Positions 1 through 64,000 of a DNA stretch of 64,000 nucleotides are shown here, piece after piece. The position numbers and the translations under genes are program-made. The notes beneath the pieces are model-generated. The model did no database searches and was not told where the DNA came from. It saw only the letters and a program-made list of their open reading frames with translations. Each line of letters opens with the position of its first letter. Position 1 is the stretch's first letter. This DNA is from Conexibacter woesei Iso977N (lineage in GTDB: Bacteria > Actinomycetota > Thermoleophilia > Solirubrobacterales > Solirubrobacteraceae), in NCBI RefSeq assembly GCF_000424625.1, contig NZ_AUKG01000001.1:1302001-1366000 (forward strand). The letters are read 5' to 3'.

Positions 1-1797
1 GGCGCCGCGCACCTCGGCACGCGGATCGCGATCGAGGGCAGCCTCTCCGGCAGCGTGCTGCGCAGCGGCGAGTCCGCGTTCTGCCTGGACTGCAGCGCCG
101 ACCCGCGCGTCAACGCGGAGGCCTGCGCGCGCGTCGGCGTCGGCTCGATGGTCTGCGTCGCGCTGCGCCATCAGGACGAGGCGATCGGCGTTCTCAAGGT
201 GTACGCCAAGGACCCGCACAGCTTCGCCGATCGCGACGTCCAGACGCTGGAGCTGCTGGCCGGCCTGGCCGCCGCGACCGTCCATCGCGCGCAGGTCGAG
301 CGCCGCCTCGCCGCGCTGCACGCCGCCGGCGCCGAGCTGGGCTTCGCCCGCTCGCTGCAGGACGGCCTCGTCGGCGCGCTGCGCGGGACCGGCGAGCAGC
401 TCGGCTGGAACGCCGGCGCGATCTGGCTGTCCGGCGCCGCCGACGGGTCGCTGACCTGCGCCGGGACCTGGCACGCGCCGGGCCTGCCGGTCGGCCCGTT
501 CCTGGAGCTCGTCGAGCAGACCGAGGAGTTCGGCACCGGCACGCTGATCGACGCCGTCCGCCGCTCCGGCGCGCGCGCCTGGGTCGAGCACGTCGAGTCC
601 ACCGACCCCGACGCCACGCCGGACCCGCGCCGCATCCGCGCCGCCGCCACGTGCGGGCTGCGCACGCTGACCGCGGTCCCGATCGTCGCACGCGGCCAGA
701 CGCTCGGCGTGCTCGAGCTCGGCGCGCTGGAGGCCCGCAGCCACGACAGCGCGACGCTGGACCTGATCGACGACGTCGCCGCCGCGGTCGCGCAGTTCGT
801 CCAGCGCCGCGATGCCGAGGAGCGCATCACGACGCAGGCGACGAACCTCGCCGCGGTCGCCGAGCTGAGCGCCACGCTCTCGCACGCCGGCGAGCCCGAG
901 CAGACGCGCCCGCTGCTGGTCGGCGCGATCCGCGACCTCGCGCGTGCCGACTCCGTGATGCTCTTCGAGCCCGACGGGCCGGACCACCTGGCGATCAGCG
1001 CCGAGGCCGGCGGCCTGGTCGACGTCGGCCGCCGCGTCGAGCTGCACGAGCACAAGGCGGTCGTCGCCGAGGTCTTCCTGAGCGGTCGCGGGCGCTTCGT
1101 CGGCGACTACCTCTCGGAGTCGTCGCACTGGCGCGCGCTGCGCGAGCAGACCGGGCTGCGCTCGGCGCACTACGAGCCGGTCCTGCGCGACGGCGTGGTC
1201 GCGGGCGTCCTGGTCATCGCGACCTGCGCGGTGCGCCCGCGCGACCACCGCGGCCTCGACCAGCTGATGCGCCTGCTCGCCGGTGAGGCGGGCACAGCAC
1301 TCGCGCTCTCCGACCTCGTCGCGTCGCTCGACGCGCTGGCGCGCACCGACCAGCTCACCGGCCTCGCCAACCGCCGCACGTGGGACGACGAGCTGCCGCG
1401 CGAGCTGGCCCGCGCGCGTCGCAACGGCGAGCCGCTGTCGGTCGCGATCCTCGACCTCGACCGCTTCAAGTCCTACAACGACACCTACGGCCACCCGGCC
1501 GGCGACCGCCTCCTGCGCGGCGCGGCCGCCGCGTGGACCGAGCGCCTGCGCACGACCGACCTGCTCGCCCGCTACGGCGGCGAGGAGTTCGCGGTGCTGC
1601 TGCCTGGCTGCGACACGGCGGCCGCCGCGCAGGTCGTCGAGCACCTGCGCGCCGCGGTCCCCGACGACGAGACCTGCTCGATCGGCCTCGCGACGTGGGA
1701 CGGCGACGAGTCCTGCGACACCCTCGTCGCCCGCGCCGACACGGCGCTCTACCGCGCCAAGGACGGCGGCCGCAACCGCGTCGTCGCGGCCGCCTGA
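1..1797 (+). CDS. GAF-GGDEF sensor diguanylate cyclase, 5' partial
   Basis: C-terminal part of a soluble diguanylate cyclase, which condenses two GTP into cyclic di-GMP. The frame is open from base 1, so the N terminus lies outside the window; the GTG at 55 is only the first in-window start codon and falls inside a GAF domain. Counting residues from base 1, I see the end of one GAF domain (to about 95), a second (about 110-275), a third (about 285-440) and a GGDEF domain (about 445-597). The active-site motif is intact GGEEF (bases 1576-1590). An RTTD inhibitory-site motif lies five residues upstream, so product inhibition is likely. No membrane segment is visible. Stacked GAF domains suggest a small-ligand or redox input, but the ligand cannot be read from sequence. 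Confidence 0.9.
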   Translation, partial: GAAHLGTRIAIEGSLSGSVLRSGESAFCLDCSADPRVNAEACARVGVGSMVCVALRHQDEAIGVLKVYAKDPHSFADRDVQTLELLAGLAAATVHRAQVERRLAALHAAGAELGFARSLQDGLVGALRGTGEQLGWNAGAIWLSGAADGSLTCAGTWHAPGLPVGPFLELVEQTEEFGTGTLIDAVRRSGARAWVEHVESTDPDATPDPRRIRAAATCGLRTLTAVPIVARGQTLGVLELGALEARSHDSATLDLIDDVAAAVAQFVQRRDAEERITTQATNLAAVAELSATLSHAGEPEQTRPLLVGAIRDLARADSVMLFEPDGPDHLAISAEAGGLVDVGRRVELHEHKAVVAEVFLSGRGRFVGDYLSESSHWRALREQTGLRSAHYEPVLRDGVVAGVLVIATCAVRPRDHRGLDQLMRLLAGEAGTALALSDLVASLDALARTDQLTGLANRRTWDDELPRELARARRNGEPLSVAILDLDRFKSYNDTYGHPAGDRLLRGAAAAWTERLRTTDLLARYGGEEFAVLLPGCDTAAAAQVVEHLRAAVPDDETCSIGLATWDGDESCDTLVARADTALYRAKDGGRNRVVAAA

Positions 1798-1831
1798 GTC
1801 GGCGACCGGACCTCAAGTCCACGTACGCTGA

Positions 1832-2005
1832 CACCGCACCGAGGTGGCCGCGGTCGCCGAGGAGGCGTCGGCCAGCGCGGAGGAGGTCTCGGCCTCGACC
1901 GAGCAGACGTCGGCCTCGACGCAGGAGATCGCGGCCTCGGCCGGCGAGCTCGCGCGCACCGCGGGCGACCTCGAGGCGCTCGTCGCGCAGTTCAACCTGC
2001 GCTAG
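1832..2005 (+). pseudogene. relic of a methyl-accepting chemotaxis protein C terminus
   Basis: The frame opens right after a TGA at 1829-1831 and runs to a TAG at 2003-2005. It encodes about 57 residues that read like the extreme C-terminal helix of a chemoreceptor signalling domain: alternating Ala/Ser/Glu heptads (EEASASAEEVSAS, then STQEIAASAGELA) ending in LEALVAQFNLR. Family knowledge: this pattern is the final methylation-helix and tail region of actinobacterial MCPs. No sensor, membrane or hairpin-tip segment precedes it; upstream is the end of the cyclase gene. A GTG at 1844 could start a 53-aa peptide, but I see no ribosome binding site. Most likely a remnant left by a deletion that joined the cyclase gene to the 3' end of an MCP gene. 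Confidence 0.65.
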
Positions 2006-2038
2006 AGCGCGGCCGGGCGCGCTCGGGCGCGCAGTCCC

Positions 2039-2044
2039 TATCGT
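2039..2044 (+). promoter_or_regulatory. -10-like hexamer TATCGT, leaderless geometry
   Basis: TATCGT ends 7 nt before the GTG start at 2052, and no Shine-Dalgarno sequence lies between. This suits transcription starting at or next to the start codon. Confidence 0.45.
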
Positions 2045-2051
2045 CGTCGCC

Positions 2052-2933
2052 GTGCAGCAGACGGCGACGGCGAAGGGGCTCCCCGGGCTGGACCGGGTTC
2101 CGCCGATCGCCCTCGTGCTGTCGGGCGTCACCTCGATCCAGTTCGGCGCGGCGATCGCCGCGACGCTGTTCGACGACCTCGGGCCGTCCGGCGTCAGCGC
2201 GCTGCGGCTCGGCTTCGCGGCGATCATCTTGATGGCGTTGTTCCGCCCGCGCGTGCGCGGGCGAGCGCCGCGGGACCTGCGCCTGGTCCTGCTGTTCGGG
2301 CTCGTGCTCGGCACGATGAACCTGACGTTCTACGAGGCGCTGGACCGGATCCCGCTCGGCGTCGCGGTGACGATCGAGTTCGCGGGGCCGCTGGGCGTCG
2401 CGGTGTTCGGCTCGCGCCGGCGCCTGGACCTCATGTGGGCCGCGCTGGCCGCGATCGGGATCGTCCTGCTGGGCAACCCGTTCGGCGCCGGGCTCGACAC
2501 GGTCGGGCTGATCCTGATCCTCACCGCCGCCGCGTGCTGGGCGGCCTACATCCTGATCGCGCAGCGCGCGACGTCGGTCTTCACGGGCAGCGAGGGCGTG
2601 GCGCTGGCCAGCGTCGTCGCGGCGCTCGTCCCGCTCGGCCCGGGGATCGCGCAGGCCGGCACCGACCTGCTGGAGCCGAAGTGGCTGGCGCTCGGCGCGT
2701 GCGTCGCGCTGATGTCGTCGGCGATCCCCTACAGCCTGGAGACCGAGTCGCTGCGGCGGCTGCCCACGCACGTGTTCGGCGTGCTGATGTCGATCGAGCC
2801 CGCGGTCGCCGCGCTGGCGGGGTTCCTGATCCTCGGCCAGTCGCTCGACGCGCGCGAGATCGTGGCGATCGGGCTGGTCGTCGTCGCGTCGGTCGGGTCC
2901 TCCAGGAGCGCCACGGTCGCGGCCGAGGCGTAG
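2052..2933 (+). CDS. EamA/RhtA-type drug/metabolite exporter
   Basis: Inner-membrane DMT-superfamily permease of 293 aa, close in length to the RhtA threonine/homoserine exporters, with about ten hydrophobic segments arranged as two EamA repeats. RhtA-like signatures are visible: LTFYEALDRIPLGVAVTIEF in the first repeat and a polar N-terminal loop before GVTSIQFGAAIA. The start is taken as GTG 2052 because the upstream in-frame stretch is Arg/Pro-rich antisense-type sequence overlapping the MCP relic, and a -10-like TATCGT lies 7 nt before the GTG. Likely role: export of small amino acids or related metabolites. Substrate is unproven. It is followed by pgsA after 39 nt. Confidence 0.85.
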   Translation: MQQTATAKGLPGLDRVPPIALVLSGVTSIQFGAAIAATLFDDLGPSGVSALRLGFAAIILMALFRPRVRGRAPRDLRLVLLFGLVLGTMNLTFYEALDRIPLGVAVTIEFAGPLGVAVFGSRRRLDLMWAALAAIGIVLLGNPFGAGLDTVGLILILTAAACWAAYILIAQRATSVFTGSEGVALASVVAALVPLGPGIAQAGTDLLEPKWLALGACVALMSSAIPYSLETESLRRLPTHVFGVLMSIEPAVAALAGFLILGQSLDAREIVAIGLVVVASVGSSRSATVAAEA

Positions 2934-2972
2934 AACCGCTGTGAACGGCGATACTGCGCGGTACAGGTCCCG

Positions 2973-3602
2973 ATGCTCCCGCTGAACCTCCCCAACGTGC
3001 TGACGGTCGTCCGGATCCTCCTGGTCCCGGTGCTGGTCGTCGCGCTGCTGGGGGAGACCGGTAACGACCTGCTGGCCGCGATCGTCTTCGCCGCCGCCTC
3101 GGCGACCGACGCACTCGACGGCTACCTCGCGCGGTCGAGGAACTCGATCACGTCGTTCGGGAAGCTGATGGACCCGATCGCCGACAAGCTGCTGGTCGTC
3201 GCCGCGCTGTTCGCGCTCGTGTCGCTGGACCGGCTGCAGGCGTGGATCGCGATGGTCATCGTCACGCGCGAGCTGGCCGTGACCGTGACGCGCATGGCCG
3301 CCACCGCGCAGGGCGTGATCATCCCGGCCGCGGGCTGGGGCAAGCTCAAGACGATCGTGCAGGTCGCGGCGATCTTCTTCCTGATCGCCTTCGACCCGAC
3401 GCCGCTGTGGGTCGACCTGCTCGTCTACGCCGCCGTCGCGATCACGGTGATCAGCGGGGTTGACTACTTCTTCGGGCTGCGGCGGATGCTGCGCGAGGCG
3501 GACGAGCGCCGCCGCGCGGCGGCGGCCGGCGCTGCCGGCGAGGCGGAGGCGCCGCCGGCGCCACCGGTCTCGCCGCCGCCGGCGGCGCGGGTGCGGTCTT
3601 AG
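2973..3602 (+). CDS. pgsA: CDP-diacylglycerol--glycerol-3-phosphate 3-phosphatidyltransferase
   Basis: Membrane enzyme of 209 aa that makes phosphatidylglycerol phosphate from CDP-diacylglycerol and glycerol 3-phosphate, the committed step to phosphatidylglycerol and cardiolipin. The CDP-alcohol phosphotransferase signature is complete: D46, D49-G50, A53-R54, G63, D67 and D71 with the exact family spacing. The N-terminal LPNVLTVVRILLVP is typical of PgsA. About four to five hydrophobic segments follow, then an Ala/Pro-rich C-terminal tail. CDP-alcohol transferases also include cardiolipin and phosphatidylinositol synthases; the PgsA N-terminal motif favours PgsA. The gene ends against a repeat-rich non-coding block. 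Confidence 0.92.
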   Translation: MLPLNLPNVLTVVRILLVPVLVVALLGETGNDLLAAIVFAAASATDALDGYLARSRNSITSFGKLMDPIADKLLVVAALFALVSLDRLQAWIAMVIVTRELAVTVTRMAATAQGVIIPAAGWGKLKTIVQVAAIFFLIAFDPTPLWVDLLVYAAVAITVISGVDYFFGLRRMLREADERRRAAAAGAAGEAEAPPAPPVSPPPAARVRS

Positions 3603-3642
3603 CTCGGAGCGTTGGTGGTGGTGCGGCGCGGCGGTGGGTGGT

Positions 3643-4058
3643 GTCCAGCGCGGCCGTGTGGGTGGTGGTGCGGGGCGTTGGTTGGGAGGGCATCGATGGC
3701 GAGCAGCGCTGGAGGCGGCGCCACTGTTGGTGGTGTGGCTGGGCTGCTCGCCGGGACCGGGGCGGGGTTCGGGGCCGAACTGGTCGGTCAACGGCAGTCT
3801 GGGGTTCACATGGGACACCAAACTGCCGTTGAGCGGGTCAACGGTGCATTTGGGTCCCATACGAACCACTATGCACCGTTGACGCTTGGGTTCGGGCCCG
3901 AACGTCGCCCGGAGTCCTCCGCGAGGCCCAGGGAGACCCGCCCGCCCCACCACGACGACGAGCCACACCGCCAGCGGCGGCGCGACCGCCAACGCCTTCT
4001 CCCATCGATGCCCTCCAAGCCACGCCCCGCACTCCCACCGACACGGCCGCGCTGAACG
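3643..4058. repeat. nested imperfect inverted-repeat element
   Basis: Non-coding block after pgsA. Outer arms at about 3643-3699 and 4002-4058 are inverted copies with only scattered mismatches over about 57 bp, both containing AGGGCATCGATGG. Inside are GTTCGGGGCCGAAC (3767-3780) and a perfect 14-bp palindrome GTTCGGGCCCGAAC (3890-3903). The centre holds two adjacent hairpins: an 11-bp stem TCAACGGCAGT (3788-3798 with 3822-3832) and a 13-bp stem GTCAACGGTGCAT (3837-3849 with 3871-3883). Their loops resemble each other in opposite orientation (both carry GGTTC.. .ATGGGACNCCAA-like sequence). No protein of recognisable type is encoded. Could be a small mobile or REP-like element, or a nucleoid or regulatory structure. 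Confidence 0.75.
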
Positions 4059-4240
4059 CCACGACCGCCGCGTCGCAGCGCCGCCGCGCCGGAGTCGGAC
4101 CGTAGCCGCGCTGAGGCTGAGCGTCGCGTCGCAGCGCCGCCGCGCCGGAGTCGGACCGCAGCCGCGCTGAACGCCGCGAGCGCCGCGTCGCAGCACCGCC
4201 CGCGCCCGCGTCGGGGTCAGCCCGCAGCCGCGCTGAGGGG
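4042..4240. repeat. tandem repeats, 56-59 bp period
   Basis: Three consecutive units begin at GCGTCGCAGC (4070, 4126 and 4185), giving periods of 56 and 59 bp. Each continues through a Cys/Gly-rich GC stretch and ends in CGCAGCCGCGCTGA or a close variant. The first two share nearly all bases; the third is more diverged. A further partial unit (GGCCGCGCTGAACGCC) is the outer end of the inverted-repeat element next door, so the two structures are related. Ends just before the stop of the downstream minus-strand gene. Confidence 0.75.
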
Positions 4241-4256
4241 CAGGGGCGCCGGCGGG

Positions 4257-6782
4257 TCAGGCCGCAGCCGGCGCCGGGCCGGCGTCGGCCGTCAGCGCGC
4301 CGAGCGCGCCACGCGTGTGGACGCGCTCCAGCGCGGCCACGGCGTCGGGGTGGAACTGCGCTCCCTCGTTGGCGCGGACTTCGGCGAGTGCCGCGTCCAG
4401 CCTCATCGGCGCGCTGTAGACGCGGGCGCCGGTCATCGCGTCCCATGCGTCGGCGAGGGCCATCAGGCGGGCGCCCTCGGCGATGCCGTCGCCGGCCAGG
4501 CCGTCGGGGTAGCCGCGGCCGTCGTGGCGCTCGTGGTGGCCGCGGACCCACGCGACCTGCTCGCCGTCGAGCATCTCGGCGACGATCTGGGCGCCGAGGT
4601 CGGCGTGGCGCTTGATGACCTCGTACTCCTCGGCCGTCAAGCGCTCAGGCTTGCTGAGCACTGCGTCGGGAACGCCGATCTTGCCGACGTCGTGGACGAC
4701 GGCTGCGTCGTGCAGGCGCGCGACGTCCTCGGGCGACCAGCCGGACTCGGCGGCCAGCTCGCAGGCCAGCGCCGCGACGCGCTCGCTGTGCCGGATCGTC
4801 GCGGGGTCCTTGGCGTCGATCGCGCGGGCCAGCGCGCCGAGGGCGGCCAGCGCGCGGGCGTGCTCGAGGCGGTCGGCGCGCTCGGCCGCTGACAGCTCTT
4901 CCACAACCTGCGGCGAGTAGCGGATGCACGCGTCGCGCCCGTGGGCCTTGGCCCAGTACAGCGCGCCGTCGGCCAGGCGCAGCAGCTCCTCGGGCGCGCT
5001 GGCCTGGTCGAGGTCGCAGACGCCGGCGCTGAGCGTCATCGCGCCCGCGTCGGCGAACGGCGTCGCGGCGACAGCACGGCGGATCCGCTCGGCCGCGGCG
5101 TGCGCGTCGTCGCCGTCGACGCCGGGCATCAGCAGCGCCAGCTCGTCGCCGCCGATGCGCGCGACGATCTCGCCGGCGCGCGCCGCGCTCTGCATGCGCC
5201 GCGCGGTCTCGGCCAGGACGGCGTCGCCGCCGACGTGCCCGAGCGTGTCGTTGATCTGCTTGAAGCGGTCGATGTCGAAGACCGCCAGCGCCAGCGGCGT
5301 GCCGTGGCGGCGCGCGACCGCGGCCTCCTCGCGCAGGCGCTCGTGGAACGCGCGGTGGTTGACCAGCCCCGTCAGCTGGTCGGTCGTCGCCTGGGCGACC
5401 AGGCGCGCCTGCGCGTCGGCGTTGGCGATCGCCATGCCGATCAGCTCGGCGAAGCGCTGCAGGCGGCCCTCGATGTCGGCGGAGAGGTCGTCGGTCCGAG
5501 GCGTGCAGACGATCATCGCGCCCCACAGGCGCGCCTCGACGGTGATCGGCGCGGCGATCCGCTGGCGGTAGGGCGGCATCGACGGCACGGCGACGGCGCG
5601 CTCGTCGAAGCGCTCTGCGCGACCGGTCCTCCGGATCCGGTCGACCGCCGAGCCGGGTGCGACCGGCACGTAGGGCGGCAGCGGCGGCGGGAGCACGCCG
5701 GGCGCGGTCCCCTGGCCGATCGCGCGCACGATCTCGGACCGACCGTCGAAGGCGACGACGACGCCGACGTCCATCCCGAGCAGCGTCGCGACCTCGGCGC
5801 CGGCCAACTCGGCGACCTCGGTCAGCCCTGCGCCGCGCGCGACGGTCGACGCGACGCGGTGCAGCGCCGCCGCCTCCTCCGACATCCGCTGGTGCTCGTC
5901 GAGCATCTGGCGGCGGTCGGCGGTCAGCGCGGCGAGCAGGTAGAGGCAGACCGCCATCAGGACCGAGAAGGCCTGCGCGACGAGCAGGTCGTGGTCGCCG
6001 CCGACGGCCAGCGGGCCGCGGCCGGCGGACGTCTCGTAGACCGCGATGATCGTCAGCCCGGCCGAGGCGAGCGCGACCGAGCCCTTGGTCGCGCGCAGCA
6101 CGAGCCACACGCCGAACGGGATCAGCAGCCAGATCTGGCCGTGGGGGCGGGTGAAGGCCGCCAGCGCGACGGCGAGCAGCAGGCCGACGACCGTCGCGTC
6201 CTCCAGCACGCGCAGCGGGCGCAGGCGCGGCCACTGCATGAGGTCGCGTGCGCTGATCAGCGGCGCGATCAGCAGCATCCCGGCGACGTCGCCGAGGGTC
6301 CAGCGCAGGATCGACTCGGCGAAGGCGCCGTGGTGCTCGCCGGCCAGCGACAGCGTGCTCTGGCCGATCACGCCCGACGCGAAGGCGCCGGCGAACAGCA
6401 CGCCGATCCCGGCGAAGCGCGCGACCGCGGGCCGGGTCATCATCGGCGTGATGTAGCGGTCCAGCAGCGTGACGCAGATCAGGACCTCGACGGTCGGCGC
6501 GATCCCGCCGCCGACCGCGGCGACCAGGCCGCTGGTCGTGAGCTTGGCCGCGAACGCGCCGATCAGGACGCCGGGCCACAGGTTCCGGCCCCAGCGCAGC
6601 AGCACGCCGAGCGCGATCCCGGCCGCCGGCCAGACCGCGACGAGGCCGGACCGGACGGGCAGCGCCCACGCCAGCCGGACCGCCAGCGCGTACGCGATCG
6701 CCAGGCCGAGGATCGGCAGGATCGGTGGCACGGTCGCGGGTCGCGGCGGCAAAGCAGCCCTCATCACCCGAGATCTCGGCAT
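4257..6782 (-). CDS. MASE1-GAF-GGDEF-HD-GYP cyclic di-GMP enzyme
   Basis: Membrane protein of 841 aa that may both make and break cyclic di-GMP. Order: about 8-9 hydrophobic segments of MASE1 type (residues about 20-295), a GAF domain (about 310-460), a GGDEF domain (about 465-625) and an HD-GYP phosphodiesterase domain (about 650-820). The cyclase motif is GGDEL. The inhibitory-site position reads RAGE instead of RxxD, so product inhibition may be lost. The HD-GYP part keeps HDVGKIGVPD, HHERHDGRGYPDGL and the metal-binding histidines, so hydrolysis of cyclic di-GMP to GMP looks possible. ATG 6782 is used; an internal ATG six codons later is an alternative. Which activity dominates is not readable from sequence. 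Confidence 0.9.
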   Translation of the reverse strand: MPRSRVMRAALPPRPATVPPILPILGLAIAYALAVRLAWALPVRSGLVAVWPAAGIALGVLLRWGRNLWPGVLIGAFAAKLTTSGLVAAVGGGIAPTVEVLICVTLLDRYITPMMTRPAVARFAGIGVLFAGAFASGVIGQSTLSLAGEHHGAFAESILRWTLGDVAGMLLIAPLISARDLMQWPRLRPLRVLEDATVVGLLLAVALAAFTRPHGQIWLLIPFGVWLVLRATKGSVALASAGLTIIAVYETSAGRGPLAVGGDHDLLVAQAFSVLMAVCLYLLAALTADRRQMLDEHQRMSEEAAALHRVASTVARGAGLTEVAELAGAEVATLLGMDVGVVVAFDGRSEIVRAIGQGTAPGVLPPPLPPYVPVAPGSAVDRIRRTGRAERFDERAVAVPSMPPYRQRIAAPITVEARLWGAMIVCTPRTDDLSADIEGRLQRFAELIGMAIANADAQARLVAQATTDQLTGLVNHRAFHERLREEAAVARRHGTPLALAVFDIDRFKQINDTLGHVGGDAVLAETARRMQSAARAGEIVARIGGDELALLMPGVDGDDAHAAAERIRRAVAATPFADAGAMTLSAGVCDLDQASAPEELLRLADGALYWAKAHGRDACIRYSPQVVEELSAAERADRLEHARALAALGALARAIDAKDPATIRHSERVAALACELAAESGWSPEDVARLHDAAVVHDVGKIGVPDAVLSKPERLTAEEYEVIKRHADLGAQIVAEMLDGEQVAWVRGHHERHDGRGYPDGLAGDGIAEGARLMALADAWDAMTGARVYSAPMRLDAALAEVRANEGAQFHPDAVAALERVHTRGALGALTADAGPAPAAA

Positions 6783-6839
6783 CTGGGCGGTTCGGTTGAG
6801 CCCCCGCGTCAGGAGGCGAGCGTGTTCCTGAAGCGGTGC

Positions 6840-7844
6840 CTAGGAACCGACGACGCCGTCGAGCCAGTCGCGCATCGACACGTGGCGGTCGGCGATGTCG
6901 CCGGAAGCCACTTCGTGACGCAGCTCGCTCACGAGCCCGAAGCGCTCGGCGACGACGTTGTGCTGGTGGATGGTCTCCAGGTTCTCCTGGCGCGCGGAGA
7001 CGTAGCCGCCGTCCTGCAGCTGGGGCAGGTCGTCCAGGACGCCCTTGACCATCTCGCGCACGCAGTCCTCGACGAACCGCGGGCGGCGGTGGGCCTTCTC
7101 GACGACGGCGCCCTCGTCGGAGCGCTTCATCATCTCGTAGATCTCGGAGCTCATCGAGTTCTCGACGATCGCCAGCAGCGTGGCCGCGTCGATGTCCTCG
7201 GTGCAGTCCTCCGGGCAGCCGATGTGCAGCGTCCCGAGGCCGCGCTGGTTGTGCGTCGCGACCGGGACGTGCTCGAAGATCCGCTCGATCTGGCCGTCGT
7301 CGAAGCCGTCTGCGGTCAGACGTTCCCGTGCCGCTCCGGCAACCAGCTGCTGGGCGCACGGGCAGGCGGTCATGCCCTGCGCGGCGACGCCGATCAGCCG
7401 GCGCGTGCCCTGCTCGGTCGCCACGGCGGTCCCGAACATGGTGTACAGCTCCTGCGTCTGGATGCCGGAGACCGGCGCCGGCTTGTGCTCCGGGTAGCGC
7501 GCGGCGATCGTCACCTCGGCGCGCTTCGCGTCCTGGCGCTCGCGCACCTGCTCGGCGATCCGGGTCGCCAGCTGCTCGGCCCGGAATGCGGAGGATCCAA
7601 GGATCACCTCGGTGATCGCGTCGTTCACGGTCTCCTCGAAGCGCGACATGTGGGCGCCCTTCTGCTTGGGCCCGAGGTCGACGAAGCACTCGAGCTTGGC
7701 CCAGTAGAGCTCCTCCTGGCCGTCGCGCTTGATGCGGATGACCTTCTCGACGCCGGTCACCCCCACACGGGACAGCGACAGGTGGACGGTGGGCTGCTGA
7801 GCCTGGACGTCCGGGGAGTTGACGAGGACCGTGGTCGGCTCCAT
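6840..7844 (-). CDS. folE2: GTP cyclohydrolase FolE2 (type IB)
   Basis: Converts GTP to 7,8-dihydroneopterin triphosphate, the first step of folate synthesis, using a metal-flexible enzyme unrelated in sequence to FolE. The 334-aa protein has the FolE2/MptA (DUF198) hallmarks: KGAHMSRFEE near residue 65, GMTACPCAQQLV with cysteines 161 and 163, and THNQRGLGTLHIGCPED further on. Length is somewhat above the usual 260-310. It resembles the archaeal-type MptA branch, so dihydroneopterin 2',3'-cyclic phosphate is a possible alternative product. No other folate gene is adjacent. Start ATG 7844; a TAGGCT hexamer lies 10 nt upstream on the minus strand. I looked for a Zur-like palindrome and did not find a convincing one. 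Confidence 0.9.
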   Translation of the reverse strand: MEPTTVLVNSPDVQAQQPTVHLSLSRVGVTGVEKVIRIKRDGQEELYWAKLECFVDLGPKQKGAHMSRFEETVNDAITEVILGSSAFRAEQLATRIAEQVRERQDAKRAEVTIAARYPEHKPAPVSGIQTQELYTMFGTAVATEQGTRRLIGVAAQGMTACPCAQQLVAGAARERLTADGFDDGQIERIFEHVPVATHNQRGLGTLHIGCPEDCTEDIDAATLLAIVENSMSSEIYEMMKRSDEGAVVEKAHRRPRFVEDCVREMVKGVLDDLPQLQDGGYVSARQENLETIHQHNVVAERFGLVSELRHEVASGDIADRHVSMRDWLDGVVGS

Positions 7845-8087
7845 GACCCGATCTAGCCTATCGCCACTACTTTCTGGGGTTCCCTGCTCGTCCTAACCTG
7901 TGCTAACAATCCAGGCGTCGGCTACGAGCTCCTCCGCCAGATGGCGCAAGAGGACCAAGCTCAGCCTCCTGCGGCACAGCCCGCACGTTGCACCTCGGGG
8001 TGCGTTCCAAGTTGCAGTACAGGGAAGAGAGAGGGACCTGGGGCACGGGGGTGTCTGGGTCCGGGAACGACGTCCACAAGGATCGGG
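7845..8087. promoter_or_regulatory. divergent intergenic region, folE2 / primary sigma factor
   Basis: 243 bp between the divergent starts of folE2 and the sigma factor. A TAACAAT (7904-7910) is a weak -10 candidate for the sigma gene and would give a leader of about 170 nt. AAGGA (8078-8082) is the ribosome binding site for the TTG start at 8088. I see no tRNA, riboswitch or convincing small ORF here. Confidence 0.4.
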
Positions 8088-9245
8088 TTGAGCACCAAGA
8101 CCGACGTTCTACTCGCTGACGAGGCACCCATCGCAGAGCTCGACGAGCTCCGCACGCTCATCCAGGAAGGGCAAGAGCGGGGTTTCCTCACCATCGAGCA
8201 GATCACCACCACGCTCGAAGAGGTGGAGATCACCAAGGAGCAGCTCACCGAGCTGCACCAGCATCTCGACCAGGAGGGCATCGCGATCGTCGGCGCCGAC
8301 GGCAAGCCCGTCAGCTCCGAGAGCGGTCGCGCCGAGGCTGCCGCCGAAGCGCGCCAGTCCGCCGCCGGCGCCAGCGCCGCCGAGCAGCGCAAGAAGCCGG
8401 AGATCGACCTCACGGTCGAGCCTTCGCTGGACTCGCTGCGGCTGTACCTGCGCTCGATCGGCCGCGTCGCGCTGCTGACCGCCGAGCAGGAGGTCTCCCT
8501 CGCCAAGCGCATCGAGCGCGGCGACATGGCGGCCAAGCAGGCGATGGTCGAGGCCAACCTGCGGTTGGTCGTCTCGATCGCCAAGGGCTACCTCGGTCGC
8601 GGGCTGACGTTCCTGGATCTGATCCAGGAGGGCTCGCTGGGCCTCATCCGCGCCGTCGAGAAGTTCGACTACCGCCGCGGCTACAAGTTCTCCACGTACG
8701 CCACGTGGTGGATCCGGCAGGCCGTGACGCGTGCGATCGCCGACAAGGGCCGCACGATCCGCATCCCGGTGCACATGGTCGAGAAGCTCAACAAGGTCGT
8801 GCACGTCGAGCGTCAGCTCGTCCAGTCGCTCGGCCGCGAGCCCTCGCCGGAGGAGATCGCGCTGGAGCTCGACTGCACCGCGCGTGAGGTGCGGGACATC
8901 CTGCGGATGAGCCAGCAGCCGATCTCGCTGGAGAAGCCGATCGGCGACGAGGAGGAGTCCGAGCTGGGCGACTTCGTCGAGGATCAGACCGCCGAATCGC
9001 CCTTCGAGCTCGCTGCGGAGAACCTCCGCAAGGAGAACGTTCACCGTGCTCTCGCGGCACTTCCGCAGCGTGAGCGCGAGGTGATCGAAATGCGATTTGG
9101 ACTTACCGGTGGTCGACCGCGTACCCTTGAGGAAGTGGGACGCGCCTTCAACGTCACCCGAGAGCGAATTCGGCAGATCGAGAACCACACCTTGAAAAAG
9201 CTCGAGTCGCTCCCCGAGGCCCAGCGCCTTAGGGACGCCTCGTAG
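8088..9245 (+). CDS. sigA: primary RNA polymerase sigma factor (RpoD/SigA)
   Basis: Group-1 sigma-70 factor of 385 aa that directs RNA polymerase to housekeeping promoters. Visible are an N-terminal region 1.1-like helical part with an acidic [17 protein letters not shown] start, region 1.2 ([17 protein letters not shown]), region 2 with [27 protein letters not shown] and the melting motif [13 protein letters not shown], region 3 ([12 protein letters not shown]) and region 4 with [20 protein letters not shown]. The start is TTG 8088: it has AAGGA five bases upstream, and the preceding in-frame codons are low-quality sequence. The gene ends at four stacked hairpins. It sits alone, divergent from folE2. 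Confidence 0.95.
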
Positions 9246-9384
9246 TCCGGGGAGAAATTTCCCGGAGGAGGAGAGGGGTCAGAGGGGTGTGCTGGGGAGC
9301 GCACCCCTCACTTTCCCGAGAGGCCGCGCTGGGGAGCGCGGCCTCTCACTTCAGGCGAAAGGCGGGCCATTGGCCCGCCTTTCG
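9246..9384. terminator. four consecutive hairpins after sigA
   Basis: Stem-loops follow the sigA stop: 9246-9266 (TCCGGG/CCCGGA), 9283-9308 (AGGGGTGTGC with GCGCACCCCT, one mismatch), 9318-9347 (perfect 13-bp GAGAGGCCGCGCT stem, GGGG loop) and 9356-9384 (perfect 13-bp CGAAAGGCGGGCC stem, 3-nt loop, then TCGTT). The last can serve both convergent genes. Confidence 0.8.
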
Positions 9385-9422
9385 TCGTTCTGGCGTGGTT
9401 TGGGGAGCTTCTTGCCGCGTTC

Positions 9423-10469
9423 TTATGGATGCTGCAACGCCGCTTGCGCGAGCGCGGCCTGGCACGAGCCGTACTCGCCGCCGCCGTTGCCGGCGATGCC
9501 CAGCGCGCGGGTGATGACGCCGGCGCCGTAGGAGTGGTCGATGTGGCCGTCGGCGCAGTCGGCCTTGAGGCCGGCGGGCAGCTTGGTGAACGACGCGACG
9601 GCGTGGTTGGTCGTCCTGGCCGGCGTCTGCGCGGCGGCGTTCGTCGCGTTCGCGACCTTGGCGGCCGGCGCCGCGGCCGCGGGCGCCGCGGCCTGCGTCG
9701 TGGTGGGCGCCCTGTGATGGTGGTTGATCGGCACGGGCGTCTTGCCCGCGACGACCGGCAGCGAGCCGACGGCGACGACCGCGGCGCACGCGACCTTCGG
9801 CGTGGCCGATGCCGCGACCGGCTCCCAGAGCGACGTGAGGCGCTCGCCGATACGCGCGACGAGCGGCAGCGGCATCCACGCCGCGACGCGCCGGTCGTCC
9901 CGCGCGCGCTTCAGCCCCTGGCGGGCGCGGACCAGCAGCGACTTCACGGCCGGGACCGTCGTGTCGAGCTCCTGGGCGATGTCGACGTAGCTGCGGCCCT
10001 CCAGCTCGCGCAGGACGAGCGCGGAGCGCTGCGAGTCCGGCAGGCGGCCGACGTCGGCGACGATCGTGCGCATCCCCAGCGACCGCTCGACGGCCGACTG
10101 CGCGTCTTCCGCGGGCGGGTGGGCGTGATCGGCCAGCTCGACGACCGGGTGGCGCTTGCGCGACTGGTGCAGGTCCAGCGCGCAGTTGCGCGCGATCCGG
10201 TGCAGCCACGGGCCCAGCGCGTCCGGGCGGGAGCCGTTGCGCAGCGCGCGCATCGCGCGCATCAGGGCGTCCTGGACGACGTCGTCGGCATCCGCGCTCG
10301 TCGGGACGTAGCCCCGCGCGTACCGGACCAGCCGCGCGCGATAGCGGTCGTGCATCGCAGCGAACGCGTCATCGCTGCCCGCAGCGATCAGCTCGACCAG
10401 CGTCCGCTCGTCCAGCGCGGCGAGCATGCTGGGCGGCAGAGCAGGGGGAAGTGCGTCGATGGCAGCCAT
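9423..10469 (-). CDS. ECF sigma factor with C-terminal membrane/extracytoplasmic extension
   Basis: Alternative sigma factor of 348 aa. Region 2 (about 25-95, with DADDVVQDALMRAMRAL and GPWLHRIARNCALDL) and region 4 (about 130-187, with LVLRELEGRSYVDIAQELD and KSLLVRARQGLKRA) are complete. A further 160 residues follow: a weakly hydrophobic segment (about 224-242), an Ala/Pro/Thr-rich linker (about 245-295) and a small C-terminal domain with cysteines 305 and 336 that could form a disulfide. No anti-sigma gene is adjacent, so the extension may anchor or gate the factor itself; that is inference. ATG 10469 is chosen; a TTG at 10511 in frame would add 14 residues and run nearer the tRNA-Tyr promoter. 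Confidence 0.85.
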   Translation of the reverse strand: MAAIDALPPALPPSMLAALDERTLVELIAAGSDDAFAAMHDRYRARLVRYARGYVPTSADADDVVQDALMRAMRALRNGSRPDALGPWLHRIARNCALDLHQSRKRHPVVELADHAHPPAEDAQSAVERSLGMRTIVADVGRLPDSQRSALVLRELEGRSYVDIAQELDTTVPAVKSLLVRARQGLKRARDDRRVAAWMPLPLVARIGERLTSLWEPVAASATPKVACAAVVAVGSLPVVAGKTPVPINHHHRAPTTTQAAAPAAAAPAAKVANATNAAAQTPARTTNHAVASFTKLPAGLKADCADGHIDHSYGAGVITRALGIAGNGGGEYGSCQAALAQAALQHP

Positions 10470-10517
10470 CGTCCCTAAGACCGTAACGGCGACCCGAAGG
10501 TTGCGCCCCAACTCAGA

Positions 10518-10523
10518 TAAGAT
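10518..10523 (+). promoter_or_regulatory. -10 box TAAGAT of tRNA-Tyr
   Basis: TAAGAT lies 15 nt before the mature 5' end of tRNA-Tyr, in an AT-richer patch between the divergent ECF sigma gene and the tRNA. Confidence 0.5.
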
Positions 10524-10538
10524 CCCCTCCGCTGCTCT

Positions 10539-10620
10539 GGCGGGATACCCGAGCGGTCAAAGGGGCCTGACTGTAAATCAGGTGGCTACGCCTTCGAAGG
10601 TTCGAATCCTTCTCCCGCCA
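10539..10620 (+). tRNA. tRNA-Tyr (anticodon GTA)
   Basis: 82-nt class II tRNA. The acceptor stem GGCGGGA pairs with TCCCGCC (10613-10619), the anticodon stem CCTGA/TCAGG encloses the loop CTGTAAA with anticodon GTA (10573-10575), a long variable arm follows, and the T arm reads GAAGG-TTCGAAT-CCTTC. Discriminator A at 10620; CCA is not encoded. Confidence 0.97.
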
Positions 10621-10621
10621 C

Positions 10622-10627
10622 TAGAGT
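10622..10627 (+). promoter_or_regulatory. -10-like TAGAGT, leaderless geometry
   Basis: TAGAGT ends 7 nt before the ATG at 10635, directly after the tRNA-Tyr 3' end. No ribosome binding site lies between. Confidence 0.45.
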
Positions 10628-10634
10628 CCCGGCC

Positions 10635-11222
10635 ATGGACGGCCGGATCCTCGCGCTGTTGGATGAGCTGCACCGCCATGGGCGGGAGCATGATGCGGCG
10701 TTGGAGGATCGGTTGCTGCGGTTGCGCAACCTGGAGCCGGAGACCGGGAAGCTGCTGAACCTGCTGGTCCGGACGCTGGGGGCGCGGTCGGTGCTCGAGC
10801 TGGGGACGTCGAACGGCTACTCGACGATCTGGCTGGCCGAGGCGGCGGCGCGCAACGGCGGGCGGGTCACGTCGGTCGAGATGAATCCGGAGCGCACGGC
10901 GCAGGCGGCGACGAACCTCGCGCGCGCGCAGCTGGCGGAGTTCGTGGACCTGCATGTCGGCGACGCCGCCACGGTCCTGCGCGACACGCGCGACACCACG
11001 GTGGACCTGGTCTTCCTCGACGCCGAGCGGCCGGAGTACCCGGCCTACTGGCCGGACCTGACGCGCGTCCTGCGCCGCCCGGGCCTGCTCGCGATCGACA
11101 ACGCGATCTCGCACGCGCACGAGCTGGTGGACTTCGCCAAGGTCGTCGACGCCGACGACCGCGCGCTCACGGCGCTGGACCAGACCGGCGCGGGCGTGCT
11201 GCTGGTCTCGCTCCCCGCGTAG
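10635..11222 (+). CDS. O-methyltransferase, class I SAM-dependent
   Basis: 195-aa methyltransferase of the caffeoyl-CoA/catechol O-methyltransferase-like family (methyltransf_3/24). The SAM-binding motif I is VLELGTSNGYSTIWLA, followed by VTSVEMNPERTAQA (acidic residue for the ribose), HVGDAATVL and the metal/catalysis region DLVFLDAERPEYPAYWPDL. The LLNLLVRTLGARSV lead-in is typical. Substrate unknown; members act on catechol-like or CoA-linked phenolics. It begins 14 nt after tRNA-Tyr with a leaderless-type promoter and ends before a small perfect hairpin. Confidence 0.85.
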   Translation: MDGRILALLDELHRHGREHDAALEDRLLRLRNLEPETGKLLNLLVRTLGARSVLELGTSNGYSTIWLAEAAARNGGRVTSVEMNPERTAQAATNLARAQLAEFVDLHVGDAATVLRDTRDTTVDLVFLDAERPEYPAYWPDLTRVLRRPGLLAIDNAISHAHELVDFAKVVDADDRALTALDQTGAGVLLVSLPA

Positions 11223-11237
11223 GAACTTCTAGGCACA

Positions 11238-11253
11238 CGTCCGGATTCGGACG
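11238..11253. terminator. short perfect hairpin
   Basis: CGTCCG-GATT-CGGACG after the methyltransferase stop. Short stem without a T run; possibly a weak terminator. Confidence 0.4.
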
Positions 11254-11315
11254 GGGCCTCCTTGGGAACATGAACCTGAGCATCACGCCGTCAGGTCCAG
11301 AACAGGGAGCGTTCC

Positions 11316-12362
11316 TTGCCGTACCGCAGTCTCCGCCGCCGCAGCCTCGCCGTGGCCGCCACCTCCGTCCTCGCCGCGCTCGGAGTCGCCTCCGCCGCCT
11401 CGGCGGCCGCCACCGTCACCGTCACGGGCGACGACGGCACCACCCAGGTCGGCCTCAACGCCGGCCCGGTGACCATCCGCAACATGAACCCGACCGTCGG
11501 GATCGCGTTCGCCGACACCAACGGGCAGTTCAGCGCGCACGTCGCCGGCCCGGACGGCACGGCGGTCGCCGACGACGCGACCTGCCGCCTGAACGGCAAC
11601 GCCACCCGCTACCTCACGTTCCGCGGCAACGGCGCCTACACGGTCACGATCACCAACTACGCCAGCTACAGGACCGACGCGAACTGCGCGAGGCCGACGT
11701 CGACCGAGACCTACACCTTCACGATCGCCTCCTCGGTCGCGATCACGGCGCCGCCCGGCCCGTTCCTGATGCGCGCGCCCAACTCGTACCACACCAACAC
11801 GCTGTCGCTGCCCGTGCAGTCCAACCCGGGCGCCTCGGGCTACGACGTCCAGTACGGCCTCGGCTCGCCGGTCAACCCGGACGGCTCGCTGGGCGGCTCG
11901 CCGCAGTCCGGCTACGTGAACACGACGACCGGGACGATCGACCTCACCTTCACGGTCCCCGGCACCTACACGGTGGTCTACCGCGCGCACAACGGCGACT
12001 ACGGCTCGCCGTGGTCGACGCCGGTCAACGTCGTCGCGATGGTGCCGTTCGACCTGCTCGGGATCTCCTGGCCGGACTCGCGCGGCCCCAGCTACCTGCT
12101 GCGCGGGACCATCAACGACAAGAACATCCGCGGCAGGGTCTCGCTCGCGCTCGCGCGCAAGGGCAAGCACAACAAGTACGGCACCTACAAGTCGCTGGGC
12201 AAGACGTCGATCTCCTCGAAGTCGACGTTCTCCAAGCGCTTCACCGAGCGCCGCACCGGTACCTACCGCCTGCGCGTCCACTACGCGGGGTCCGGGATCT
12301 CGCCGGCGACGACCGTGTACTACACGAACATCCGCATCACCCGGCGGTTGTTCTACAAGTAG
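11316..12362 (+). CDS. secreted protein of unknown function
   Basis: 348-aa exported protein. The N terminus has an Arg-rich start (YRSLRRRS), a hydrophobic core (LAVAATSVLAALGVASA) and an ASAAA cleavage region, i.e. a Sec-type signal peptide. The mature part is Thr/Ser/Asn/Gly-rich with beta-strand patterning (TVTVTGDDGTTQ, TGTIDLTFTVPGTYTVVYRA), suggesting Ig-like or beta-sandwich domains, and ends in a basic segment. Start is TTG 11316, supported by AGGGAG (11304-11309) upstream. No enzyme motif is recognised. Likely a surface or wall-associated protein. Confidence 0.75.
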   Translation: MPYRSLRRRSLAVAATSVLAALGVASAASAAATVTVTGDDGTTQVGLNAGPVTIRNMNPTVGIAFADTNGQFSAHVAGPDGTAVADDATCRLNGNATRYLTFRGNGAYTVTITNYASYRTDANCARPTSTETYTFTIASSVAITAPPGPFLMRAPNSYHTNTLSLPVQSNPGASGYDVQYGLGSPVNPDGSLGGSPQSGYVNTTTGTIDLTFTVPGTYTVVYRAHNGDYGSPWSTPVNVVAMVPFDLLGISWPDSRGPSYLLRGTINDKNIRGRVSLALARKGKHNKYGTYKSLGKTSISSKSTFSKRFTERRTGTYRLRVHYAGSGISPATTVYYTNIRITRRLFYK

Positions 12363-12365
12363 TCT
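12360..12365 (+). promoter_or_regulatory. -10-like TAGTCT overlapping a stop codon
   Basis: The hexamer TAGTCT contains the TAG stop of the secreted-protein gene and ends 7 nt before the ATG at 12373: leaderless geometry with no room for a leader. Confidence 0.45.
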
Positions 12366-12372
12366 CGGCGTC

Positions 12373-12918
12373 ATGAAGCCCGAGGCCGAGATCGTCGAGA
12401 CCGAGCACGGGCTCCAGGCCGCGTCGGAGGGGTGGTTCGTCATGAACCTCGCCGACGTGGCCTGGCAGACGACCGAGCGCGGCGGCACCTGGTCGCTGCT
12501 GGAGACGGACGAGGCGCCGTTCGGCCAGTTCGGGATCGGCGTGCACGTCCTGCCGCCAGGCGAGTCCTCGGGCTTCTACCACTGGGAGAGCGACCAGGAG
12601 GGGTTCCTGGTCCTCTCCGGCGCGTGCCTCCTGCTCGTCGAGGGCGAGGAGCGCCGGCTGAAGCGCTGGGACTACTTCCACTGCCCGCCGGGCGTCGCGC
12701 ACATCACGGTCGGCGCGGAGGGCGAGGAGCCCTGCGCGCTGCTGATGGTCGGCGCACGGACCAGGGGACGTCTGACGCGGTACCCGCCCGACGAGGCGGC
12801 GGCGAAGCACGGCGTGTCGGTCGAGCACGAGGCCGGGACCGGGCTCAGGAACGCCTACGAGCAGTGGCCGGTGCAGCCGCGCGTCTTCACCAACGTGCCG
12901 GCCCCGCCGCTGCCCTAG
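12373..12918 (+). CDS. cupin-domain protein
   Basis: 181-aa single-domain cupin. The conserved beta-barrel carries GESSGFYHWESDQEGFLVLSG (first cupin motif, with H and E ligand candidates) and a second motif with KRWDYFHCPPGVAHI. The C-terminal third is extended and ends NVPAPPLP. Such proteins bind a metal and act as small dioxygenases, isomerases or sugar/small-molecule binders; the substrate cannot be inferred. It starts 10 nt after the preceding stop, with its own leaderless-type hexamer. Confidence 0.8.
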   Translation: MKPEAEIVETEHGLQAASEGWFVMNLADVAWQTTERGGTWSLLETDEAPFGQFGIGVHVLPPGESSGFYHWESDQEGFLVLSGACLLLVEGEERRLKRWDYFHCPPGVAHITVGAEGEEPCALLMVGARTRGRLTRYPPDEAAAKHGVSVEHEAGTGLRNAYEQWPVQPRVFTNVPAPPLP

Positions 12919-12925
12919 CGCGCGC

Positions 12926-13336
12926 TCAGCTGTCGGCGACGATCACGACCGCGGCCATCAGGCCGAGCGCGATCGTGAGCCCGCCGACGACCCACATCGC
13001 CCGCTCGTCGAGCCCGAGCCAGCGGCCCTCGCGGATCGCGCGATCGACCTCGCGCCCGCGGTAGAGGCCGTAGACGACGATCAGGATCCCGAGGACCGCG
13101 TAGCCCGCGCCGAGCGCGACGAACGGCCAGCGCGTGCCGTGCTCGCCGCGCAGGTCCGGCAGCAGCTTGCCGACGCCGAGCGCGACGGCGGTCGCGGTCA
13201 GGCCGGTGCGCAGCCACGCGAGGACGGTCCGCTCCGACGCCAGCCAGGTCCGGCGCGTGGCGTCGCCGTCCTGATCGAAGTGGCGGGGACCGGGCGTGGG
13301 CGGCGGCTCGTCGATCGCGCCCTCCGGACGGTCCAT
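12926..13336 (-). CDS. YidH-like DUF202 membrane protein
   Basis: 136-aa inner-membrane protein with three hydrophobic segments. The DUF202 signature is clear: RTWLASERTVLAWLRTGLTATAVALGVGK, split here by charged residues, then a second helix GYAVLGILIVVYGLYRGREVD and a last helix near the C terminus. Function of the family is unknown; YidH/YidG pairs are widespread. The N-terminal 25 residues are acidic and Pro-rich. The gene converges on the cupin gene with a 7-nt gap and has a leaderless-type TAGCCT upstream. Confidence 0.8.
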   Translation of the reverse strand: MDRPEGAIDEPPPTPGPRHFDQDGDATRRTWLASERTVLAWLRTGLTATAVALGVGKLLPDLRGEHGTRWPFVALGAGYAVLGILIVVYGLYRGREVDRAIREGRWLGLDERAMWVVGGLTIALGLMAAVVIVADS

Positions 13337-13343
13337 GCCGGGG

Positions 13344-13349
13344 AGGCTA
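13344..13349 (-). promoter_or_regulatory. -10-like TAGCCT, leaderless geometry
   Basis: On the minus strand TAGCCT ends 7 nt before the ATG at 13336. Confidence 0.45.
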
Positions 13350-13400
13350 CACGTGGTGCACGTTCCCTTAAGAAAATGCAGTTAGCATGCCGCCTTCCTC

Positions 13401-14021
13401 ATGACCAGAACCCGCAACATCGCACTGTCCCTGAGCGTTCTGTCGCTGGCGGCCGGGCTCGCCGCCGGTTGCGGCAGCAGCGACGACAACGGCTTCCGCG
13501 GCGCCGGATCGAAGATCGACGGCGACCCCGCGACGACGCTTCCGGCCGACCTCGCGTCGACCAAGTCGACCGTCAAGGTCCGCGCGGCCGGCGAGCCGCT
13601 GCCCGTTCAGAAGAACGTCGTCGGCGTCAGCACCGACATGACCAAGAAGCCCGTCGTGCCCAAGGCCGTCGGCAAGGCGCCGACCGAGCTGCAGGGCTCC
13701 GAGGTCGTCACCGGCACCGGCGCCGTCGCCAGGACCGGCGACAAGGTCACGGTCCAGTACGTCGGCCAGCTGTTCGCCAACGGCAAGGAGTTCGACACGA
13801 GCTGGAAGAAGGGCCGCACGCCCTTCCAGTTCACGATCGGCGGCGGCCAGGTCATCCAGGGCTGGGACCAGGGCGTCCCGGGCATGAAGGTCGGCGGCCG
13901 GCGCACGCTGGTCATCCCGGCCGACCTCGCCTACGGCGCCCAGGGCTCGCCTCCCACGATCCCGGCCAACGCGCCGCTGGTCTTCGTGATCGACCTCAAG
14001 AAGGTCGAGAAGGGCTCCTAG
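13401..14021 (+). CDS. FKBP-type peptidyl-prolyl isomerase lipoprotein
   Basis: 206-aa secreted prolyl isomerase. The signal peptide ends in a lipobox LAAGC with C24 as the lipidation site, so the protein should sit on the outer face of the membrane. After a Ser/Asp-rich and low-complexity linker (about 25-95), the FKBP domain (about 100-206) shows TVQYVGQLFANGKEFDTSW, PFQFTIGGGQVIQGWDQGV, GMKVGGRRTLVIPADLAYG and LVFVIDLKKVE, including the aromatic and acidic residues that line the FKBP pocket. Role: folding of exported proteins. A strong hairpin follows. Confidence 0.92.
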   Translation: MTRTRNIALSLSVLSLAAGLAAGCGSSDDNGFRGAGSKIDGDPATTLPADLASTKSTVKVRAAGEPLPVQKNVVGVSTDMTKKPVVPKAVGKAPTELQGSEVVTGTGAVARTGDKVTVQYVGQLFANGKEFDTSWKKGRTPFQFTIGGGQVIQGWDQGVPGMKVGGRRTLVIPADLAYGAQGSPPTIPANAPLVFVIDLKKVEKGS

Positions 14022-14036
14022 GCCTCTCGCTTGTCC

Positions 14037-14065
14037 CCGCGCGCCGCCTGGGGTGGCGCGCGGGT
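14037..14065. terminator. hairpin after FKBP gene
   Basis: Perfect 10-bp stem CCCGCGCGCC (14037-14046) with GGCGCGCGGG (14056-14065), 9-nt loop. Confidence 0.6.
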
Positions 14066-14130
14066 CGTCGCGGTGGGAGCATGGGCGTCGCTGAGTCACA
14101 TCCCGCGACGTCGTAAAGGAGTTCCTGCCC

Positions 14131-14583
14131 ATGGAGTCCTCCACGCCCACGCGCGTCCTCGTGGTCGCCCACCGCACGGCGGCCACCCCGGCGTTGCTCG
14201 ACGCCGTCCGGGAGCGCGCGGCCCGTGGGCCGTGCGCGTTCACGCTGCTGGTGCCCAACCAGGCCCACGGCCTGCATCGCGTGATCGACGCCGAGGACCA
14301 GGACGCCGGCGAGGCCGAGTCGGTCCTGGAGCTCGCCCTGCCGCTGCTGCAGGACGCCGCCGGCGCGCCCGTCGAGGGGATCGTCGGCGACCCGGAGCCG
14401 CTCAACGCGGTCGCCGACGCCGTCAACCTGCGCGGGTTCGACGAGATCATCGTGTCGACGCTGCCCGCGCGCGTGTCGCGCTGGCTGAGGCTCGACCTGC
14501 CGTCGAAGATCGGCGGATTGGGCCTGCCTGTCACCACGGTGACGGCCACGGAGCGCGCCGAGGCGCCCGCTTCAACTGTCTGA
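14131..14583 (+). CDS. universal-stress-like alpha/beta protein
   Basis: 150-aa cytoplasmic protein with the alternating strand/helix pattern of a Rossmann-like nucleotide-binding fold: RVLVVAHRTAATPALLDAV, FTLLVPNQAHGL, then VEGIVGDPEPLNAVADAVN and GFDEIIVSTLPARVSRWLRLDLP. This resembles UspA-type proteins of actinobacteria, but the ATP-binding G-2x-G-9x-G(S/T) motif is not present, so it is probably non-ATP-binding. AAAGGAG lies 9 nt before the ATG. It precedes a response regulator gene by 75 nt and could share its function. Confidence 0.6.
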   Translation: MESSTPTRVLVVAHRTAATPALLDAVRERAARGPCAFTLLVPNQAHGLHRVIDAEDQDAGEAESVLELALPLLQDAAGAPVEGIVGDPEPLNAVADAVNLRGFDEIIVSTLPARVSRWLRLDLPSKIGGLGLPVTTVTATERAEAPASTV

Positions 14584-14658
14584 GGGGTCAGGTGGACGCC
14601 TCGGGTTGACGCCGACCCGTAGAATCGCCGGTGCCGCTGGGAGGCGGCAGGGACGCCA

Positions 14659-15273
14659 ATGAGCAACGGCACAAGGGTGAGGGTGTACGTGGCAGACGAC
14701 CATCCCGTTTTCCGGGATGGCGTTGTGCTGGCGCTGCGGCGGCGACCGGAGTTCGAGGTCGTCGGCGAGGCGCAGGACGGGCGCACCGCGCTGGAGGAGA
14801 TCCGCGTGCTGCGGCCCGACGTCGCGCTGCTCGACGTCAAGATGCCGGGGCTCGACGGGCACACGGTCCTGCGCGCGATCCAGCGCGACGACCTGCCGGT
14901 GAAGGTCGTGCTGCTCAGCGCGACCGTGCTGCCGCCCGAGGCGCGCGAGGCGCTCGCCGCCGGCGCGATGGCCTACCTGTCCAAGGAGGTCAACCGCGAC
15001 GCGATCTGCGACGCGGTCGCGGCCGCCGCGCGCGGAGACCGGCTGCAGGTCGACGTCGCCGAGCCGGTCTGGGAGCGCCCGCTGCTGTCGCCGCGCGAGC
15101 TGGAGGTCCTGCGGCTGACCGCGGGCGGACAGAGCGCGCCGTCGATCGGGCGCGAGCTGCACCTGTCGCCCGAGACGGTCAAGACGCACCTCAAGAACGT
15201 CTACGAGAAGCTCGGCGTGAGCGATCGCGCCGCCGCCGTGGCCGAGGGCATGCGCCGCGGCCTGGTCGAATAG
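14659..15273 (+). CDS. NarL/FixJ-family response regulator
   Basis: 204-aa two-component regulator. Receiver domain (residues about 6-122) with the acidic pair in YVADDHP, phosphoacceptor Asp in DVALLDVKMPGLDG, Ser/Thr in LLSAT and Lys in YLSKE. LuxR-type HTH (about 137-204): LSPRELEVLRLTAGGQS then SPETVKTHLKNVYEKLGVSDRAAAV. No histidine kinase is adjacent, so it is an orphan here. A TAGAAT (14620-14625) is a likely -10, giving a leader of about 33 nt with a GGAGG-like ribosome binding site. It closely resembles the orphan regulator at 49765-50397. Confidence 0.93.
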   Translation: MSNGTRVRVYVADDHPVFRDGVVLALRRRPEFEVVGEAQDGRTALEEIRVLRPDVALLDVKMPGLDGHTVLRAIQRDDLPVKVVLLSATVLPPEAREALAAGAMAYLSKEVNRDAICDAVAAAARGDRLQVDVAEPVWERPLLSPRELEVLRLTAGGQSAPSIGRELHLSPETVKTHLKNVYEKLGVSDRAAAVAEGMRRGLVE

Positions 15274-15345
15274 CCGGGCTTGAGGGCTCTCTCAGGGAAG
15301 TTCCCTCCATCGGGGGATGAGGAGCCGTTTCCGGGGCGCCGATCC

Positions 15346-15525
15346 TATGGCTACAACGGACGAAGCCCCCTGAACCGGCATCCCCTTCACCAGGTCCCCT
15401 CTGGTGCGTCGGAACTTTTCGTCCCACACAGCGACCATGTCATCCCTGCTCTGGACATGGCCGCATCGCAACGAGTTCGGGCGGGCGTGTCTTCCTGCTC
15501 TGCACGCCCGCCCGTCTTCGTTTGC
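15346..15525 (+). ncRNA. candidate small RNA with intrinsic terminator
   Basis: Gap of 279 bp between the response regulator and tRNA-Thr without a credible ORF. A TATGGCT (15346-15352) could be a -10 box. Downstream come ACCAG/CTGGT (15389-15405), a 7-bp stem CCATGTC/GACATGG (15435-15460), and a strong terminator: perfect 11-bp stem GGGCGGGCGTG (15479-15489 with 15503-15513) followed by GTCTTCGTTT. A transcript of about 160-170 nt is predicted. No known RNA family recognised; RNA evidence is absent. Confidence 0.4.
15479..15513 (+). terminator. intrinsic terminator before tRNA-Thr
   Basis: Perfect 11-bp GC stem, 13-nt loop, followed by GTCTTCGTTT. Confidence 0.75.
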
Positions 15526-15535
15526 GCGCGCTAGC

Positions 15536-15541
15536 TACACT
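15536..15541 (+). promoter_or_regulatory. -10 box TACACT of tRNA-Thr
   Basis: TACACT ends 11 nt before the mature 5' end of tRNA-Thr. Confidence 0.5.
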
Positions 15542-15552
15542 TCCGGCTCCCC

Positions 15553-15625
<73 letters not shown>

Positions 15626-15631
15626 TACGAG

Positions 15632-15651
15632 ATCCCCGCGCATGCGGGGAT
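15632..15651 (+). terminator. terminator after tRNA-Thr
   Basis: Perfect 8-bp stem ATCCCCGC-GCAT-GCGGGGAT followed by TTCGCGTTT. Confidence 0.75.
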
Positions 15652-15673
15652 TTCGCGTTTCCGGGCCGATCCC

Positions 15674-15679
15674 TAGGCT
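15674..15679 (+). promoter_or_regulatory. -10 box TAGGCT of the HU gene
   Basis: TAGGCT with a leader of about 70 nt before the HU start; the tRNA-Thr terminator lies just upstream. Confidence 0.45.
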
Positions 15680-15756
15680 CCAGAGGGCGGAACGACCGGT
15701 GCATCGTGCACCATAAGCCGCTGCGTCGTCTGGCGCCGAAACAGAGAAGGAGCAGA

Positions 15757-16041
15757 ATGCCCAGCATCAACAAGTCCGACCTCGCCGGCCTCGTCGCCGA
15801 GCAGGCCGATGTCTCGGTCGCCGAGGCCAAGGCGATCGTCGACGCCACGTTCGAAGTCGTCGCCGCTCGCGTCGCCGCCGGCGACGAGGTGTCGGTCGGT
15901 GGCTTCGGGAAGTTCTCGGTCGCCGAGCGGTCCGCTCGCACCGGTCGCAACCCGCAGACCGGCGAGACCATGCAGATCGCCGCGTCCAAGGCGCCGAAGT
16001 TCAGCGCCGCGTCGGCGTTCAAGACCGCCGTCAAGGGCTAG
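15757..16041 (+). CDS. hup: HU-family DNA-binding protein
   Basis: 94-aa nucleoid protein that bends and compacts DNA as a dimer. The sequence runs through the HU fold: MPSINKSDLAGLVAEQADVS, helix KAIVDATFEVVAARVAAGDEV, then VGGFGKFSVAERSARTGRNPQTGE (the DNA-clasping arm with the invariant RNP) and the C-terminal KAPKFSAASAFKTAVKG. It lacks the long Lys/Ala-rich tail of mycobacterial HupB, so it is a plain HU. The ATG at 15757 has AGAAGGA five to six bases upstream; reading further 5' would enter tRNA-Thr. A bidirectional terminator follows. Confidence 0.95.
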   Translation: MPSINKSDLAGLVAEQADVSVAEAKAIVDATFEVVAARVAAGDEVSVGGFGKFSVAERSARTGRNPQTGETMQIAASKAPKFSAASAFKTAVKG

Positions 16042-16056
16042 TAGAGCCCCGCGACA

Positions 16057-16085
16057 CGCCGGCCGGGCTTCGCCCCCGGCCGGCG
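16057..16085. terminator. bidirectional terminator between HU and SDR genes
   Basis: Perfect 11-bp stem CGCCGGCCGGG (16057-16067 with 16075-16085), 7-nt loop, between convergent genes. Confidence 0.7.
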
Positions 16086-16094
16086 GCGCCGCGC

Positions 16095-16841
16095 CTACTC
16101 CGGCGTCACGTAGGCGCCGGAGAGGCCGCCGTCGACGAGGAAGGTCGTCGACGTCATGAAGGAGGACTCGTCGGAGGCGAGGAAGAGGACGCCGTTGGCG
16201 ATCTCTGACGGCCTGCCGAAGCGGCCCATCGGGACGTGGATCAGCCGGCGTGCGGCGCGGGCCGGGTCCTTGGCGAACAGCTCCTGGAGCAGCGGTGTGT
16301 CGACCGGGCCGGGGCAGAGGGCGTTGACGCGGACGCCGCGGCGGGCGAACTCGACGCCGAGCTCGCGGGTCAGTGCGAGCACGCCGCCCTTGGACGCGGT
16401 GTAGGAGATCTGCGAGGTCGCCGCGCCCATCACCGCGACGAACGACGCGGTGTTGATGACGCTGCCGCCACCGCCGTTCAGCAGGTGCGGGATGCCGTGC
16501 TTGCAGCAGAGGAAGACCGACTTCAGGTTGACGTCCTGCACGCGCTGCCACGCCTCGAACGTCGTCTCCAGCACGCTCGTGTCGTCGTCGGGCGAGATGC
16601 CGGCGTTGTTGAACAGGATGTCGATGCGGCCGTACTGCTCGGCGACCTGGGCGTACATCTGCTCGACCGCGAACTCCTCGGTCACGTCCACGGCGAGCGC
16701 GAGGTCGCCGGGCGCGCCCTCGACCAAGTCGATGCCTACAACTTTCGCGCCCTCGCGCTGGAAGGCCTCCACGGTGGCCGCGCCGATCCCTCCCGCCGCT
16801 CCGGTGACCACGGCGACCTTGCCCTCGAGACGTCCCGGCAT
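16095..16841 (-). CDS. SDR-family NAD(P)-dependent oxidoreductase
   Basis: 248-aa classical short-chain dehydrogenase. The dinucleotide motif TGAAGGIG is at residues 13-20, NNAG follows the DILF strand, and the catalytic triad is S in INTASFVAVMG with YTASK. The C terminus ends in FLVDGGLSGAYV, as in 3-oxoacyl-ACP reductase-like SDRs. It is the second gene of a two-gene unit, starting 3 nt after the aldehyde dehydrogenase stop, which implies joint oxidation of an alcohol to an acid via an aldehyde. The actual substrate is unknown. Confidence 0.9.
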   Translation of the reverse strand: MPGRLEGKVAVVTGAAGGIGAATVEAFQREGAKVVGIDLVEGAPGDLALAVDVTEEFAVEQMYAQVAEQYGRIDILFNNAGISPDDDTSVLETTFEAWQRVQDVNLKSVFLCCKHGIPHLLNGGGGSVINTASFVAVMGAATSQISYTASKGGVLALTRELGVEFARRGVRVNALCPGPVDTPLLQELFAKDPARAARRLIHVPMGRFGRPSEIANGVLFLASDESSFMTSTTFLVDGGLSGAYVTPE

Positions 16842-16844
16842 GCC

Positions 16845-18263
16845 CTACTTCCCTTCCGTGTTGATGTAGATGGTTTTGACCTCGGTGTAGGCGTCGGTCG
16901 CGTGCGGCCCCAGCTCGCGCCCGTACCCGGACTGCTTGAAGCCGCCGAACGGCGTCGTCAGCCGCACCGACGAGTTGGAGTTGATCGACAGGTTGCCGCT
17001 CTCCAGCGCCCGCGCGACGCGCAGGCCCTTCGCGCCGTCGCGCGTCCACACCGAGCCGCTCAGCCCGTAGATGGAGTCGTTGGCCAGCCGGACCGCGTCG
17101 GCCTCGCCGTCGAACGGCACGACGACCGCGACCGGCCCGAAGATCTCCTCGTGGCGCGCCGGGTGGTCGTCGGCGACCGGCCACAGCACGGTCGGCGGGA
17201 ACCAGAAGCCCGGGCCCTCCGGCGCGCGGCCCTGGATCGCGACCTCCGCGCCGTCGCCCACGAACGCGGCGACGCGCTCGCGCTGCTGCGCGCTGATCAA
17301 GGGCCCCATCTCGGTCGTGGGATCCAGCGGATCGCCCACGCGGATCGCCTCCACCGCGCCCTGCAGGTGCGACAGGAACTCGTCGACGACCGAGCGCTCC
17401 ACCAGGATGCGCGAACGCGCGCAGCAGTCCTGACCGGCGTTGTCGAAGACCGCCCACGGCGCGGCCAGCGCGGCGGCTTCCACGTCGGCGTCGGCGAACA
17501 CCACGTTGGCCGACTTGCCGCCCAGCTCCAGCGTCACGCGCTTGATCGTCGCGGCCGCGCGCTGCGCGATCTCGCGCCCCACGGCGGTCGACCCCGTGAA
17601 CGCGATCTTCGCCACGTCCGGGTGCTCGACGAGCCGCCGGCCTGCCTCCCGGCCGGTGCCCACGACGACGTTCACGACGCCCTCGGGCAGCCCCGCGTCC
17701 AGGGCCAGCTCGGCGAAACGCAGCGCGGTCAGCGGCGTCAGCTCGGCCGGCTTCAACACCACCGTGTTGCCCGCCGCCAGCGCCGGCGCCATCTTCCAGC
17801 ACGCGATGTTGAGCGGGAAGTTCCAGGGCGTGATCAGCCCGACGACGCCCAGCGGCGTGCGCTCCGTGAACGCCACACCATCCGCGACCGGGATCGTCTC
17901 GCCGTGCGGCCGCTCGACCGCGCCCGCGAAGTAGCGGAAGACCTCGATCGCCATGCCGATCTCGCCCCGGGCCGACGCCAGCGGCTTGCCCGCGTTGCGC
18001 GCCTCGAGCAGCGCCAGCTCGTCCCACGCGCCCTCCATCGCCTCGACGACGCGCCGCAGCAGCCGCGCGCGATCCGCCGGCGCGACGTCGCGCCACGCCG
18101 GGAACGCGCGCCGCGCGGCGGCGACCGCGACGTCGACCTCGTCCGCACCCGCGCGCGGCACCGACGCCAGGAGCGCCTCGGTCGCGGGCTCCAGGACCGC
18201 CAGCGCGGTGTCCTCCATCAAAGGTGTGCCTTCCGTGCCTTTGGTCATCGCGGGCGGCAGCAT
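16845..18263 (-). CDS. aldehyde dehydrogenase (betaine-aldehyde dehydrogenase-like)
   Basis: 472-aa NAD(P)-dependent aldehyde dehydrogenase. Motifs: TPWNFPLNIACWKMAPALAA, FTGSTAVGREIA, the general base Glu in TLELGGKSANVVF and the catalytic cysteine in NAGQDCCARSRILVE; EIFGPVAVVVPF and the C-terminal GGFKQSGYGRELG are also present. Length matches the family. The double Cys and GGFKQSG region recall the betaine/gamma-aminobutyraldehyde subgroup, but substrate assignment is uncertain. ATG 18263 is the longest start; internal ATGs at 18248 and 18218 are possible. It forms an operon with the SDR and is divergent from a small cupin. Confidence 0.92.
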   Translation of the reverse strand: MLPPAMTKGTEGTPLMEDTALAVLEPATEALLASVPRAGADEVDVAVAAARRAFPAWRDVAPADRARLLRRVVEAMEGAWDELALLEARNAGKPLASARGEIGMAIEVFRYFAGAVERPHGETIPVADGVAFTERTPLGVVGLITPWNFPLNIACWKMAPALAAGNTVVLKPAELTPLTALRFAELALDAGLPEGVVNVVVGTGREAGRRLVEHPDVAKIAFTGSTAVGREIAQRAAATIKRVTLELGGKSANVVFADADVEAAALAAPWAVFDNAGQDCCARSRILVERSVVDEFLSHLQGAVEAIRVGDPLDPTTEMGPLISAQQRERVAAFVGDGAEVAIQGRAPEGPGFWFPPTVLWPVADDHPARHEEIFGPVAVVVPFDGEADAVRLANDSIYGLSGSVWTRDGAKGLRVARALESGNLSINSNSSVRLTTPFGGFKQSGYGRELGPHATDAYTEVKTIYINTEGK

Positions 18264-18288
18264 ATCGATCGATCACGCCCCATCGGCG

Positions 18289-18294
18289 TAGGCT
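18289..18294 (+). promoter_or_regulatory. -10-like TAGGCT, leaderless geometry
   Basis: TAGGCT ends 8 nt before the ATG at 18303, inside the 39-bp gap to the divergent aldehyde dehydrogenase. Confidence 0.4.
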
Positions 18295-18302
18295 CGCCTC
18301 CC

Positions 18303-18623
18303 ATGGAGCACTGGGATCTGCGCACGGTCGACGTCGTCCCGCACCACCCGGTGGTGCTGCACTCACAACGGGGCGAGGCACGGTCGATCCTGATCAACCT
18401 CCCCGCGGGCGAGTCGCTGCAGGACCACCAGGTCCACGAGCGCGCCTACGTGGTCGTCATCGACGGCGAGGTGGAGCTCGGCGGCGTCACCGGCGGCGCG
18501 GGCCTCGCGGCGGTCTTCGACCCCGGCGAGCGCCACGCGGTCCCCGCCTCCAGCGACGCGCGCCTGCTCGTCGTCCTCGCGCCGTGGCCCGGTCCCGGCC
18601 ACCCCGGCGCCAGCGATGCGTGA
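18303..18623 (+). CDS. small cupin protein
   Basis: 106-aa single-domain cupin: LPAGESLQDHQVHERAYVVV forms the first motif (H and E ligand candidates) and VFDPGERHAVPASSDARLLVVLAPWPGPGHPG the second. This size and the closing LAPWPGPGH are typical of short stand-alone cupins in actinobacteria whose role is unknown. It is divergent from the aldehyde dehydrogenase/SDR operon, so it may share the operator region; function not assignable. Confidence 0.75.
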   Translation: MEHWDLRTVDVVPHHPVVLHSQRGEARSILINLPAGESLQDHQVHERAYVVVIDGEVELGGVTGGAGLAAVFDPGERHAVPASSDARLLVVLAPWPGPGHPGASDA

Positions 18624-18657
18624 TCGCTCAGCATCGTAAAAGCGCATCAACCCGCGC

Positions 18658-18671
18658 GAACCCGGCATTGG
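18658..18671 (+). promoter_or_regulatory. candidate operator GAACCCGGCATTGG
   Basis: In the 121-bp gap before the LysR gene at 18745. The same core occurs twice at 28140 and 28161 between the LAL regulators and the oxidoreductase, preceded at 18651 and 28134 by CCGCGCGAA-like sequence. Confidence 0.35.
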
Positions 18672-18744
18672 TCCCGGGCCGCTCGCCCCGGAGGATCGGT
18701 TGCGTCCCCGCATCCCCCGAGACGAGAAGGAACCGCCGACCCCC

Positions 18745-19692
18745 ATGGAGCTCCGACATCTGAAGTACTTCGTCGCCGTAGCCGAGGAGAGGCACTTCCG
18801 CAACGCGGCCGCGCGCCTGCACGTCGCGCAGCCCGCGATCTCCGAGCAGATCCGCAAGCTCGAGCAGGAACTTGGCGTACAACTTCTGACGCGCACCCAC
18901 CGCCGCGTCGAGCTGACCGAGGCCGGCGCGGTCCTCCTGGCCGACGCCAAGCGCGTGCTCAAGCAGACCGAGGCCGCGACCCGCGCCGTGCACCGCGTCC
19001 GCGACGGGATGCTCACGCGCCTGCGGATCGGCTACGCGCCGGACGCGGTCCCCGCCGCGATGCCCCGCGCGCTCGCCCGCCTGCGCACGCTGACCACGCC
19101 CGCGCCGGTCGTCGAGCTCACCACCGGCGGCGCGCGCGAGCTGCTCGCCGACGTCCGCGGCGACCGCCTCGACGCCGCGCTGATCGCGCTTCCCGCGCCG
19201 CTGGCGGGCCTGAAGGCCGTCGAGGTCGCCCACGAGCGCGCGGTCGCCGCGATCCCGGAGGCGCTGATCCCGCGCGGCGGGACCGGCCCGATCACGATCG
19301 ACTGGCTCGCGCGCCACCGCATCGTCGTGACGGCCCGGACGACCAACCCCGCGTTCTACGACGCGGTCATCGGCACGTTCCGCGCGGCCGAGCTGACGCC
19401 GCAGATCATCACCGCCAACGAGCCGTCGCCCGAGCACCTGCTGTTGGAGTCCGTCGCCGGCGCGGGCGTCGCGCTGCTGCCGCAGTCGGCCGCCGAGCGC
19501 ATCGCGGTCCCGGAGATCGCGATCCGCGAGATCGCCGGCCCGGCGCCGTCCTGCACGGTCGCCGTCGCGGTCCGCGACGAGGCGCCCTCGACCGCGCTGA
19601 CCGGCTTCCTGCGCGCGATCGGCGCCGCCGCCCGGACCCAGCGCCGCCGCCAGGACGACGCGGTCGGCGAGCTGGCCGTGGTGGCGTCATAG
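18745..19692 (+). CDS. LysR-family transcriptional regulator
   Basis: 315-aa regulator. N-terminal winged HTH (residues 1-60): MELRHLKYFVAVAEERHFRN, AAARLHVAQPAISEQIRKLEQELG, LLTRTHRRVELTEAG, then a linker helix and a two-lobed effector-binding domain (about 90-300). The start is placed at ATG 18745 because the LysR fold begins there; the 15 codons upstream are not conserved-looking. GAGAAGGA lies upstream. It is followed on the same strand, 58 nt on, by a LAL regulator. Target and effector unknown. Confidence 0.9.
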   Translation: MELRHLKYFVAVAEERHFRNAAARLHVAQPAISEQIRKLEQELGVQLLTRTHRRVELTEAGAVLLADAKRVLKQTEAATRAVHRVRDGMLTRLRIGYAPDAVPAAMPRALARLRTLTTPAPVVELTTGGARELLADVRGDRLDAALIALPAPLAGLKAVEVAHERAVAAIPEALIPRGGTGPITIDWLARHRIVVTARTTNPAFYDAVIGTFRAAELTPQIITANEPSPEHLLLESVAGAGVALLPQSAAERIAVPEIAIREIAGPAPSCTVAVAVRDEAPSTALTGFLRAIGAAARTQRRRQDDAVGELAVVAS

Positions 19693-19720
19693 CGGTTCAC
19701 CTGGTCGTGTGATGCTCGCG

Positions 19721-19751
19721 CGGTGCACCGCTCGTAGGTTGCGGTGCACCG
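19721..19751 (+). promoter_or_regulatory. duplicated palindrome CGGTGCACCG, candidate operator
   Basis: The 10-bp palindrome CGGTGCACCG occurs at 19721-19730 and again at 19742-19751, start-to-start 21 bp (two helical turns). It flanks a -10-like TAGGTT (19733-19740 region), and the second copy touches the GTG start of the LAL gene. This geometry suits cooperative binding of a dimeric repressor or autoregulator. Confidence 0.55.
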
Positions 19752-22588
19752 TGCAGTCCCTCTCCCCACACGGCGCCGCTGCCCCGCTCGTCGGCCGCGA
19801 CGCCGAGCTCTCCCTCCTCCGCGCCGCGCTGGATCATGCGCCGTCCCACGGGAGCGCCCTGGTCCTGCGCGGCGAGGCCGGGATCGGCAAGTCGGTCCTG
19901 CTCGACGCCGCCCGCGCCGCCGCCCACGCCCGCGACCTCACCGTGCTGGCGACCGCGGGCGTCGAGGCCGAGTCCTCGCTGCCCTACGCGGGCCTGCAGC
20001 GGCTGCTGCTCCCGCTGCTCCCGCGCGTGGACGCGCTGCCCGCGCCGCAGCGCTCGGTCCTGCTCGCCGCGCTCGGCGCCGAGGACCAGGAGGGCGGCGA
20101 CCTGTTCCTGGTGGCCCTGGCCGCGCTCGGCCTGCTCGCGCTCGCCGCCGCCGACGGCCCGTTGTTGGTGTTGATCGACGACCTGCACTGGCTCGACGAC
20201 GCCTCGCACGACGTCATGACGTTCATCGCCCGGCGCGTGGACGCCGACCCGATCGTCCTGCTCGCCGCGGTCCGCGACGGTGCGGCCGCGCGCGGCGGCG
20301 ACCTCGGGATCCCCGTACACACCCTCAGCGGTCTGGAAGTCGGTGCGGCCCGCGCGCTGCTCGACGCCCGCGCGCCCGGCCTGCCCGCCGCGGTCCGGCG
20401 GCGGCTCCTGCACGACGCCGCGGGCAACCCCTTGGCCTTGGTCGAGCTGCCCGCGCCCGCGACCGCGCGCGCCGCCGGGATGGCCGCCGACGAGGCGATC
20501 CTCCCGGTCTCCGAGCGCCTGGAGCGGACGTTCGCGCGGCGCGTCGACGAGCTGCCCGCCGAGACCGCCGCCGCGCTGCTGGTCTTCGCCGCCGACGCGG
20601 CCGCGCCGCTGGCCGACGTGCTCACCGCCGCCGACGCGCTGCTCCGCGACGAGGCGCCCGCGGAGCGCCGGGTCGTCACGGTCGCCGCGCTGCAGCCCGC
20701 GATCGACGCGGGCCTCGTCCGGCTGGAGGGCACGACGCTGAGGTTCCGCCACCCGCTCGTGCGCTCGGCGATCTACCAGGCCGCGCCGGTCGCGCGCCGC
20801 CAGGCCGCGCACGCCGCGCTGACCGCGCTGCTCGACGGCCAGCCGGACCGCCGCGCGTGGCACCGCAGCGCTGCGGCGACCGGGCCCGACGAGGCGGTCG
20901 CCGCCGACGTCGAGGCGCTCGCGCAGCGCGCGCTGCGCCGCGGCGCGATCCTGCAGGCCGCGACCGCGCTGGCCCGCGCGGCCGAGCTGAGCGAGGCCGA
21001 CGTCCCACGCGTGCGGCGGATCCTCGCCGCGGCCGAGCTGGCGTTCGAGCTGGGCCGCGCCGAGATGGTCCGGGCGCTCGTCGCCCAGGCCGAGCGGCTG
21101 GCGCTGAGCGACCACGACGAGGCGCGCGTCGCGTGGCTGTCGGAGATCTTCCACGACGGCGCGGGCCACGACCAGGGCGACGCGCCACGCGTCCTGCATC
21201 TTGTCGCACTTGCTCAGCGCGCCGCGCGCGAGGACGACCCCGACCTCGCGCTGCACCTGCTCGGCGGCGCCGCGCTGCGCTGCTGGTGGGGCGGCTCGGT
21301 CCCGGCCGTCCGGCGCAAGGTCGTCGCCGCGGCCGAGGCGGTCGGCGTCGCCGCCGCAGACCCGCGCCGCCTGGCGGCGATCGCGATGGCCGAGCCGCTG
21401 ACGCGCGCCGCCGAGGTGATGGCGGCGATCCGCGCCGCCGTGCCGCTGGTCGCGCGCGACCCGCTGGCCGCGTTCCAGCACGGCACGGCCGCGCACGCGC
21501 TCGGCGACTACGAGGCGTCGCTGCGGCTGCTGGCGGGCGCGTCGGACGGGCTGCGCGAGCAGGGCCGCCTCGGACTGCTGGCCCAGGCGTCGGTGATGCG
21601 CGCGATCGGCGCGATCCAGATGGGCGACTGGGCCGTCGCGAGCACGAGCGCGAGCGAGGGCGTCCGGCTGGCGGCCGAGACCGACCAGCCGATCTGGCGG
21701 TCGGGCGCGACCGGTGCGCTGGCGGCGCTGGCCGGGCTGCGCGGCGAGCGCGCGGAGGCCGAGGCGCTGCACGACGAGGCCGAGCTGATCCTGGGCAGGA
21801 CCGGCTCCGGCGCGGTCCTCGGCTGGCTGCGCGCGGCGCGCGCGCTGACCGCGCTGAGCGCCGGCGAGCACGAGGAGGCCTACGCGATCGTCGCGCGGAT
21901 GTTCGACCCCGACGATGCCAGCTACCACCTGCGCGACCAGTACATGGGCGTCGCGGTGCTCGCCGACGCGGCCGCCGGCTGCGGCCGGCAGGCGGAGGCG
22001 CGCGCGATCGTCGATGGGCTGCGCGACCTGGCGCGGGCGACGCCGGCGGTCGGCGTCCAGATGGGCCTGCGCTACGCGGTGCCGGTCCTGGCCGAGGGCG
22101 AGGTCGAGGCCGAAGCCGCGTTCATGATGGCCTTGGACGAGCCGTGGGCGACGCGCCCGTTCGAGCGCGCGCGGCTGCTGCTCGCGCACGGGATGTGGCT
22201 GCGCCGGCGCCGCCGCCTGGTCGAGTCGCGCGAGCCGCTGCGCGACGCGCGCCACGGCTTCGACGCGTCGCACACCGCGACGTGGGCCGAGCGCGCGCGC
22301 CAGGAGCTGCGCGCCGCGGGCGGCGAGATGGCGCCGCGCACGGTGCCGGCGCGCGACACGCTGTCGCCGCAGGAGCTGGAGATCGCGCAGCTCGCCGCCG
22401 AGGGCCTGAGCAACCGCGAGATCGGGCAGCGGCTCTACCTGTCGCACCGCACGGTCGGATCGCACCTGTACCGCGTGTTCCCGAAGCTCGGGATCACGTC
22501 GCGCACGCAGCTGCCGGGCGTGCTGGAGCGCGCGGCGGTCAGCCGCCGGCCTGCAGCGACCGGGCGACCAGCTCCCGGCGTGAGCTGA
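19751..22588 (+). CDS. LAL-type LuxR regulator with AAA/STAND ATPase (LAL-1)
   Basis: Large ATP-binding regulator of 945 aa. N-terminal P-loop ATPase (about 10-330): Walker A GEAGIGKS at 41-48, Walker B LLVLIDDLHWLD near 138-149, then a long helical TPR-like middle (about 380-860) and a C-terminal LuxR HTH with LSPQELEIAQLAAEGLSN and YLSHRTVGSHLYRVFPKLG. Family knowledge (MalT-like STAND proteins): ATP plus an inducer drives oligomerisation and transcription activation. GTG 19751 is preferred because the conserved LVGRDAEL begins 12 residues later; an ATG at 19709 would add 14 residues. The 3' end overlaps the convergent LAL-2 gene by 50 bp. Confidence 0.88.
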   Translation: MQSLSPHGAAAPLVGRDAELSLLRAALDHAPSHGSALVLRGEAGIGKSVLLDAARAAAHARDLTVLATAGVEAESSLPYAGLQRLLLPLLPRVDALPAPQRSVLLAALGAEDQEGGDLFLVALAALGLLALAAADGPLLVLIDDLHWLDDASHDVMTFIARRVDADPIVLLAAVRDGAAARGGDLGIPVHTLSGLEVGAARALLDARAPGLPAAVRRRLLHDAAGNPLALVELPAPATARAAGMAADEAILPVSERLERTFARRVDELPAETAAALLVFAADAAAPLADVLTAADALLRDEAPAERRVVTVAALQPAIDAGLVRLEGTTLRFRHPLVRSAIYQAAPVARRQAAHAALTALLDGQPDRRAWHRSAAATGPDEAVAADVEALAQRALRRGAILQAATALARAAELSEADVPRVRRILAAAELAFELGRAEMVRALVAQAERLALSDHDEARVAWLSEIFHDGAGHDQGDAPRVLHLVALAQRAAREDDPDLALHLLGGAALRCWWGGSVPAVRRKVVAAAEAVGVAAADPRRLAAIAMAEPLTRAAEVMAAIRAAVPLVARDPLAAFQHGTAAHALGDYEASLRLLAGASDGLREQGRLGLLAQASVMRAIGAIQMGDWAVASTSASEGVRLAAETDQPIWRSGATGALAALAGLRGERAEAEALHDEAELILGRTGSGAVLGWLRAARALTALSAGEHEEAYAIVARMFDPDDASYHLRDQYMGVAVLADAAAGCGRQAEARAIVDGLRDLARATPAVGVQMGLRYAVPVLAEGEVEAEAAFMMALDEPWATRPFERARLLLAHGMWLRRRRRLVESREPLRDARHGFDASHTATWAERARQELRAAGGEMAPRTVPARDTLSPQELEIAQLAAEGLSNREIGQRLYLSHRTVGSHLYRVFPKLGITSRTQLPGVLERAAVSRRPAATGRPAPGVS

Positions 22589-25349
22589 CGCCGAGCTTGG
22601 CGAAGACGTGGCGCAGGTGGGTGCTGACCGTGTGCGGTGAGACGAACAGGCGCTCGGCGGCCTGGCGGTTGGTCAGGCCCTCGTTGACGAGCCCGACCAC
22701 ACGGCGTTCCGCTTCGGTCAGCGAGTCCCAGCCCGCCGGCGGCCGGTCGCGCTCGGCGCTGCCGCCGAGCCGGACGCCGTGCTCGCGCAGGCGGCCGCGC
22801 ACGCGTGCGGCGTGCCACTCGGCGCCGCACGACATGTAGGCGTCGAGCGAGGACATCAACAACGCGACGGTCTCGTCGCCGTCGCGCAGCTGCGCGAGGT
22901 CCTCCTGCGCCGAGCCGAGCCGGTGGGCGCACTGGCCGTGCGCGGTCAGCTCGGCCACCGCGGTCTCCAGCAGCGCGGCGCGGCGCGCGCCGTCCGGGTC
23001 CTCGGCGGACGGCAGGACCAGCGCCTCGGCGTGCGCGGCCAGGCCGGCGAGGAAGTGCGCGCCCGGGTTGCGCTGCGCCGCCTCGCGCGCGGTGCGCAGC
23101 GCCTCGGCGGCCAGCTCCGGGTCGTCGGCGCCCGCCGCCAGGCGCGCGAGGATCACCGGGTCGTGCGGCGCGCGCGGGAAGCGCGGCAGGGCCGTCTCGG
23201 CGCGGTCGTCGCCCAAGGCCTTCAACAACACGGCGCGACCGTGCTCGGCGCCCTCGGTCACGAACGCCTGCTGGGCCAGGATCCAGGCGCAGTGGCGCCG
23301 GACCTCCGGCGTGTCGGCCTGCAGGCCCGTCTCGGCCAGCGCCGCGCACTGCGCGCTCAGGCGCGTGTCGGAGCGCCACAGCGCCGCCTGGGCGACCGCT
23401 GCCGCTGCGCTCGCCTCCGAGACGTTGTGCAGCAGCCTCGACGGCCCGGCGGTGACCAACCCCTCCAACAACGCCAGCGCTTCCTCCAGGCGGCCGCCGA
23501 TGGTCAGCGCGACGCCGAGCGTCTCCTCGCACATCCGGACCGCCCACAGCTCGCCGGCCTCGCGCGCCGCGGCCAGGGCCGACTCCATGGTCGCGACCGC
23601 GGCGTCGACGTCGCCGAGGCCGTGGTAGCCGACGGTCGTCTGCAGCTTGCCGAGCGGGCCGGACGCGTCGCCCAGCGCCAGGCCGCCCGCCACGAGCTCC
23701 CCGTAGCGGGCGTTCGGCATCGCGTGGAAGAGGCGGGCGACGGTCATAGCGCCCTGCACGGCGGGGTCTGCGGGGAGCGCGGCGGCGGCCTGCTCGGCCG
23801 CGGCCATCTCGGCGTCGGCGGCCGCGAACCAGCCGCCGCCGACGAGGTTGCCGGCCAGCAGCGCGCGGTGGGTCGCCGCGCTGGCCGCGGCCGCCGGGTC
23901 GGTCGCGATCACGTCCTCCAAGAGCTCCAGCGCCCGGCGCGAGGCGGCGACGCGGACCGACGCGCTCAAGATGTACATGTTGGCGACCTGCTCCAGGACG
24001 CGCGCCTGCTCCAGCGGCGCGAGCTCCTCGAGGTAGGCGTCGGCGAACGCGCGGCCCTCCTCGGCGCGGTCGGCCGTGTGCAGGTGCAGCGCGGTCTCGG
24101 CGATCAGCGCGCCGCGCAGCGGGTCACCGCGCTCGGTCAGGCCGAAGGCGTGGAGCAGGAGGTCCGCGGCGGTCGGCGCGTCGGTGGCACCCAGCGCGCG
24201 CCCGGCGTCCAGCAGCGTCGCGGCCGCGGCGTGGTCGCCGGGCCGGGCCGAGGCGGTCAGCAGCGGCGCGACGCTCAGCGGCGACGCGCCGGCGGCGAGC
24301 AGGACGTCGGCGGCCTGGCGGCGCAGCGCGCCGAGCGCCGTGGCCGGCAGCGTGCCGAGCACGGCCTCGCGGACGAGGTCGTGGTCGAAGGCCACCGTGT
24401 CGCCGTCGCGGCGGACCAGGCCGGCGGCGGCGAGCGCGTCGGCGGCTTCGCGCACGTCGCCCGGCGCGGCCTCCAACATGGTGGACAACAGCGGCAGCGT
24501 CGTGGTGCGGCCGAGGGCCGCGGCGACGCCGGCGGTCGAGCGCGCCAGCGGCGGCAGCCGCGCGAGGCGCTCGCGCATCGACTCGCGCACGCGCGCGGGC
24601 AGCTCGCCGCGCTCGGCGTGCGCGACGCCGTCCTGGACGTGCAGCGCGCCGTCCTCGACCAACCCCATCAACAACTCGACGAGCGCGAACGGCTGGCCGT
24701 GCGCGCGCGCCGCGAGCGCCTGCAGCGCGGCGTCCGGCGGCGCGCCCGCGAGGTCGCCGACGACCGCGGCGACCGCCGCCGCGTCCAACGCACCCAGCGC
24801 GCAGGGCACGGCGCCGCCCGCGGTCAGGTCCTCCATCAACGCGCCCAGCGCGGTGGCCGACGGCTCGCCGCTCGGCGGGCGGCGCGCGAGGATCCAGGCG
24901 ACGGGGAGGTCGGCCAGCGCGGCGGTCAGCGCGCGCAGCGCGTCGAGCGTCGGCGGGTCGGCCCACTGGAGGTCGTCGATGACCACCAACAACGGCGCCT
25001 CCAGCGCCCGCGCCTCCAGCCGCTGCTCCAGCGCGGCGAGCAGCGCGTCGCGGTCGCCGCCGAGGGCCAGCGTGTCCAGCTCCGGGTCCGGGCCGAGCGC
25101 GTCGAGCAGCGGGGCGACCGGCAGGATCTGCTCGTCGGGCTGGGTCGCGCCGCGCACCGCGCCGAACCCGGCGCGGCCGGCGATCGCGACCGCCTCGTCG
25201 AGCAGCCGCGTCTTGCCGATCCCGGCGGCGCCGACGACGAGCGCGACGGTCGCGCGCTCGCGGGCGCCGGCGATCGCCTCGCCCAGCAGCGCGCGCTCGC
25301 GGTCGCGCCCGCGCAGCGGCAGGGCGTGGGCCGGGCGGCCGGTCGTCAT
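22539..25349 (-). CDS. LAL-type LuxR regulator with AAA/STAND ATPase (LAL-2)
   Basis: 936-aa STAND regulator. Walker A GAAGIGKT at 40-47, Walker B LLVVIDDLQWAD, an Ala/Leu-rich helical repeat region over most of the protein, and a C-terminal HTH with LTEAERRVVGLVNEGLTN and VSPHTVSTHLRHVFAKLG. The ATG overlaps the TGA of the upstream LAL-3 gene (ATGA), so the two are translationally coupled and probably made together, perhaps as partners. The long upstream extension of this frame is antisense to LAL-3 and is not coding. Signal and targets unknown. Confidence 0.88.
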   Translation of the reverse strand: MTTGRPAHALPLRGRDRERALLGEAIAGARERATVALVVGAAGIGKTRLLDEAVAIAGRAGFGAVRGATQPDEQILPVAPLLDALGPDPELDTLALGGDRDALLAALEQRLEARALEAPLLVVIDDLQWADPPTLDALRALTAALADLPVAWILARRPPSGEPSATALGALMEDLTAGGAVPCALGALDAAAVAAVVGDLAGAPPDAALQALAARAHGQPFALVELLMGLVEDGALHVQDGVAHAERGELPARVRESMRERLARLPPLARSTAGVAAALGRTTTLPLLSTMLEAAPGDVREAADALAAAGLVRRDGDTVAFDHDLVREAVLGTLPATALGALRRQAADVLLAAGASPLSVAPLLTASARPGDHAAAATLLDAGRALGATDAPTAADLLLHAFGLTERGDPLRGALIAETALHLHTADRAEEGRAFADAYLEELAPLEQARVLEQVANMYILSASVRVAASRRALELLEDVIATDPAAAASAATHRALLAGNLVGGGWFAAADAEMAAAEQAAAALPADPAVQGAMTVARLFHAMPNARYGELVAGGLALGDASGPLGKLQTTVGYHGLGDVDAAVATMESALAAAREAGELWAVRMCEETLGVALTIGGRLEEALALLEGLVTAGPSRLLHNVSEASAAAAVAQAALWRSDTRLSAQCAALAETGLQADTPEVRRHCAWILAQQAFVTEGAEHGRAVLLKALGDDRAETALPRFPRAPHDPVILARLAAGADDPELAAEALRTAREAAQRNPGAHFLAGLAAHAEALVLPSAEDPDGARRAALLETAVAELTAHGQCAHRLGSAQEDLAQLRDGDETVALLMSSLDAYMSCGAEWHAARVRGRLREHGVRLGGSAERDRPPAGWDSLTEAERRVVGLVNEGLTNRQAAERLFVSPHTVSTHLRHVFAKLGVSSRRELVARSLQAGG

Positions 25350-28093
25350 GCGTGGTGCAGGGCGTCCTGGTGGGCGCGCATCAGCTCGACGCGGGAGTGG
25401 ACGCCGAGCTTGTTGTAGGCCTCGCGCAGGTGCGAGCCGACGGTGTTGGGGGAGAGGTGCAGGCGCTCGCCGACCTGGCGGTTGGTGAGGCCGGCCGCGG
25501 CGAGCGCGGCGACCGCGCGCTGGGCCTCGGTCAGCGCGCCCCAGCCTGCGGCGGGCGCGAGCGCGGCGGCGTCGCCGGTCGCGGGTCCCGCCGTCACGCG
25601 GCGGCGCTCGCCGAGGTCCCTCAGGCGGGCGCGCACGCGCGCGAGGTCGGCGACGGCGCCCGCGCTCGCGTAGGCCTGCAGCGCGGCGTCGAGCGCGGCG
25701 ATCCGGGCGTCCCGGTCGGTCACCGCGGCCGCGCGGTCCTCGTGGGCGATCGCCGCCGCCAGCGGCGCGCCCGCGGCCAGCAGGTGCTCGGCGGCCGCGG
25801 CCATCGCCGCGGCGTCGCCGCTGGCGATCGCCTCGGTGTGCGTCTTGCTGCCCCAGAGGACCGGCGTGTGCGGGGCGCACGCCGCGCGCTCCCGGGCAAG
25901 GCCTACAGCTTGGTCCATCAGCGCCGGGTCGCCGAGCGCGGCGGCGACGCGGGCCAGCCGCGGAGCATCGCCCGGCTCGGACGGGAAGCGCGGCACGCCG
26001 GCCGCCGCGCCGCGGCGCATGCCCTCGCGGTCGCCGCGGAAGAACGCGTCGAGCGTGAGCATCCAGCCGACGTGGTGGCGGACGCCGCGCGAGCCCTCGC
26101 GCAGCAGGTCGTCGGCCAGCGCCAGCGCGCGCTCGCGCCCCGCGGCGTCGCCGAGGTGCGTCACGACGCGCAGGTAGGCGACGAGCGCCGCGCCGTCGCC
26201 GGTCGCGCCGAGCGGGCCGGCGTCGATCACGCGCTGCAGGACCGTGTGGGCCTCGTCGAGGCGGCCGAGCACGAGCAGCTGGCGCCCGCGGACGCTGTCC
26301 CACATCCGCTCCGCCCACGCCTGGCGGGTGATCCGCGCGCCCGCGGCCGCGCGCTCGGCGAGCTCCAGCGCGGCGCCGACCTCGCCCAGCGCGGCGAGCG
26401 CGTCGCCGCGCATCAGGCCGATCTCGTCCAGGACGCGCTGGTCGTCGTCGTCGGCCTCGTGCGCGAGCCGCTCGGCCTCGTCGCAGAGCACGAGCGTCTT
26501 GCGCAGGTCGCCCTCGGCGCACGCCAGCAGCGCGAGCGCCCGGACGCGCGCCCCGGTCGGCGGGCCGTCCTGGACGCGGATCGTCTCGGCGACCGCGCGC
26601 GCCTCCGCGTGGTCGCCGGAGACGGCGAGGTTGGCGAGCAGCCGGACGCGGTGGCGCGCGGCCAGCCCCGGCGACAGCCCGGGCAGCGCGAGCGCGCGGC
26701 GGCCGTGGGCGGTCCGGACGTCGGCCGACAACCCCAACATCTCGGCGACGCGCAGCAGGATCTCGCCCTCCTGCTCGGCGGTCAGGTCCTCGTCCTGGAG
26801 CGCCTGCTCGGCGAACGCGAGCGCCTCGCGGTCGTGGCCCGCGGCGTGCAGCAGCAGCGCGGTCTCGGCGACCAGCGGCGCGCGCAGCGGGTCGGTGGCG
26901 TCGATCAGCTCCAGCGCGCGGCGCCCGACGCGGGCGGCCGCCGCGGGGTCGGCGGGGCCCAGCGTCCTGGCGGCGGTCAGCAGCGTCGCGGCGGCGTCGC
27001 GGTCGCCCGCGTCGGCGGAGGCGACGAGCGCGGCGGCGACGTCGGACGGCGTCCCGCCCGCGGTCAGCAGCACGTCGGCGGCGTGGCGCAGCAGCGCGCG
27101 GCGCTCGGCCGCCGGGATCGTGTCGAGGACCGCCTGGCGCAGCAGGTCGTGGCGGAACGACAGCGCGGCGCCGTCGCTGGTCAGCAGGTCGGCGGCGATG
27201 ACCGCGTCGACCGGGCCGAGCAGGACCGACGGCGCGAGGTCGAGCATCGCCGACAGCTGCGCGAACGAGCACGAGCGGCCGAGCACGGCGGCGGCGCGGG
27301 CGACGTCGCGCGACGCGGGGCCGAGGCGGCGCAGGCGGACGCGCATCGTCTCGCGGATCCGGGCGGGCAGGCGCGGCGCCGCGACCTCGGCGACGCCGTC
27401 GGCGATCCGGATCGCGCGCTCCTCCTGGAGGCCGCGCAGCAGCTCGACGAGCAGGAACGGCGAGCCCTGCGCGCGGCGGGCGAGCGTCAGCAGCTCCGGT
27501 CCCGGCGGCGCGCCCGCCAGCTCGGCCAGCGCGGCGGCGACCGCGGTCTCGGCCAGCGGCTCGAGCGTCAGGCGCGGCGCGCCCGCGGCCTCCCACGCGG
27601 TGGCGGCGGCGCGCAGCTCCGGCGACGCCTCGCCGGGGCGGAAGGCCAGCAGCCACAGGACCGGCGCGGCGGCCAGGCGCGAGGTCAGGAAGCGCAGGCC
27701 GGCGATCGTGCCCGCGTCGGCCCATTGGAGGTCGTCGAGCAGCACGACCGCGGGCGCCGCGGCGGCGGCCTCGCGCAGGCGGTGCTCGGCGTCGCGGATG
27801 ATCTGCAGGCGCTGCGCGGCGGGGTCGCCCGTGAGGTCGTCGCCCGCGCCGGGCGCGCCGAGCGCGGCACGCAGCACGCCGAGCGGGACGAGCCGGTCGC
27901 GCGGCTCGGCGCCCGCGGCGGCGACCGTCGCGCCCGCGTCGGACGCCAGCTCCCGCGCCTCGGCGAGCAGCCGCGTCTTGCCCAGGCCCGCGCTGCCGTC
28001 GGCGAGGATCACGCCGCCGCCGTCCACCAGCGCGGCGAGGCGCCCCGCGATCGCGGCGCGCTCCGCGTCACGTCCGTGCAGGCGGTGGGGCAC
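25346..28093 (-). CDS. LAL-type LuxR regulator with AAA/STAND ATPase (LAL-3)
   Basis: 915-aa STAND regulator. Walker A GSAGLGKT at 33-40, Walker B AVVLLDDLQWAD, helical repeats, and a C-terminal LuxR HTH with LTEAQRAVAALAAAGLTN and LSPNTVGSHLREAYNKLGV. Start GTG 28093: the conserved LHGRDAER follows directly, and a -10-like TACGGT ends 6 nt upstream on the minus strand, whereas further upstream codons are not conserved-looking. First gene of a coupled LAL-3/LAL-2 unit, divergent from an oxidoreductase gene with 111 bp between. Confidence 0.88.
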   Translation of the reverse strand: MPHRLHGRDAERAAIAGRLAALVDGGGVILADGSAGLGKTRLLAEARELASDAGATVAAAGAEPRDRLVPLGVLRAALGAPGAGDDLTGDPAAQRLQIIRDAEHRLREAAAAAPAVVLLDDLQWADAGTIAGLRFLTSRLAAAPVLWLLAFRPGEASPELRAAATAWEAAGAPRLTLEPLAETAVAAALAELAGAPPGPELLTLARRAQGSPFLLVELLRGLQEERAIRIADGVAEVAAPRLPARIRETMRVRLRRLGPASRDVARAAAVLGRSCSFAQLSAMLDLAPSVLLGPVDAVIAADLLTSDGAALSFRHDLLRQAVLDTIPAAERRALLRHAADVLLTAGGTPSDVAAALVASADAGDRDAAATLLTAARTLGPADPAAAARVGRRALELIDATDPLRAPLVAETALLLHAAGHDREALAFAEQALQDEDLTAEQEGEILLRVAEMLGLSADVRTAHGRRALALPGLSPGLAARHRVRLLANLAVSGDHAEARAVAETIRVQDGPPTGARVRALALLACAEGDLRKTLVLCDEAERLAHEADDDDQRVLDEIGLMRGDALAALGEVGAALELAERAAAGARITRQAWAERMWDSVRGRQLLVLGRLDEAHTVLQRVIDAGPLGATGDGAALVAYLRVVTHLGDAAGRERALALADDLLREGSRGVRHHVGWMLTLDAFFRGDREGMRRGAAAGVPRFPSEPGDAPRLARVAAALGDPALMDQAVGLARERAACAPHTPVLWGSKTHTEAIASGDAAAMAAAAEHLLAAGAPLAAAIAHEDRAAAVTDRDARIAALDAALQAYASAGAVADLARVRARLRDLGERRRVTAGPATGDAAALAPAAGWGALTEAQRAVAALAAAGLTNRQVGERLHLSPNTVGSHLREAYNKLGVHSRVELMRAHQDALHHA

Positions 28094-28099
28094 GGCGCC

Positions 28100-28105
28100 A
28101 CCGTA
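28100..28105 (-). promoter_or_regulatory. -10-like TACGGT of LAL-3, leaderless geometry
   Basis: On the minus strand TACGGT ends 6 nt before GTG 28093. Confidence 0.45.
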
Positions 28106-28139
28106 AACGCTTTCGCGCGCGCGGCAAAGGAACCCGCGC

Positions 28140-28172
28140 GAACCGGCATCAGTGGCACGGGAACGGCATTGG
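28140..28172 (+). promoter_or_regulatory. paired GAAC(C)GGCAT boxes, candidate operator
   Basis: GAACCGGCAT (28140-28149) and GAACGGCATTGG (28161-28172) are direct repeats 21 bp apart, two helical turns, in the divergent LAL-3/oxidoreductase promoter region. A third copy is at 18658. Confidence 0.45.
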
Positions 28173-28191
28173 CGCGCCCGCGTTCGGCGCA

Positions 28192-28197
28192 TAGCGT
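28192..28197 (+). promoter_or_regulatory. -10-like TAGCGT, leaderless geometry
   Basis: TAGCGT ends 7 nt before the ATG at 28205. Confidence 0.45.
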
Positions 28198-28204
28198 GCT
28201 GGCC

Positions 28205-29149
28205 ATGGGAGATGCGATGCGCGCACTGCGCCTGCACGAGCACGGGGGCCCTGAGCAGCTGCGGTACGAAGACCGGGCGCCGGTCCCGCCCACGACGACC
28301 GGGGACGTCCTGATCGCCGTCCACGCCGCGTCGTTCACGCCCGGCGAGCTGGACTGGCCGTCGACCTGGGTCGACCGCTCCGGCCACGACCGCCGCCCGG
28401 TCGTGCCCTGCCACGAGGTCTCCGGCGTGGTCGAGGCGCTCGGGTTCGGCGCCGCCGGGCTCTGCGTCGGCGACGAGGTCTACGGGTTGACCGACTGGTA
28501 CCGCGACGGCGCCGCGGCCGACTACGTGGCGGTCGAGGCGCGCAACGTCGCGCGCAAGCCGGCGTCGCTGGACCACGTCGCGGCCGCGACGATCCCGCTC
28601 GCGGGGCTGACCGCGTGGCAGGGCCTGTTCCGCCACGGCGCGCTGCGGCCCGGCCAGACGGTCCTGATCCACGGCGCGGGCGGCGGCGTCGGGACGCTCG
28701 CCGTCCAGCTCGCGCACCTCGCGGGCGCGCGGGTGGTCGCGACCGGCCGGCCGGACGCCGCGGAGCTGGTGACCGCGCTCGGCGCCGACGTCTTCGCCGA
28801 CGCGGCCGACGCGACGTTCGGCGACCCGGGTCAGGTCGCGCTCGTGCTCGACCTCGTCGGCGGCGCGCTGCTGGAGCGGTCCTGGCCGCTGGTCGAGCCG
28901 GGCGGCGCGGTCGTCTCGATCGCCGAGCCGCCGGACGCCCAGGAGGCCGCGCGCCGCGGCGTCGCCGCGAAGTACTTCGTGGTCGAGCCCGACCGCGCGG
29001 GCCTGGACGAGCTGACCGCCCGGATCGACGCGGGCGAGCTGCGCGCGGTCGTCGGCGCGACCTGCGACCTGGACGAGCAGGCGCCGGCCGCGATCGCCGC
29101 CAAGGAGCGCGGCGGCACGACCGGCAAGCTGGCGCTGCAGGTGCGCTGA
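28205..29149 (+). CDS. zinc-free MDR oxidoreductase (quinone oxidoreductase-like)
   Basis: 314-aa medium-chain dehydrogenase/reductase. GroES-like N-terminal domain (about 5-130) begins MRALRLHEHGGPEQLRYED; the Rossmann domain has the NADPH motif HGAGGGVGTLAVQLA near residue 155-170. The catalytic-zinc and structural-zinc cysteines of alcohol dehydrogenases are missing, which places it with the QOR/zeta-crystallin-like enzymes. Likely role: NADPH-dependent reduction of quinones or enones. It is the only enzyme within the LAL/LysR cluster and is divergent from LAL-3, so it is the obvious candidate target. An ATG four codons in (28217) is an alternative start. Confidence 0.85.
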   Translation: MGDAMRALRLHEHGGPEQLRYEDRAPVPPTTTGDVLIAVHAASFTPGELDWPSTWVDRSGHDRRPVVPCHEVSGVVEALGFGAAGLCVGDEVYGLTDWYRDGAAADYVAVEARNVARKPASLDHVAAATIPLAGLTAWQGLFRHGALRPGQTVLIHGAGGGVGTLAVQLAHLAGARVVATGRPDAAELVTALGADVFADAADATFGDPGQVALVLDLVGGALLERSWPLVEPGGAVVSIAEPPDAQEAARRGVAAKYFVVEPDRAGLDELTARIDAGELRAVVGATCDLDEQAPAAIAAKERGGTTGKLALQVR

Positions 29150-29150
29150 C

Positions 29151-29183
29151 GCAGTCATGACCTAGGTCGCGCATGCAGTCATG
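29151..29183. promoter_or_regulatory. repeat-rich promoter region before LysR pair
   Basis: GCAGTCATG occurs at 29151-29159 and 29175-29183 (24 bp apart), with the perfect palindrome GACCTAGGTC (29158-29167) between. It precedes the -10-like hexamer by about 30 bp, where a LysR autoregulatory site would be expected. Confidence 0.45.
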
Positions 29184-29212
29184 TTGCGTACGCCCGCGCT
29201 CCGGCACGGGCG

Positions 29213-29218
29213 TAGGTT
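29213..29218 (+). promoter_or_regulatory. -10-like TAGGTT, leaderless geometry
   Basis: TAGGTT ends 6 nt before the ATG at 29225. Confidence 0.45.
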
Positions 29219-29224
29219 CGGGCC

Positions 29225-30226
29225 ATGACCGTGACCTCGCTGGCGCCGCCCTCCCGGCGCCGGTCCCCCCAGAGCCTGATCGACGTCTCCCCGCGTCTGC
29301 TGCGCTGCTTCGTCACGCTCGGCGAGGAGCTGCACTTCGGTCGCGCGGCCGACCGCCTGTTCGTCGCCCAGCCCGCGCTGTCGCGCTCGATCAAGCAGCT
29401 CGAGCTCCTGCTCGGCCGCCAGCTGTTCGTCCGGACCACCCGGACCGTCGCGCTGACGCCGAGCGCCGCGATCCTGCTGCCCGCCGCACGCGAGGTGCTC
29501 GCCTCGCTCGGCGCGCTCTCTGAGGACCTCGCGGCCGCCCACGACACGCTGCGCGTCGCGCACCTGCCGTTCACCGACACGGTCGCGGTCCTGCTCGACG
29601 CGTACGCCCAGGGCGCGCCCGCGACGCCGGTGCGCGAGACGACGCTCGGGCCGAGCGACCAGCTCGCCGCGCTGCGCGACGGGCGCCTGGACGTCGCGTT
29701 CTGCCGCGGGCCGCTCGGCGAGGACCCGGCGCTGCGCTCGCATGTTGTACGCCTCGATCCGCTGATGGTCGGCGTGATCGGGCGCGACCCGGCGCTCGAC
29801 CGCCCGGTCGACCTGCGCCGCCGGACCGTCGCGGTCGCCCACGACCCGGCCGCGGCCGACGACTTCGGCGCGTTCGTCGGCGCCTACGAGGCGGCGGCGG
29901 GCGTGACGATCCGGCGCGTCCCGGTCGCCACCGGGTCCGGGACCGAGGCCTATGCCATGCGCCGCGCGGGCGCGCACGCCTACGTGACGCTGCGCTCGCG
30001 CGGCGTCCGGCTCGACGCGCCGTGCCCGCTCGTCGGCGCGCTGCCGCTGCAGGCCTACTACGCCTGGACGCTGGTCTGGCGCCGCAGCGCGCCGGCGCCG
30101 GTGCGGCGGTTCGTGGAGGTCGCGACCGAGGTCGCGGCCACGCGCGGGTGGCTCGACACGACCGCGCTGCCCGGCGAGCCCTGGATCCCGGAGGCGGACG
30201 GCGGATGGACGGCGCTGGCGGCGTAG
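29225..30226 (+). CDS. LysR-family transcriptional regulator (first of a pair)
   Basis: 333-aa LysR regulator. The winged HTH starts after a 20-residue basic leader: LLRCFVTLGEELHFGRAADRL, then FVAQPALSRSIKQLELLLG and FVRTTRTVALTPSA. Effector domain about 110-300 with VAHLPFTDTVAVLLDAYA-like strands. The next gene, another LysR, starts inside the last 22 nt, so the two are coupled. Their sequences are related but clearly distinct. Target unknown; the divergent neighbourhood offers the oxidoreductase or LAL-4. Confidence 0.88.
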   Translation: MTVTSLAPPSRRRSPQSLIDVSPRLLRCFVTLGEELHFGRAADRLFVAQPALSRSIKQLELLLGRQLFVRTTRTVALTPSAAILLPAAREVLASLGALSEDLAAAHDTLRVAHLPFTDTVAVLLDAYAQGAPATPVRETTLGPSDQLAALRDGRLDVAFCRGPLGEDPALRSHVVRLDPLMVGVIGRDPALDRPVDLRRRTVAVAHDPAAADDFGAFVGAYEAAAGVTIRRVPVATGSGTEAYAMRRAGAHAYVTLRSRGVRLDAPCPLVGALPLQAYYAWTLVWRRSAPAPVRRFVEVATEVAATRGWLDTTALPGEPWIPEADGGWTALAA

Positions 30227-31176
30227 AGCTGCGCCCGCGGCTGCTCGCGCAGTTCGTCGTGCTCGCCGACCACGGCGACGTGCGCAGGGCGGCCGAGGCG
30301 CTGGACGTCACGCCGCGCGCGCTGTCGCGGGCGGTGCGCGAGCTGGAGGCCGGCGCGCGCGAGCCGCTGCTGGAGCGCGGGACGCGGACGGTCGCGCTGA
30401 CCCCGGCGGGCGCGCGGCTGGTGGCGAGCGCGCGCAGGGTGCTGCGCGCGGTCGACCGCTTCGACGCGCTGGCGCTGGCCGACCGCGACGTCCTGCGCGT
30501 CGCGCACGTCGCCAACGCCGACACGCTGTCGGCGATCCTCGACCACGCCGCCGCGCGCGACGGCGCCGACGGCGCGGCGTTGGCCGAGCACGTCGCCTCC
30601 GGCGACCAGCAGCTGCGCGAGCTGGCCGACCACCGCCTCGACCTCGCGGTCTGTCCGGTCCGGGGCGCGATCCCGGACGAGCTGGAGGCGCTGCCGCTGC
30701 GGCTGGACCCGCTCGTCGTCGTCGGTGGTCTCGCTCACGACGATGTTGATGTGGTCGATCCCGACGACGGGATCCCGCTGCTCGTCGCCGAGTACGGCGC
30801 GGCGTGGCCGGTCTACGACCTGCTCGTCGCGGAGCTGGCCGCGCGGCGGCCGGGGTGCGTCGTGGAGCGCGTCGAGGTCCCGATCGGCTCGGGCCGCGAG
30901 CTGGCGGCGCTGCTGCGCCGGGCCGCGGGCGCGCGCGTGCTGGTGCCGTCGTCCACGCTGCCGGACGGCGCGGCGCGCAGCCTGCGCGTCCGGCCGCTGG
31001 GCCCGGAGCAGCCGTGCGTCGCCTGGCACCTCGTGTGGCGCGCGGGCGTCGCGGCGCCGGGCCTGGACGGGCTGATCGCCGCCGCCTGCGAGGTCGCGCT
31101 GGCGCGCGGCTGGCGCGGGGTGGCGGAGGGCACGCCGCCGCCGTGGGTCGCCGCGGGCTATCGCGACTTCCCGTAG
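30205..31176 (+). CDS. LysR-family transcriptional regulator (second of a pair)
   Basis: 323-aa LysR regulator. HTH region: LLAQFVVLADHGDVRRAAEALDVTPRALSRAVRELEAG (split by the wing) and LLERGTRTVALTPAGARLV; effector domain about 95-300 with HVANADTLSAILDHAA and the VVGGLAHDD strand. The recognition helix differs from its neighbour (VTPRALSRAVREL versus VAQPALSRSIKQL), so the DNA sites probably differ. ATG 30205 lies within the preceding gene, giving a 22-nt overlap. A patch near 30740-30760 uses unusual GAT/GTT codons. Confidence 0.85.
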   Translation: MDGAGGVELRPRLLAQFVVLADHGDVRRAAEALDVTPRALSRAVRELEAGAREPLLERGTRTVALTPAGARLVASARRVLRAVDRFDALALADRDVLRVAHVANADTLSAILDHAAARDGADGAALAEHVASGDQQLRELADHRLDLAVCPVRGAIPDELEALPLRLDPLVVVGGLAHDDVDVVDPDDGIPLLVAEYGAAWPVYDLLVAELAARRPGCVVERVEVPIGSGRELAALLRRAAGARVLVPSSTLPDGAARSLRVRPLGPEQPCVAWHLVWRAGVAAPGLDGLIAAACEVALARGWRGVAEGTPPPWVAAGYRDFP

Positions 31177-31201
31177 GAGATGTGGTTGGGTGGGGCCCGT
31201 C

Positions 31202-33928
31202 ATGGCCGACACGACGGGGCTGATCGGGCGCACGGACGAGCTGGCGCGGCTCGGCGCGCTGCTCGACGCGGTCCCGGCCGGCGGCTCCTCGCTGCTCGTG
31301 CGCGGCGACGCGGGGATCGGGAAGTCGGCGCTGGTCGCCGCGGCGGCCGAGGACGCCGCGGCACGCGGGTGGCGTGTGCTGCGCGTCGAGGGCGCCCAAG
31401 GCGAGGCGCTGCTGCCGCTCGCCGCGCTGCACCGGCTGCTGCTGCCGGTCCTCGGCGAGGTCGGCGCGCTGCCCGCGGGCGAGCGCGACGCGCTGCTCGG
31501 CGCGTTCGGGCTGGCGGAGGTCTCGGTGCCGGAGATCTACCGGCTCGCGCTCGCGGTGCTGAACCTGCTGACCGAGATCGCGGCCGTCTCGCCCGTTGTT
31601 GTCGTTGTCGAAGACACGCACTGGCTGGACCGCTCGTCGGCGGCGGTGCTGGCCTTCGTGGCGCGGCGCGTCGCGGCCGACGCGGTGTTCCTGCTGGCCA
31701 GCGCGCGGCCGGGGGAGGACGACGAGCCGATCGCCGAGGCGGTCGCGGCCGTGCTGGAGCCGGCGCCGCTGGACGGCGACGCCGCCGCGGCGCTGCTTGA
31801 CCGCAGCGGCGGCGGCGCGCTCGACCCGGCGCGGCGCGCGGCGGTCCTGGCGGCGGCGCAGGGCAACCCCTTGGCCTTGGTCGAGCTGCCGCGCGCGCTG
31901 CTGGCCGGCGGCGCCTGGGCCGCCGGTGAGGAGCTGCCGATGACGGATCGCCTGGAGCGCGCGTTCGCCGACCGGCTCGGCGAGCTGCCCGAGGCGACCG
32001 GGACCGCGGTCCTGCTCGCCGCGCTGGCCGGCGACATGGACGCCGTGGCGGCCCGCGCGGCCGCCGGCGGCGACGACCTCGCGCCCGCGGTCGCCGCCGG
32101 GCTGATCGAGCGCGACGCCGCCGGGCGGGTGCGCTTCCGTCATCCGCTGGTGCGCTCGGCGGTCGCGCGGGCCGCGCCGGTCGACCGGCGCATGGCGGCG
32201 CACGCGGCGCTGGCGGCGGTCGCCGGCGAGGACCCGGACCGCCGCGCCTGGCATCGCGCCAACGCGACGCTCGGCGCCGACGAGTCGGTCGCCGCCGACC
32301 TCCAGGCGGTCGCGCGGCGCGCGCAGCGCAGGGGCGCGATCGCCGACGCGGTCAGCGCCCTGGAGCGCGCAGCGGACTTCAGCGTCGCGGGCGAGCGGCG
32401 CACCCAGCGGCTCCTGCACGCCGCCGAGCTGGCGGCGGAGATCGGGCAGGTCGCGGCGATCCGGCGCGTCGAGGCGGCGGTCGGCGCACTCGAGCTGACC
32501 GGCAGCGACCGGCTGCGGCTGGAAGCGGTCCGGGAGGCCGTCGACTACGACATGTCGAGCGCGGGCGAGCGCGTCGACCAACTCATAGAACTGGCCGACA
32601 CCGCGCAGTCCGGCGGGCTCGACGACCTCGCGCGCCAGTTCCTGGTGCAGGCGGCGTTCCGGTGCTGGATCGTCGACTTCGGCGGCGCGCGCGAGGCCCG
32701 GGTCGTCGAGGCGGTGGAGCGAGTTGTAGGAGATGCCTTCGACCCGCGCGGCGTCGTCGCGCGCGCCTACGCGGCGCCGCTGGACCAAGCGGCGACGGTC
32801 CTGGCGTCGGTCAGCGACCCGGAGCTCGTCGCGACCGCCGACCCGGTCGGCCTGCACCTGCTCGGCCACGCGGCGTCGTGCGTCGGCGAGTTCCACGTCG
32901 CGGCGCGGCTGTGCGGGGCGGCGGTCGACGGGCTGCGCGCGGAGGGGCGGCTGACGACGCTGACGCAGGCGCTGCGGATCCAGGCGTGGGCGACGCTGCG
33001 GATCGGGCACTGGGACGTGTGCGCGACGGCGGGGACCGAGGCGGTCCGGCTGACGCACGAGACGCGCCAGCCGCTGGTCCGGGCCGACGTGCTCAGCGCG
33101 CTGGCGGCGCTGGCCGCGCTGCGCGGCGACCTCGAGCGCGCCGCCGCGCTGGCCGCCGACGCCGAGGCGCTGGCGCTCGACACCGGCAACCACGTGACGC
33201 TGTCGACGATCGAGGTCGGGCGCGCGTTCGCGGCCGCGGGCGACGGGCGCTCGGGCGACGCGTTCGACATCCTGATCCGCGTCTTCCGGCCCGGCGAGCC
33301 CGTCCACCAGCGCATGCAGGCGGTCTGGGCGACCGGCGCGCTGACCGAGTACGCGGTGCTCAGCGGGCACGACGACGCGGCGCGCGCCGAGGTCGCCGCG
33401 CTGGAGGAGCGCGCCGCGGGGCGCGCGCTGAGCAGCGGCGTCGCGATCTCGCTGCGCCACGCCCGCGCGCTGCTCGCCGAGCCGGAGGTCGCCGAGGCGC
33501 GCTTCGAGGAGGCGCTCGATCCGGCGCTGGGCGTGTGGCCGTTCGACAGCGCGCGGATCCGGCTCTCCTACGGTGCCTGGCTGCGCCGCCAGCGGCGCGT
33601 CGTCGACTCGCGCGCGCCGCTGCGCGCGGCCCGCGACGCGTTCGACCGCCTCGGCGCGTCCGGCTGGGCCGACCGCGCGCGCGTCGAGCTGGCGGCGGCC
33701 GGCGAGGACTCCACGCGGCGCGCGCCCGAGGCCTGGGACGAGCTGACGCCGCAGGAGGTCCAGGTCGCCCAGATGGTCGCTCAGGGCCTGTCGAACAAGG
33801 AGATCGGGCAGCGCCTGTACGTCTCGCACCGCACGATCGCGTCGCACCTCTACCGGATGTTCCCCAAGCTCGGCGTGACCTCGCGGGCGCAGATCGCGCG
33901 AGCCGTCGCCGAGCGCGAGCGCGCCTGA
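31202..33928 (+). CDS. LAL-type LuxR regulator with AAA/STAND ATPase (LAL-4)
   Basis: 908-aa STAND regulator. Walker A GDAGIGKS at 35-42; the Walker B strand reads VVVVVEDTHWLD, i.e. Glu-Asp instead of Asp-Asp. Helical repeats fill the middle; the HTH has LTPQEVQVAQMVAQGLSN and YVSHRTIASHLYRMFPKLG. It is closest to LAL-1: both share GNPLALVELP encoded by an identical 30-nt stretch and the same SHLYR-FPKLG end. ATG 31202 is preferred; a GTG at 31190 is in frame. It begins 25 nt after the LysR pair and ends at a hairpin. Confidence 0.88.
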   Translation: MADTTGLIGRTDELARLGALLDAVPAGGSSLLVRGDAGIGKSALVAAAAEDAAARGWRVLRVEGAQGEALLPLAALHRLLLPVLGEVGALPAGERDALLGAFGLAEVSVPEIYRLALAVLNLLTEIAAVSPVVVVVEDTHWLDRSSAAVLAFVARRVAADAVFLLASARPGEDDEPIAEAVAAVLEPAPLDGDAAAALLDRSGGGALDPARRAAVLAAAQGNPLALVELPRALLAGGAWAAGEELPMTDRLERAFADRLGELPEATGTAVLLAALAGDMDAVAARAAAGGDDLAPAVAAGLIERDAAGRVRFRHPLVRSAVARAAPVDRRMAAHAALAAVAGEDPDRRAWHRANATLGADESVAADLQAVARRAQRRGAIADAVSALERAADFSVAGERRTQRLLHAAELAAEIGQVAAIRRVEAAVGALELTGSDRLRLEAVREAVDYDMSSAGERVDQLIELADTAQSGGLDDLARQFLVQAAFRCWIVDFGGAREARVVEAVERVVGDAFDPRGVVARAYAAPLDQAATVLASVSDPELVATADPVGLHLLGHAASCVGEFHVAARLCGAAVDGLRAEGRLTTLTQALRIQAWATLRIGHWDVCATAGTEAVRLTHETRQPLVRADVLSALAALAALRGDLERAAALAADAEALALDTGNHVTLSTIEVGRAFAAAGDGRSGDAFDILIRVFRPGEPVHQRMQAVWATGALTEYAVLSGHDDAARAEVAALEERAAGRALSSGVAISLRHARALLAEPEVAEARFEEALDPALGVWPFDSARIRLSYGAWLRRQRRVVDSRAPLRAARDAFDRLGASGWADRARVELAAAGEDSTRRAPEAWDELTPQEVQVAQMVAQGLSNKEIGQRLYVSHRTIASHLYRMFPKLGVTSRAQIARAVAERERA

Positions 33929-33935
33929 CCGGCAG

Positions 33936-33952
33936 ACCCCCAAACGGGGGGT
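33936..33952 (+). terminator. small hairpin after LAL-4
   Basis: Perfect 6-bp stem ACCCCC-AAACG-GGGGGT between LAL-4 and the histidine kinase gene. Confidence 0.45.
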
Positions 33953-33980
33953 GTGGCGCGCTTCCGCTCCCCGCCTGCGG

Positions 33981-33986
33981 CACGAT
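33981..33986 (+). promoter_or_regulatory. -10-like CACGAT, leaderless geometry
   Basis: CACGAT (CA variant of TANNNT) ends 6 nt before GTG 33993. Confidence 0.3.
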
Positions 33987-33992
33987 GCGGAG

Positions 33993-35120
33993 GTGGAGCC
34001 CGCCGGATCCGGAACGCACCCGTCGCAGGCCCGCGGGGCGATTCCCGCCCTCGAGCTGCTCGTCGAGGTGCTCTCGGGACCGGCCGACGCGGACGCGGAG
34101 GAGCACTTCTACTCGCACCTCGCCGAGGCGGTCTGCCGCCTGGCCGACATGCGGCGGGCGATCATCTTCCGCTACGACGACGCGTCGCGGCTCGTGCGGG
34201 TGGCGGGCGCGCACGGCGTCGACCCGGCGGCGTTCACCGACGCGCACATCTCGGTCGAGGTCGCGCCGCTGGCGGCGACCGCGCTGGCCGAGGACCGCGT
34301 GATCGAGGTGCTCCCGGGCGAGGAGCAGTTCATCGCGCCGGAGTTCCTGCCGCTGCTCGGCGAGAGCGCGCTGGTCTACGTCCCGATCGCGGCGGCGGGG
34401 CGCTGGCCGGGCGTCATGCTGGTCGAGCCGGCGCCGAGCGCGCTGCCGCTCGACGACGCGACGCGCGACCTGCTGTGGACGCTCGGCAAGACGCTGGCGC
34501 TGGCCGCGATGGCGCGGATCGCGACGTTCCACGGCGAGCGCGCGCGCCAGCTGGAGGACCGGATCGACCTCGCGCGCGAGATCCACGACCGCGTGATCCA
34601 GCGGCTGTTCGGCGTGTCGCTCGTGATGACGCGGCCGCTGGGCGACGACGCGCGGCTGCGCGCGGCGGACGAGATCCAGACCGCTCTGAGCGAGCTGCGC
34701 AGCGCGCTGCAGCGGCCTTTGGGCCGTCGCGCGCGCGAGACCGGGACGACGCTGGCCGCCGAGCTCAAGCGGCTGACCGTCGCGCACGCCGACCTCGGGC
34801 TGCACGTCCAGGGCGACATCCCGGAGGTGCCCGTCGACCTGGAGCCGCTGGCGCAGTCGGTCCTGACCGAGGCGGTCCGCAACGTGCGCAAGCACGCGGT
34901 CGCGTCCGAGATCGCGGTCCAGGCGAGGACCGAGAACGGCGTCTTCGTGCTGGAGGTCTGGAACGACGGCGTGACCGGGTCGCGCACCGCGCCGGGCGCG
35001 CCCGGGATGGGGCTGCGGCTGGCGGCGCTGGAGGCGATCCACGTCGGCGGCGTCGTCGAGTTCGGGCCGCGGCCGAACGGGCGCTGGCAGGTCCGGCTGG
35101 CGGTGCCGGTCGCGTCATGA
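33993..35120 (+). CDS. sensor histidine kinase, GAF + HisKA_3 type
   Basis: 375-aa soluble NarX/DesK-type kinase. N-terminal GAF-like sensor (about 20-175), dimerisation/phosphoacceptor helix with LAREIHDRVIQRLFGVSL (the His of REIHDR is the phosphorylation site), and a C-terminal HATPase_c with VLTEAVRNVRKHA (N box), VWNDGV and GMGLRLAALEA (G box). No transmembrane segment, so a cytosolic signal is expected. Start GTG 33993 is chosen over a GTG at 33951 that would lie in the LAL-4 terminator. Its stop overlaps the response regulator start (ATGA). Confidence 0.88.
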   Translation: MEPAGSGTHPSQARGAIPALELLVEVLSGPADADAEEHFYSHLAEAVCRLADMRRAIIFRYDDASRLVRVAGAHGVDPAAFTDAHISVEVAPLAATALAEDRVIEVLPGEEQFIAPEFLPLLGESALVYVPIAAAGRWPGVMLVEPAPSALPLDDATRDLLWTLGKTLALAAMARIATFHGERARQLEDRIDLAREIHDRVIQRLFGVSLVMTRPLGDDARLRAADEIQTALSELRSALQRPLGRRARETGTTLAAELKRLTVAHADLGLHVQGDIPEVPVDLEPLAQSVLTEAVRNVRKHAVASEIAVQARTENGVFVLEVWNDGVTGSRTAPGAPGMGLRLAALEAIHVGGVVEFGPRPNGRWQVRLAVPVAS

Positions 35121-35743
35121 GCGGCGACGCGCGCAAGTTGAAGGTCTTGGTCGTCGACGACCACGACGTCGTCCACTGGGGCTTCCGGGTGATGTTGTCC
35201 GAGCTGCCGTGGGTCGAGAAGACGCTGTCGGCGCGCAACGGCGAGGAGGCGATCGCGCTCGCGCGGCGCTACGAGCCGGACGTCGCGCTGGTCGACCTGT
35301 TCGTCGGCGAGGAGTCGGGCCCGGAGATCTGCGAGCAGCTGCACCTCGCCCGGCGCGGCGTCAAGGTCCTGCTGATCTCCGGCGCCGGGCGGATCTCGGC
35401 CGAGGCGGCGCGCGCGTGCGGCGCGACGGGGTTCGTCCCGAAGGACTGGCCGGCGGTCGACATCGCGCGCGCGGTCCGGATGGTCGGGCTGGGCATGTCG
35501 ATGTTCGAGCCCGAGGACGACGCCGCGGCCAACGGCGCCGCGAAGGGGCCGGGGCTGACGCCGCGCGAGCAGGAGGTCCTGCAGCTCGTCGCGACCGGGG
35601 CCACGAACCGCGAGATCGCGGCGGCGCTGCACCTGTCCCCGCACACGGTCAAGGAGCACGCGAGCGCGTTGTACAAGAAGTTGGAGGCGCGCAACCGCGC
35701 CGACGCGGTGCTGCGCGCGCAGCGGCTGGGCATCCTGGGCTGA
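35117..35743 (+). CDS. NarL/FixJ-family response regulator
   Basis: 208-aa partner of the upstream kinase, coupled by a 4-nt ATGA overlap. Receiver: VLVVDDHDVVHWGFRVML, phosphoacceptor Asp in DVALVDLFVGEE, Ser in LLISGAG, Lys in GFVPKDWPAVD. LuxR HTH: LTPREQEVLQLVATGATN, LSPHTVKEHASALYKKLEARNRADAV. The Trp of VVHWGFR and the PKDW loop differ from common NarL proteins. Targets are unknown; the adjacent SDR-type reductase gene and the LAL cluster are the obvious candidates. Confidence 0.93.
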   Translation: MSGDARKLKVLVVDDHDVVHWGFRVMLSELPWVEKTLSARNGEEAIALARRYEPDVALVDLFVGEESGPEICEQLHLARRGVKVLLISGAGRISAEAARACGATGFVPKDWPAVDIARAVRMVGLGMSMFEPEDDAAANGAAKGPGLTPREQEVLQLVATGATNREIAAALHLSPHTVKEHASALYKKLEARNRADAVLRAQRLGILG

Positions 35744-35825
35744 AGCTGCGCAGGCCTCACGCCCGGCGGTGGGGGTCGCCTCCCCCCGGATGGCGGGTTC
35801 GCGCGCGGACCGGGGCGGGACCCGC

Positions 35826-35831
35826 CAGGCT
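35826..35831 (+). promoter_or_regulatory. -10-like CAGGCT, leaderless geometry
   Basis: CAGGCT ends 6 nt before GTG 35838, downstream of a GGGGG/CCCCC hairpin (about 35770-35788) that closes the response-regulator transcript. Confidence 0.3.
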
Positions 35832-35837
35832 CGGGAG

Positions 35838-36899
35838 GTGCTCCTCCTCACCGGCGCGACCGGCTTCCTCGGCGGCGAGTTGTTGGTGCGGTTGGTCGAG
35901 GAGACCGACCGCGACATCATAGTGCTGGTCCGCGCCGACGACGACGCGGCGGCCACGACGCGCGTCGCGCGCACGCTGGCGACGCTGCTGCCGCCGGAGG
36001 CGCTGAGCGCCGCGGTCCCGCGGGTCCGGGCGGTCGCCGCGCACCTGGACCGGCCGGGGCTCGGGCTGCCGCCGCGCGATGTTGATGCCCTTGCTGCGCA
36101 GATCGACGCGGTCGTGCACTGCGCGGCGTCGGTGCAGTTCACGCTGCCCTACGACGAGGCGTGGGCGATCAACGTCGGCGGCACCCGCGCGATGCTCGAC
36201 CTGGCGGCGCGCGCTCCGGAGCTCGAGCGCTTCGTGCACGTCAGCACCGCCTACGTCGCCGGCGACCGGCCCGGGCCGTACCGCGAGTCCGAGGGCGACG
36301 TCGGCCAGCGGCCGCGCAACACGTACGAGCAGACCAAGTTGATGGCCGAGCAGGACGTGCTGGCCGCCGGCCTGCCGGGCACGTCGATCCTGCGGCCGTC
36401 GATCGTCGTCGGGGACTCCCGGACGGGGTGGACGCCGGCGTTCAACGTCATCTACTGGCCGCTGCGGGCGTTCGCGCGCGGGCTGTTCCCGGTCGTGCCG
36501 GGGACGCCGGAGGCGCGCGTGGACATCGTGCCGGTCGACACCGTCGCCGACGCGCTCCTGACCCTGGCGACCGCGGATCCGGTCACCGGGACCTTCCACG
36601 TCGTGGCCGGCGATGACGCGCCGACCGCCCGCCGCCTCACCGAGCTCGCCGCATCGGCCTTCGACGCTCCGCTCCCGGACTTCGTCACGCCCGGCTCGGC
36701 GCCCGAGGTCGAGCAGCGCGCCGGGGCGTTCCTGCCCTACTTCCGCGTCCCCGGCGTCTTCCGCACCGACGCCTCCTCCCGCCTCGGCTTCATCCCACCA
36801 CCCCTCGAGACCTACTTCACCACCCTCCTCCGCTACGCCGACGAAGCCCGCTGGGGCCGCGCCAACCGCGCCCGCTGGACCACCGCACCGGTGGCATAG
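35838..36899 (+). CDS. thioester-reductase-like extended SDR
   Basis: 353-aa NAD(P)-dependent reductase of the fatty acyl/thioester reductase (NAD_binding_4) type. Rossmann motif TGATGFLGGELL sits at the N terminus, followed by VVHCAASVQFT, the substrate-side FVHVSTAYVAGD, and the catalytic NTYEQTK (Y-x3-K). Family members reduce carrier- or CoA-bound acyl groups to aldehydes/alcohols, but this is a stand-alone domain without a carrier protein. GTG 35838 is preferred because the Rossmann strand begins at once; a GTG at 35769 would start within a hairpin. Converges with the phosphoesterase gene. Confidence 0.8.
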   Translation: MLLLTGATGFLGGELLVRLVEETDRDIIVLVRADDDAAATTRVARTLATLLPPEALSAAVPRVRAVAAHLDRPGLGLPPRDVDALAAQIDAVVHCAASVQFTLPYDEAWAINVGGTRAMLDLAARAPELERFVHVSTAYVAGDRPGPYRESEGDVGQRPRNTYEQTKLMAEQDVLAAGLPGTSILRPSIVVGDSRTGWTPAFNVIYWPLRAFARGLFPVVPGTPEARVDIVPVDTVADALLTLATADPVTGTFHVVAGDDAPTARRLTELAASAFDAPLPDFVTPGSAPEVEQRAGAFLPYFRVPGVFRTDASSRLGFIPPPLETYFTTLLRYADEARWGRANRARWTTAPVA

Positions 36900-36904
36900 C
36901 GTCG

Positions 36905-37639
36905 CTAGGTGGTACGAGACTCGAAGAGCTCGGTGATCTCGAGCGCTTCGACCAGCTGTGTCATCGCCGCCGCGGTCGAGTCGGTGTCCGGCCAGCCGGA
37001 GGCCAGGATGCGGGCGCCCGCGGCGGCGTGGTCGTAGGTGGTGGACATGAGGCGGGGCTCGCCGTTGTCCACCAACAACCAGCGGGCCGCGCCGTCGCCC
37101 TCGTAGGGCAGGCCGACGCTGCCGGCGTTGACGAAGCGGACGCCGGCGCTCGTCGTGTGGTCGTGTTGTTGATGGGTGTGGCCGGCAACGACCAGCGGTT
37201 GCTCGACGCCGGCCAGCGCGTCGTCGTAGCGGTCCGGAGGGGAGAGGCGGGTCAGCATCTCCTCGTCGCTGCGTGGCGTCGCGTGGCAGAACAGGACGCC
37301 GTCGAGCTCGAGGGTCAGCGGCAGCGCGCCGAGTGCCGCCACGCGCGCGGGGTCGAGCGCGCGGGCGTTGAGGGTCGCGGTGACGAGCGGGAGGTCGTCC
37401 GGGTCCGGCGCCGCGCCGTCGGGGTCGACGGCCGCGACCTCGCGCTCGCCGTTCCCACGGACCCAGTGCGTGGGCTCGGCGAGCGCGTCGAGGCGGTCCA
37501 GGACGTCGGCGGCGAACGCGCCCGGGACCGCGTCGCCGCCGACGACGACCGCGTCGCGGTCCTGCGCCCGGGGATCGGCGAGGACCGCGTCGAGGGCGTC
37601 GATGTTCCCGTGGATGTCGTACAGCGCGAGGATCCGCAT
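36905..37639 (-). CDS. metallophosphoesterase, YfcE/serine-threonine phosphatase-like
   Basis: 244-aa dinuclear-metal phosphoesterase. Family motifs in order: LYDIHGNIDALDAVL (D-x-H), VVVGGDAVPG (GD), VRGNGERE (GN[H/x]E, here GNGE), LFCHATPRSDEEM (H), and VVAGHTHQQHD (GH-x-H). All metal ligands are visible except that the usual GNHE reads GNGE. Related proteins are phosphodiesterases or phosphoprotein phosphatases; the substrate is unknown. A TAGCGT lies 9 nt upstream of the ATG on the minus strand. Confidence 0.88.
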   Translation of the reverse strand: MRILALYDIHGNIDALDAVLADPRAQDRDAVVVGGDAVPGAFAADVLDRLDALAEPTHWVRGNGEREVAAVDPDGAAPDPDDLPLVTATLNARALDPARVAALGALPLTLELDGVLFCHATPRSDEEMLTRLSPPDRYDDALAGVEQPLVVAGHTHQQHDHTTSAGVRFVNAGSVGLPYEGDGAARWLLVDNGEPRLMSTTYDHAAAGARILASGWPDTDSTAAAMTQLVEALEITELFESRTT

Positions 37640-37648
37640 CGGCGGCCC

Positions 37649-37654
37649 ACGCTA
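37649..37654 (-). promoter_or_regulatory. -10-like TAGCGT
   Basis: On the minus strand TAGCGT ends 9 nt before ATG 37639. Confidence 0.35.
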
Positions 37655-37679
37655 ACATGCAACCTCACGGTTGCGCAAG

Positions 37680-38126
37680 TCAGACCATGCTGCGATGCGA
37701 CCCGCCGTAGGCCGAGAGGCCGTAGATGATGAGGATGTCGACCGCGAAGATCGCCAGCGACCAGAACGGGTAGCCGGGGATCGACAGCAGCGCGCCGATC
37801 GCGCTCAGCGACGCGGCGGCGATGCCGAACCAGCGGCCGAACTGGTTGCCGGCCCAGATCGAGAACGCGGCGATCACCTGGATCGCGCCGAGGACCAGCG
37901 TCACCCAGCCCCACGTGTTGAGGTTGGAGAGGATGTACTTGGTGTCGGCGACGAAGAACTTGGAGTCGCCGATCGCGGCGATCCCGTAGATGATGTTCAG
38001 CACGCCGGCGACGAGCAGCATGATGCCGGCGAAGAGCAGCCAGCCGAGACCGTGGACCTCGTCGTAGGCGCGGTCGGCGGGGCGGCTGGGACCGCGGGAT
38101 TGCATTCCGGCGTCGAGCGTGGACAT
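37680..38126 (-). CDS. four-helix membrane protein (DUF7144-like)
   Basis: 148-aa integral membrane protein. After a polar N-terminal 30 residues come four hydrophobic helices: LGWLLFAGIMLLVAGVLNII, WVTLVLGAIQVIAAFSIWAG, FGIAAASLSAIGALLSIPGY and FWSLAIFAVDILIIYGLSAY. The conserved GVLNIIYGIAAI and the FGRWFG turn match the DUF7144 family of actinobacterial membrane proteins; function unknown. No enzymatic residue pattern is visible. A fragment related to sigma factors lies upstream. Confidence 0.75.
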   Translation of the reverse strand: MSTLDAGMQSRGPSRPADRAYDEVHGLGWLLFAGIMLLVAGVLNIIYGIAAIGDSKFFVADTKYILSNLNTWGWVTLVLGAIQVIAAFSIWAGNQFGRWFGIAAASLSAIGALLSIPGYPFWSLAIFAVDILIIYGLSAYGGSHRSMV

Positions 38127-38159
38127 GTGGGCCTCCTGGTGTTATTGGCGTCCGGGCGC

Positions 38160-38363
38160 TCATGACGGTCCCGCCGCCGGGGGTGAGGCCGCGTCACCCG
38201 CGCGGGGTGGTGGGACGAGCGCCGCGACCTCGTCGGCGGGGAGGCCGAAGACGCGCCGGAGGATGAACGCGAGGCGCTCGTGGGGCGGGAGGTCGGCGAG
38301 GGCGAGGAGGAGCGCGAGCGTCGCCGCGTCGGCGAGCTCGCCGACGGGCGGGTCGCGATGCAT
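38160..38363 (-). pseudogene. truncated ECF sigma region-4 fragment
   Basis: 67-aa frame whose centre, LPPHERLAFILRRVFGLPAD and then EVAALV, matches the first two helices of sigma-70 region 4 in SigJ/ECF41-like factors. The recognition helix that should follow is replaced by a Pro/Ala-rich end, and region 2 is absent. Either a decayed remnant of an ECF sigma gene or a small independent protein; a relic is more likely. The ATG follows a CGTGTTGATG sequence and has no clear ribosome binding site. Confidence 0.4.
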
Positions 38364-38455
38364 CGTGTTGATGACCGATGGGGCAGCGCGAACGTGACAG
38401 GTGGCGGGGGCGCGTAAGCGATCGGTGGGTTGGGCCGTTGGTCGTTGGACCGCTC

Positions 38456-39721
38456 ATGATCAAGAACGCTCTCCGCCTCGCCCTCGCCGCTGCCGTCGTC
38501 GCGCTCGCCGCCGCCTTGCCGGCCTCCGCGCTCGCCTTCCCGCCCGGCAACGACTCGCCGGGAGCCGCCGTGGCGATCCCGGCGGCGCCCGCGTTCGTGT
38601 CCGGCACGACGGTGGAGGCGACGCTCGACGCCGACGAGCCCTCGCCGCTGGTCGCCGCCGACGACGGCGGCACCCGCCACGGGCTCGACCGCAGCGTCTG
38701 GTTCACCTACCGGCCCGACAGGGACATCAAGATCCTCGCCGACACCTGCGACGCGAACTTCACGAGCCATATCGACGTCTACACCGGCGGGCCCGGCGGC
38801 TTCGGCGTGGTCGAGACGAAGGTGAACTCCTACCGCGACTGCCCCGGCGACCGCCGCTCGTTCAGCGCCAGGGCCGCGACCCTGTACTGGATCCGCGTGT
38901 CGACCGAGCGTGACGGCGTGCGCTTCCCGGACGGCGGGAACTTCCACCTGCGGCTGACGCCCCAGACCGCGCCGCTGAACGACGCGTTCTCCGACGCGAC
39001 GCCGCTGAGCGCGACCGGGACGTTCCCGGCCTCGCTGGCCTTCGCCTCGCTGGAGCTCGGGGAGCCGTCCTACCGCGAGGACACCGGCTCGATCTGGTAC
39101 CGCCTGACGCCGAGCGAGAGCACCGCCTACAACGCGTCGGTCGGGGCCTCGGCGACGACCGTGACGCTGCAGGTCTTCGAGTCGCGCGGCTCCACCATCA
39201 ACCGCCTGCGCCGCCTCGGCCAGGACTACACCGAGGACGACTACGCCGCGACCGTCGCCTTCAACGCGCTGAAGGGCAAGACGTATTACATCCGCCTGGG
39301 GACGTCGTCGCAGGTGCCGTCGCCGACGTCGCTGCAGCTGACGACGAACACGGCGCAAGGCCTGGGCCTCCTGGTGACGCCGTCCTCGAACACCCTGGCG
39401 AGTCTCCGCCACGACGGCTTCAAGGCCGTCCTCTCCTGCGCCCGCACCTGCACCCTCGGCGTCGACCTCCTCGTCTCACCCGCCGACGCCAAGCGCTACC
39501 ACTTGACCAAGAAGACCCCCAAGGCCCCCGTCAAGGTCGGCCACATCGGCGGCACCCTCCAAGCCGGCCAACCGACCTCCGTCACCGTGCCGCTCTCCAC
39601 CTCAGCGGCCAAGCACCTCACCCACGCCACATCCCTTCACACCACCCTCCGCGTCTCCGTCCGCGGCAAGAGGGGCACGGCCACCGGCAAGCCGGTGACC
39701 AAGTCCACCACCCTGAAGTGA
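38456..39721 (+). CDS. secreted PPC-like beta-domain protein
   Basis: 421-aa exported protein. Signal peptide MIKNALRLALAAAVVALAAA with an ASALA cleavage site. Two tandem pre-peptidase-C-like modules follow, each opening NDSPGAA or NDAFSDATPL, with SVWFTYRP/SIWYRLTP and a closing YWIRVST/YYIRLGT strand. The last 110 residues are a separate beta domain rich in Leu/Thr/Lys (LLVTPSSNTLASLRHDGFKA, LSCARTCTLGVDLLV, with a Cys pair) often seen at the C termini of secreted solirubrobacterial proteins. No protease or hydrolase domain is attached. Probably a surface protein. Start ATG 38456 gives the signal peptide. Confidence 0.75.
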   Translation: MIKNALRLALAAAVVALAAALPASALAFPPGNDSPGAAVAIPAAPAFVSGTTVEATLDADEPSPLVAADDGGTRHGLDRSVWFTYRPDRDIKILADTCDANFTSHIDVYTGGPGGFGVVETKVNSYRDCPGDRRSFSARAATLYWIRVSTERDGVRFPDGGNFHLRLTPQTAPLNDAFSDATPLSATGTFPASLAFASLELGEPSYREDTGSIWYRLTPSESTAYNASVGASATTVTLQVFESRGSTINRLRRLGQDYTEDDYAATVAFNALKGKTYYIRLGTSSQVPSPTSLQLTTNTAQGLGLLVTPSSNTLASLRHDGFKAVLSCARTCTLGVDLLVSPADAKRYHLTKKTPKAPVKVGHIGGTLQAGQPTSVTVPLSTSAAKHLTHATSLHTTLRVSVRGKRGTATGKPVTKSTTLK

Positions 39722-39785
39722 CGGCTTGACCGCGGCCTGACATCGGTCGGGAAGGATCCGGAGCCGACCGGTGTCAGTCTCGGTC

Positions 39786-40187
39786 ATGAACTCCAGAAAT
39801 CGTGTTGTGGCAGGACTTGCGGTGCTCGGTGCGTTGGGTGTCGGTGCTGCGGTCGCGGATGCCGCGGTCAGCGACAACGTCAAGTTGAGTGACTTCAAGG
39901 TCACGCCGAGCAAGACGTCGGTGCCGCACGGCAAGGTGACGTTCAACGTCAGCAACAGCTCCGGGATGGAGCACGAGCTGGTCGTCATCAAGACGAACAC
40001 CAAGGCCGCCAAGCTGAAGCTCGTCAACGGCAAGGCCTCCGAGAAGGGCTCCGTCGGCGAGGTCGAGCTCGCGGGCCACAAGTCCAAGAAGCTGTCGTTG
40101 AACCTCAAGAAGGGCCACTACGCCCTGATCTGCAACGTCGGCGGGCACTACATGGCCGGCATGCACGCCGACCTGACCGTCAAGTAG
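39786..40187 (+). CDS. secreted cupredoxin-like copper protein
   Basis: 133-aa exported protein with a signal peptide (VVAGLAVLGALGVGAAVADA) and one cupredoxin fold. A full type-1 copper ligand set is visible: His63 in SGMEHELVV, and Cys116, His121 and Met126 in ALICNVGGHYMAGMH with the canonical C-x4-H-x4-M spacing. Likely an extracellular electron carrier or copper-handling protein. ATG 39786 is used; a GTG at 39771 would add five residues. The Lys-rich C-terminal half gives a basic charge. No redox partner gene is adjacent. Confidence 0.85.
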   Translation: MNSRNRVVAGLAVLGALGVGAAVADAAVSDNVKLSDFKVTPSKTSVPHGKVTFNVSNSSGMEHELVVIKTNTKAAKLKLVNGKASEKGSVGEVELAGHKSKKLSLNLKKGHYALICNVGGHYMAGMHADLTVK

Positions 40188-40203
40188 CGACCGCTACAAC
40201 AAC

Positions 40204-40620
40204 TCAGCGCTTCTGGGAGGCGTCGGGCGATGCCTCCCAGAAGTCGTCGATCTTCGTCGCGTCGCCGTGGCCGAGCGCGCGGGAGACGGCGTACATGTCG
40301 ACGGGCTCGTCGCCCTCGTTGCGGTGCGAGCGCTTCGTCCTCGGCGCCACCCGGACGACCGCGGGCGCCGACACGCGCTGCACGTCGTCGCCGAAGCGCA
40401 TCGTCAGCGTGCCCCGGGCCAAGATGTACACCTCCTCGATCTCCTCGTGGAAGTGCCCCGTCCCCTGCTCGAAGTCCGAGTGCGCAGGGACCTGGATCAA
40501 CGTCAGCGCCAGCTGCTCGGCCTCGCACGCCTCGCCCAGCGGCCGGAACGACCCCGGCACGTCGCTGCCCTCGTAGACGTCGTCGGCCGCGGTCGGATCG
40601 ATGATGGTGTAGTCGCTCAT
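40204..40620 (-). CDS. cupin_2 domain protein
   Basis: 138-aa cupin: LIQVPAHSDFEQGTGHFHEEIEE is the first motif with H-x-H-x(4-5)-E type ligands, VYILARGTLTMRFGDDVQRV the core, and VRVAPRTKRSHRNEGDEPVDMYAVS the second motif. Likely a metal-dependent small-molecule binding or isomerising enzyme. It begins 10 nt after the stop of the methyltransferase gene upstream, so the two form an operon. Substrate unknown. Confidence 0.8.
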   Translation of the reverse strand: MSDYTIIDPTAADDVYEGSDVPGSFRPLGEACEAEQLALTLIQVPAHSDFEQGTGHFHEEIEEVYILARGTLTMRFGDDVQRVSAPAVVRVAPRTKRSHRNEGDEPVDMYAVSRALGHGDATKIDDFWEASPDASQKR

Positions 40621-40630
40621 CGCCCCACGC

Positions 40631-41578
40631 CTACCCATCGGCCCGCCGCCGGAACACCCACACCGCGCTCGCGATCTGCGGCGGCAGGACCAGCGCGCCG
40701 AGCGCCTCGTCCTCCTCCAGCGTCCAGCCGGTCTCGGTCGCCGCGCGATACGCGTCCCAGTTGCCCGCCGCGAACTCCGACCGCGACCCGACCACCACGT
40801 ACACCTCGACGCTCGCGGTCCGGAACACCTCGGCCTCGAACGGGTTCCCGGCCGGCGGCCACGAGCACAGCACCACCCGCGGCGCCCGCTCGCGCAGCGC
40901 GGCCACGGCATCCTGCACGACCACGTCGCCGACCTGCTCGCGCCGCGTCTTCTGCCAGGAGTGGTCGTCGGTCGCGACGACGTCGACACCCTCCGAGCGC
41001 AGGAACCGCGACAGCGTCCCGTCGCCCGCGGCGATCTCCACGCACGGCGCCCGGTCGCCGATCAGCTCGCGCAGGCCGCGCACCAGCTCGCGCGAGTAGA
41101 AGCAGTAGATCCCTCGCGGCTCGACCAAGGGCATCAAGTACGACTTGTTCCTGACCAAGGGCCATAACAACCGGAACGCCCTCATCGACACCGGCTTGCG
41201 CTCCAGCCCGCCGCCCGCGAACAGCAGCCGCTGCGTGATCCACCCGGACACCAGGCCGAACCGCAGCCTCCCGCCCGTGACGCCCGTCGCCGCTGCGACG
41301 CCCATCTGCCGCAGCGCGTCGGCCGCCAGCCGCTGGCGCGCCATGACCCGCACGGCCTCCCGGTCGTTGCGGACCGCCGGACCTCCGCCGCCGCCGGCCA
41401 CCCGCGCCGCGTAGCGCTTGATCGCCTCGACGTCGCCCGCGTCGACGACCGCCGTCAGCTCCCTCTGGACCGTCGCCCACTCGGCCGGGAACCGCTCGCG
41501 GATCTCGCTCGCCGGCGGGTCGCCCGCCAGCCACGCGCGGTCGGCGGCGGCGGTGGCCTTCGAGGACGGGGACGGCAT
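40631..41578 (-). CDS. SAM-dependent methyltransferase-like protein
   Basis: 315-aa protein. The C-terminal half holds a class I methyltransferase core: CVEIAAGDGTLSRFLRSEG (motif I), VVATDDHSW (acidic loop), VVLCSWPPAGNPFE (post-motif) and a late ASAVWVF strand. The N-terminal 140 residues are helical with no recognised domain and include a Gly-rich loop AARVAGGGGG. Motif I lacks the usual second Gly (GDGT), seen in some active enzymes. Substrate unknown. First gene of an operon with the downstream cupin; a CAGGAT hexamer is 6 nt upstream of the ATG on the minus strand. Confidence 0.7.
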   Translation of the reverse strand: MPSPSSKATAAADRAWLAGDPPASEIRERFPAEWATVQRELTAVVDAGDVEAIKRYAARVAGGGGGPAVRNDREAVRVMARQRLAADALRQMGVAAATGVTGGRLRFGLVSGWITQRLLFAGGGLERKPVSMRAFRLLWPLVRNKSYLMPLVEPRGIYCFYSRELVRGLRELIGDRAPCVEIAAGDGTLSRFLRSEGVDVVATDDHSWQKTRREQVGDVVVQDAVAALRERAPRVVLCSWPPAGNPFEAEVFRTASVEVYVVVGSRSEFAAGNWDAYRAATETGWTLEEDEALGALVLPPQIASAVWVFRRRADG

Positions 41579-41584
41579 CGCCCC

Positions 41585-41590
41585 ATCCTG
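41585..41590 (-). promoter_or_regulatory. -10-like CAGGAT, leaderless geometry
   Basis: On the minus strand CAGGAT ends 6 nt before ATG 41578. Confidence 0.3.
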
Positions 41591-41598
41591 CCATGCGC

Positions 41599-42204
41599 TC
41601 AGCGCCCGAGCGTCTTGTGCGAGATCACGTCGCAGTGCCGGATCTTGTAGGACTTCTGCGCGCGCCGCGACACGTACAACACGTCATGCCCGCCGCCGCA
41701 GTCGACGATCCCGCGGCCGAAGTGCGCCTTGACCCAGTCGTTGCCGCCGCCCGCGCGGATGATGTTCGTCCCGTGCGAGGCGAAGATGATGTCGCGCGAG
41801 CCGCTGCCGGTGAGGCGGTCGGTCTGCGACGCCGGCTGGCCGGACGGCTTGTAGTCGCCCCAGATCACGTCGCCCTGCGGCCCGGCGTAGATGGTGTCGT
41901 TGCCGTGGCCGCCGAGCAGCTCGTTGTGCCCGCGCCGCGCGACCGACCCGGACCCGGACGCGCACGAGCGGTTCTTGTGCACGCCGTCGCACGAGTACGA
42001 CGGGTCGGCGCCCCCGAACAGGTCGTGGCCGGGCCGCGCGTCGAGCGGGCGGCTCTGATCCTGCTTGTTCATCAACAAGACGCCGGTGATGCGCGGCCAG
42101 CCCTCGTGGCTGGTGTTCGCCGAGGCGGCGATTGGGCCGAGCAGCAGGGCCAGGAGGGCAGCGACCAGCGCCGCCGGGATCAGCAAGGTCCGGTTCAGAG
42201 GCAT
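41599..42204 (-). CDS. secreted RTX-like repeat protein
   Basis: 201-aa exported protein with a signal peptide (LLIPAALVAALLALLLGPIAASA). The mature part carries degenerate hemolysin-type calcium-binding repeats: GGHGNDTIYAGPQGDVIWGD, GSGSRDIIFASHGTNIIRAG, GGGNDWVKAHFGRGIVDCGG and GGHDVLYVSRR, typical of a right-handed beta-roll. No catalytic domain is fused. Start ATG 42204 is chosen for the signal peptide; an upstream ATG at 42267 would add a Pro/Arg-rich leader. Possibly a surface adhesion or protective protein. Confidence 0.75.
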   Translation of the reverse strand: MPLNRTLLIPAALVAALLALLLGPIAASANTSHEGWPRITGVLLMNKQDQSRPLDARPGHDLFGGADPSYSCDGVHKNRSCASGSGSVARRGHNELLGGHGNDTIYAGPQGDVIWGDYKPSGQPASQTDRLTGSGSRDIIFASHGTNIIRAGGGNDWVKAHFGRGIVDCGGGHDVLYVSRRAQKSYKIRHCDVISHKTLGR

Positions 42205-42345
42205 GGTGAGATGGCGGCGCGGTCGTGTGGGGGGTGAGGGCGCCGCCTCGATCCCGAGGCTAACCACGGATCGCGCGCGCTAACGCTCACCTGTCGGAAC
42301 CCCGACGGCACCTCGTCCGGACGCGTGCCGCCGCAGTGTCCGCCG

Positions 42346-42351
42346 TAGACT
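42346..42351 (+). promoter_or_regulatory. -10-like TAGACT, leaderless geometry
   Basis: TAGACT ends 8 nt before GTG 42360. Confidence 0.4.
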
Positions 42352-42359
42352 CGACCGTC

Positions 42360-43217
42360 GTGCGCCGGACCCTCGCCGTCCTCTGCTTCGTGCTCGCGTG
42401 CCTGCTGCCGGCGGTCGCGCTGGGGACGTGGTGGGCGTACGGTCTGGCGACGGACACCGACCACTTCGACAGGGTCGCCGCGCCGTTGGCCAGCGACGAG
42501 CACGTCCAGTCCGCGGTCGCCGACGAGCTCGTCAACGTCGCGACCGCGCGGCTCGGCGCGGCGGGCGTCCCGGGGGCCGACAGCGCCGCGGTGCGCGCGC
42601 AGATCCGGACCGCCGCCGACGCGCTCGTGCAGACCGCCGCCTACCGCAGGGCGTGGCGCTCGGTCCAGCGCGCGGGGCACGCGCGGCTCGCCGCGCGGCT
42701 GGACGGGAGCGTGACCGCGCCGCTGACGCTCGACCTCGCGCCGGTCGCCGCCGCGCTGCGGGCGAAGGTCGCGGCGATCCCGGCGCTGCGCGCCGCGGGC
42801 GTCCCGGACGCGATCGCCGACCCCGCGCCGGTGGTCGTGCTGACGAAGGACGAGGTCGCCGACGCCAAGCGCGCGACCGACGTCATCAGGATCGTCCGCG
42901 GGATCGCGATCCCGGGCGCGGTACTCGCGTTGTTGGGGGTGTTGCTCACCGCGGGCAGCGCGGCGGCGGGGCTGGTCCGGGCCGGGATCGCCGTCGGCGT
43001 CGCGACGTTGTTGGTGGTGTTGAGCGACGCGCTGGCGCGCGCGTCGATCAGCGCGAGCGGCGAGACCGGCAGGCTGCGCCTCGCGGTCTACGACGTCCTG
43101 ACCGACAACCTCGACCACTGGAAGATCGGCGGCGCGGCGGTCGCCGTGGCGCTGGTCGCGCTCGGCGCGGCGTTCAGCGCGCTTGGGCGAGAAGGGTCTC
43201 GAGTCCCACGCGCATGA
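42360..43217 (+). CDS. membrane protein of unknown function
   Basis: 285-aa protein with an N-terminal membrane helix (LAVLCFVLACLLPAVALGTWW), a long soluble Ala/Val-rich helical domain (about 35-185), and three C-terminal hydrophobic helices (AIPGAVLALLGVLLTAGSAAAG, IAVGVATLLVVLS, IGGAAVAVALVALGAAF). This layout resembles uncharacterised actinobacterial integral membrane proteins that present an external helical domain. No enzyme motif. GTG 42360 is preferred for its leaderless-type hexamer. The last 44 bp overlap the convergent SRPBCC gene. TTG-rich patches occur near 42930 and 43010. Confidence 0.65.
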   Translation: MRRTLAVLCFVLACLLPAVALGTWWAYGLATDTDHFDRVAAPLASDEHVQSAVADELVNVATARLGAAGVPGADSAAVRAQIRTAADALVQTAAYRRAWRSVQRAGHARLAARLDGSVTAPLTLDLAPVAAALRAKVAAIPALRAAGVPDAIADPAPVVVLTKDEVADAKRATDVIRIVRGIAIPGAVLALLGVLLTAGSAAAGLVRAGIAVGVATLLVVLSDALARASISASGETGRLRLAVYDVLTDNLDHWKIGGAAVAVALVALGAAFSALGREGSRVPRA

Positions 43218-43644
43218 ACCGCCGCCAGGCGTGCGCGACGATCGGCTGCAGGATCGCCGCCGCGGCCGCGTTGCGCGGGACGAACGCGTAGGTCCAGCGG
43301 ACGTCGGTGCCGCCGCCGGGGCGCGCGTCGAACCACCACTGCCCGTGCGCTTCCGCGGCCAGGTGCTTGACCGGGTTGGTGAAGTCCTTGACGGTGTAGG
43401 CGAAGTAGGCGGGCGTCCGGCAGTCGGTGACCGCCTCGCGGGCGGTCGAGCCGTCCTTGAGGTGGACCGTGCGCGAGGAGCCCGGCACGTCCCACGGGCC
43501 GGACTGGTTGCTGCTGCGCACGACCGCCGGGACCGGTCCCCAACCGGTGAGGATGTCTTCGAGCCTGACCGGGATGAACCGCGCGAACAGCGCGTCGCGG
43601 TCCTCGTCGGTGCTCGCGGTGACGGTGGCCGATGGCGTGGGCAC
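43174..43644 (-). CDS. SRPBCC-family protein (START/cyclase-like)
   Basis: 156-aa small protein of the helix-grip fold: FIPVRLEDILTGWGPVPAV opens the helical lid, GPWDVPGSSRTVHLKDGSTA and GQWWFDARPGGGTDVRWTYAFVP are the beta-sheet, and VAHAWRRFMRVGLETLLAQ the C-terminal helix. SRPBCC proteins bind hydrophobic ligands or act as cyclases/aromatases or coenzyme-Q carriers; the ligand is not inferable. Start is GTG 43644, with TAGGAT ending 6 nt upstream. Overlaps the convergent membrane-protein gene by 44 bp. Confidence 0.75.
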   Translation of the reverse strand: MPTPSATVTASTDEDRDALFARFIPVRLEDILTGWGPVPAVVRSSNQSGPWDVPGSSRTVHLKDGSTAREAVTDCRTPAYFAYTVKDFTNPVKHLAAEAHGQWWFDARPGGGTDVRWTYAFVPRNAAAAAILQPIVAHAWRRFMRVGLETLLAQAR

Positions 43645-43650
43645 GCCGTG

Positions 43651-43656
43651 ATCCTA
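43651..43656 (-). promoter_or_regulatory. -10-like TAGGAT, leaderless geometry
   Basis: On the minus strand TAGGAT ends 6 nt before GTG 43644. Confidence 0.45.
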
Positions 43657-44466
43657 CGCGCCGAACGCGGCGGCGACCGGACCCAGGACCGTCCTGCCGC
43701 CCACGACGGCGTGCGCGACCGTGAGGTCGTCCCACGCCTCGAGCTCGATCGCCTCGCCCGGGAAGACCGGCGCCGTGAACCGCCCCTCGAGCCGCACGAG
43801 CCGGCCACCACGCGCCCGCTGCAACGCGAGGCCGAGCGCGCCGAACGTGCAGAGCCCATGGAGGAACGGCCGCCCCTGCCCCGTCGCGGCGGAGAGGGCG
43901 GGGTCGATGTGCACCGGGTTCCGATCGCCGGAGAGACGATGCAACGCGCTCTGCTCCGGAGTCGTCACGAAGACCGCGCGGAAGTCCGGCGCGCGCGAAG
44001 GGGCGGCGGCGGGCGGAGGCGCGGCGGCCGGAGTCTCCGCGGCGGCGGGCGGCTCCGCGGGCGCGGCGTGCTTCGCCAGGCGCGACGCGGCGCCCGGCTC
44101 GGCGATCCACCAGGTGGAGGTCGCGGTGGCGTAGTCGCCGACGGTGTCGTGGCAGATCACCAGCGCGGCGCGGGTCTTGTCGACGACCTCGACGACGCGC
44201 CGCTCCACGACCGCCGAGCCGGACGGCGGCATCGGGCGGTGCAGCTCCAGCGACTGGCCGGCGTGGAGCAAGGACCCCAACTCGAGTCCGAGCTCCTCCA
44301 CCATCGGCATCACCAACCCCGCCATCGGGGCCAGCGCGAAGGTCGGCGCGGTGTGGAACTCCGCCGACCCCTCGTACAGCAGCGCCAGGTCCGTCTCCAC
44401 GCGCGCGCCGACGCTCAAGGCGTACAGGATCGCGTCGCGGTCGGACCAGGCGTAGTCGAACCTCAC
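43654..44466 (-). CDS. MaoC-type double hot-dog enoyl hydratase
   Basis: 270-aa protein with two hot-dog folds, as in (R)-specific enoyl-CoA hydratases of the HSD17B4/YdeM type. The C-terminal fold has the catalytic hydratase-2 motif: ALHRLSGDRNPVHIDP with D and H, then GRPFLHGLCTFGAL; the N-terminal fold begins FDYAWSDRDAILYALSVGAR. A long Ala/Pro linker separates the halves. It would hydrate trans-2-enoyl-CoA to (R)-3-hydroxyacyl-CoA. The GTG start overlaps the stop of the flavoprotein gene (GTGA), so they are coupled; a separate TAGCGT lies 7 nt upstream. Confidence 0.82.
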   Translation of the reverse strand: MRFDYAWSDRDAILYALSVGARVETDLALLYEGSAEFHTAPTFALAPMAGLVMPMVEELGLELGSLLHAGQSLELHRPMPPSGSAVVERRVVEVVDKTRAALVICHDTVGDYATATSTWWIAEPGAASRLAKHAAPAEPPAAAETPAAAPPPAAAPSRAPDFRAVFVTTPEQSALHRLSGDRNPVHIDPALSAATGQGRPFLHGLCTFGALGLALQRARGGRLVRLEGRFTAPVFPGEAIELEAWDDLTVAHAVVGGRTVLGPVAAAFGA

Positions 44467-46112
44467 CCGCCGGACGCTACCGCCCGCCCGGCCGCGCGGC
44501 CACTGAAGAGGCAGCCGCCGAGGAACGTGCCTTCGAGCGAGCGGTAGCCGTGCATCCCGCCGCCGCCGAAGCCGGCGACCTCGCCCGCGGCGTAGAGGCC
44601 CGGCAGCGGCGCCCCGTCCTCACCCAGCACGCGCGACTGCAGGTCGGTCTCCAGCCCGCCCAGCGACTTGCGCGTCAAGATGGACAACTTGACCGCGACG
44701 AGCGGCCCGGCCTTCGGGTCCAGCAGCCGGTGCGGCGTCGCCACGCGGGCGAGGCGGTCCGGGAGGTACTTGCGCGCGCCCCGGATCGCGGTGACCTGGA
44801 GGTCCTTGGTGTAGGTGTTGGCCATCTCGCGGTCGCGCGCGACGACCTCCTTCTCCACCTGCGCGAACGGCAGCTCGACGTCGGGCTCCAGCGCCTGCAT
44901 CCCGGCGACCAGCCGCTCCAGCGACGTCTCCACGACGAAGTCCGCGCCGTGCCTCATGAACGCGTCGACCGGCCCAGGCGCGCCCTTGCCGACGCGCGTC
45001 TTCAACACCGCCGCGATCGACTTGCTCGTGATGTCCGGGTTCTGCTCGGAGCCCGACAGCGCGAACTCCTTCTCGATGATCTTCTGCGTCAGCACGAACC
45101 ACGTGTAGTCGTGGCCGGTCGTCTGGATGTGCTCCAGCGTCCCGAGCGTGTCGAACCCCGGGAACAGCGGCACCGGCAGGCGCCTGCCGGTCGCGTCCAG
45201 CCACAGCGACGACGGCCCCGGCAGGATCCGGATGCCGTGCATCGGCCAGATCGGGTCCCAGTTGTTGATGCCCTCGACGTAGTGCCACATGCGGTCGGGG
45301 TTGATCGTGCTCGCGCCCGCGTCCTGGGCGATCTGCAGCATCCGCCCGTCGACATGGGCCGGTACGCCGGAGATCATCCGCGCCGGCGGCGTGCCGAGCC
45401 GCTGCGGCCAGACCTTCCGGACCAGCTCGTGGTTGCCGCCGATCCCGCCCGACGTGACGATCACCGCCGGAGCGCTCAACGAGAACTCCCCGACGACCTC
45501 GCGCGACGACGCCTCGCCACGGCCCACGCCCGAGGGCGCCAGCACCGACCCGGCAACCCCATCAACAACTCCGCCGGTCACGTTCAGCGCATCGACGCGG
45601 TGCCGGAACCGCAGCTCCACCAGCCCGCGCGCCACGCCGTCGCGCACGATCTGCACGAACGGCGCGATCACGCCCGGCCCCGTGCCCCACGTGACGTGGA
45701 AGCGCGGCACCGAGTTGCCGTGCCCGTTGGCGTCGTAGCCACCGCGCTCGGCCCAGCCCGGGTTCGGCAGGAACCGGATGCCCCTGCCGTGCATCCACTC
45801 CCGCTTCTCGCCCGCCGCCCACTGCACGTAGGCCTCGGCCCAGCGTGCCGGCCACAGATCCTCCGGGCGGTCGAAGCCGGCCGTCCCCTGCCAGTCCTGC
45901 CACGCCAGCTCGTAGGAGTCCTTGACGCCCATCCGCCGCTGCTCGGGCGAGTTCACCAGGAAGATCCCGCCGAACGACCAGAACGCCTGGCCGCCCAGCG
46001 ACGCCTCCGGCTCCTGGTCGACGAGCACCACCCGCTTGCCCGCCTCGACCAGCTCACTCGCGGCGACGAGGCCGGCCAGGCCGGCCCCGACGACGATCGC
46101 ATCAGCGTTCAT
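44463..46112 (-). CDS. FAD-dependent dehydrogenase, ketosteroid-dehydrogenase-like
   Basis: 549-aa flavoprotein of the fumarate reductase/3-ketosteroid delta1-dehydrogenase superfamily (FAD_binding_2). The N-terminal FAD motif is AIVVGAGLAGLVAASEL (GxGxxG) with VVLVDQE on the next strand; SLGGQAFWSFGGI follows and the C-terminal motif GLYAAGEVAGFGGGGMHGYRS closes the FAD site. The closest recognisable group is FAD-binding dehydrogenases related to KstD, so a 1,2-dehydrogenation of a steroid or acyl-type substrate is plausible. CAGGGAG lies 8 nt before the ATG. Operon with the MaoC hydratase: dehydrogenation then hydration is the inferred logic. Confidence 0.85.
   Translation of the reverse strand: MNADAIVVGAGLAGLVAASELVEAGKRVVLVDQEPEASLGGQAFWSFGGIFLVNSPEQRRMGVKDSYELAWQDWQGTAGFDRPEDLWPARWAEAYVQWAAGEKREWMHGRGIRFLPNPGWAERGGYDANGHGNSVPRFHVTWGTGPGVIAPFVQIVRDGVARGLVELRFRHRVDALNVTGGVVDGVAGSVLAPSGVGRGEASSREVVGEFSLSAPAVIVTSGGIGGNHELVRKVWPQRLGTPPARMISGVPAHVDGRMLQIAQDAGASTINPDRMWHYVEGINNWDPIWPMHGIRILPGPSSLWLDATGRRLPVPLFPGFDTLGTLEHIQTTGHDYTWFVLTQKIIEKEFALSGSEQNPDITSKSIAAVLKTRVGKGAPGPVDAFMRHGADFVVETSLERLVAGMQALEPDVELPFAQVEKEVVARDREMANTYTKDLQVTAIRGARKYLPDRLARVATPHRLLDPKAGPLVAVKLSILTRKSLGGLETDLQSRVLGEDGAPLPGLYAAGEVAGFGGGGMHGYRSLEGTFLGGCLFSGRAAGRAVASGG
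44474..44479 (-). promoter_or_regulatory. -10-like TAGCGT within the upstream gene
   Basis: On the minus strand TAGCGT ends 7 nt before GTG 44466, inside the 3' end of the flavoprotein gene: a possible internal leaderless promoter. Confidence 0.35.
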
Positions 46113-46145
46113 TGCAGACTCCCTGCGAAAACATGACGCAGAATT

Positions 46146-47399
46146 CTAAACCGGCTGGGCCACCGGCGCGCTCCGCCTCGGCGCGCCCGCGCCCAGCAGG
46201 CGCGGTGCGGCGGCGAGGATCGCGGCCGCCTCGAGGATCGCGAAGCCGAGCAGCGTGTTCTTCGCGGAGGTGAACTGCAGCGCGATGCCCGCGCCGACGA
46301 CCGGGATCGACAGGCCGACGTAGCCCGCCAGGAACAGGCCGGCCAGCGCCTCGGCGCGGGTCTCGGCGGGGGAGATCTGGATCACGGTCGCGACCGAGCC
46401 CTTGAAGACCGCGCCCGCGCCTGCGCCCATCACGGCGCCGCCGGCGATGAAGACGCCGAGCGACGGCGTCGAGAGCCAGGCGGCCAGCGTGACCAGCGCC
46501 ATGCCCAAGACCATCAACACGATCCCGCTCGCCAGCGTCCGGCGCGGGGCCCACGACGCGGCCAGCGTCTGCATCAGCACGCCGCCGCCGAACATCGCCG
46601 CGATCGTCACGCCGACCAGCGCGTGCGACGTGTGGTGCAGCGTGCCGACCAGGAACGTCCCGGCCAGCCCGGTGAACAGCCCCAGCGCGCCGAAGGCCAG
46701 GAACGCGCCCGCGGCCGCCGCGGCGAACGCGCCGCGCGACTCCTCGGGCACCGACACACGCTGCACGCGGTAGGCCGGGAACGGGTCCGGGCGGTCGCGC
46801 GTCTCGGGCGTGAACACCACGACCGACAAGGCCACCGACAACAACACCAAGAACACCACGTACGGGACCGTCAGCGGCGCGCCGACCCACTGCGCCAGGA
46901 ACCCGGACACGAGCGGGCCGAGGCCCAGCCCGCCGACGTTGACGGCGGTCGCCGTGAGCTGCGCACGCCGAGGGGAGTCGTCCGGGCGCGCCGCGGAGTG
47001 CAGCTCGGCCAGCCACGCGGTCGCGGTCGCCGCGACGACGCCGACCGACAGGCCGTTGACGATCCGGGCCGCGATCAGCCCGGCCGTGTCGCGCCAGACG
47101 AGGAACAGCACCGCCGACACGATCGACAGGACGATCGCGGGGATCAGCACGCGGCGGCGCCCGTGCCAGTCGGAGATGTGGCCGGCGGTCAGCAGCGCGG
47201 TCACGACGCCGATCGCGTACGCGCCGTAGATGACCGTGACCATGAACGATGAGAACCCGTCGCGCGCCTGGTAGAGGCCGTAGAGCGGGCTGGGGACGGT
47301 GGAGAACGCCATGACCGCGAGGAACGCGAAGGCGACGGCGTAGAAGCCGATGCCGTGGTGCCTGCGCGACGCGGAGGCGGTGGGGAGGGAGCGGGTCAT
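46146..47399 (-). CDS. MFS transporter (drug-efflux type)
   Basis: 417-aa major-facilitator permease with twelve hydrophobic segments. Motif A DWHGRRRVLIPAIV follows helix 2; a second half begins with GAFAAAAAGAFLAFGALGLF. The mid-protein ETRDRPDPFPAYRVQRVSVP is the central loop. Likely proton-driven export of a small compound. Start ATG 47399; ATG 47411 is an alternative. It is divergent from a LysR gene (89-bp gap), the usual arrangement for a LysR-controlled exporter. Substrate unknown. Confidence 0.82.
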   Translation of the reverse strand: MTRSLPTASASRRHHGIGFYAVAFAFLAVMAFSTVPSPLYGLYQARDGFSSFMVTVIYGAYAIGVVTALLTAGHISDWHGRRRVLIPAIVLSIVSAVLFLVWRDTAGLIAARIVNGLSVGVVAATATAWLAELHSAARPDDSPRRAQLTATAVNVGGLGLGPLVSGFLAQWVGAPLTVPYVVFLVLLSVALSVVVFTPETRDRPDPFPAYRVQRVSVPEESRGAFAAAAAGAFLAFGALGLFTGLAGTFLVGTLHHTSHALVGVTIAAMFGGGVLMQTLAASWAPRRTLASGIVLMVLGMALVTLAAWLSTPSLGVFIAGGAVMGAGAGAVFKGSVATVIQISPAETRAEALAGLFLAGYVGLSIPVVGAGIALQFTSAKNTLLGFAILEAAAILAAAPRLLGAGAPRRSAPVAQPV

Positions 47400-47487
47400 G
47401 TAAGACACCATGCCACCGCTCTTCATCATCCGACACGCATATCCACAATGACGGTGATCTCCCTGCGCGATAACGTTGCGAACCGCG

Positions 47488-48381
47488 ATGGAGCTGCGAC
47501 ACCTCGAGACCTTCGTCGCCGTCGCGGAGGAGCGCTCGTTCTCCCGCGCGGCCGAGCGCCTGCACGTCGTGCAGTCCGCGGTCAGCGCGACGATCCGCAA
47601 CCTCGAGGCCGAGTGGGGCGTCCGCCTCTTCCACCGCACAACTCATCGCGTCGAGCTGAGCGACGCCGGCCACGCGCTCCTGCCCGAGGCCCGCCAGACC
47701 CTCCAAGCGGCGGCCAACACCGCCCACGCCGTCGACGAGGTCCGCGGCGGCCTGCGCGGCACGATCCGCCTCGGGATCATGCAGGCGACGCTCGGCGCCG
47801 GCGGCATCTCGGTCGCCGCCGCGATCTCCGCGTTCCGCGCCGCGCACCCCGCGGTCACCGTCACCGCGCGCCAGGGCGGCAGCGCCGAGCAGGCCGAGCG
47901 CGTCCGCACCGGCGAGCTCGACGTCGCGTTCCTCGGCATGCCCGACGACACGCTGCCCGGCCTGAGGCTCGACCTGATCGTCGAGCCGCCGCTGCGCTTC
48001 GCGTGCACGCTCGACCACCCGCTGGCCCACCGCCGCAGCGTCTCCCTCCAAGACCTCCAACAAGAGCCGTTCGCCGAGCTGCCGCCGACGTGGGGCATCC
48101 GGATCGCCAACGACCGCGCGTTCGCCGCCGCCGGCGTCCAGCGCACGATCGCCTACGAGATCAACGACGTCGCGACCGTCGCCGACTTCATCCGCCACGG
48201 CCTCGCGGTCGGGATCGTCTCGCCCGCCCAGGTCCGGACGCCGGACCCCAACATCACGTTCATCCCGATCCGCCGCCACGCGCCCCGCTTCATCATCTCG
48301 CTGGCGACCCCCGAGGGCCGGCGCGCCAGCCCCGCCACGCGCGCGTTCGTCGCGATGGCGCTGGACAACGCGCCCGCCTAG
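47488..48381 (+). CDS. LysR-family transcriptional regulator
   Basis: 297-aa regulator. HTH: MELRHLETFVAVAEERSFSR, AAERLHVVQSAVSATIRNLEAEWG, LFHRTTHRVELSDAG; effector domain about 90-290 with TIRLGIMQATLGAGGI. It is divergent from an MFS exporter and followed by ltrA. Candidate local control sites are not obvious, apart from an AT-richer patch CGATAACGTTGCG at 47469-47480. ATG 47488 begins the LysR fold; four earlier codons (MRTA) are not typical. Confidence 0.9.
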   Translation: MELRHLETFVAVAEERSFSRAAERLHVVQSAVSATIRNLEAEWGVRLFHRTTHRVELSDAGHALLPEARQTLQAAANTAHAVDEVRGGLRGTIRLGIMQATLGAGGISVAAAISAFRAAHPAVTVTARQGGSAEQAERVRTGELDVAFLGMPDDTLPGLRLDLIVEPPLRFACTLDHPLAHRRSVSLQDLQQEPFAELPPTWGIRIANDRAFAAAGVQRTIAYEINDVATVADFIRHGLAVGIVSPAQVRTPDPNITFIPIRRHAPRFIISLATPEGRRASPATRAFVAMALDNAPA

Positions 48382-48399
48382 GCTGCGACCCACACCAAC

Positions 48400-49641
48400 A
48401 TGACGCACTTCGCCCGCCCCCGAGGAGACGAGCAGCGCGCCACGTCGCTGGAGCTGTTCTACGACCTGGTCTTCGTCTTCGCCGTCACGCAGATCAGCCA
48501 CCACCTGCTCGGCCACCTGGACTGGACCGGCGCCGGCCAGTCCGCGCTGCTGCTGCTCGTCGTGTGGTGGTCGTGGAACTACACGACGTGGGTCACCAAC
48601 GAGCTGGACCCGGAGTCGCCGGTCGTCCGCCTGCTGATGATCGCGCTGATGCTGGCGAGCCTCCTGATGGCCGTCGCGATCCCGCACGCCTTCGGCGACG
48701 ACGCGCTGTTGTTCATCGTGTCGTACCTGGCGATTCAGATCGGCCGCCACACGTTCCTGACGTTCGCGGCCGCCGACGCGGGGGAGCCGGAGCGCACGCG
48801 CGCCGCCGCGATCCTCGTGTGGTTCTGCTTCGCCGCGCCGTTCTGGCTGGCGGGCGCGCTGGTCGACGAGGGCCCCGCGCGGACGATCCTCTGGCTGATC
48901 GCGCTGGCGATCGACTACGCCGCGCCGCTCGTCACGTTCCGGCTGCCCGGGCGCGCGTTGACGATCGACGCGTGGGAGGTCGAGACCTCCCACTTCTCCG
49001 AGCGCTTCGGGGCGTTCATCATCATCGCGCTGGGCGAGTCGGTCGTCGTGACCGGCGCGACGACCTCCGAGCTGGGGCTGGACGCGCACACGCTCGTCGC
49101 CTTCGGGACCGCGTTCCTCGGCACCGCCGCGCTGTGGTGGCTGTACTTCACGGGCGTCGCCCGGATCGCCGAGATGCGCCTGCGCAAGGCCGGGCCGAAG
49201 CGGACCGCGATGGCGCGCGACGCCTACACCTACCTGCACGTCGTGCTCGTCGCGGCGATCGTGGTGTCCGCCGTCGGCGACGAGCTGGTGATCGCCCATC
49301 CCGGCGAGTCGCTGGAGACGGCCGACCTGATCGCGGTCGTCGCCGGACCCGCGCTCTACCTGCTCGCCCACGCGCTCTTCCGCCTGCGCGTGTCCGGGAC
49401 GCTCGGCTGGCGCCGCCCGCTCGGCGCCGCGGTGGCGGTCGTCCTCGGCGCGGGCCTCGGCGCGCTCGACGCCAGCGCGCTGCTGATCGCGATCGTGTTG
49501 TTGTTGGTGTTGGTCGCCGTGATCGCGGGCGACCAGGCCGCCGCGACGCGCCGCCGCCGGCAGGGCCTGCCGACCCCGCTGGAGCGGGCCATGCACGAGC
49601 TCGAGGCGGCCGACGCCGCCGACACGCCGCCGACCGGCTGA
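48400..49641 (+). CDS. ltrA: low temperature requirement protein A (LtrA)
   Basis: 413-aa polytopic membrane protein with about ten hydrophobic segments. The LtrA signatures are visible: ATSLELFYDLVFVFAVTQIS near the N terminus, LVVWWSWNYTTWVTN, TSHFSERFGAFIIIALGES and a helical C terminus. Named after a Listeria locus needed for growth in the cold; biochemical function is unknown. It begins 18 nt after the LysR stop and may share its transcript, though a TAGGCT (48379-48384) lies 15 nt upstream. A TTG-rich run occurs at 49495-49512. Confidence 0.88.
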   Translation: MTHFARPRGDEQRATSLELFYDLVFVFAVTQISHHLLGHLDWTGAGQSALLLLVVWWSWNYTTWVTNELDPESPVVRLLMIALMLASLLMAVAIPHAFGDDALLFIVSYLAIQIGRHTFLTFAAADAGEPERTRAAAILVWFCFAAPFWLAGALVDEGPARTILWLIALAIDYAAPLVTFRLPGRALTIDAWEVETSHFSERFGAFIIIALGESVVVTGATTSELGLDAHTLVAFGTAFLGTAALWWLYFTGVARIAEMRLRKAGPKRTAMARDAYTYLHVVLVAAIVVSAVGDELVIAHPGESLETADLIAVVAGPALYLLAHALFRLRVSGTLGWRRPLGAAVAVVLGAGLGALDASALLIAIVLLLVLVAVIAGDQAAATRRRRQGLPTPLERAMHELEAADAADTPPTG

Positions 49642-49764
49642 GCCGCTCGGAGGGAGCGTCAGCAGCATGACGGCAGCGCGCCTCCGTGTCCGATGACGGC
49701 GAGTACCGCTCGCCGATAGGGGATACTCAGCGATCACGTAGTCAAAATCTCAAGGGGATGAGGC

Positions 49765-50397
49765 ATGACCTACAGCGTCGTCGTGGCCGACGACCACCCG
49801 GTCTACCTGGACGCGCTCAGCCGTGCGGTCGACCAGTCAGCGGAGCTTGCGCTCGCCGGTACCGCCAACGACGGCGCCGAGGCCGTCGAGCTGATCGTCA
49901 ACGTCCGGCCCGACGTCGCGGTGCTCGACGTCGAGATGCCCATCCACAGCGGCCCGTCGGTCGCCGCCAGGCTCGCGCAGCTCGAGCTGCCGACGCGCGT
50001 GCTGTTCCTGAGCGCCCATCGCGACGGCGCGACGGTCTACGACGCGCTCGCCGCCGGCGGCTACGGCTACGTCACCAAGGACGCCTCGATGCGGGAGATC
50101 CAGGAGGCGGTCCTGCGCGTCGCCGCCGGGGTCCGCTCGCTGGGGGCCGACGTCGAGCATCAGGTCATCGGGGAGATCCAGGTCCGGGCCGAGCGCCAGA
50201 CGCTCGACCTCACTGAGCGTGAGCGCTCGGTCCTGGAGCTGGCGGTGCAGGGACTGACGGTCATCGCGATGGGCAGGGAGCTGCACCTGAGCCCGGCGAC
50301 CGTGAAGGTCCACCTGAGCACGTTGTACGCCAAGCTTGGCGTGAGCGACCGCGCCTCCGCCGTGGCCGAGGCGATCCGGCGGGGCCTCGTGGCCTAA
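49765..50397 (+). CDS. NarL/FixJ-family response regulator (orphan)
   Basis: 210-aa response regulator. Receiver: VVVADDHPVYLDALSRAV, phosphoacceptor Asp in DVAVLDVEMPIHSG, LFLSAHRD, Lys in YVTKDASMREI. LuxR HTH: LTERERSVLELAVQGLTV, LSPATVKVHLSTLYAKLGVSDRASAV. No kinase adjacent. GGGGATGAGG sits just before the ATG; GGGATACT (about 49720) is a possible -10. Similar to the regulator at 14659. Its TAA overlaps the convergent xylB TAG (CTAA, 50394-50397). Confidence 0.92.
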   Translation: MTYSVVVADDHPVYLDALSRAVDQSAELALAGTANDGAEAVELIVNVRPDVAVLDVEMPIHSGPSVAARLAQLELPTRVLFLSAHRDGATVYDALAAGGYGYVTKDASMREIQEAVLRVAAGVRSLGADVEHQVIGEIQVRAERQTLDLTERERSVLELAVQGLTVIAMGRELHLSPATVKVHLSTLYAKLGVSDRASAVAEAIRRGLVA

Positions 50398-51827
50398 GCC
50401 TGGCCGTCCGCGGCCTTCAGCGCCGGGTACAGCGCGCGGAACGACGCGCGCTGCTGCGCGTAGGCGGCGGCGAGGTCCGGGTCCGGCTCGGTCCGCGCGG
50501 TGGGGTGGACGCAGGCGGCGACGGCGTCCTGGACGGTTGCGAACGCCCCGGCCGCGACGCCGCCGAGCAGCGCCGCGCCGAACGCGGCGCCGGCCTCGGA
50601 GGCGGTGCGCTCCAGCGGGACGTCCAGCGTGGCGGCGACGATGTCGGTCCACAGCGCCGAGCGCGCGCCGCCGCCGGAGAAGCGCCCGATCGTAGGCTTC
50701 GGGTCGATCAGGTCCCACCCGTCGGCGAGCCCCTGGGCGACGCCTTCGAGCACCGCGCGGGTCAGCGCGCCGCGGTCGTGGCGCAGGTCGAGGCCGAGGA
50801 ACGCCGCGCGGACGTTCGCGTCGGCGTGGGGCGTGCGCTCGCCGGAGAGGTACGGGGCGAACCGCAATCCCTCGACGCCCGGCTCCCAGCGCGCGGCTTC
50901 GGCGGTGAGCGTGCCGAACTCCGCGCCGCCGGTCGCGTCGCGCAGCCAGCGCAGGGCGCCCGCCGCGGACAGCTCGACACCCATCACATGCCACGCGCCC
51001 GGGACCGCATGGCAGAACGCGTGGAGCCGGCCTTCTGGGTCCGGGGCGTATTGGTCCCGCGCCGCGAACACCACGCCGCTCGTCCCCAGCACGATCGACG
51101 CCGGGCCTTGTTCATCAACAACGCCCATGCCGAGCGCGCCCGCCGCCTGGTCGCCCGCGCCGGCGGCGACCGGGACGCCGTCCTGCGTGTAGCCGCTCAC
51201 CTCGGGCGACTCGACGACGCGCGGCAGCCACGCCGCATCCGCACCGAAGACCTCGAGCAGCTCCGGGCTCCACGCCCGCGCGCCGACGTCGAGCAGCAGC
51301 GTGCCGGAGGCATCCGCGACATCCGTGACGCGCTCGCCCGTCAGGCGGAACCGCACGTAGTCCTTCGGCAGCAGGACATGCCGGATCTTCTCGAAGGTCT
51401 CGGGCTCGTTCTCGGCCAACCACACCAACTTGGGCGCGGTGAACCCGGCCAGCGCGCGGTTCCCACTCAGCGCGACGAGCCGCTCCACGCCGACCCGAGC
51501 CTCGACCGCATCGCACTGCGGCTGGCTCCGCCCGTCGTTCCACAGGATCGCCGGCCGTAACGGCTCGTCGTCGGCGCCCAGCACGACCAGCCCATGCATC
51601 TGCCCGGTCAGCCCGATCCCGTCGATCGGCGCGCCGCCCGCGCCGCGCAGCTCGGCCAGGACCTGCTGCGTCGCGCGCCACCAGTCCTCGGGGTCCTGCT
51701 CGGCCCAGCCCGGCCGCGGCGTCGACAGCGGGTACGACGCCTCGGCTTCGGCCACCACCGTCCCGGTCTCGTCGATCACGAGCCCCTTGACGGAGGTCGT
51801 CCCGACGTCGATTCCCGCGAAGCGCAT
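50394..51827 (-). CDS. xylB: xylulokinase
   Basis: 477-aa FGGY-family sugar kinase that phosphorylates D-xylulose to xylulose 5-phosphate, feeding the pentose phosphate pathway. Motifs: [16 protein letters not shown] (phosphate 1), [12 protein letters not shown] (xylulokinase QMHG), [16 protein letters not shown] (WNDxR), [16 protein letters not shown] and [10 protein letters not shown] (phosphate 2), and [13 protein letters not shown] (adenosine). All are in family order. Divergent from xylA with a 102-bp operator region. The 3' end overlaps the response regulator by four bases. Confidence 0.95.
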
Positions 51828-51847
51828 CGTGCAGATATTGCCAAGAA

Positions 51848-51888
51848 CTGCGCAGAACCTGCAACGACATTGCGTCGATTCTGCGCAG
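51848..51888. promoter_or_regulatory. double CTGCGCAG operator between xylB and xylA
   Basis: The 8-bp palindrome CTGCGCAG occurs at 51848-51855 and 51881-51888, 33 bp apart (about three helical turns), each extended as TGCGCAGAA / TTCTGCGCA so the pair is itself inverted. It lies in the divergent xyl promoter region; the ROK repressor encoded downstream of xylA is the natural candidate ligand. Confidence 0.65.
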
Positions 51889-51929
51889 AGGTGGGCAAAA
51901 CACGCCCGGAATCTGGTACCAATCCGGCC

Positions 51930-53102
51930 ATGGCGACCGACAGCGACGCACTCACCCCGCGACCCGAGCATCGCTTCACGTTCGGGCTCTGGACCGTCGG
52001 CAACCCCGGCCGCGACCCGTTCGGCGATCCCGTGCGCGCGCCTGTCGACCCGGTCGACTCGGTCCACCGGCTCGCCGACCTCGGCGCCTGGGGCCTGTCG
52101 CTGCACGACGACGACCTCGTCCCCTACGGCACGCCCGCCGCCGAGCACGAGCGGATCGTCGCGCGCTTCGACGCCGCGCTGCAGGAGCGCTCGATGGGCA
52201 TCGGGATGGCCACCACCAACCTGTTCGGCCACCCCGCGTTCAAGGACGGCGCCTTTACCTCCAACGACCGCGCGGTGCGCCGGGCGGCGATCGGCAAGGC
52301 CATGAAGTCGATTGACCTCGCCGCTCGCCTGCGGGCCGAGAACTACATCTTCTGGGGCGGTCGCGAGGGCACCGAGGTCGGCGCGGCCAAGGACCCGCGC
52401 GACGCGCTTGAGCGCTACCGCGAGGCCATCAACATCCTGGCCGACTACGTCGTCGAGCAGGACTACAACTTGCGCTTCGCCATCGAGCCCAAGCCCAACG
52501 AGCCGCGCGGCGACCTGTGGCTGCCGACCGTCGGCCACGCGCTGCACTTCATCACCACCCTCGACCGACCGGACATGTGCGGCGTCAACCCCGAGGTCGC
52601 CCACGAGACCATGGCGGGCCTGGCCTTCCACCAAGGTGTAGGCCAAGCGCTGTGGGCCGGGAAGCTGTTCCACATCGACCTCAACGCCCAGCGGATCGGC
52701 CGCTACGACCAGGACTTCCGCTTCGGCGCCGAGGACCTCAAGGAGGCCTTCATGTTGGTGCGGTTGCTCGAGCGCGCCGGCTACGACGGCCCCCGCCACT
52801 TCGACGCGCACGCCTACCGGACCGAGGACGCCGACGGCGTCTGGGACTTCGCCCGCGGCTGCATGCGCACCTACCTCGCGCTCGCCGAGAAGGCCAAGCA
52901 CTTCGACGCGCTCCCCGAGGTCCAGGAGGCGCTGGCCGCCGCGTCGGTGCCGGAGCTCGCCGAGCCCTCGGTCCCGGGCGGCCTCGCCGAGGCGGAGGCG
53001 CTGAAGGCCGAGTCCACCACCCTGGACGCGCTCGCCCAGCGCGGGTACTTCAACGAGCGCCTGGACCAGCTGGTCGTGGACGTGCTGATGGGCCTGCGCT
53101 AG
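51930..53102 (+). CDS. xylA: xylose isomerase
   Basis: 390-aa enzyme that interconverts D-xylose and D-xylulose, of the compact actinobacterial class. His59 sits in [11 protein letters not shown]; metal and substrate residues are in [47 protein letters not shown] and [12 protein letters not shown]. Length matches Streptomyces XylA (about 388). No standard ribosome binding site: ATG 51930 follows ACCAATCCGGCC. Transcribed toward the ROK regulator that starts 4 nt downstream; with xylB the locus converts xylose to xylulose 5-phosphate. No xylose transporter is present here. Confidence 0.96.
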
Positions 53103-53106
53103 CCGC

Positions 53107-54312
53107 GTGCCGACGGCCGACCGCAACCGGCTGCGCGTCCTCGACGCGCTCCTGCGCTCGGGCCCGGCGAGCCGGGTCGAGCTGATCGAGGCGACGGGGC
53201 TGTCGCGGACGACGGTGTCGAAGCTCGTCGGCGAGCTGCTGGCCGAAGGGCTCGTCGCCGAGCGCGACGGCGGGGGCGACGGCGGCGCCGGGCGCCCGGC
53301 GGCCGTGCTCGCGCTGGACCCCGCGGCGGGCGCGGCGGTCGGGATCGACTTCGGGCACGACCTGGTCCGGGTCGCGGTCGCCGACCTCTCGGGCGCGGTG
53401 CTGGCCGAGGCGCGCAGGGACATCGACGTCGACGCGCGGGCCGGCGAGGCGATCGCGCTGGCGGCGAGGATGGTCGGCGCCGAGCTCAGGCGCGCGCGGC
53501 TGCGCCGCGACCAGGTCGTCGGGATCGGCGTCGCGGTCAGCGCGCCGATCATGCGCAGCCCGGCCGACCCCGGCGCGACGCCGGCGCGCTCCGGCGGCGC
53601 CACCTCGATCCTGCCCGGCTGGGGCCCGTTCGCGCCAGGCGGCGAGCTGGAGCGGCGGCTCGGCCGGCCGGTCCTGATGGGCAACGACGCGAACCTCGGC
53701 GCGCTGGCCGAGGTCCGCGACGGCGCCGGGCGCGGCGCGCGCAACGTCGTCTACGTGATGCTCTCCGGCGGCATCGGCGCCGGGCTGATCCTCGACGGCC
53801 GGCTGTTCCTCGGCCACTCCGGCCTGACCGGAGAGCTCGGCCACGTCGTCGCCGACCGCGACGGCCGGATCTGCCGCTGCGGCAACCGTGGCTGCCTGGA
53901 GACCGTGGCGTCGGCCGCCGCGTTGTTGGACGACCTGCGCCCGCTCCACGGCCCGGACCTGACGGTCGCCGGCGCGATCGCGCTGGCCCGCGACGGCGAC
54001 CCCGGCGCGCGGCGCCTGTTCGCCGACGCCGGCCGGACCGTCGGCCGCGCGGTCGGCGCGATCTGCAACGTCGTCAACCCCGAGCGCGTGATCGTCGGCG
54101 GCGAGCTCGGCGTCGTCGGCGACGTCCTCGTCGACGCCGTCGCCGAAGGCATCGCCCGCTCGGCCATGCCCGCGATCGCCGCCGACGCCCAGGTCGTCCC
54201 CGGCTCGCTCGGAGAGCGCGCCGAGGTGCTCGGCGCCATCGGCCTCGTCCTCGCCGAGACCCGCGCCGACGCGATCGCCGTCAGGCGCAGGTCCAAGTCG
54301 TCTGGCCCCTGA
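53107..54312 (+). CDS. xylR: ROK-family transcriptional regulator (XylR-like)
   Basis: 401-aa repressor: N-terminal winged HTH (NRLRVLDALLRSGPASRVEL, SRTTVSKLVGELL) and ROK sugar-kinase-like domain with a GIDFGHDLVRVAV phosphate loop and the ROK zinc signature GELGHVVADRDGRICRCGNRGCLETVAS, written here as two parts (GELGHVV; CRCGNRGCLETV). The kinase-like domain should bind xylose or a derivative. GTG 53107 starts 4 nt after the xylA stop, so it is co-transcribed and would feed back on the CTGCGCAG sites upstream of xylA. The stop lies in the loop of a long hairpin. Confidence 0.85.
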   Translation: MPTADRNRLRVLDALLRSGPASRVELIEATGLSRTTVSKLVGELLAEGLVAERDGGGDGGAGRPAAVLALDPAAGAAVGIDFGHDLVRVAVADLSGAVLAEARRDIDVDARAGEAIALAARMVGAELRRARLRRDQVVGIGVAVSAPIMRSPADPGATPARSGGATSILPGWGPFAPGGELERRLGRPVLMGNDANLGALAEVRDGAGRGARNVVYVMLSGGIGAGLILDGRLFLGHSGLTGELGHVVADRDGRICRCGNRGCLETVASAAALLDDLRPLHGPDLTVAGAIALARDGDPGARRLFADAGRTVGRAVGAICNVVNPERVIVGGELGVVGDVLVDAVAEGIARSAMPAIAADAQVVPGSLGERAEVLGAIGLVLAETRADAIAVRRRSKSSGP

Positions 54313-54337
54313 TATGTGGGGGTCAGACGACTTGGAC
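54291..54337. terminator. long hairpin spanning the xylR stop codon
   Basis: Perfect 14-bp stem GTCCAAGTCGTCTG (54291-54304 with 54324-54337) prolonged by a G-T pair and CCCC/GGGG. The TGA stop (54310-54312) lies in the loop, so the last codons of the gene form the 5' arm. Confidence 0.7.
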
Positions 54338-54344
54338 TCACCGC

Positions 54345-54653
54345 CTAGGCGGGTGCCGCCTCGTCGAGGAACTCGAAGTGCAGGCCGTGGCGCAGGCCGA
54401 CCAGCGACGCGAGGCGCTCCGAGAACGCGATGAAGTCCGACGGGTGGCGGGCGACGGCGGGTCGCGCGAGCGCCAGCTCGCCGGCGGCGAACGCCAGGCC
54501 GGCGGTGTTGATGACGACGTCCGGGATCCTGACGGCGATCCAGCCGTCGTCCTTGAAGGCGGTCGCGAGGTCCGGGCGGGCGAAGGCGGCCCGCGACGTC
54601 AGCTCGACGACCGCGTCCGCGGGCTCGCTGCAGAGGGGAGGGGAGAGGGCCAT
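54345..54653 (-). CDS. hypothetical protein
   Basis: 102-aa protein of unknown function. Reads as a small alpha/beta domain: DAVVELTSRAAFARPDLATAF, DDGWIAVRIPDVVINTAGLAF, SDFIAFSERLASLVGLRHGLHFEFL. No family recognised. ATG 54653 is chosen; a longer reading to 54809 would add a Pro/His-rich stretch that runs across the neighbouring promoter. A CAGCCT hexamer ends 7 nt upstream on the minus strand. Isolated between the xyl locus and a stress-like gene. Confidence 0.55.
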   Translation of the reverse strand: MALSPPLCSEPADAVVELTSRAAFARPDLATAFKDDGWIAVRIPDVVINTAGLAFAAGELALARPAVARHPSDFIAFSERLASLVGLRHGLHFEFLDEAAPA

Positions 54654-54660
54654 GCCCAGC

Positions 54661-54666
54661 AGGCTG
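54661..54666 (-). promoter_or_regulatory. -10-like CAGCCT, leaderless geometry
   Basis: On the minus strand CAGCCT ends 7 nt before ATG 54653. Confidence 0.25.
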
Positions 54667-54835
54667 GCATCAACGCGACCGCTCCTCGGCGGGGTCTTCC
54701 TGTGTTCGGGAGGGTGGAGGCCCGAATCGCAAGGTGTGGGCACCCGGTGGAAGGAACACCTGGACGAAAGGCTCAGCACGCGCCCAGTCGTCCGGTGTAC
54801 AGTCGGCACAGATCGGCGATCTTGGAGGAGACGCA

Positions 54836-55318
54836 GTGATCGACCTGAAGGTCCCGGCGGGACGGCAGGATGCTGGACGCATCCGTCGCGGCGCTGCGGG
54901 CGTGCTTGTCGTGGCGATGGACGAATGTGGGCTCGCGGAGGCGCTTCCGGTCGCCAACGCGCGCGCCGCGGCCCTCGGCGCGAAGGTGACCGTATGCGGT
55001 CCCGCGCGGATGCCGTTCTGGTGGGCGGTCGCCGCCAGCGGCTGGATGATGATGCCGCGCCCGTGGGCCGAGGACTCGCGCCTGCGCGCCGAGGACGAGC
55101 TGCGCGAGCGCGTCTGCCGGCTCGGCGACGGCGGTGAGTGCGGCGTCGTGTGCCGCCACGGCCGCGCCGAGGTCTGGCTCGCGAAGGTGCTGGCCGCCGG
55201 GCGCTACGAGACCGTCCTGGTCGGGGCGAGCAAGCTCGGCCGGCGCCGTCGCAGGCGCCTCGCCGGGATCGCCGGCGACGAGCGCACGTTCGCGATCCTC
55301 ACGCCGCTCGACAGCTAG
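54836..55318 (+). CDS. hypothetical alpha/beta protein
   Basis: 160-aa protein. Strand/helix alternation (GVLVVAMDECGLAEALPVANA, AKVTVCGPARMPFWWAVAAS, ETVLVGASKLGRRRRRRLAG, ERTFAILTPLD) suggests a Rossmann-like or UspA-like fold; the central GWMMMPRPWAEDS segment is unusual, and the basic RRRRRR patch near the end stands out. No family is recognised with confidence. Start GTG 54836 has GGAGGAG six bases upstream. Its TAG overlaps the TAG of the convergent MFS gene in a shared CTAG. Confidence 0.6.
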   Translation: MIDLKVPAGRQDAGRIRRGAAGVLVVAMDECGLAEALPVANARAAALGAKVTVCGPARMPFWWAVAASGWMMMPRPWAEDSRLRAEDELRERVCRLGDGGECGVVCRHGRAEVWLAKVLAAGRYETVLVGASKLGRRRRRRLAGIAGDERTFAILTPLDS

Positions 55319-56562
55319 ACGAGCTCGGCCGTCGCCGCGTGCAGCGTCGGGCTCGGCGCGTCGGGCGCGCCCACGCGGTCGGCGAGGTCGCAGCGGCGCA
55401 TCCGCGTCGCCAGCGCGCCGACCAGGTAGGCCACGCCCGCCAGGACGAACGTCGCCGGGGCGCCGAAGCTCGACGCGACCAGGCCCGCGGTCGCCGAGCC
55501 GAGCGCGATCCCGCCGGTGATCGCCGACGTCTCCAGCGTGTAGGCCTCGGTCAGCGTCCCCTCCGGCGCGACGTCCGCCATCAAGGCGTACAACACGCCG
55601 AACAGCGGGGCGATCGCCGCGCCCGCGACGGCCAGGCCGAGCCCGAGCACCGCGATCGACGGCGACGCGCCGAGCGGGAACGACGCCACGCCGCAGATCG
55701 TGATCAGCCACATCATCGCCTTGACGGGATCCCTGTCGCTGGCGTGCCCGCGCGTCCACAGCACGCCGCCGATGAAGCTGCCGACGCCCCAGAGCGCGAA
55801 CATCAGGCCGGTCGCCGGCTTCTGGCCGAGGTGGTCGGCGAGCGTCACGATCGACAGCTCGGTGGCGCCGAACGCGACGCCCATCGCGGTCGCGACGATC
55901 AGCAGCAGCCGGACGCCCGGCGACGACAGCGCGCCGCCCGCGGGCCGGACCGGAGCATGTTCATCATGATGCCGCGGCCCGCCGAGGCGCCGCGTCTCCG
56001 GCAGGCCGGCGAACACGAGCGAGCAGACGCCGAGCAGCAGGCCGGCCGAGGCCAGCGCGATCGCGGCGCCCGTGGCGCTCGCCATCGAGATCAGGACCAG
56101 CGGGCCGGTCATGAACGCCAGCTCCTGCAGCGACGCGTCGAGCGTGACGAGCGCGTTGAAGCCCTCCCGGTCCAGGATCCGTCGCCAGAGCACGCGCACG
56201 CACGACGAGATCGGCGGCTGGACGGCCCCGATCATCGCGGCGACGAGCACGAACACCGGTGCCGGCGTCCCGGCCGGAAGCAGCGCGAACGCCGCCACGG
56301 CGAACGTGACGACCGCGCCGGTGAGCGTCAGGACGAGCGGCTGGCCGAAGCGGTCGATCGCGCGGCCCAGCAGCGGCGAGAACGCCGCCATGCCGAGCGC
56401 GCAGGCGCCGGAGCAGATGCCCGCGATCGCGTAGGAGAAGCCGAGGTGGCGGACCTGCAGCACGAGCAGGAGGCCGAGCGCCGACGGCGGAACGCGAGCG
56501 AGAAGAGCAAGAGCGAGCGTGCGCGGCACCCCGGGGGCGCGCACTGCGGTGGCGGGGGACAT
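55315..56562 (-). CDS. MFS transporter
   Basis: 415-aa permease with about twelve hydrophobic segments. Helix 1-2 region LALALLARVPPSALGLLLVL; motif-A-like loop PLLGRAIDRFGQPLVL; the central loop has GLPETRRLGGPRHHDEHAP, and the second half GVRLLLIVATAMGVAFGATEL. Resembles uncharacterised actinobacterial drug-type MFS proteins. It starts 4 nt after the TetR stop, so the regulator and transporter form an operon, consistent with a TetR-controlled exporter. Substrate unknown. Confidence 0.83.
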   Translation of the reverse strand: MSPATAVRAPGVPRTLALALLARVPPSALGLLLVLQVRHLGFSYAIAGICSGACALGMAAFSPLLGRAIDRFGQPLVLTLTGAVVTFAVAAFALLPAGTPAPVFVLVAAMIGAVQPPISSCVRVLWRRILDREGFNALVTLDASLQELAFMTGPLVLISMASATGAAIALASAGLLLGVCSLVFAGLPETRRLGGPRHHDEHAPVRPAGGALSSPGVRLLLIVATAMGVAFGATELSIVTLADHLGQKPATGLMFALWGVGSFIGGVLWTRGHASDRDPVKAMMWLITICGVASFPLGASPSIAVLGLGLAVAGAAIAPLFGVLYALMADVAPEGTLTEAYTLETSAITGGIALGSATAGLVASSFGAPATFVLAGVAYLVGALATRMRRCDLADRVGAPDAPSPTLHAATAELV

Positions 56563-56566
56563 CGCG

Positions 56567-57187
56567 TCATCCCGCCTTGACGAGGGCCGCGGTCAGGCGG
56601 CCCAGCTGCTTGGCGACCGTCGCGCGGTCGAACGGGCCGGCGATGACCAGGTGGTGGGAGACGATGCCGTCGATCGCCGCGCCGAGCAGCTCGGCGTCGT
56701 CGTGGGTCGCGGGCGCGCCGACGTTGCGCAGGACCTCCTGCAGCACGTCGGTGTAGTCGTCGACCCAGCGCTTGGCGATCGGGCGCAGCTCCGGGCGCCG
56801 CAGCGCCTCGAGCCACAGCGCGCCGTCGACGACCGCGCACTCGCGGCGCTCGGTGCAGGCGCGCTCGATGTACGCCGCCAGCTCGGCGGCGATCGTCCTC
56901 TTGGTCCACTCGCGGGAGTCGGCGCGCAGCGCGTCGACGTGCTGGAGGTCGCGCTCGATCGCGTGCTCCAGCGCCGCCCGCACCATGTCCTCCTTGGAGG
57001 CGAACCAGTACGTCGTGGCGGCCAGGGGGAGTCCGGCTTCGGCGGCGACGAGCCGGTGGGTGAGGCCGTCGGGACCGACGCGGGCGATGACGGTCAGCGC
57101 CGCCTCGGTGATGGCGGCCTTGCGCGCCTCGCCACGGGGCGCGGTCTTCGGGGAGGAGGGGGAATTGGTGGCTGGGGAGGAGGCCAT
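56567..57187 (-). CDS. TetR-family transcriptional repressor
   Basis: 206-aa repressor. HTH (about 20-70): KAAITEAALTVIARVGPDGL, THRLVAAEAGLPLAATTYWFASKEDMV, with the recognition helix at PLAATTYWFAS; C-terminal ligand domain about 75-200. It is co-transcribed with the MFS gene. A -10-like TACATT ends 7 nt before its ATG and is itself inside a GGTAC palindrome, so autorepression is strongly suggested. Confidence 0.9.
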   Translation of the reverse strand: MASSPATNSPSSPKTAPRGEARKAAITEAALTVIARVGPDGLTHRLVAAEAGLPLAATTYWFASKEDMVRAALEHAIERDLQHVDALRADSREWTKRTIAAELAAYIERACTERRECAVVDGALWLEALRRPELRPIAKRWVDDYTDVLQEVLRNVGAPATHDDAELLGAAIDGIVSHHLVIAGPFDRATVAKQLGRLTAALVKAG

Positions 57188-57188
57188 C

Positions 57189-57214
57189 GGTACGAATGTA
57201 CCAAAACCGGTACA
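57189..57214. promoter_or_regulatory. overlapping GGTAC palindromes, candidate TetR operator
   Basis: GGTACGAATGTACC (57189-57202; 5-bp arms) and TGTACC-N6-GGTACA (57197-57214; perfect 6-bp arms) overlap. They cover the TACATT -10-like hexamer (57195-57200, minus strand) of the TetR gene and end 2 nt from its start codon. Confidence 0.7.
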
Positions 57215-57279
57215 GATGTCTCAATCGGCGTTTCGGGGCGGCGGCGTGAGCCCTCGAGCGCCGGTCGCTCCGCCGACGT

Positions 57280-57295
57280 GTCTCGGATCCGAGAC
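57280..57295. promoter_or_regulatory. 16-bp palindrome upstream of hutH
   Basis: GTCTCGGATCCGAGAC is perfectly palindromic, centred about 52 bp before the hutH start, where an activator would sit. Confidence 0.5.
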
Positions 57296-57327
57296 GGAAC
57301 GGACGTGGCCCCACGGCGCGCGGCGTC

Positions 57328-57333
57328 TACGGT
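57328..57333 (+). promoter_or_regulatory. -10-like TACGGT of hutH, leaderless geometry
   Basis: TACGGT ends 6 nt before ATG 57340. Confidence 0.5.
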
Positions 57334-57339
57334 TCTCGC

Positions 57340-58872
57340 ATGAGCGTCGAGGTGCGTGGGATCGGGTTGAAGGCCGAGGACGTCGTCGCGGTCGCGCGGC
57401 GCGACGCCGAGGCGGTGCTGGCGGACGACGCCCGGACCAAGATGGAGGAGTCGGCGGCCGTGGTCGCCGGGCTGCTCGACGCGCCCGAGCCCGCCTACGG
57501 GGTCTCGACCGGCTTCGGCTCGCTCGCCAACGTCGTGATCCCCGACGACCGCCGCGAGGAGCTGCAGCGCGCGCTGGTCCGGTCGCACGCCGCCGGGATG
57601 GGCGACCCGGTCGAGCGCGAGGTGGTCCGGGCGATGATGGTCCTGCGCGCGCGGACGCTGGCGATGGGGCGGTCCGGGCCGCGGCCGGTGGTCGCCGAGA
57701 CCATCTTGGGGTTGTTGAACGCCGGGATCACGCCGGTCGTGCGCGAGCACGGCTCGCTCGGCGCGTCCGGCGACCTCGCGCCGCTGGCCCACTGCGCGCT
57801 CGCGCTGCTCGGCGAGGGCGAGGTCCACGACAGGCACGGCATCCTGCGCCCCGCGGCCGACGCGCTGCGCGACGCCGGGATCGCGCCGCTGACGCTCGAG
57901 GCCAAGGAGGGGCTCGCGCTGATCAACGGCACCGACGGCATGTTGGGGATGTTGGTCCTGGCGCTCGCCGACCTCGACAACCTGCTCAAGGTCGCCGACA
58001 TCACGACCGCGCTGTCGGTCGAGGGCCTGCTCGGCACCGACCGCGTCTTCGCCGCCGACCTCGTCGGCCTGCGCCCGCAGCCGGGCCAGGCGATCAGCGC
58101 CAGGAACATCCGGACGCTGCTGGCCGAGTCGCCGATCGTCGCATCGCACCGCTGGAACGACGACCGCGTGCAGGACGCCTACTCGCTGCGCTGCGCCCCG
58201 ATGGTCGCCGGCGCCGCGCGCGACACGGTCGACCACGCGCGCCGCGTCGCCGAGGCCGAGCTGCGCAGCGCGATCGACAACCCCATGGTGTTGCCCGACG
58301 GCCGCGTCGAGTCGTGCGGGAACTTCCACGGCGCGCCGGTCGGGTTCGTCCTGGACTTCCTGGCGATCGCCGCCGCCGAGGTCGGCGCGATCGCCGAGCG
58401 CCGGACCGACCGCATGCTCGATCCCGCGCGGTCGCACGGGCTGCCGCCGTTCCTCACGGAGGACGCGGGGGTCAACTCGGGGTACATGATCGCCCAGTAC
58501 ACGCAGGCCGCGATGGTCGCCGAGAACCGCCGGCTCGCCGCGCCCGCGAGCGTCGACTCGCTGCCGACCAGCGCGATGCAGGAGGACCACGTGTCGATGG
58601 GCTGGGGCGCGGCGCGCAAGCTGCGCGTCTCCGTCGCCAACCTGACCCGCATCCTCGCCGTCGAGCTGTGCGTCGCCGGCTGCGCCGTCGACCTCCGCTC
58701 GCCGCTGAAGCCCGCCGCCGGAACCGCCGCGGCGCTGCAGCAGCTGCGCCACGTCGTCCCCGGCCCGAGCGCCGACCGCTGGCTGTCGCCCGACCTGCGC
58801 GCGGCCGAGGAGCTCGTGCGCAACGGCGCGCTCGTGCAGGCGGTCGAGGCCGCCGTCGGGCCGCTGGAGTAG
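57340..58872 (+). CDS. hutH: histidine ammonia-lyase
   Basis: 510-aa enzyme converting L-histidine to urocanate and ammonia, first step of histidine catabolism. The cofactor MIO forms from Ala142-Ser143-Gly144 in GSLGASGDLAPLAH, at the same numbering as Pseudomonas HutH. Other signatures: YGVSTGFGSLAN with Tyr base near residue 53, NGTDGMLGML, and the late QEDHVSMGWGAARKL. Lyase relatives (TAL/PAL) share the fold; the QEDHVSMG motif favours histidine. No hutU, hutI or hutG is adjacent, so the pathway must be completed elsewhere or the product used otherwise. Confidence 0.93.
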   Translation: MSVEVRGIGLKAEDVVAVARRDAEAVLADDARTKMEESAAVVAGLLDAPEPAYGVSTGFGSLANVVIPDDRREELQRALVRSHAAGMGDPVEREVVRAMMVLRARTLAMGRSGPRPVVAETILGLLNAGITPVVREHGSLGASGDLAPLAHCALALLGEGEVHDRHGILRPAADALRDAGIAPLTLEAKEGLALINGTDGMLGMLVLALADLDNLLKVADITTALSVEGLLGTDRVFAADLVGLRPQPGQAISARNIRTLLAESPIVASHRWNDDRVQDAYSLRCAPMVAGAARDTVDHARRVAEAELRSAIDNPMVLPDGRVESCGNFHGAPVGFVLDFLAIAAAEVGAIAERRTDRMLDPARSHGLPPFLTEDAGVNSGYMIAQYTQAAMVAENRRLAAPASVDSLPTSAMQEDHVSMGWGAARKLRVSVANLTRILAVELCVAGCAVDLRSPLKPAAGTAAALQQLRHVVPGPSADRWLSPDLRAAEELVRNGALVQAVEAAVGPLE

Positions 58873-58885
58873 GCATCATCGGGCG

Positions 58886-59323
58886 ATGCCCTCGCCCGAT
58901 CAGCCCGTCCACGGCGGCTGCCTCTGCGGCGCGGTCCGCTACGCCGTGACCGGCCCCTTCCTGCGCGCGAACTTCTGCCACTGCTCGCGCTGCCGCAAGC
59001 ACACCGGAGCCGCCGCCTCGACGCAGGGCCGCGTGCCGATCGCCGACTTCACGCTGTTGTCGGGAGCCGACTGCATCCGGACCTACAGGCCCGACGGCGG
59101 CATGGCCAAGGCCTTCTGCACCACCTGCGGCTCCAGCCTCTTCGGCGGCACCTGGCCGGACGGCCCCGAGGTCTCGATCCGCCTCGGGACCCTCGACGAC
59201 GACCCCGGCATCCGGCCGACGTTCCACAACTTCACCGCCGACGCGCCCGCCTGGCTGCCGGTCCCCGACGACGGGCTCGAGCGCTACGCGGCGGCTAAGC
59301 CGGCGCGGGCGCCGCGCCCTTGA
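58886..59323 (+). CDS. GFA/CENP-V-family zinc protein
   Basis: 145-aa protein with the zinc-binding pattern of glutathione-dependent formaldehyde-activating enzymes and CENP-V proteins: GGCLCGAVRYAV, NFCHCSRCRKHTGAAAS and FCTTCGSSLFGG, i.e. seven conserved cysteines. Despite the family name most members have no known activity; some act in one-carbon or thiol detoxification. It starts 13 nt after hutH and may be co-transcribed. Its last 29 bp overlap the convergent hydrolase gene. Confidence 0.85.
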   Translation: MPSPDQPVHGGCLCGAVRYAVTGPFLRANFCHCSRCRKHTGAAASTQGRVPIADFTLLSGADCIRTYRPDGGMAKAFCTTCGSSLFGGTWPDGPEVSIRLGTLDDDPGIRPTFHNFTADAPAWLPVPDDGLERYAAAKPARAPRP

Positions 59324-59921
59324 GGTCCCCGATCAGCGCGTCGGACGTCGTGATCTCGCTGAACATCGGGTAGTTGTAGGACAACGCGTTGGCCTGTTCC
59401 TCCGCCGACGTCGCCGCGACGCAGTCGCTCAGCGTGATCACCCTGTAGCCCTTCTCGTACCCGGTCCGCATCGTCGACTCGACGCAGCAGTTCGTCAGGA
59501 AGCCACCCAAGGCGATCGTGTCGATCCCGCGGGCGCGGAGGATGAAGTCGAGGTTCGTCGTCGCGAACGTGTCGAGCCCGCGCTTGCCCTCGACGACGAT
59601 GTCGCCCGCGGCGGGCGCGAGCGCGTCGACGATCTCCGCGCCCCATTCGCCCTTGACGAACGCGGTCGAATCGACGACGCCCTTGAGGATCCCGTACGGG
59701 TGCGCCGAGATCTCGTTGTAGCCGGGCGCGAAGGTGATCGGCGCGTGGACGATCGTGGCCCCGGCGGCGCGCGCGGCGTCCACGAGGCGGCGGGTGTTCT
59801 CCAGCATCCCGGTGGATTCCATGACGCCCTGGACCGCGCCGTGCAGCGCGCCGCCCTCCGAGGTGAAGTCGTTCTGGTACTCGATCAGGACGACGGCGGT
59901 GCGAGTCGGGTCGATGGACAT
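59295..59921 (-). CDS. isochorismatase-like cysteine hydrolase
   Basis: 208-aa hydrolase. Motifs: VVLIEYQNDF with the catalytic Asp, FVKGEWGAEI and VVEGKRGLD with the Lys, and GGFLTNCCVESTMR with the nucleophilic Cys (first or second of CC). Relatives are nicotinamidases, N-carbamoylsarcosine amidases and isochorismatases; the Asp-Lys-Cys triad is complete, the substrate uncertain. A TAGCCT hexamer ends 6 nt before the ATG. Overlaps the GFA gene by 29 bp. Confidence 0.85.
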   Translation of the reverse strand: MSIDPTRTAVVLIEYQNDFTSEGGALHGAVQGVMESTGMLENTRRLVDAARAAGATIVHAPITFAPGYNEISAHPYGILKGVVDSTAFVKGEWGAEIVDALAPAAGDIVVEGKRGLDTFATTNLDFILRARGIDTIALGGFLTNCCVESTMRTGYEKGYRVITLSDCVAATSAEEQANALSYNYPMFSEITTSDALIGDLKGAAPAPA

Positions 59922-59927
59922 GGCGCG

Positions 59928-59933
59928 AGGCTA
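59928..59933 (-). promoter_or_regulatory. -10-like TAGCCT, leaderless geometry
   Basis: On the minus strand TAGCCT ends 6 nt before ATG 59921. Confidence 0.5.
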
Positions 59934-59991
59934 CTCCCGGACCTAAGAGTTCGCTCAAAGGCGCTCACGACGCGTCACCCTGGGCGTCGTC

Positions 59992-60888
59992 ATGGTGATG
60001 ACCTGGATCCGTCGAGTTGGTGTTCTTGCTGTCGTCGTGGGTGCCGCGGTGGTGCCTGCGGGCGCGTCGGCGGCGTCGTTGAGGGCGACGTCGAGCAACT
60101 GGGCCGGGTACGCGGCGCGGCGGGTCGGGGTCGACTTCAAGCGGATCAGCGGCGCGTGGACGGTGCCGGCGGTCGACTGCTCGGCGACGTCGGGCGCGAC
60201 GTACTCGGCCAACTGGGTCGGGCTCGGCGGCTACGCAACCGGCTCGCAGGCGCTGGAGCAGCTCGGCACGGAGTCCGACTGCAGCGCCGACGGCAAGGCG
60301 ACCTACGAGGGCTGGTTCGAGGTCGTCCCGGACGTGGCGTCGACCGCGAAGCTCACGATCAAGCCCGGTGAGCAGATGTTCGCCTCGGCCACGGTCGCGC
60401 CGGCGACGAGGGTCGTGACGCTGACGCTCGCCAACCTCACCCGCAGGACCAAGGCCACCAAGATCGTCAGGGCCGACGCCGTCGACCTCTCCTCGGCCGA
60501 GTGGATCGTCGAGGCGCCGTCGCTGTGCTTCGGCAGCGCGTCGTCGTCCTGCCGCCAGACCGCGCTGGCCAGGTTCGGCTCCACCACCTTCACGTCGGCG
60601 CGCGCCACGACGACCTCCGGCCACGCGGGCGGGATCCTGGACTCGGCCTGGAACGCGGTGGCGATCGCGCTCCAGCCCGAGCAGACCGCCTCCGGCCACG
60701 GCGGCTTCAGCGGCCCCGGCTCCGGACCGGGCGGCCGCGGCGCCTGGGGCCCGGGCGGCGACGACGACCCCGGCGCCACGACCACGCAGGCGACGACCAC
60801 CGGCGCGGGCTCGGCGACGCCGGGCGCGGTCTCCACCGACGGCTCGGCGTTCGGCGTGACGTACTCGGACGGCTCGGCGTCGAGCTAG
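59992..60888 (+). CDS. G1-family (eqolisin-like) secreted peptidase
   Basis: 298-aa exported protein. Signal peptide (VGVLAVVVGAAVVPAGASA). The G1 glutamic-peptidase pattern follows: SSNWAGYAA, ISGAWTVPAVDC, SANWVGLGGYATGSQALEQLGT, a YEGWFEVVP strand and SSAEWIVEAPS containing the expected catalytic Glu; a Gln lies in the QALEQLGT segment, though I cannot fix the exact catalytic Gln without an alignment. The last 60 residues are a Gly/Pro/Thr-rich low-complexity tail. Likely an acid-active extracellular peptidase. ATG 59992 is used; ATG 59998 is an alternative. The stop shares CTAG with the MFS gene. Confidence 0.78.
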   Translation: MVMTWIRRVGVLAVVVGAAVVPAGASAASLRATSSNWAGYAARRVGVDFKRISGAWTVPAVDCSATSGATYSANWVGLGGYATGSQALEQLGTESDCSADGKATYEGWFEVVPDVASTAKLTIKPGEQMFASATVAPATRVVTLTLANLTRRTKATKIVRADAVDLSSAEWIVEAPSLCFGSASSSCRQTALARFGSTTFTSARATTTSGHAGGILDSAWNAVAIALQPEQTASGHGGFSGPGSGPGGRGAWGPGGDDDPGATTTQATTTGAGSATPGAVSTDGSAFGVTYSDGSASS

Positions 60889-62165
60889 CCCGCGTGCGCG
60901 AGCGCCAGCGGCGGCGTGTGGCGCAGGCGCAAGGACACCAACAACGCCAGCGCCAGCATGACGCCCGCGATCGCCAGGACGCCGGTCCAGCGGTCGGCGC
61001 TCCAGGCGGTCCCGGCCAGCGGGCCGGCGACCGACGAGCCGCCGTAGTAGGCCAGCAGGTACAGGGCCGACGCCTGCCCGGCGCTGCCGCGCGCCCGGCG
61101 CCCGACCCACGACGAGGCGACCGAGTGCCCCGCGAAGAACCCCGCGGTCAGCGTCGCGATCCCGACGACGATCAGCGGCAGCGACGCGGTCGCCGTCAGC
61201 GCCAGCCCCGCGCAGGTCAGCAGGACGCCGAGCGGCAGGACGACGCGGCGCCCGACGCGATCCGCGAGCCGCCCGGCCTGCGCCGACGACGCGCTCCCGA
61301 TCGGGTACACGAGGAAGACGAGCGCCAGCGCGGCGGGCGAGAGGTGGAACGGCTCGGCGGCGAGCCGGAAGCCGAGCCCGTTGTAGACCGCGACGAACGT
61401 GCCCATCAGCAGCGCGCCCATCGCGTCGAGGCGCAGCAGGCCCGGGTCCGACAGCGGGGCGCGCAGCCGGTCCAGCGCCTCGCGCGCCGACCCGACGGGG
61501 CGCGGCGTGAAGTTCCGGGAGGCGGGCAACACGCGCAGCAGCGTCACCGCGCAGACGACGCCGACGAGGCCGACGCCCGCGCTCGCCACGCGCCAGCCGC
61601 CGACGTCGGCGAGCCCGCCGGCCAGCAGCCGCCCGGCCATGCCGCCGATCGCGTTGCCGCCGATGTAGAGGCCGATCGCGCCGCCGAGCGCCGACGGGTG
61701 GACCTCCTCGGTCAGGTACGCCATCGCGACCGCCGGGAGCCCGGCGAGCGCCAGCCCCTCCAGCGCGCGCAGGATCAACAACATGCTGAACGTCGGCGCG
61801 GCCGCGCCCGCCAGCCCGAGCAGCGCGGCCAGGACCAGCGACGTCGTCATGACGCGCGTCCGGCCGATCGCGTCGCTCAGCCACGCGGCGGGGATCAGGC
61901 CGATCCCGACGCCCGCGGTCGTGACCGCCAGCGTCAGCGCCGACGCGCCGGGGGAGACGCCGAAGCCGTCCGCGAGGATCGGCAGCAGCGCCTGGGTCGA
62001 GTAGAGGAGGGCGAAGGTCCCGAGGCCGGCGGCGAAGAGGGCGATGGCGACGCGGCGGAGACCCGGTGATCCGGTCGTGTGACCGGGATGCTGCAAGGTG
62101 CGTAACTCGTCGACGGTGTCCACTCCCTCCAGTATCGGACGGATATCGTCATTCTTCCAATGCAT
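60885..62165 (-). CDS. MFS transporter (YnfM-like)
   Basis: 426-aa permease, about twelve hydrophobic segments. N-terminal half: VAIALFAAGLGTFALLYSTQ, TTAGVGIGLIPAAWLSDAIG with motif A SDAIGRTRVM; GIATLTAGFFAGHSVASSWV and AGPLAGTAWSADRW in the second half. YnfM-type MFS proteins export sugars, amino acids or drugs. A downstream GTG at 62123 has a GATACT 7 nt before it and gives 412 aa; this may be the true start, since the first 14 residues are hydrophilic and not typical. Divergent from a LysR gene. Confidence 0.82.
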   Translation of the reverse strand: MHWKNDDIRPILEGVDTVDELRTLQHPGHTTGSPGLRRVAIALFAAGLGTFALLYSTQALLPILADGFGVSPGASALTLAVTTAGVGIGLIPAAWLSDAIGRTRVMTTSLVLAALLGLAGAAAPTFSMLLILRALEGLALAGLPAVAMAYLTEEVHPSALGGAIGLYIGGNAIGGMAGRLLAGGLADVGGWRVASAGVGLVGVVCAVTLLRVLPASRNFTPRPVGSAREALDRLRAPLSDPGLLRLDAMGALLMGTFVAVYNGLGFRLAAEPFHLSPAALALVFLVYPIGSASSAQAGRLADRVGRRVVLPLGVLLTCAGLALTATASLPLIVVGIATLTAGFFAGHSVASSWVGRRARGSAGQASALYLLAYYGGSSVAGPLAGTAWSADRWTGVLAIAGVMLALALLVSLRLRHTPPLALAHAG

Positions 62166-62206
62166 CTTTGCGCGCTGACCGATGCGTCGGCATCATGTAG
62201 CCCACG

Positions 62207-63127
62207 ATGAACACCGAGGAGCTGCGCTGGTTCGCCGCGCTGGCCGAGCGGCCGCACATGACGGCGGTCGCCAAGGACATGCACATCTCACAGCCCGCGC
62301 TGTCGCGCGCGATCGGGCGACTTGAAGCACAACTCGGCGTCGAGCTGTTCGACCGCCGGGGCCGCGTCGTAGCGCTCAACCACCACGGCCGCCGCTACCT
62401 CGCCTACGCGCAGCGCGCGCTGGACGAGCTCGACGCCGGCGCCGCCGCGCTGTCGGACCTGGCCGACGCCGAGCGCGGCGAGCTGCGCCTGTGGTTCCTG
62501 CACACGCTCGGGTCGTGGATGGTCCCGGCGCTGGTCGGCGCGTTCCGCGAGGACCATCCCAACGTCCGCTTCCGCCTGGCGCAGCGCGGCGGCGCGCCGC
62601 TGGTCGAGGCGCTCGACGACGGCGAGGCCGACCTGCTGATGATGGGTCCACGGCCGGCCGGGACGCGCTGGGCGTGGCACCCGCTGGTCACCGAGCCGCT
62701 GCTGCTGGCGGTGCCGCCGAACCACCCGCTGGCGGGGCGCAGGTCGGTGTGGCTGCGCGAGGTCGCGCGCGAGCCGTTCGTCACGCTGCACGCGGACACG
62801 GCGTTGCGCGCGGTGATCGACGACCTCTGCCGCCGTGCCGGCTTCGAGCCGCGCGTCGCGTTCGAGGGCGACGAGGTCGCCACGCTGCGCGGCCTGGTCG
62901 CCGCCGGGCTCGGCGTCGCGCTGATCCCGCCGCAGCGGGTCGCCGCCGAGGAGGTCACGACCGCCACGCCGCACCTGCGCGTCCGCGACGAGGGCGCCGA
63001 GCGCGAGCTCGGCATGGTGTGGGACCCGGAGCGCTCAGAGACACCCGTGGTTCGCGGGTTCCGGGAGTTCGTCCTGCGCAGCGGGCGGAAGCTGTGCAAA
63101 GTGGCGATGGTCCACAAACCGGCCTGA
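62207..63127 (+). CDS. LysR-family transcriptional regulator
   Basis: 306-aa regulator. HTH: EELRWFAALAERPHMTAVAK, MHISQPALSRAIGRLEAQLG, LFDRRGRVVALNHHG; effector domain about 90-295 with LRLWFLHTLGSWMVPALVGA. The LAERPHMTAVAKDMHISQ start is a recognisable subgroup that usually controls a divergent MFS exporter, as here. The short gap to the MFS gene (41 bp, or 83 bp with its later start) contains GATGC-GTCG-GCATC (62180-62195 region), a possible site. Confidence 0.9.
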   Translation: MNTEELRWFAALAERPHMTAVAKDMHISQPALSRAIGRLEAQLGVELFDRRGRVVALNHHGRRYLAYAQRALDELDAGAAALSDLADAERGELRLWFLHTLGSWMVPALVGAFREDHPNVRFRLAQRGGAPLVEALDDGEADLLMMGPRPAGTRWAWHPLVTEPLLLAVPPNHPLAGRRSVWLREVAREPFVTLHADTALRAVIDDLCRRAGFEPRVAFEGDEVATLRGLVAAGLGVALIPPQRVAAEEVTTATPHLRVRDEGAERELGMVWDPERSETPVVRGFREFVLRSGRKLCKVAMVHKPA

Positions 63128-63184
63128 TCGTCGGGCGGGGATCGCTGGCATCGCGCGGTCCCCGCGCTTACGATCGCCTGTGCC

Positions 63185-64000
63185 GTGCTCTGCGTCGAGG
63201 ACATCGACCTGGCGGATCTGGCCCTCGCGTTGGAGGACCACTCCGACGAGCACGGTTGGACGATCGACGCAGACAGCGGGGCGATCCAGACGCACTTCGG
63301 GCCGCCGGACGGCGGGGTGGCGATCGAGCCGCTGCCGGTCGCCGTCGGCTACGGCGACATGGAGGACTTCGTCGCCTACGTCCGCGACGTCCAGGCGCGC
63401 GATCTGCTGGAGCGCGCGATCGTCGGCCGCGGTGCGTTCCGGCGCTTCAAGGACGCGCTCGGGCAGTACCCGGAGCTGCGCCGCGCCTGGTTCGCCTTCC
63501 ACGATGCGCGCGGGGAGCGGCGGGCGATCGAGTGGCTGGTCGAGCACGAGCTGGTCGGTGCCGACGGCGCGGCCGACGCGATCGCCGCGCGCAGCGATCC
63601 GGAGCCCGGTGACCTGCCGGGGCTGCTCGACGGCCACGGGCTCGCGCACCGGGTCGCGCTGGACCTGCGCCGCATCTACCGGCGCCGCCTGCGCTGCGTG
63701 CTGCTGGTCGGCGCGTGGGCACGCGGCGAGGCGCATCCGGAGTCGCCGGTCGAGCTGGTCGTCGTCCTCGAGGACTTCACCGATCGCTGGGCCGAGAAGC
63801 GCCGGATGGAGCGGGCGCTGTGGCGCCACTCGGTCCGCAACGGCGCGGTGGTGACCGCGCTGCCGCTGCTGGCCGACGAGATCCCGGTGCTGTCGCGCGC
63901 GGCGCTGGACGAGGGCGTGCGCGCGGTCGAGGGCCGCGCGCCGGAGATCGCCGACGGCGACGCGCCCGCGATCGCGCGGCGGCTGGAGCTGGCCAGGCGC
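63185..64000 (+). CDS. UPF0158 domain fused to nucleotidyltransferase-like domain (3' partial)
   Basis: 272 residues visible; the frame is open to the window end. N-terminal UPF0158 domain (about 1-125): LALALEDHSDEHGWTIDADSG, MEDFVAYVRDVQARDLLERA, GRGAFRRFKDALGQYPELRRAWF, EWLVEHELVG. It is followed by a minimal nucleotidyltransferase-like domain (about 155-250) with VGAWARGEAHPE at 175-186 resembling the GSxARGxA of MNT/KNTase folds. The metal Asp pair usually written SDxD is SPVEL here (187-191), so catalysis is doubtful. The last residues (AIARRLELARR) begin a helix that could start a HEPN-like part. GTG 63185 is preferred, near a TACGAT (63169-63174). Confidence 0.7.
   Translation, partial: MLCVEDIDLADLALALEDHSDEHGWTIDADSGAIQTHFGPPDGGVAIEPLPVAVGYGDMEDFVAYVRDVQARDLLERAIVGRGAFRRFKDALGQYPELRRAWFAFHDARGERRAIEWLVEHELVGADGAADAIAARSDPEPGDLPGLLDGHGLAHRVALDLRRIYRRRLRCVLLVGAWARGEAHPESPVELVVVLEDFTDRWAEKRRMERALWRHSVRNGAVVTALPLLADEIPVLSRAALDEGVRAVEGRAPEIADGDAPAIARRLELARR

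What the first reader, a model, noticed from the sequence alone, without database searches (positions are those of the whole stretch)
15346..15525. Candidate small RNA between a response regulator and tRNA-Thr
A 180-bp gap without a credible ORF has a -10-like box, three stem-loops, and an 11-bp GC stem with a T-rich tail: the layout of an independent small RNA. It ends 40 bp before tRNA-Thr.
Basis: partly seen in the sequence, partly recalled or inferred. Interest (0 to 1): 0.5.

Follow-up and report, generated by a model that had tools for sequence, protein, structure and literature searches.

The report
Genus-restricted structured small RNA candidate
Between a regulator gene and a transfer-RNA gene of an actinobacterium lies a stretch that most likely makes a small folded regulatory RNA, found so far in three closely related genomes; it is a probable but ordinary kind of find, and its transcription has not been shown.

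Summary
The observation largely holds. The 279-nt gap between a NarL/LuxR-type response regulator (RR) gene and tRNA-Thr(GGT) holds three hairpins (H1, H2, H3) and no conserved reading frame. The same RR / RNA / tRNA-Thr order occurs in two other genomes of the genus (Conexibacter or near it). H2 shows three adjacent double compensatory changes around a 12-nt loop identical in the two genomes that have it. A covariance model gave strong full-length matches only in these three genomes. Best reading: a genus-restricted small RNA with C-rich loops. A conserved palindrome upstream fits control by the adjacent RR, and the H2 loop can pair with the RR's own ribosome-binding region; both links are inferred (pairing as good or better in 40 of 268 genes of G000, 4 of 207 of G001). 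A structured RR 3' UTR with terminator is a serious rival. No Rfam family matches. It could work like B11/6C, csRNA or OmrA/B RNAs; 6C membership was tested and not met, the other two were not tested. No expression data were available.

The parts
14639..14661 (+). RR leader and start codon; GCAGGGA at 14647-14653 is complementary to the H2 loop (UCCCUGC) and, with one G-U, to the H3 loop
   Evidence: pairing is inferred
14659..15273 (+). NarL/LuxR-type response regulator, proposed regulator of the RNA
   Evidence: Pfam Response_reg 8.4e-26 and GerE 1.1e-17; closest relatives 97, 94, 90 and 83% in the genus
15302..15322 (+). conserved imperfect palindrome TCCCTC-N4-GGGGGA plus TGAGG; candidate operator of the RR
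   Evidence: strict motif CCCTCNNNCGGGGGATG once in each of G000, G001, G005, none in G002, G004, G006 (G003 not searched); relaxed motif also right after another RR gene of G002
15336..15368 (+). conserved promoter-like block running into H1; TACAAC at 15352-15357 is a possible -10; 5' end of the RNA not mapped
   Evidence: alignments of three genomes; promoter role is inference
15358..15424 (+). H1: stems GGACGAA/UUCGUCC, CCGG/UCGG, CACCAG/CUGGUG; CAUCCCC on its 5' internal strand
   Evidence: one mid-stem pair is G-U, A-U, G-C in G000, G001, G005
15432..15463 (+). H2: stem with three adjacent double compensatory changes; loop AUCCCUGCUCUG (15442-15453) identical in G000 and G001; H2 absent from G005
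15473..15525 (+). H3: 12-13 bp GC stem with base extension (15473-15519), loop UCUUCCUGCUCUG (15490-15502), then an interrupted T-rich tail; likely terminator
   Evidence: the T-rich tail is nearly lost in G005
15553..15625 (+). tRNA-Thr(GGT), with its own -10-like TACACT at 15536-15541
   Evidence: the -10 is by eye

Best explanation
The stretch about 15358-15523 encodes a small structured RNA of about 165 nt, restricted to part of one genus. It folds into H1, H2 and a terminator hairpin H3. Its C-rich loops (AUCCCUGCUCUG, UUCCUGCUCUG) act by pairing with G-rich ribosome-binding regions of mRNAs and blocking translation. Its transcription is controlled by the adjacent response regulator, bound at the palindrome 15302-15317. 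One possible target is the regulator's own mRNA (GCAGGGA just before its start codon), which would make a negative feedback loop. Shown here: predicted structure, compensatory changes, conserved loops, conserved position, conserved palindrome. Inferred: transcription, promoter, control by the RR, mode of pairing, target.
For: Same RR / RNA / tRNA-Thr order in G001 and G005. G000 against G001: 41 of 41 pairs kept, 3 double and 2 one-sided changes; 8 of 82 paired columns differ against 20 of 80 unpaired (gap columns left out), and random placement of the 8 changes kept all pairs in 1 of 200000 trials; sliding the partners drops paired cells from 100% to 30-46%. G005 was found by a model built without it, E 7.5e-11, and keeps H1 and H3. 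The H2 loop is 12 of 12 identical although its stem changed. In the open frame through H2 three of ten codons change the amino acid and none changes silently (read). The strict palindrome occurs only at this locus in the genomes searched. The RR leader of G001 pairs with the H2 loop over 10 nt; 4 of 207 genes do as well or better. The three genomes with the RNA share GGCGGCAGGGA before the RR start, G004 does not.
Against: No expression data. Only two sequences carry H2, so the covariation rests on one comparison; the 3'-letter shuffle control reaches the observed value in 64 of 500, which is weak support. The structure was drawn from the same sequences. Without H3 the fold is not exceptional. 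In G000 the RR leader is not special: 40 of 268 genes (the RR itself counted) pair as well or better with the H2 loop, 68 with the H3 loop, 107 with the H1 strand; in G001 61 of 207 for H3 and 24 of 207 for H1. A search for AGAGCAGG-N3-10-ATG gave 18, 20 and 24 matches in G000, G001, G005 (reversed control 10, 11, 2), one of the G000 matches being the RNA's own locus on the other strand, and none of the 11 places I read looked like a gene start. Plain identity to G001 is not above that of the block around it (82% over 3 kb) or of the spacer before the RR (61 of 71). The three genomes are each other's closest relatives by RR identity, so shared leader and palindrome may be common descent.
Confidence: 0.5

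Rival explanations
1. RR 3' UTR: the hairpins are the structured tail and terminator of the RR mRNA, protecting it or being cut out as a 3' UTR-derived RNA, without a promoter of its own.
For: Only 84 nt from the RR stop codon to H1; no terminator-like or sigma-70 site found in 15200-15760; directly downstream of the RR in all three genomes that have it.
Against: The block 15336-15357 and the palindrome are conserved although they lie outside H1-H3; the H2 loop is kept while its stem is exchanged, which a mere terminator does not need.
Confidence: 0.33
2. Only H3 matters: a terminator that shields tRNA-Thr from read-through; H1 and H2 are drifting remnants.
For: H3 dominates the folding score and is well kept in G005, which lacks H2.
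Against: Three adjacent compensatory changes and the identical 12-nt loop in H2; H1 kept in G005 with a G-U / A-U / G-C series at one pair; the tail of H3 in G005 has few T.
Confidence: 0.12
3. A short protein-coding gene (the 84-aa frame 15280-15534, or an ATG at 15347 giving 8 codons).
For: The long frame is open in G000, and ATGGCTAC(A/G)ACGGACGAAGCC is shared by G000 and G005.
Against: Frame broken by indels, a stop in G005, no Pfam match, no pattern of silent changes, and the ATG is CTG in G001.
Confidence: 0.05

Closest known systems
6C / B11 RNA of Actinobacteria (Rfam RF01066)
   Same: Actinobacterial RNA whose hairpins show C-rich loops; B11 loops are reported to pair with ribosome-binding sites (PMC10470900, passages read).
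   Different: No RF01066 match at the locus and none in G000 at E up to 10; the loops here have at most three C in a row; three hairpins.
csRNAs of Streptococcus, controlled by the response regulator CiaR
   Same: Small RNAs controlled by a response regulator, complementary to a target between Shine-Dalgarno sequence and start codon (PMC4507080, part of the abstract and passages).
   Different: Five related csRNAs there, one locus here; no sequence comparison was made; control and target are untested here.
OmrA/OmrB of enterobacteria
   Same: A response regulator activates small RNAs that repress the regulator's mRNA (PMC12692685, passages): the logic proposed here.
   Different: A different phylum; Hfq-dependent (recalled); no sequence comparison was made; the feedback here is only a hypothesis.

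Membership tests
6C RNA (RF01066) | covariance-model match at gathering score | tested here: not met
   No match; 0 of 31 genomes over the cut-off and none at E up to 10 in G000
6C RNA (RF01066) | two hairpins, each with a run of about six cytosines in the loop (recalled) | tested here: not met
   H2 and H3 loops AUCCCUGCUCUG and UCUUCCUGCUCUG have at most three C in a row (sequence)
trans-acting small RNA | conserved secondary structure without a conserved reading frame | tested here: met
   three genomes only, H2 in two
trans-acting small RNA | discrete transcript with its own promoter and terminator | not testable with these tools
   no RNA data; both scans negative, conserved block upstream
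trans-acting small RNA | pairing with target mRNAs | tested here: inconclusive
   RR leader with H2 loop: 40 of 268 genes as good in G000, 4 of 207 in G001; pattern search gave no convincing target in the 11 places read
RR-controlled small RNA (csRNA-, OmrA/B-like) | the RR binds upstream of the RNA gene | not testable with these tools
   only a conserved palindrome at 15302-15317

The most novel reading that the evidence does not exclude
A new, lineage-restricted RNA family in which a response regulator and the small RNA encoded directly behind it form a closed feedback circuit: the RR activates the RNA through the palindrome, and the RNA's repeated C-rich loops shut off translation of the RR. 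Whether an RNA chaperone takes part was not examined. It could be a first small-RNA circuit described for Thermoleophilia.
Probability: 0.15. Interest if true: 0.6.

Novelty: new member of a known kind. Interest (0 to 1): 0.35.

Why it matters
Three searches of the held paper library (Conexibacter with small RNA; Thermoleophilia with noncoding RNA; Solirubrobacter with sRNA) listed 3, 1 and 1 papers, none of which by title and abstract start studies small RNAs of this class; a search for 6C RNA in Actinobacteria listed nine, none on this class by title. A structured RNA tied to a response regulator would give a concrete, testable case there, and a test of whether C-rich loops aimed at ribosome-binding sites occur outside 6C/B11 RNAs.

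Tried and rejected
1. Known family: Rfam gathering scan of the window (only the two tRNAs); permissive scan of 15270-15560 (six matches at E 0.93-5.9, all far below gathering); 6C in 31 genomes (none over the cut-off). Rejected.

2. Wider distribution: DNA search of 101 genomes gave 5 at E up to 0.01, three being genus members (own genome counted) and two short pieces of 20 and 27 nt. Model R1 in 151 genomes gave 13 at E up to 1, three of them strong. In 299 genomes of the class it gave 3 at E up to 0.01: G000, G001 and one match to the H3 part only (G288); G005 is not in that list, presumably not drawn. Both runs used stricter filters that lose weak matches. In the seven genomes of the genus, DNA search at E up to 1 gave matches in six, but outside G000, G001 and G005 only single short pieces at E 0.3-0.4.

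3. G002 (RR 83%): hairpins follow the RR there too, one with loop TCATCCCCCGTGCTC, which at first looked like a diverged copy. Alignment against shuffles gave no support for G000 and G001 (shuffles as good: 297 and 407 of 500) and a marginal 15 of 500 for G005, on a different stretch; R1 gave no match at E up to 1 in G002 and only 8.6 bits elsewhere in a G002 locus. Homology not shown.

4. G004 (RR 90%): the contig ends 55 nt after the last RR codon, with a tRNA-promoter-like GGTTACACTTCCGT, so the RNA is probably missing there; the assembly is 68% complete, so this is not settled.

5. Other RR genes: I read the downstream 300 nt of 30 loci (L042-L071, which include the three with the RNA) and 6 further loci by eye and saw no clear copy; R1 was run on only some of them (L048, L049, L050, L072-L075, L079, and loci of G002 and G004; no match above 9.7 bits).

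6. Targets through AGAGCAGG-N3-10-ATG: of 18, 20 and 24 matches I read 9 in G000, 1 in G001, 1 in G005; frames from the ATG were 4-167 aa and none looked like a gene start (by eye and length, no homology test). The same 14-mer in G000 and G001 lies in one shared sequence, in G005 at another place. The full-length duplex run is not informative, since it ignores internal structure.

Full report
What is there. The window holds a NarL/LuxR-type response regulator gene at 14659-15273, then 279 nt, then tRNA-Thr(GGT) at 15553-15625. The gap folds into three hairpins. The overall z-score of -4.93 comes mostly from the terminator-like H3: H3 alone -6.51, H2 alone -2.88, H1 alone -1.61, and 15346-15475 without H3 only -0.96. 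Folding energy alone would not make the case.

Conservation. The same order (RR, hairpins, tRNA-Thr) occurs in G001 (80% identity over the gap) and in G005. Plain identity is not unusual: a 3-kb block around it is 82% identical to G001, RR third codon positions are 155 of 205 identical, the loosely aligned spacer before the RR 61 of 71, the RNA region 162 of 183 by the same method. What is unusual is the pattern of change. On an alignment of G000 and G001 all 41 pairs are kept; 8 of 82 paired columns differ against 20 of 80 unpaired ones (gap columns left out), and six of the eight form three adjacent double changes in H2. Randomly placed changes kept all pairs in 1 of 200000 trials (the structure was drawn from these sequences, so this is favourable to it). 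RNAalifold on the same two sequences gives the same three hairpins with four two-sided changes. The shuffle control is weak with two rows (64 of 500 reach the observed values), and the slide control falls to 30-46% paired cells. The H2 loop AUCCCUGCUCUG is identical in both. G005 lacks H2 but keeps H1, with one pair running G-U, A-U, G-C over the three genomes, and H3 with a differently paired base; a model built without G005 finds it at E 7.5e-11.

Not coding. The frame is broken by indels of 1, 2 and 2 nt between G000 and G001, the matching frame of G005 has a stop, and through H2 three of ten codons change the amino acid while none changes silently (read).

Distribution. Strong full-length matches exist only in G000, G001 and G005, 3 of 7 genomes of the genus; none elsewhere among 151 genomes (relatives) and 299 genomes (class), own genome counted in each, sets overlapping, strict filters. 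G004 probably lacks it; G002 has other hairpins without demonstrable homology. Two of the four remaining genus genomes are incomplete (81% and 68%).

Upstream elements. Between the RR stop and H1 lie two conserved blocks: the imperfect palindrome TCCCTC-N4-GGGGGA-TGAGG (15302-15322) and GCGCCGATCC-nn-TG-R-CTAC-R-AC (15336-15357). The strict palindrome occurs once in each of the three genomes, at this place, and not in G002, G004 or G006. A relaxed form had 9 matches in 8 of 41 genomes (reversed control: 4); four of the nine lie directly after an RR gene, three being this locus and the fourth a different RR of G002, and the other five have no RR homologue in their 3-kb locus. This fits an RR operator, but is thin.

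Mechanism. Both loop motifs are C-rich and complementary to purine-rich ribosome-binding regions. The RR leader holds GCAGGGA 6-12 nt before its ATG; the H2 loop pairs there over 8 nt (one G-U) in G000 and over 10 nt in G001. Against simply called genes, 40 of 268 in G000 (the RR itself counted) and 4 of 207 in G001 pair as well or better with the H2 loop; for the H3 loop 68 of 268 and 61 of 207, for the H1 strand 107 of 268 and 24 of 207 (gene starts were guessed by a simple rule; 464 kb and 400 kb sampled; G005 not tested). The three genomes with the RNA share this leader and G004 does not, but they are also each other's closest relatives by RR identity. Negative feedback on the RR is a reasonable first hypothesis, no more. 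A pattern search for other targets gave nothing convincing in the 11 places read.

Comparison. In its proposed way of working it resembles B11/6C RNAs (C-rich loops against ribosome-binding sites, PMC10470900, passages), csRNAs (controlled by a response regulator, pairing near the start codon, PMC4507080, passages) and OmrA/B (feedback on the regulator, PMC12692685, passages). RF01066 membership was tested and not met; the other two are analogies and were not tested for membership.

Verdict. A conserved, structured RNA element, most likely a genus-restricted small RNA, with an RR 3' UTR as the serious alternative. Modest interest; transcription is the missing fact.

Noticed in passing
G002:C1:2799521-2799861 (L185): Four weak 6C-model matches (25.1 bits each, below cut-off) spaced 91 nt apart: apparently a tandem array of hairpin units.
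   Followed up: no
G042:C4:7289-7358 (L179): Best 6C-like match among 31 relatives, 36.3 bits against a cut-off of 47, E 0.0037: possibly a diverged 6C RNA.
   Followed up: no
window 14606-14625: Before the RR gene TTGAC and TA(C/G)AAT are conserved in G000, G001 and G005 with the hexamers 8 nt apart, too close for a standard sigma-70 promoter.
   Followed up: no
window 15757-16041: An HU-type DNA-binding protein gene follows tRNA-Thr here; the blast alignment with G001 ends at 15665, so this neighbour is not shared there.
   Followed up: partly
G002:C1:5059900-5062300 (L076): After the RR of G002 lie a long hairpin and one with loop TCATCCCCCGTGCTC; that stretch contains the reverse complement of CGGGGGATGAGG, the motif upstream of the RNA in the other three genomes.
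   Followed up: partly
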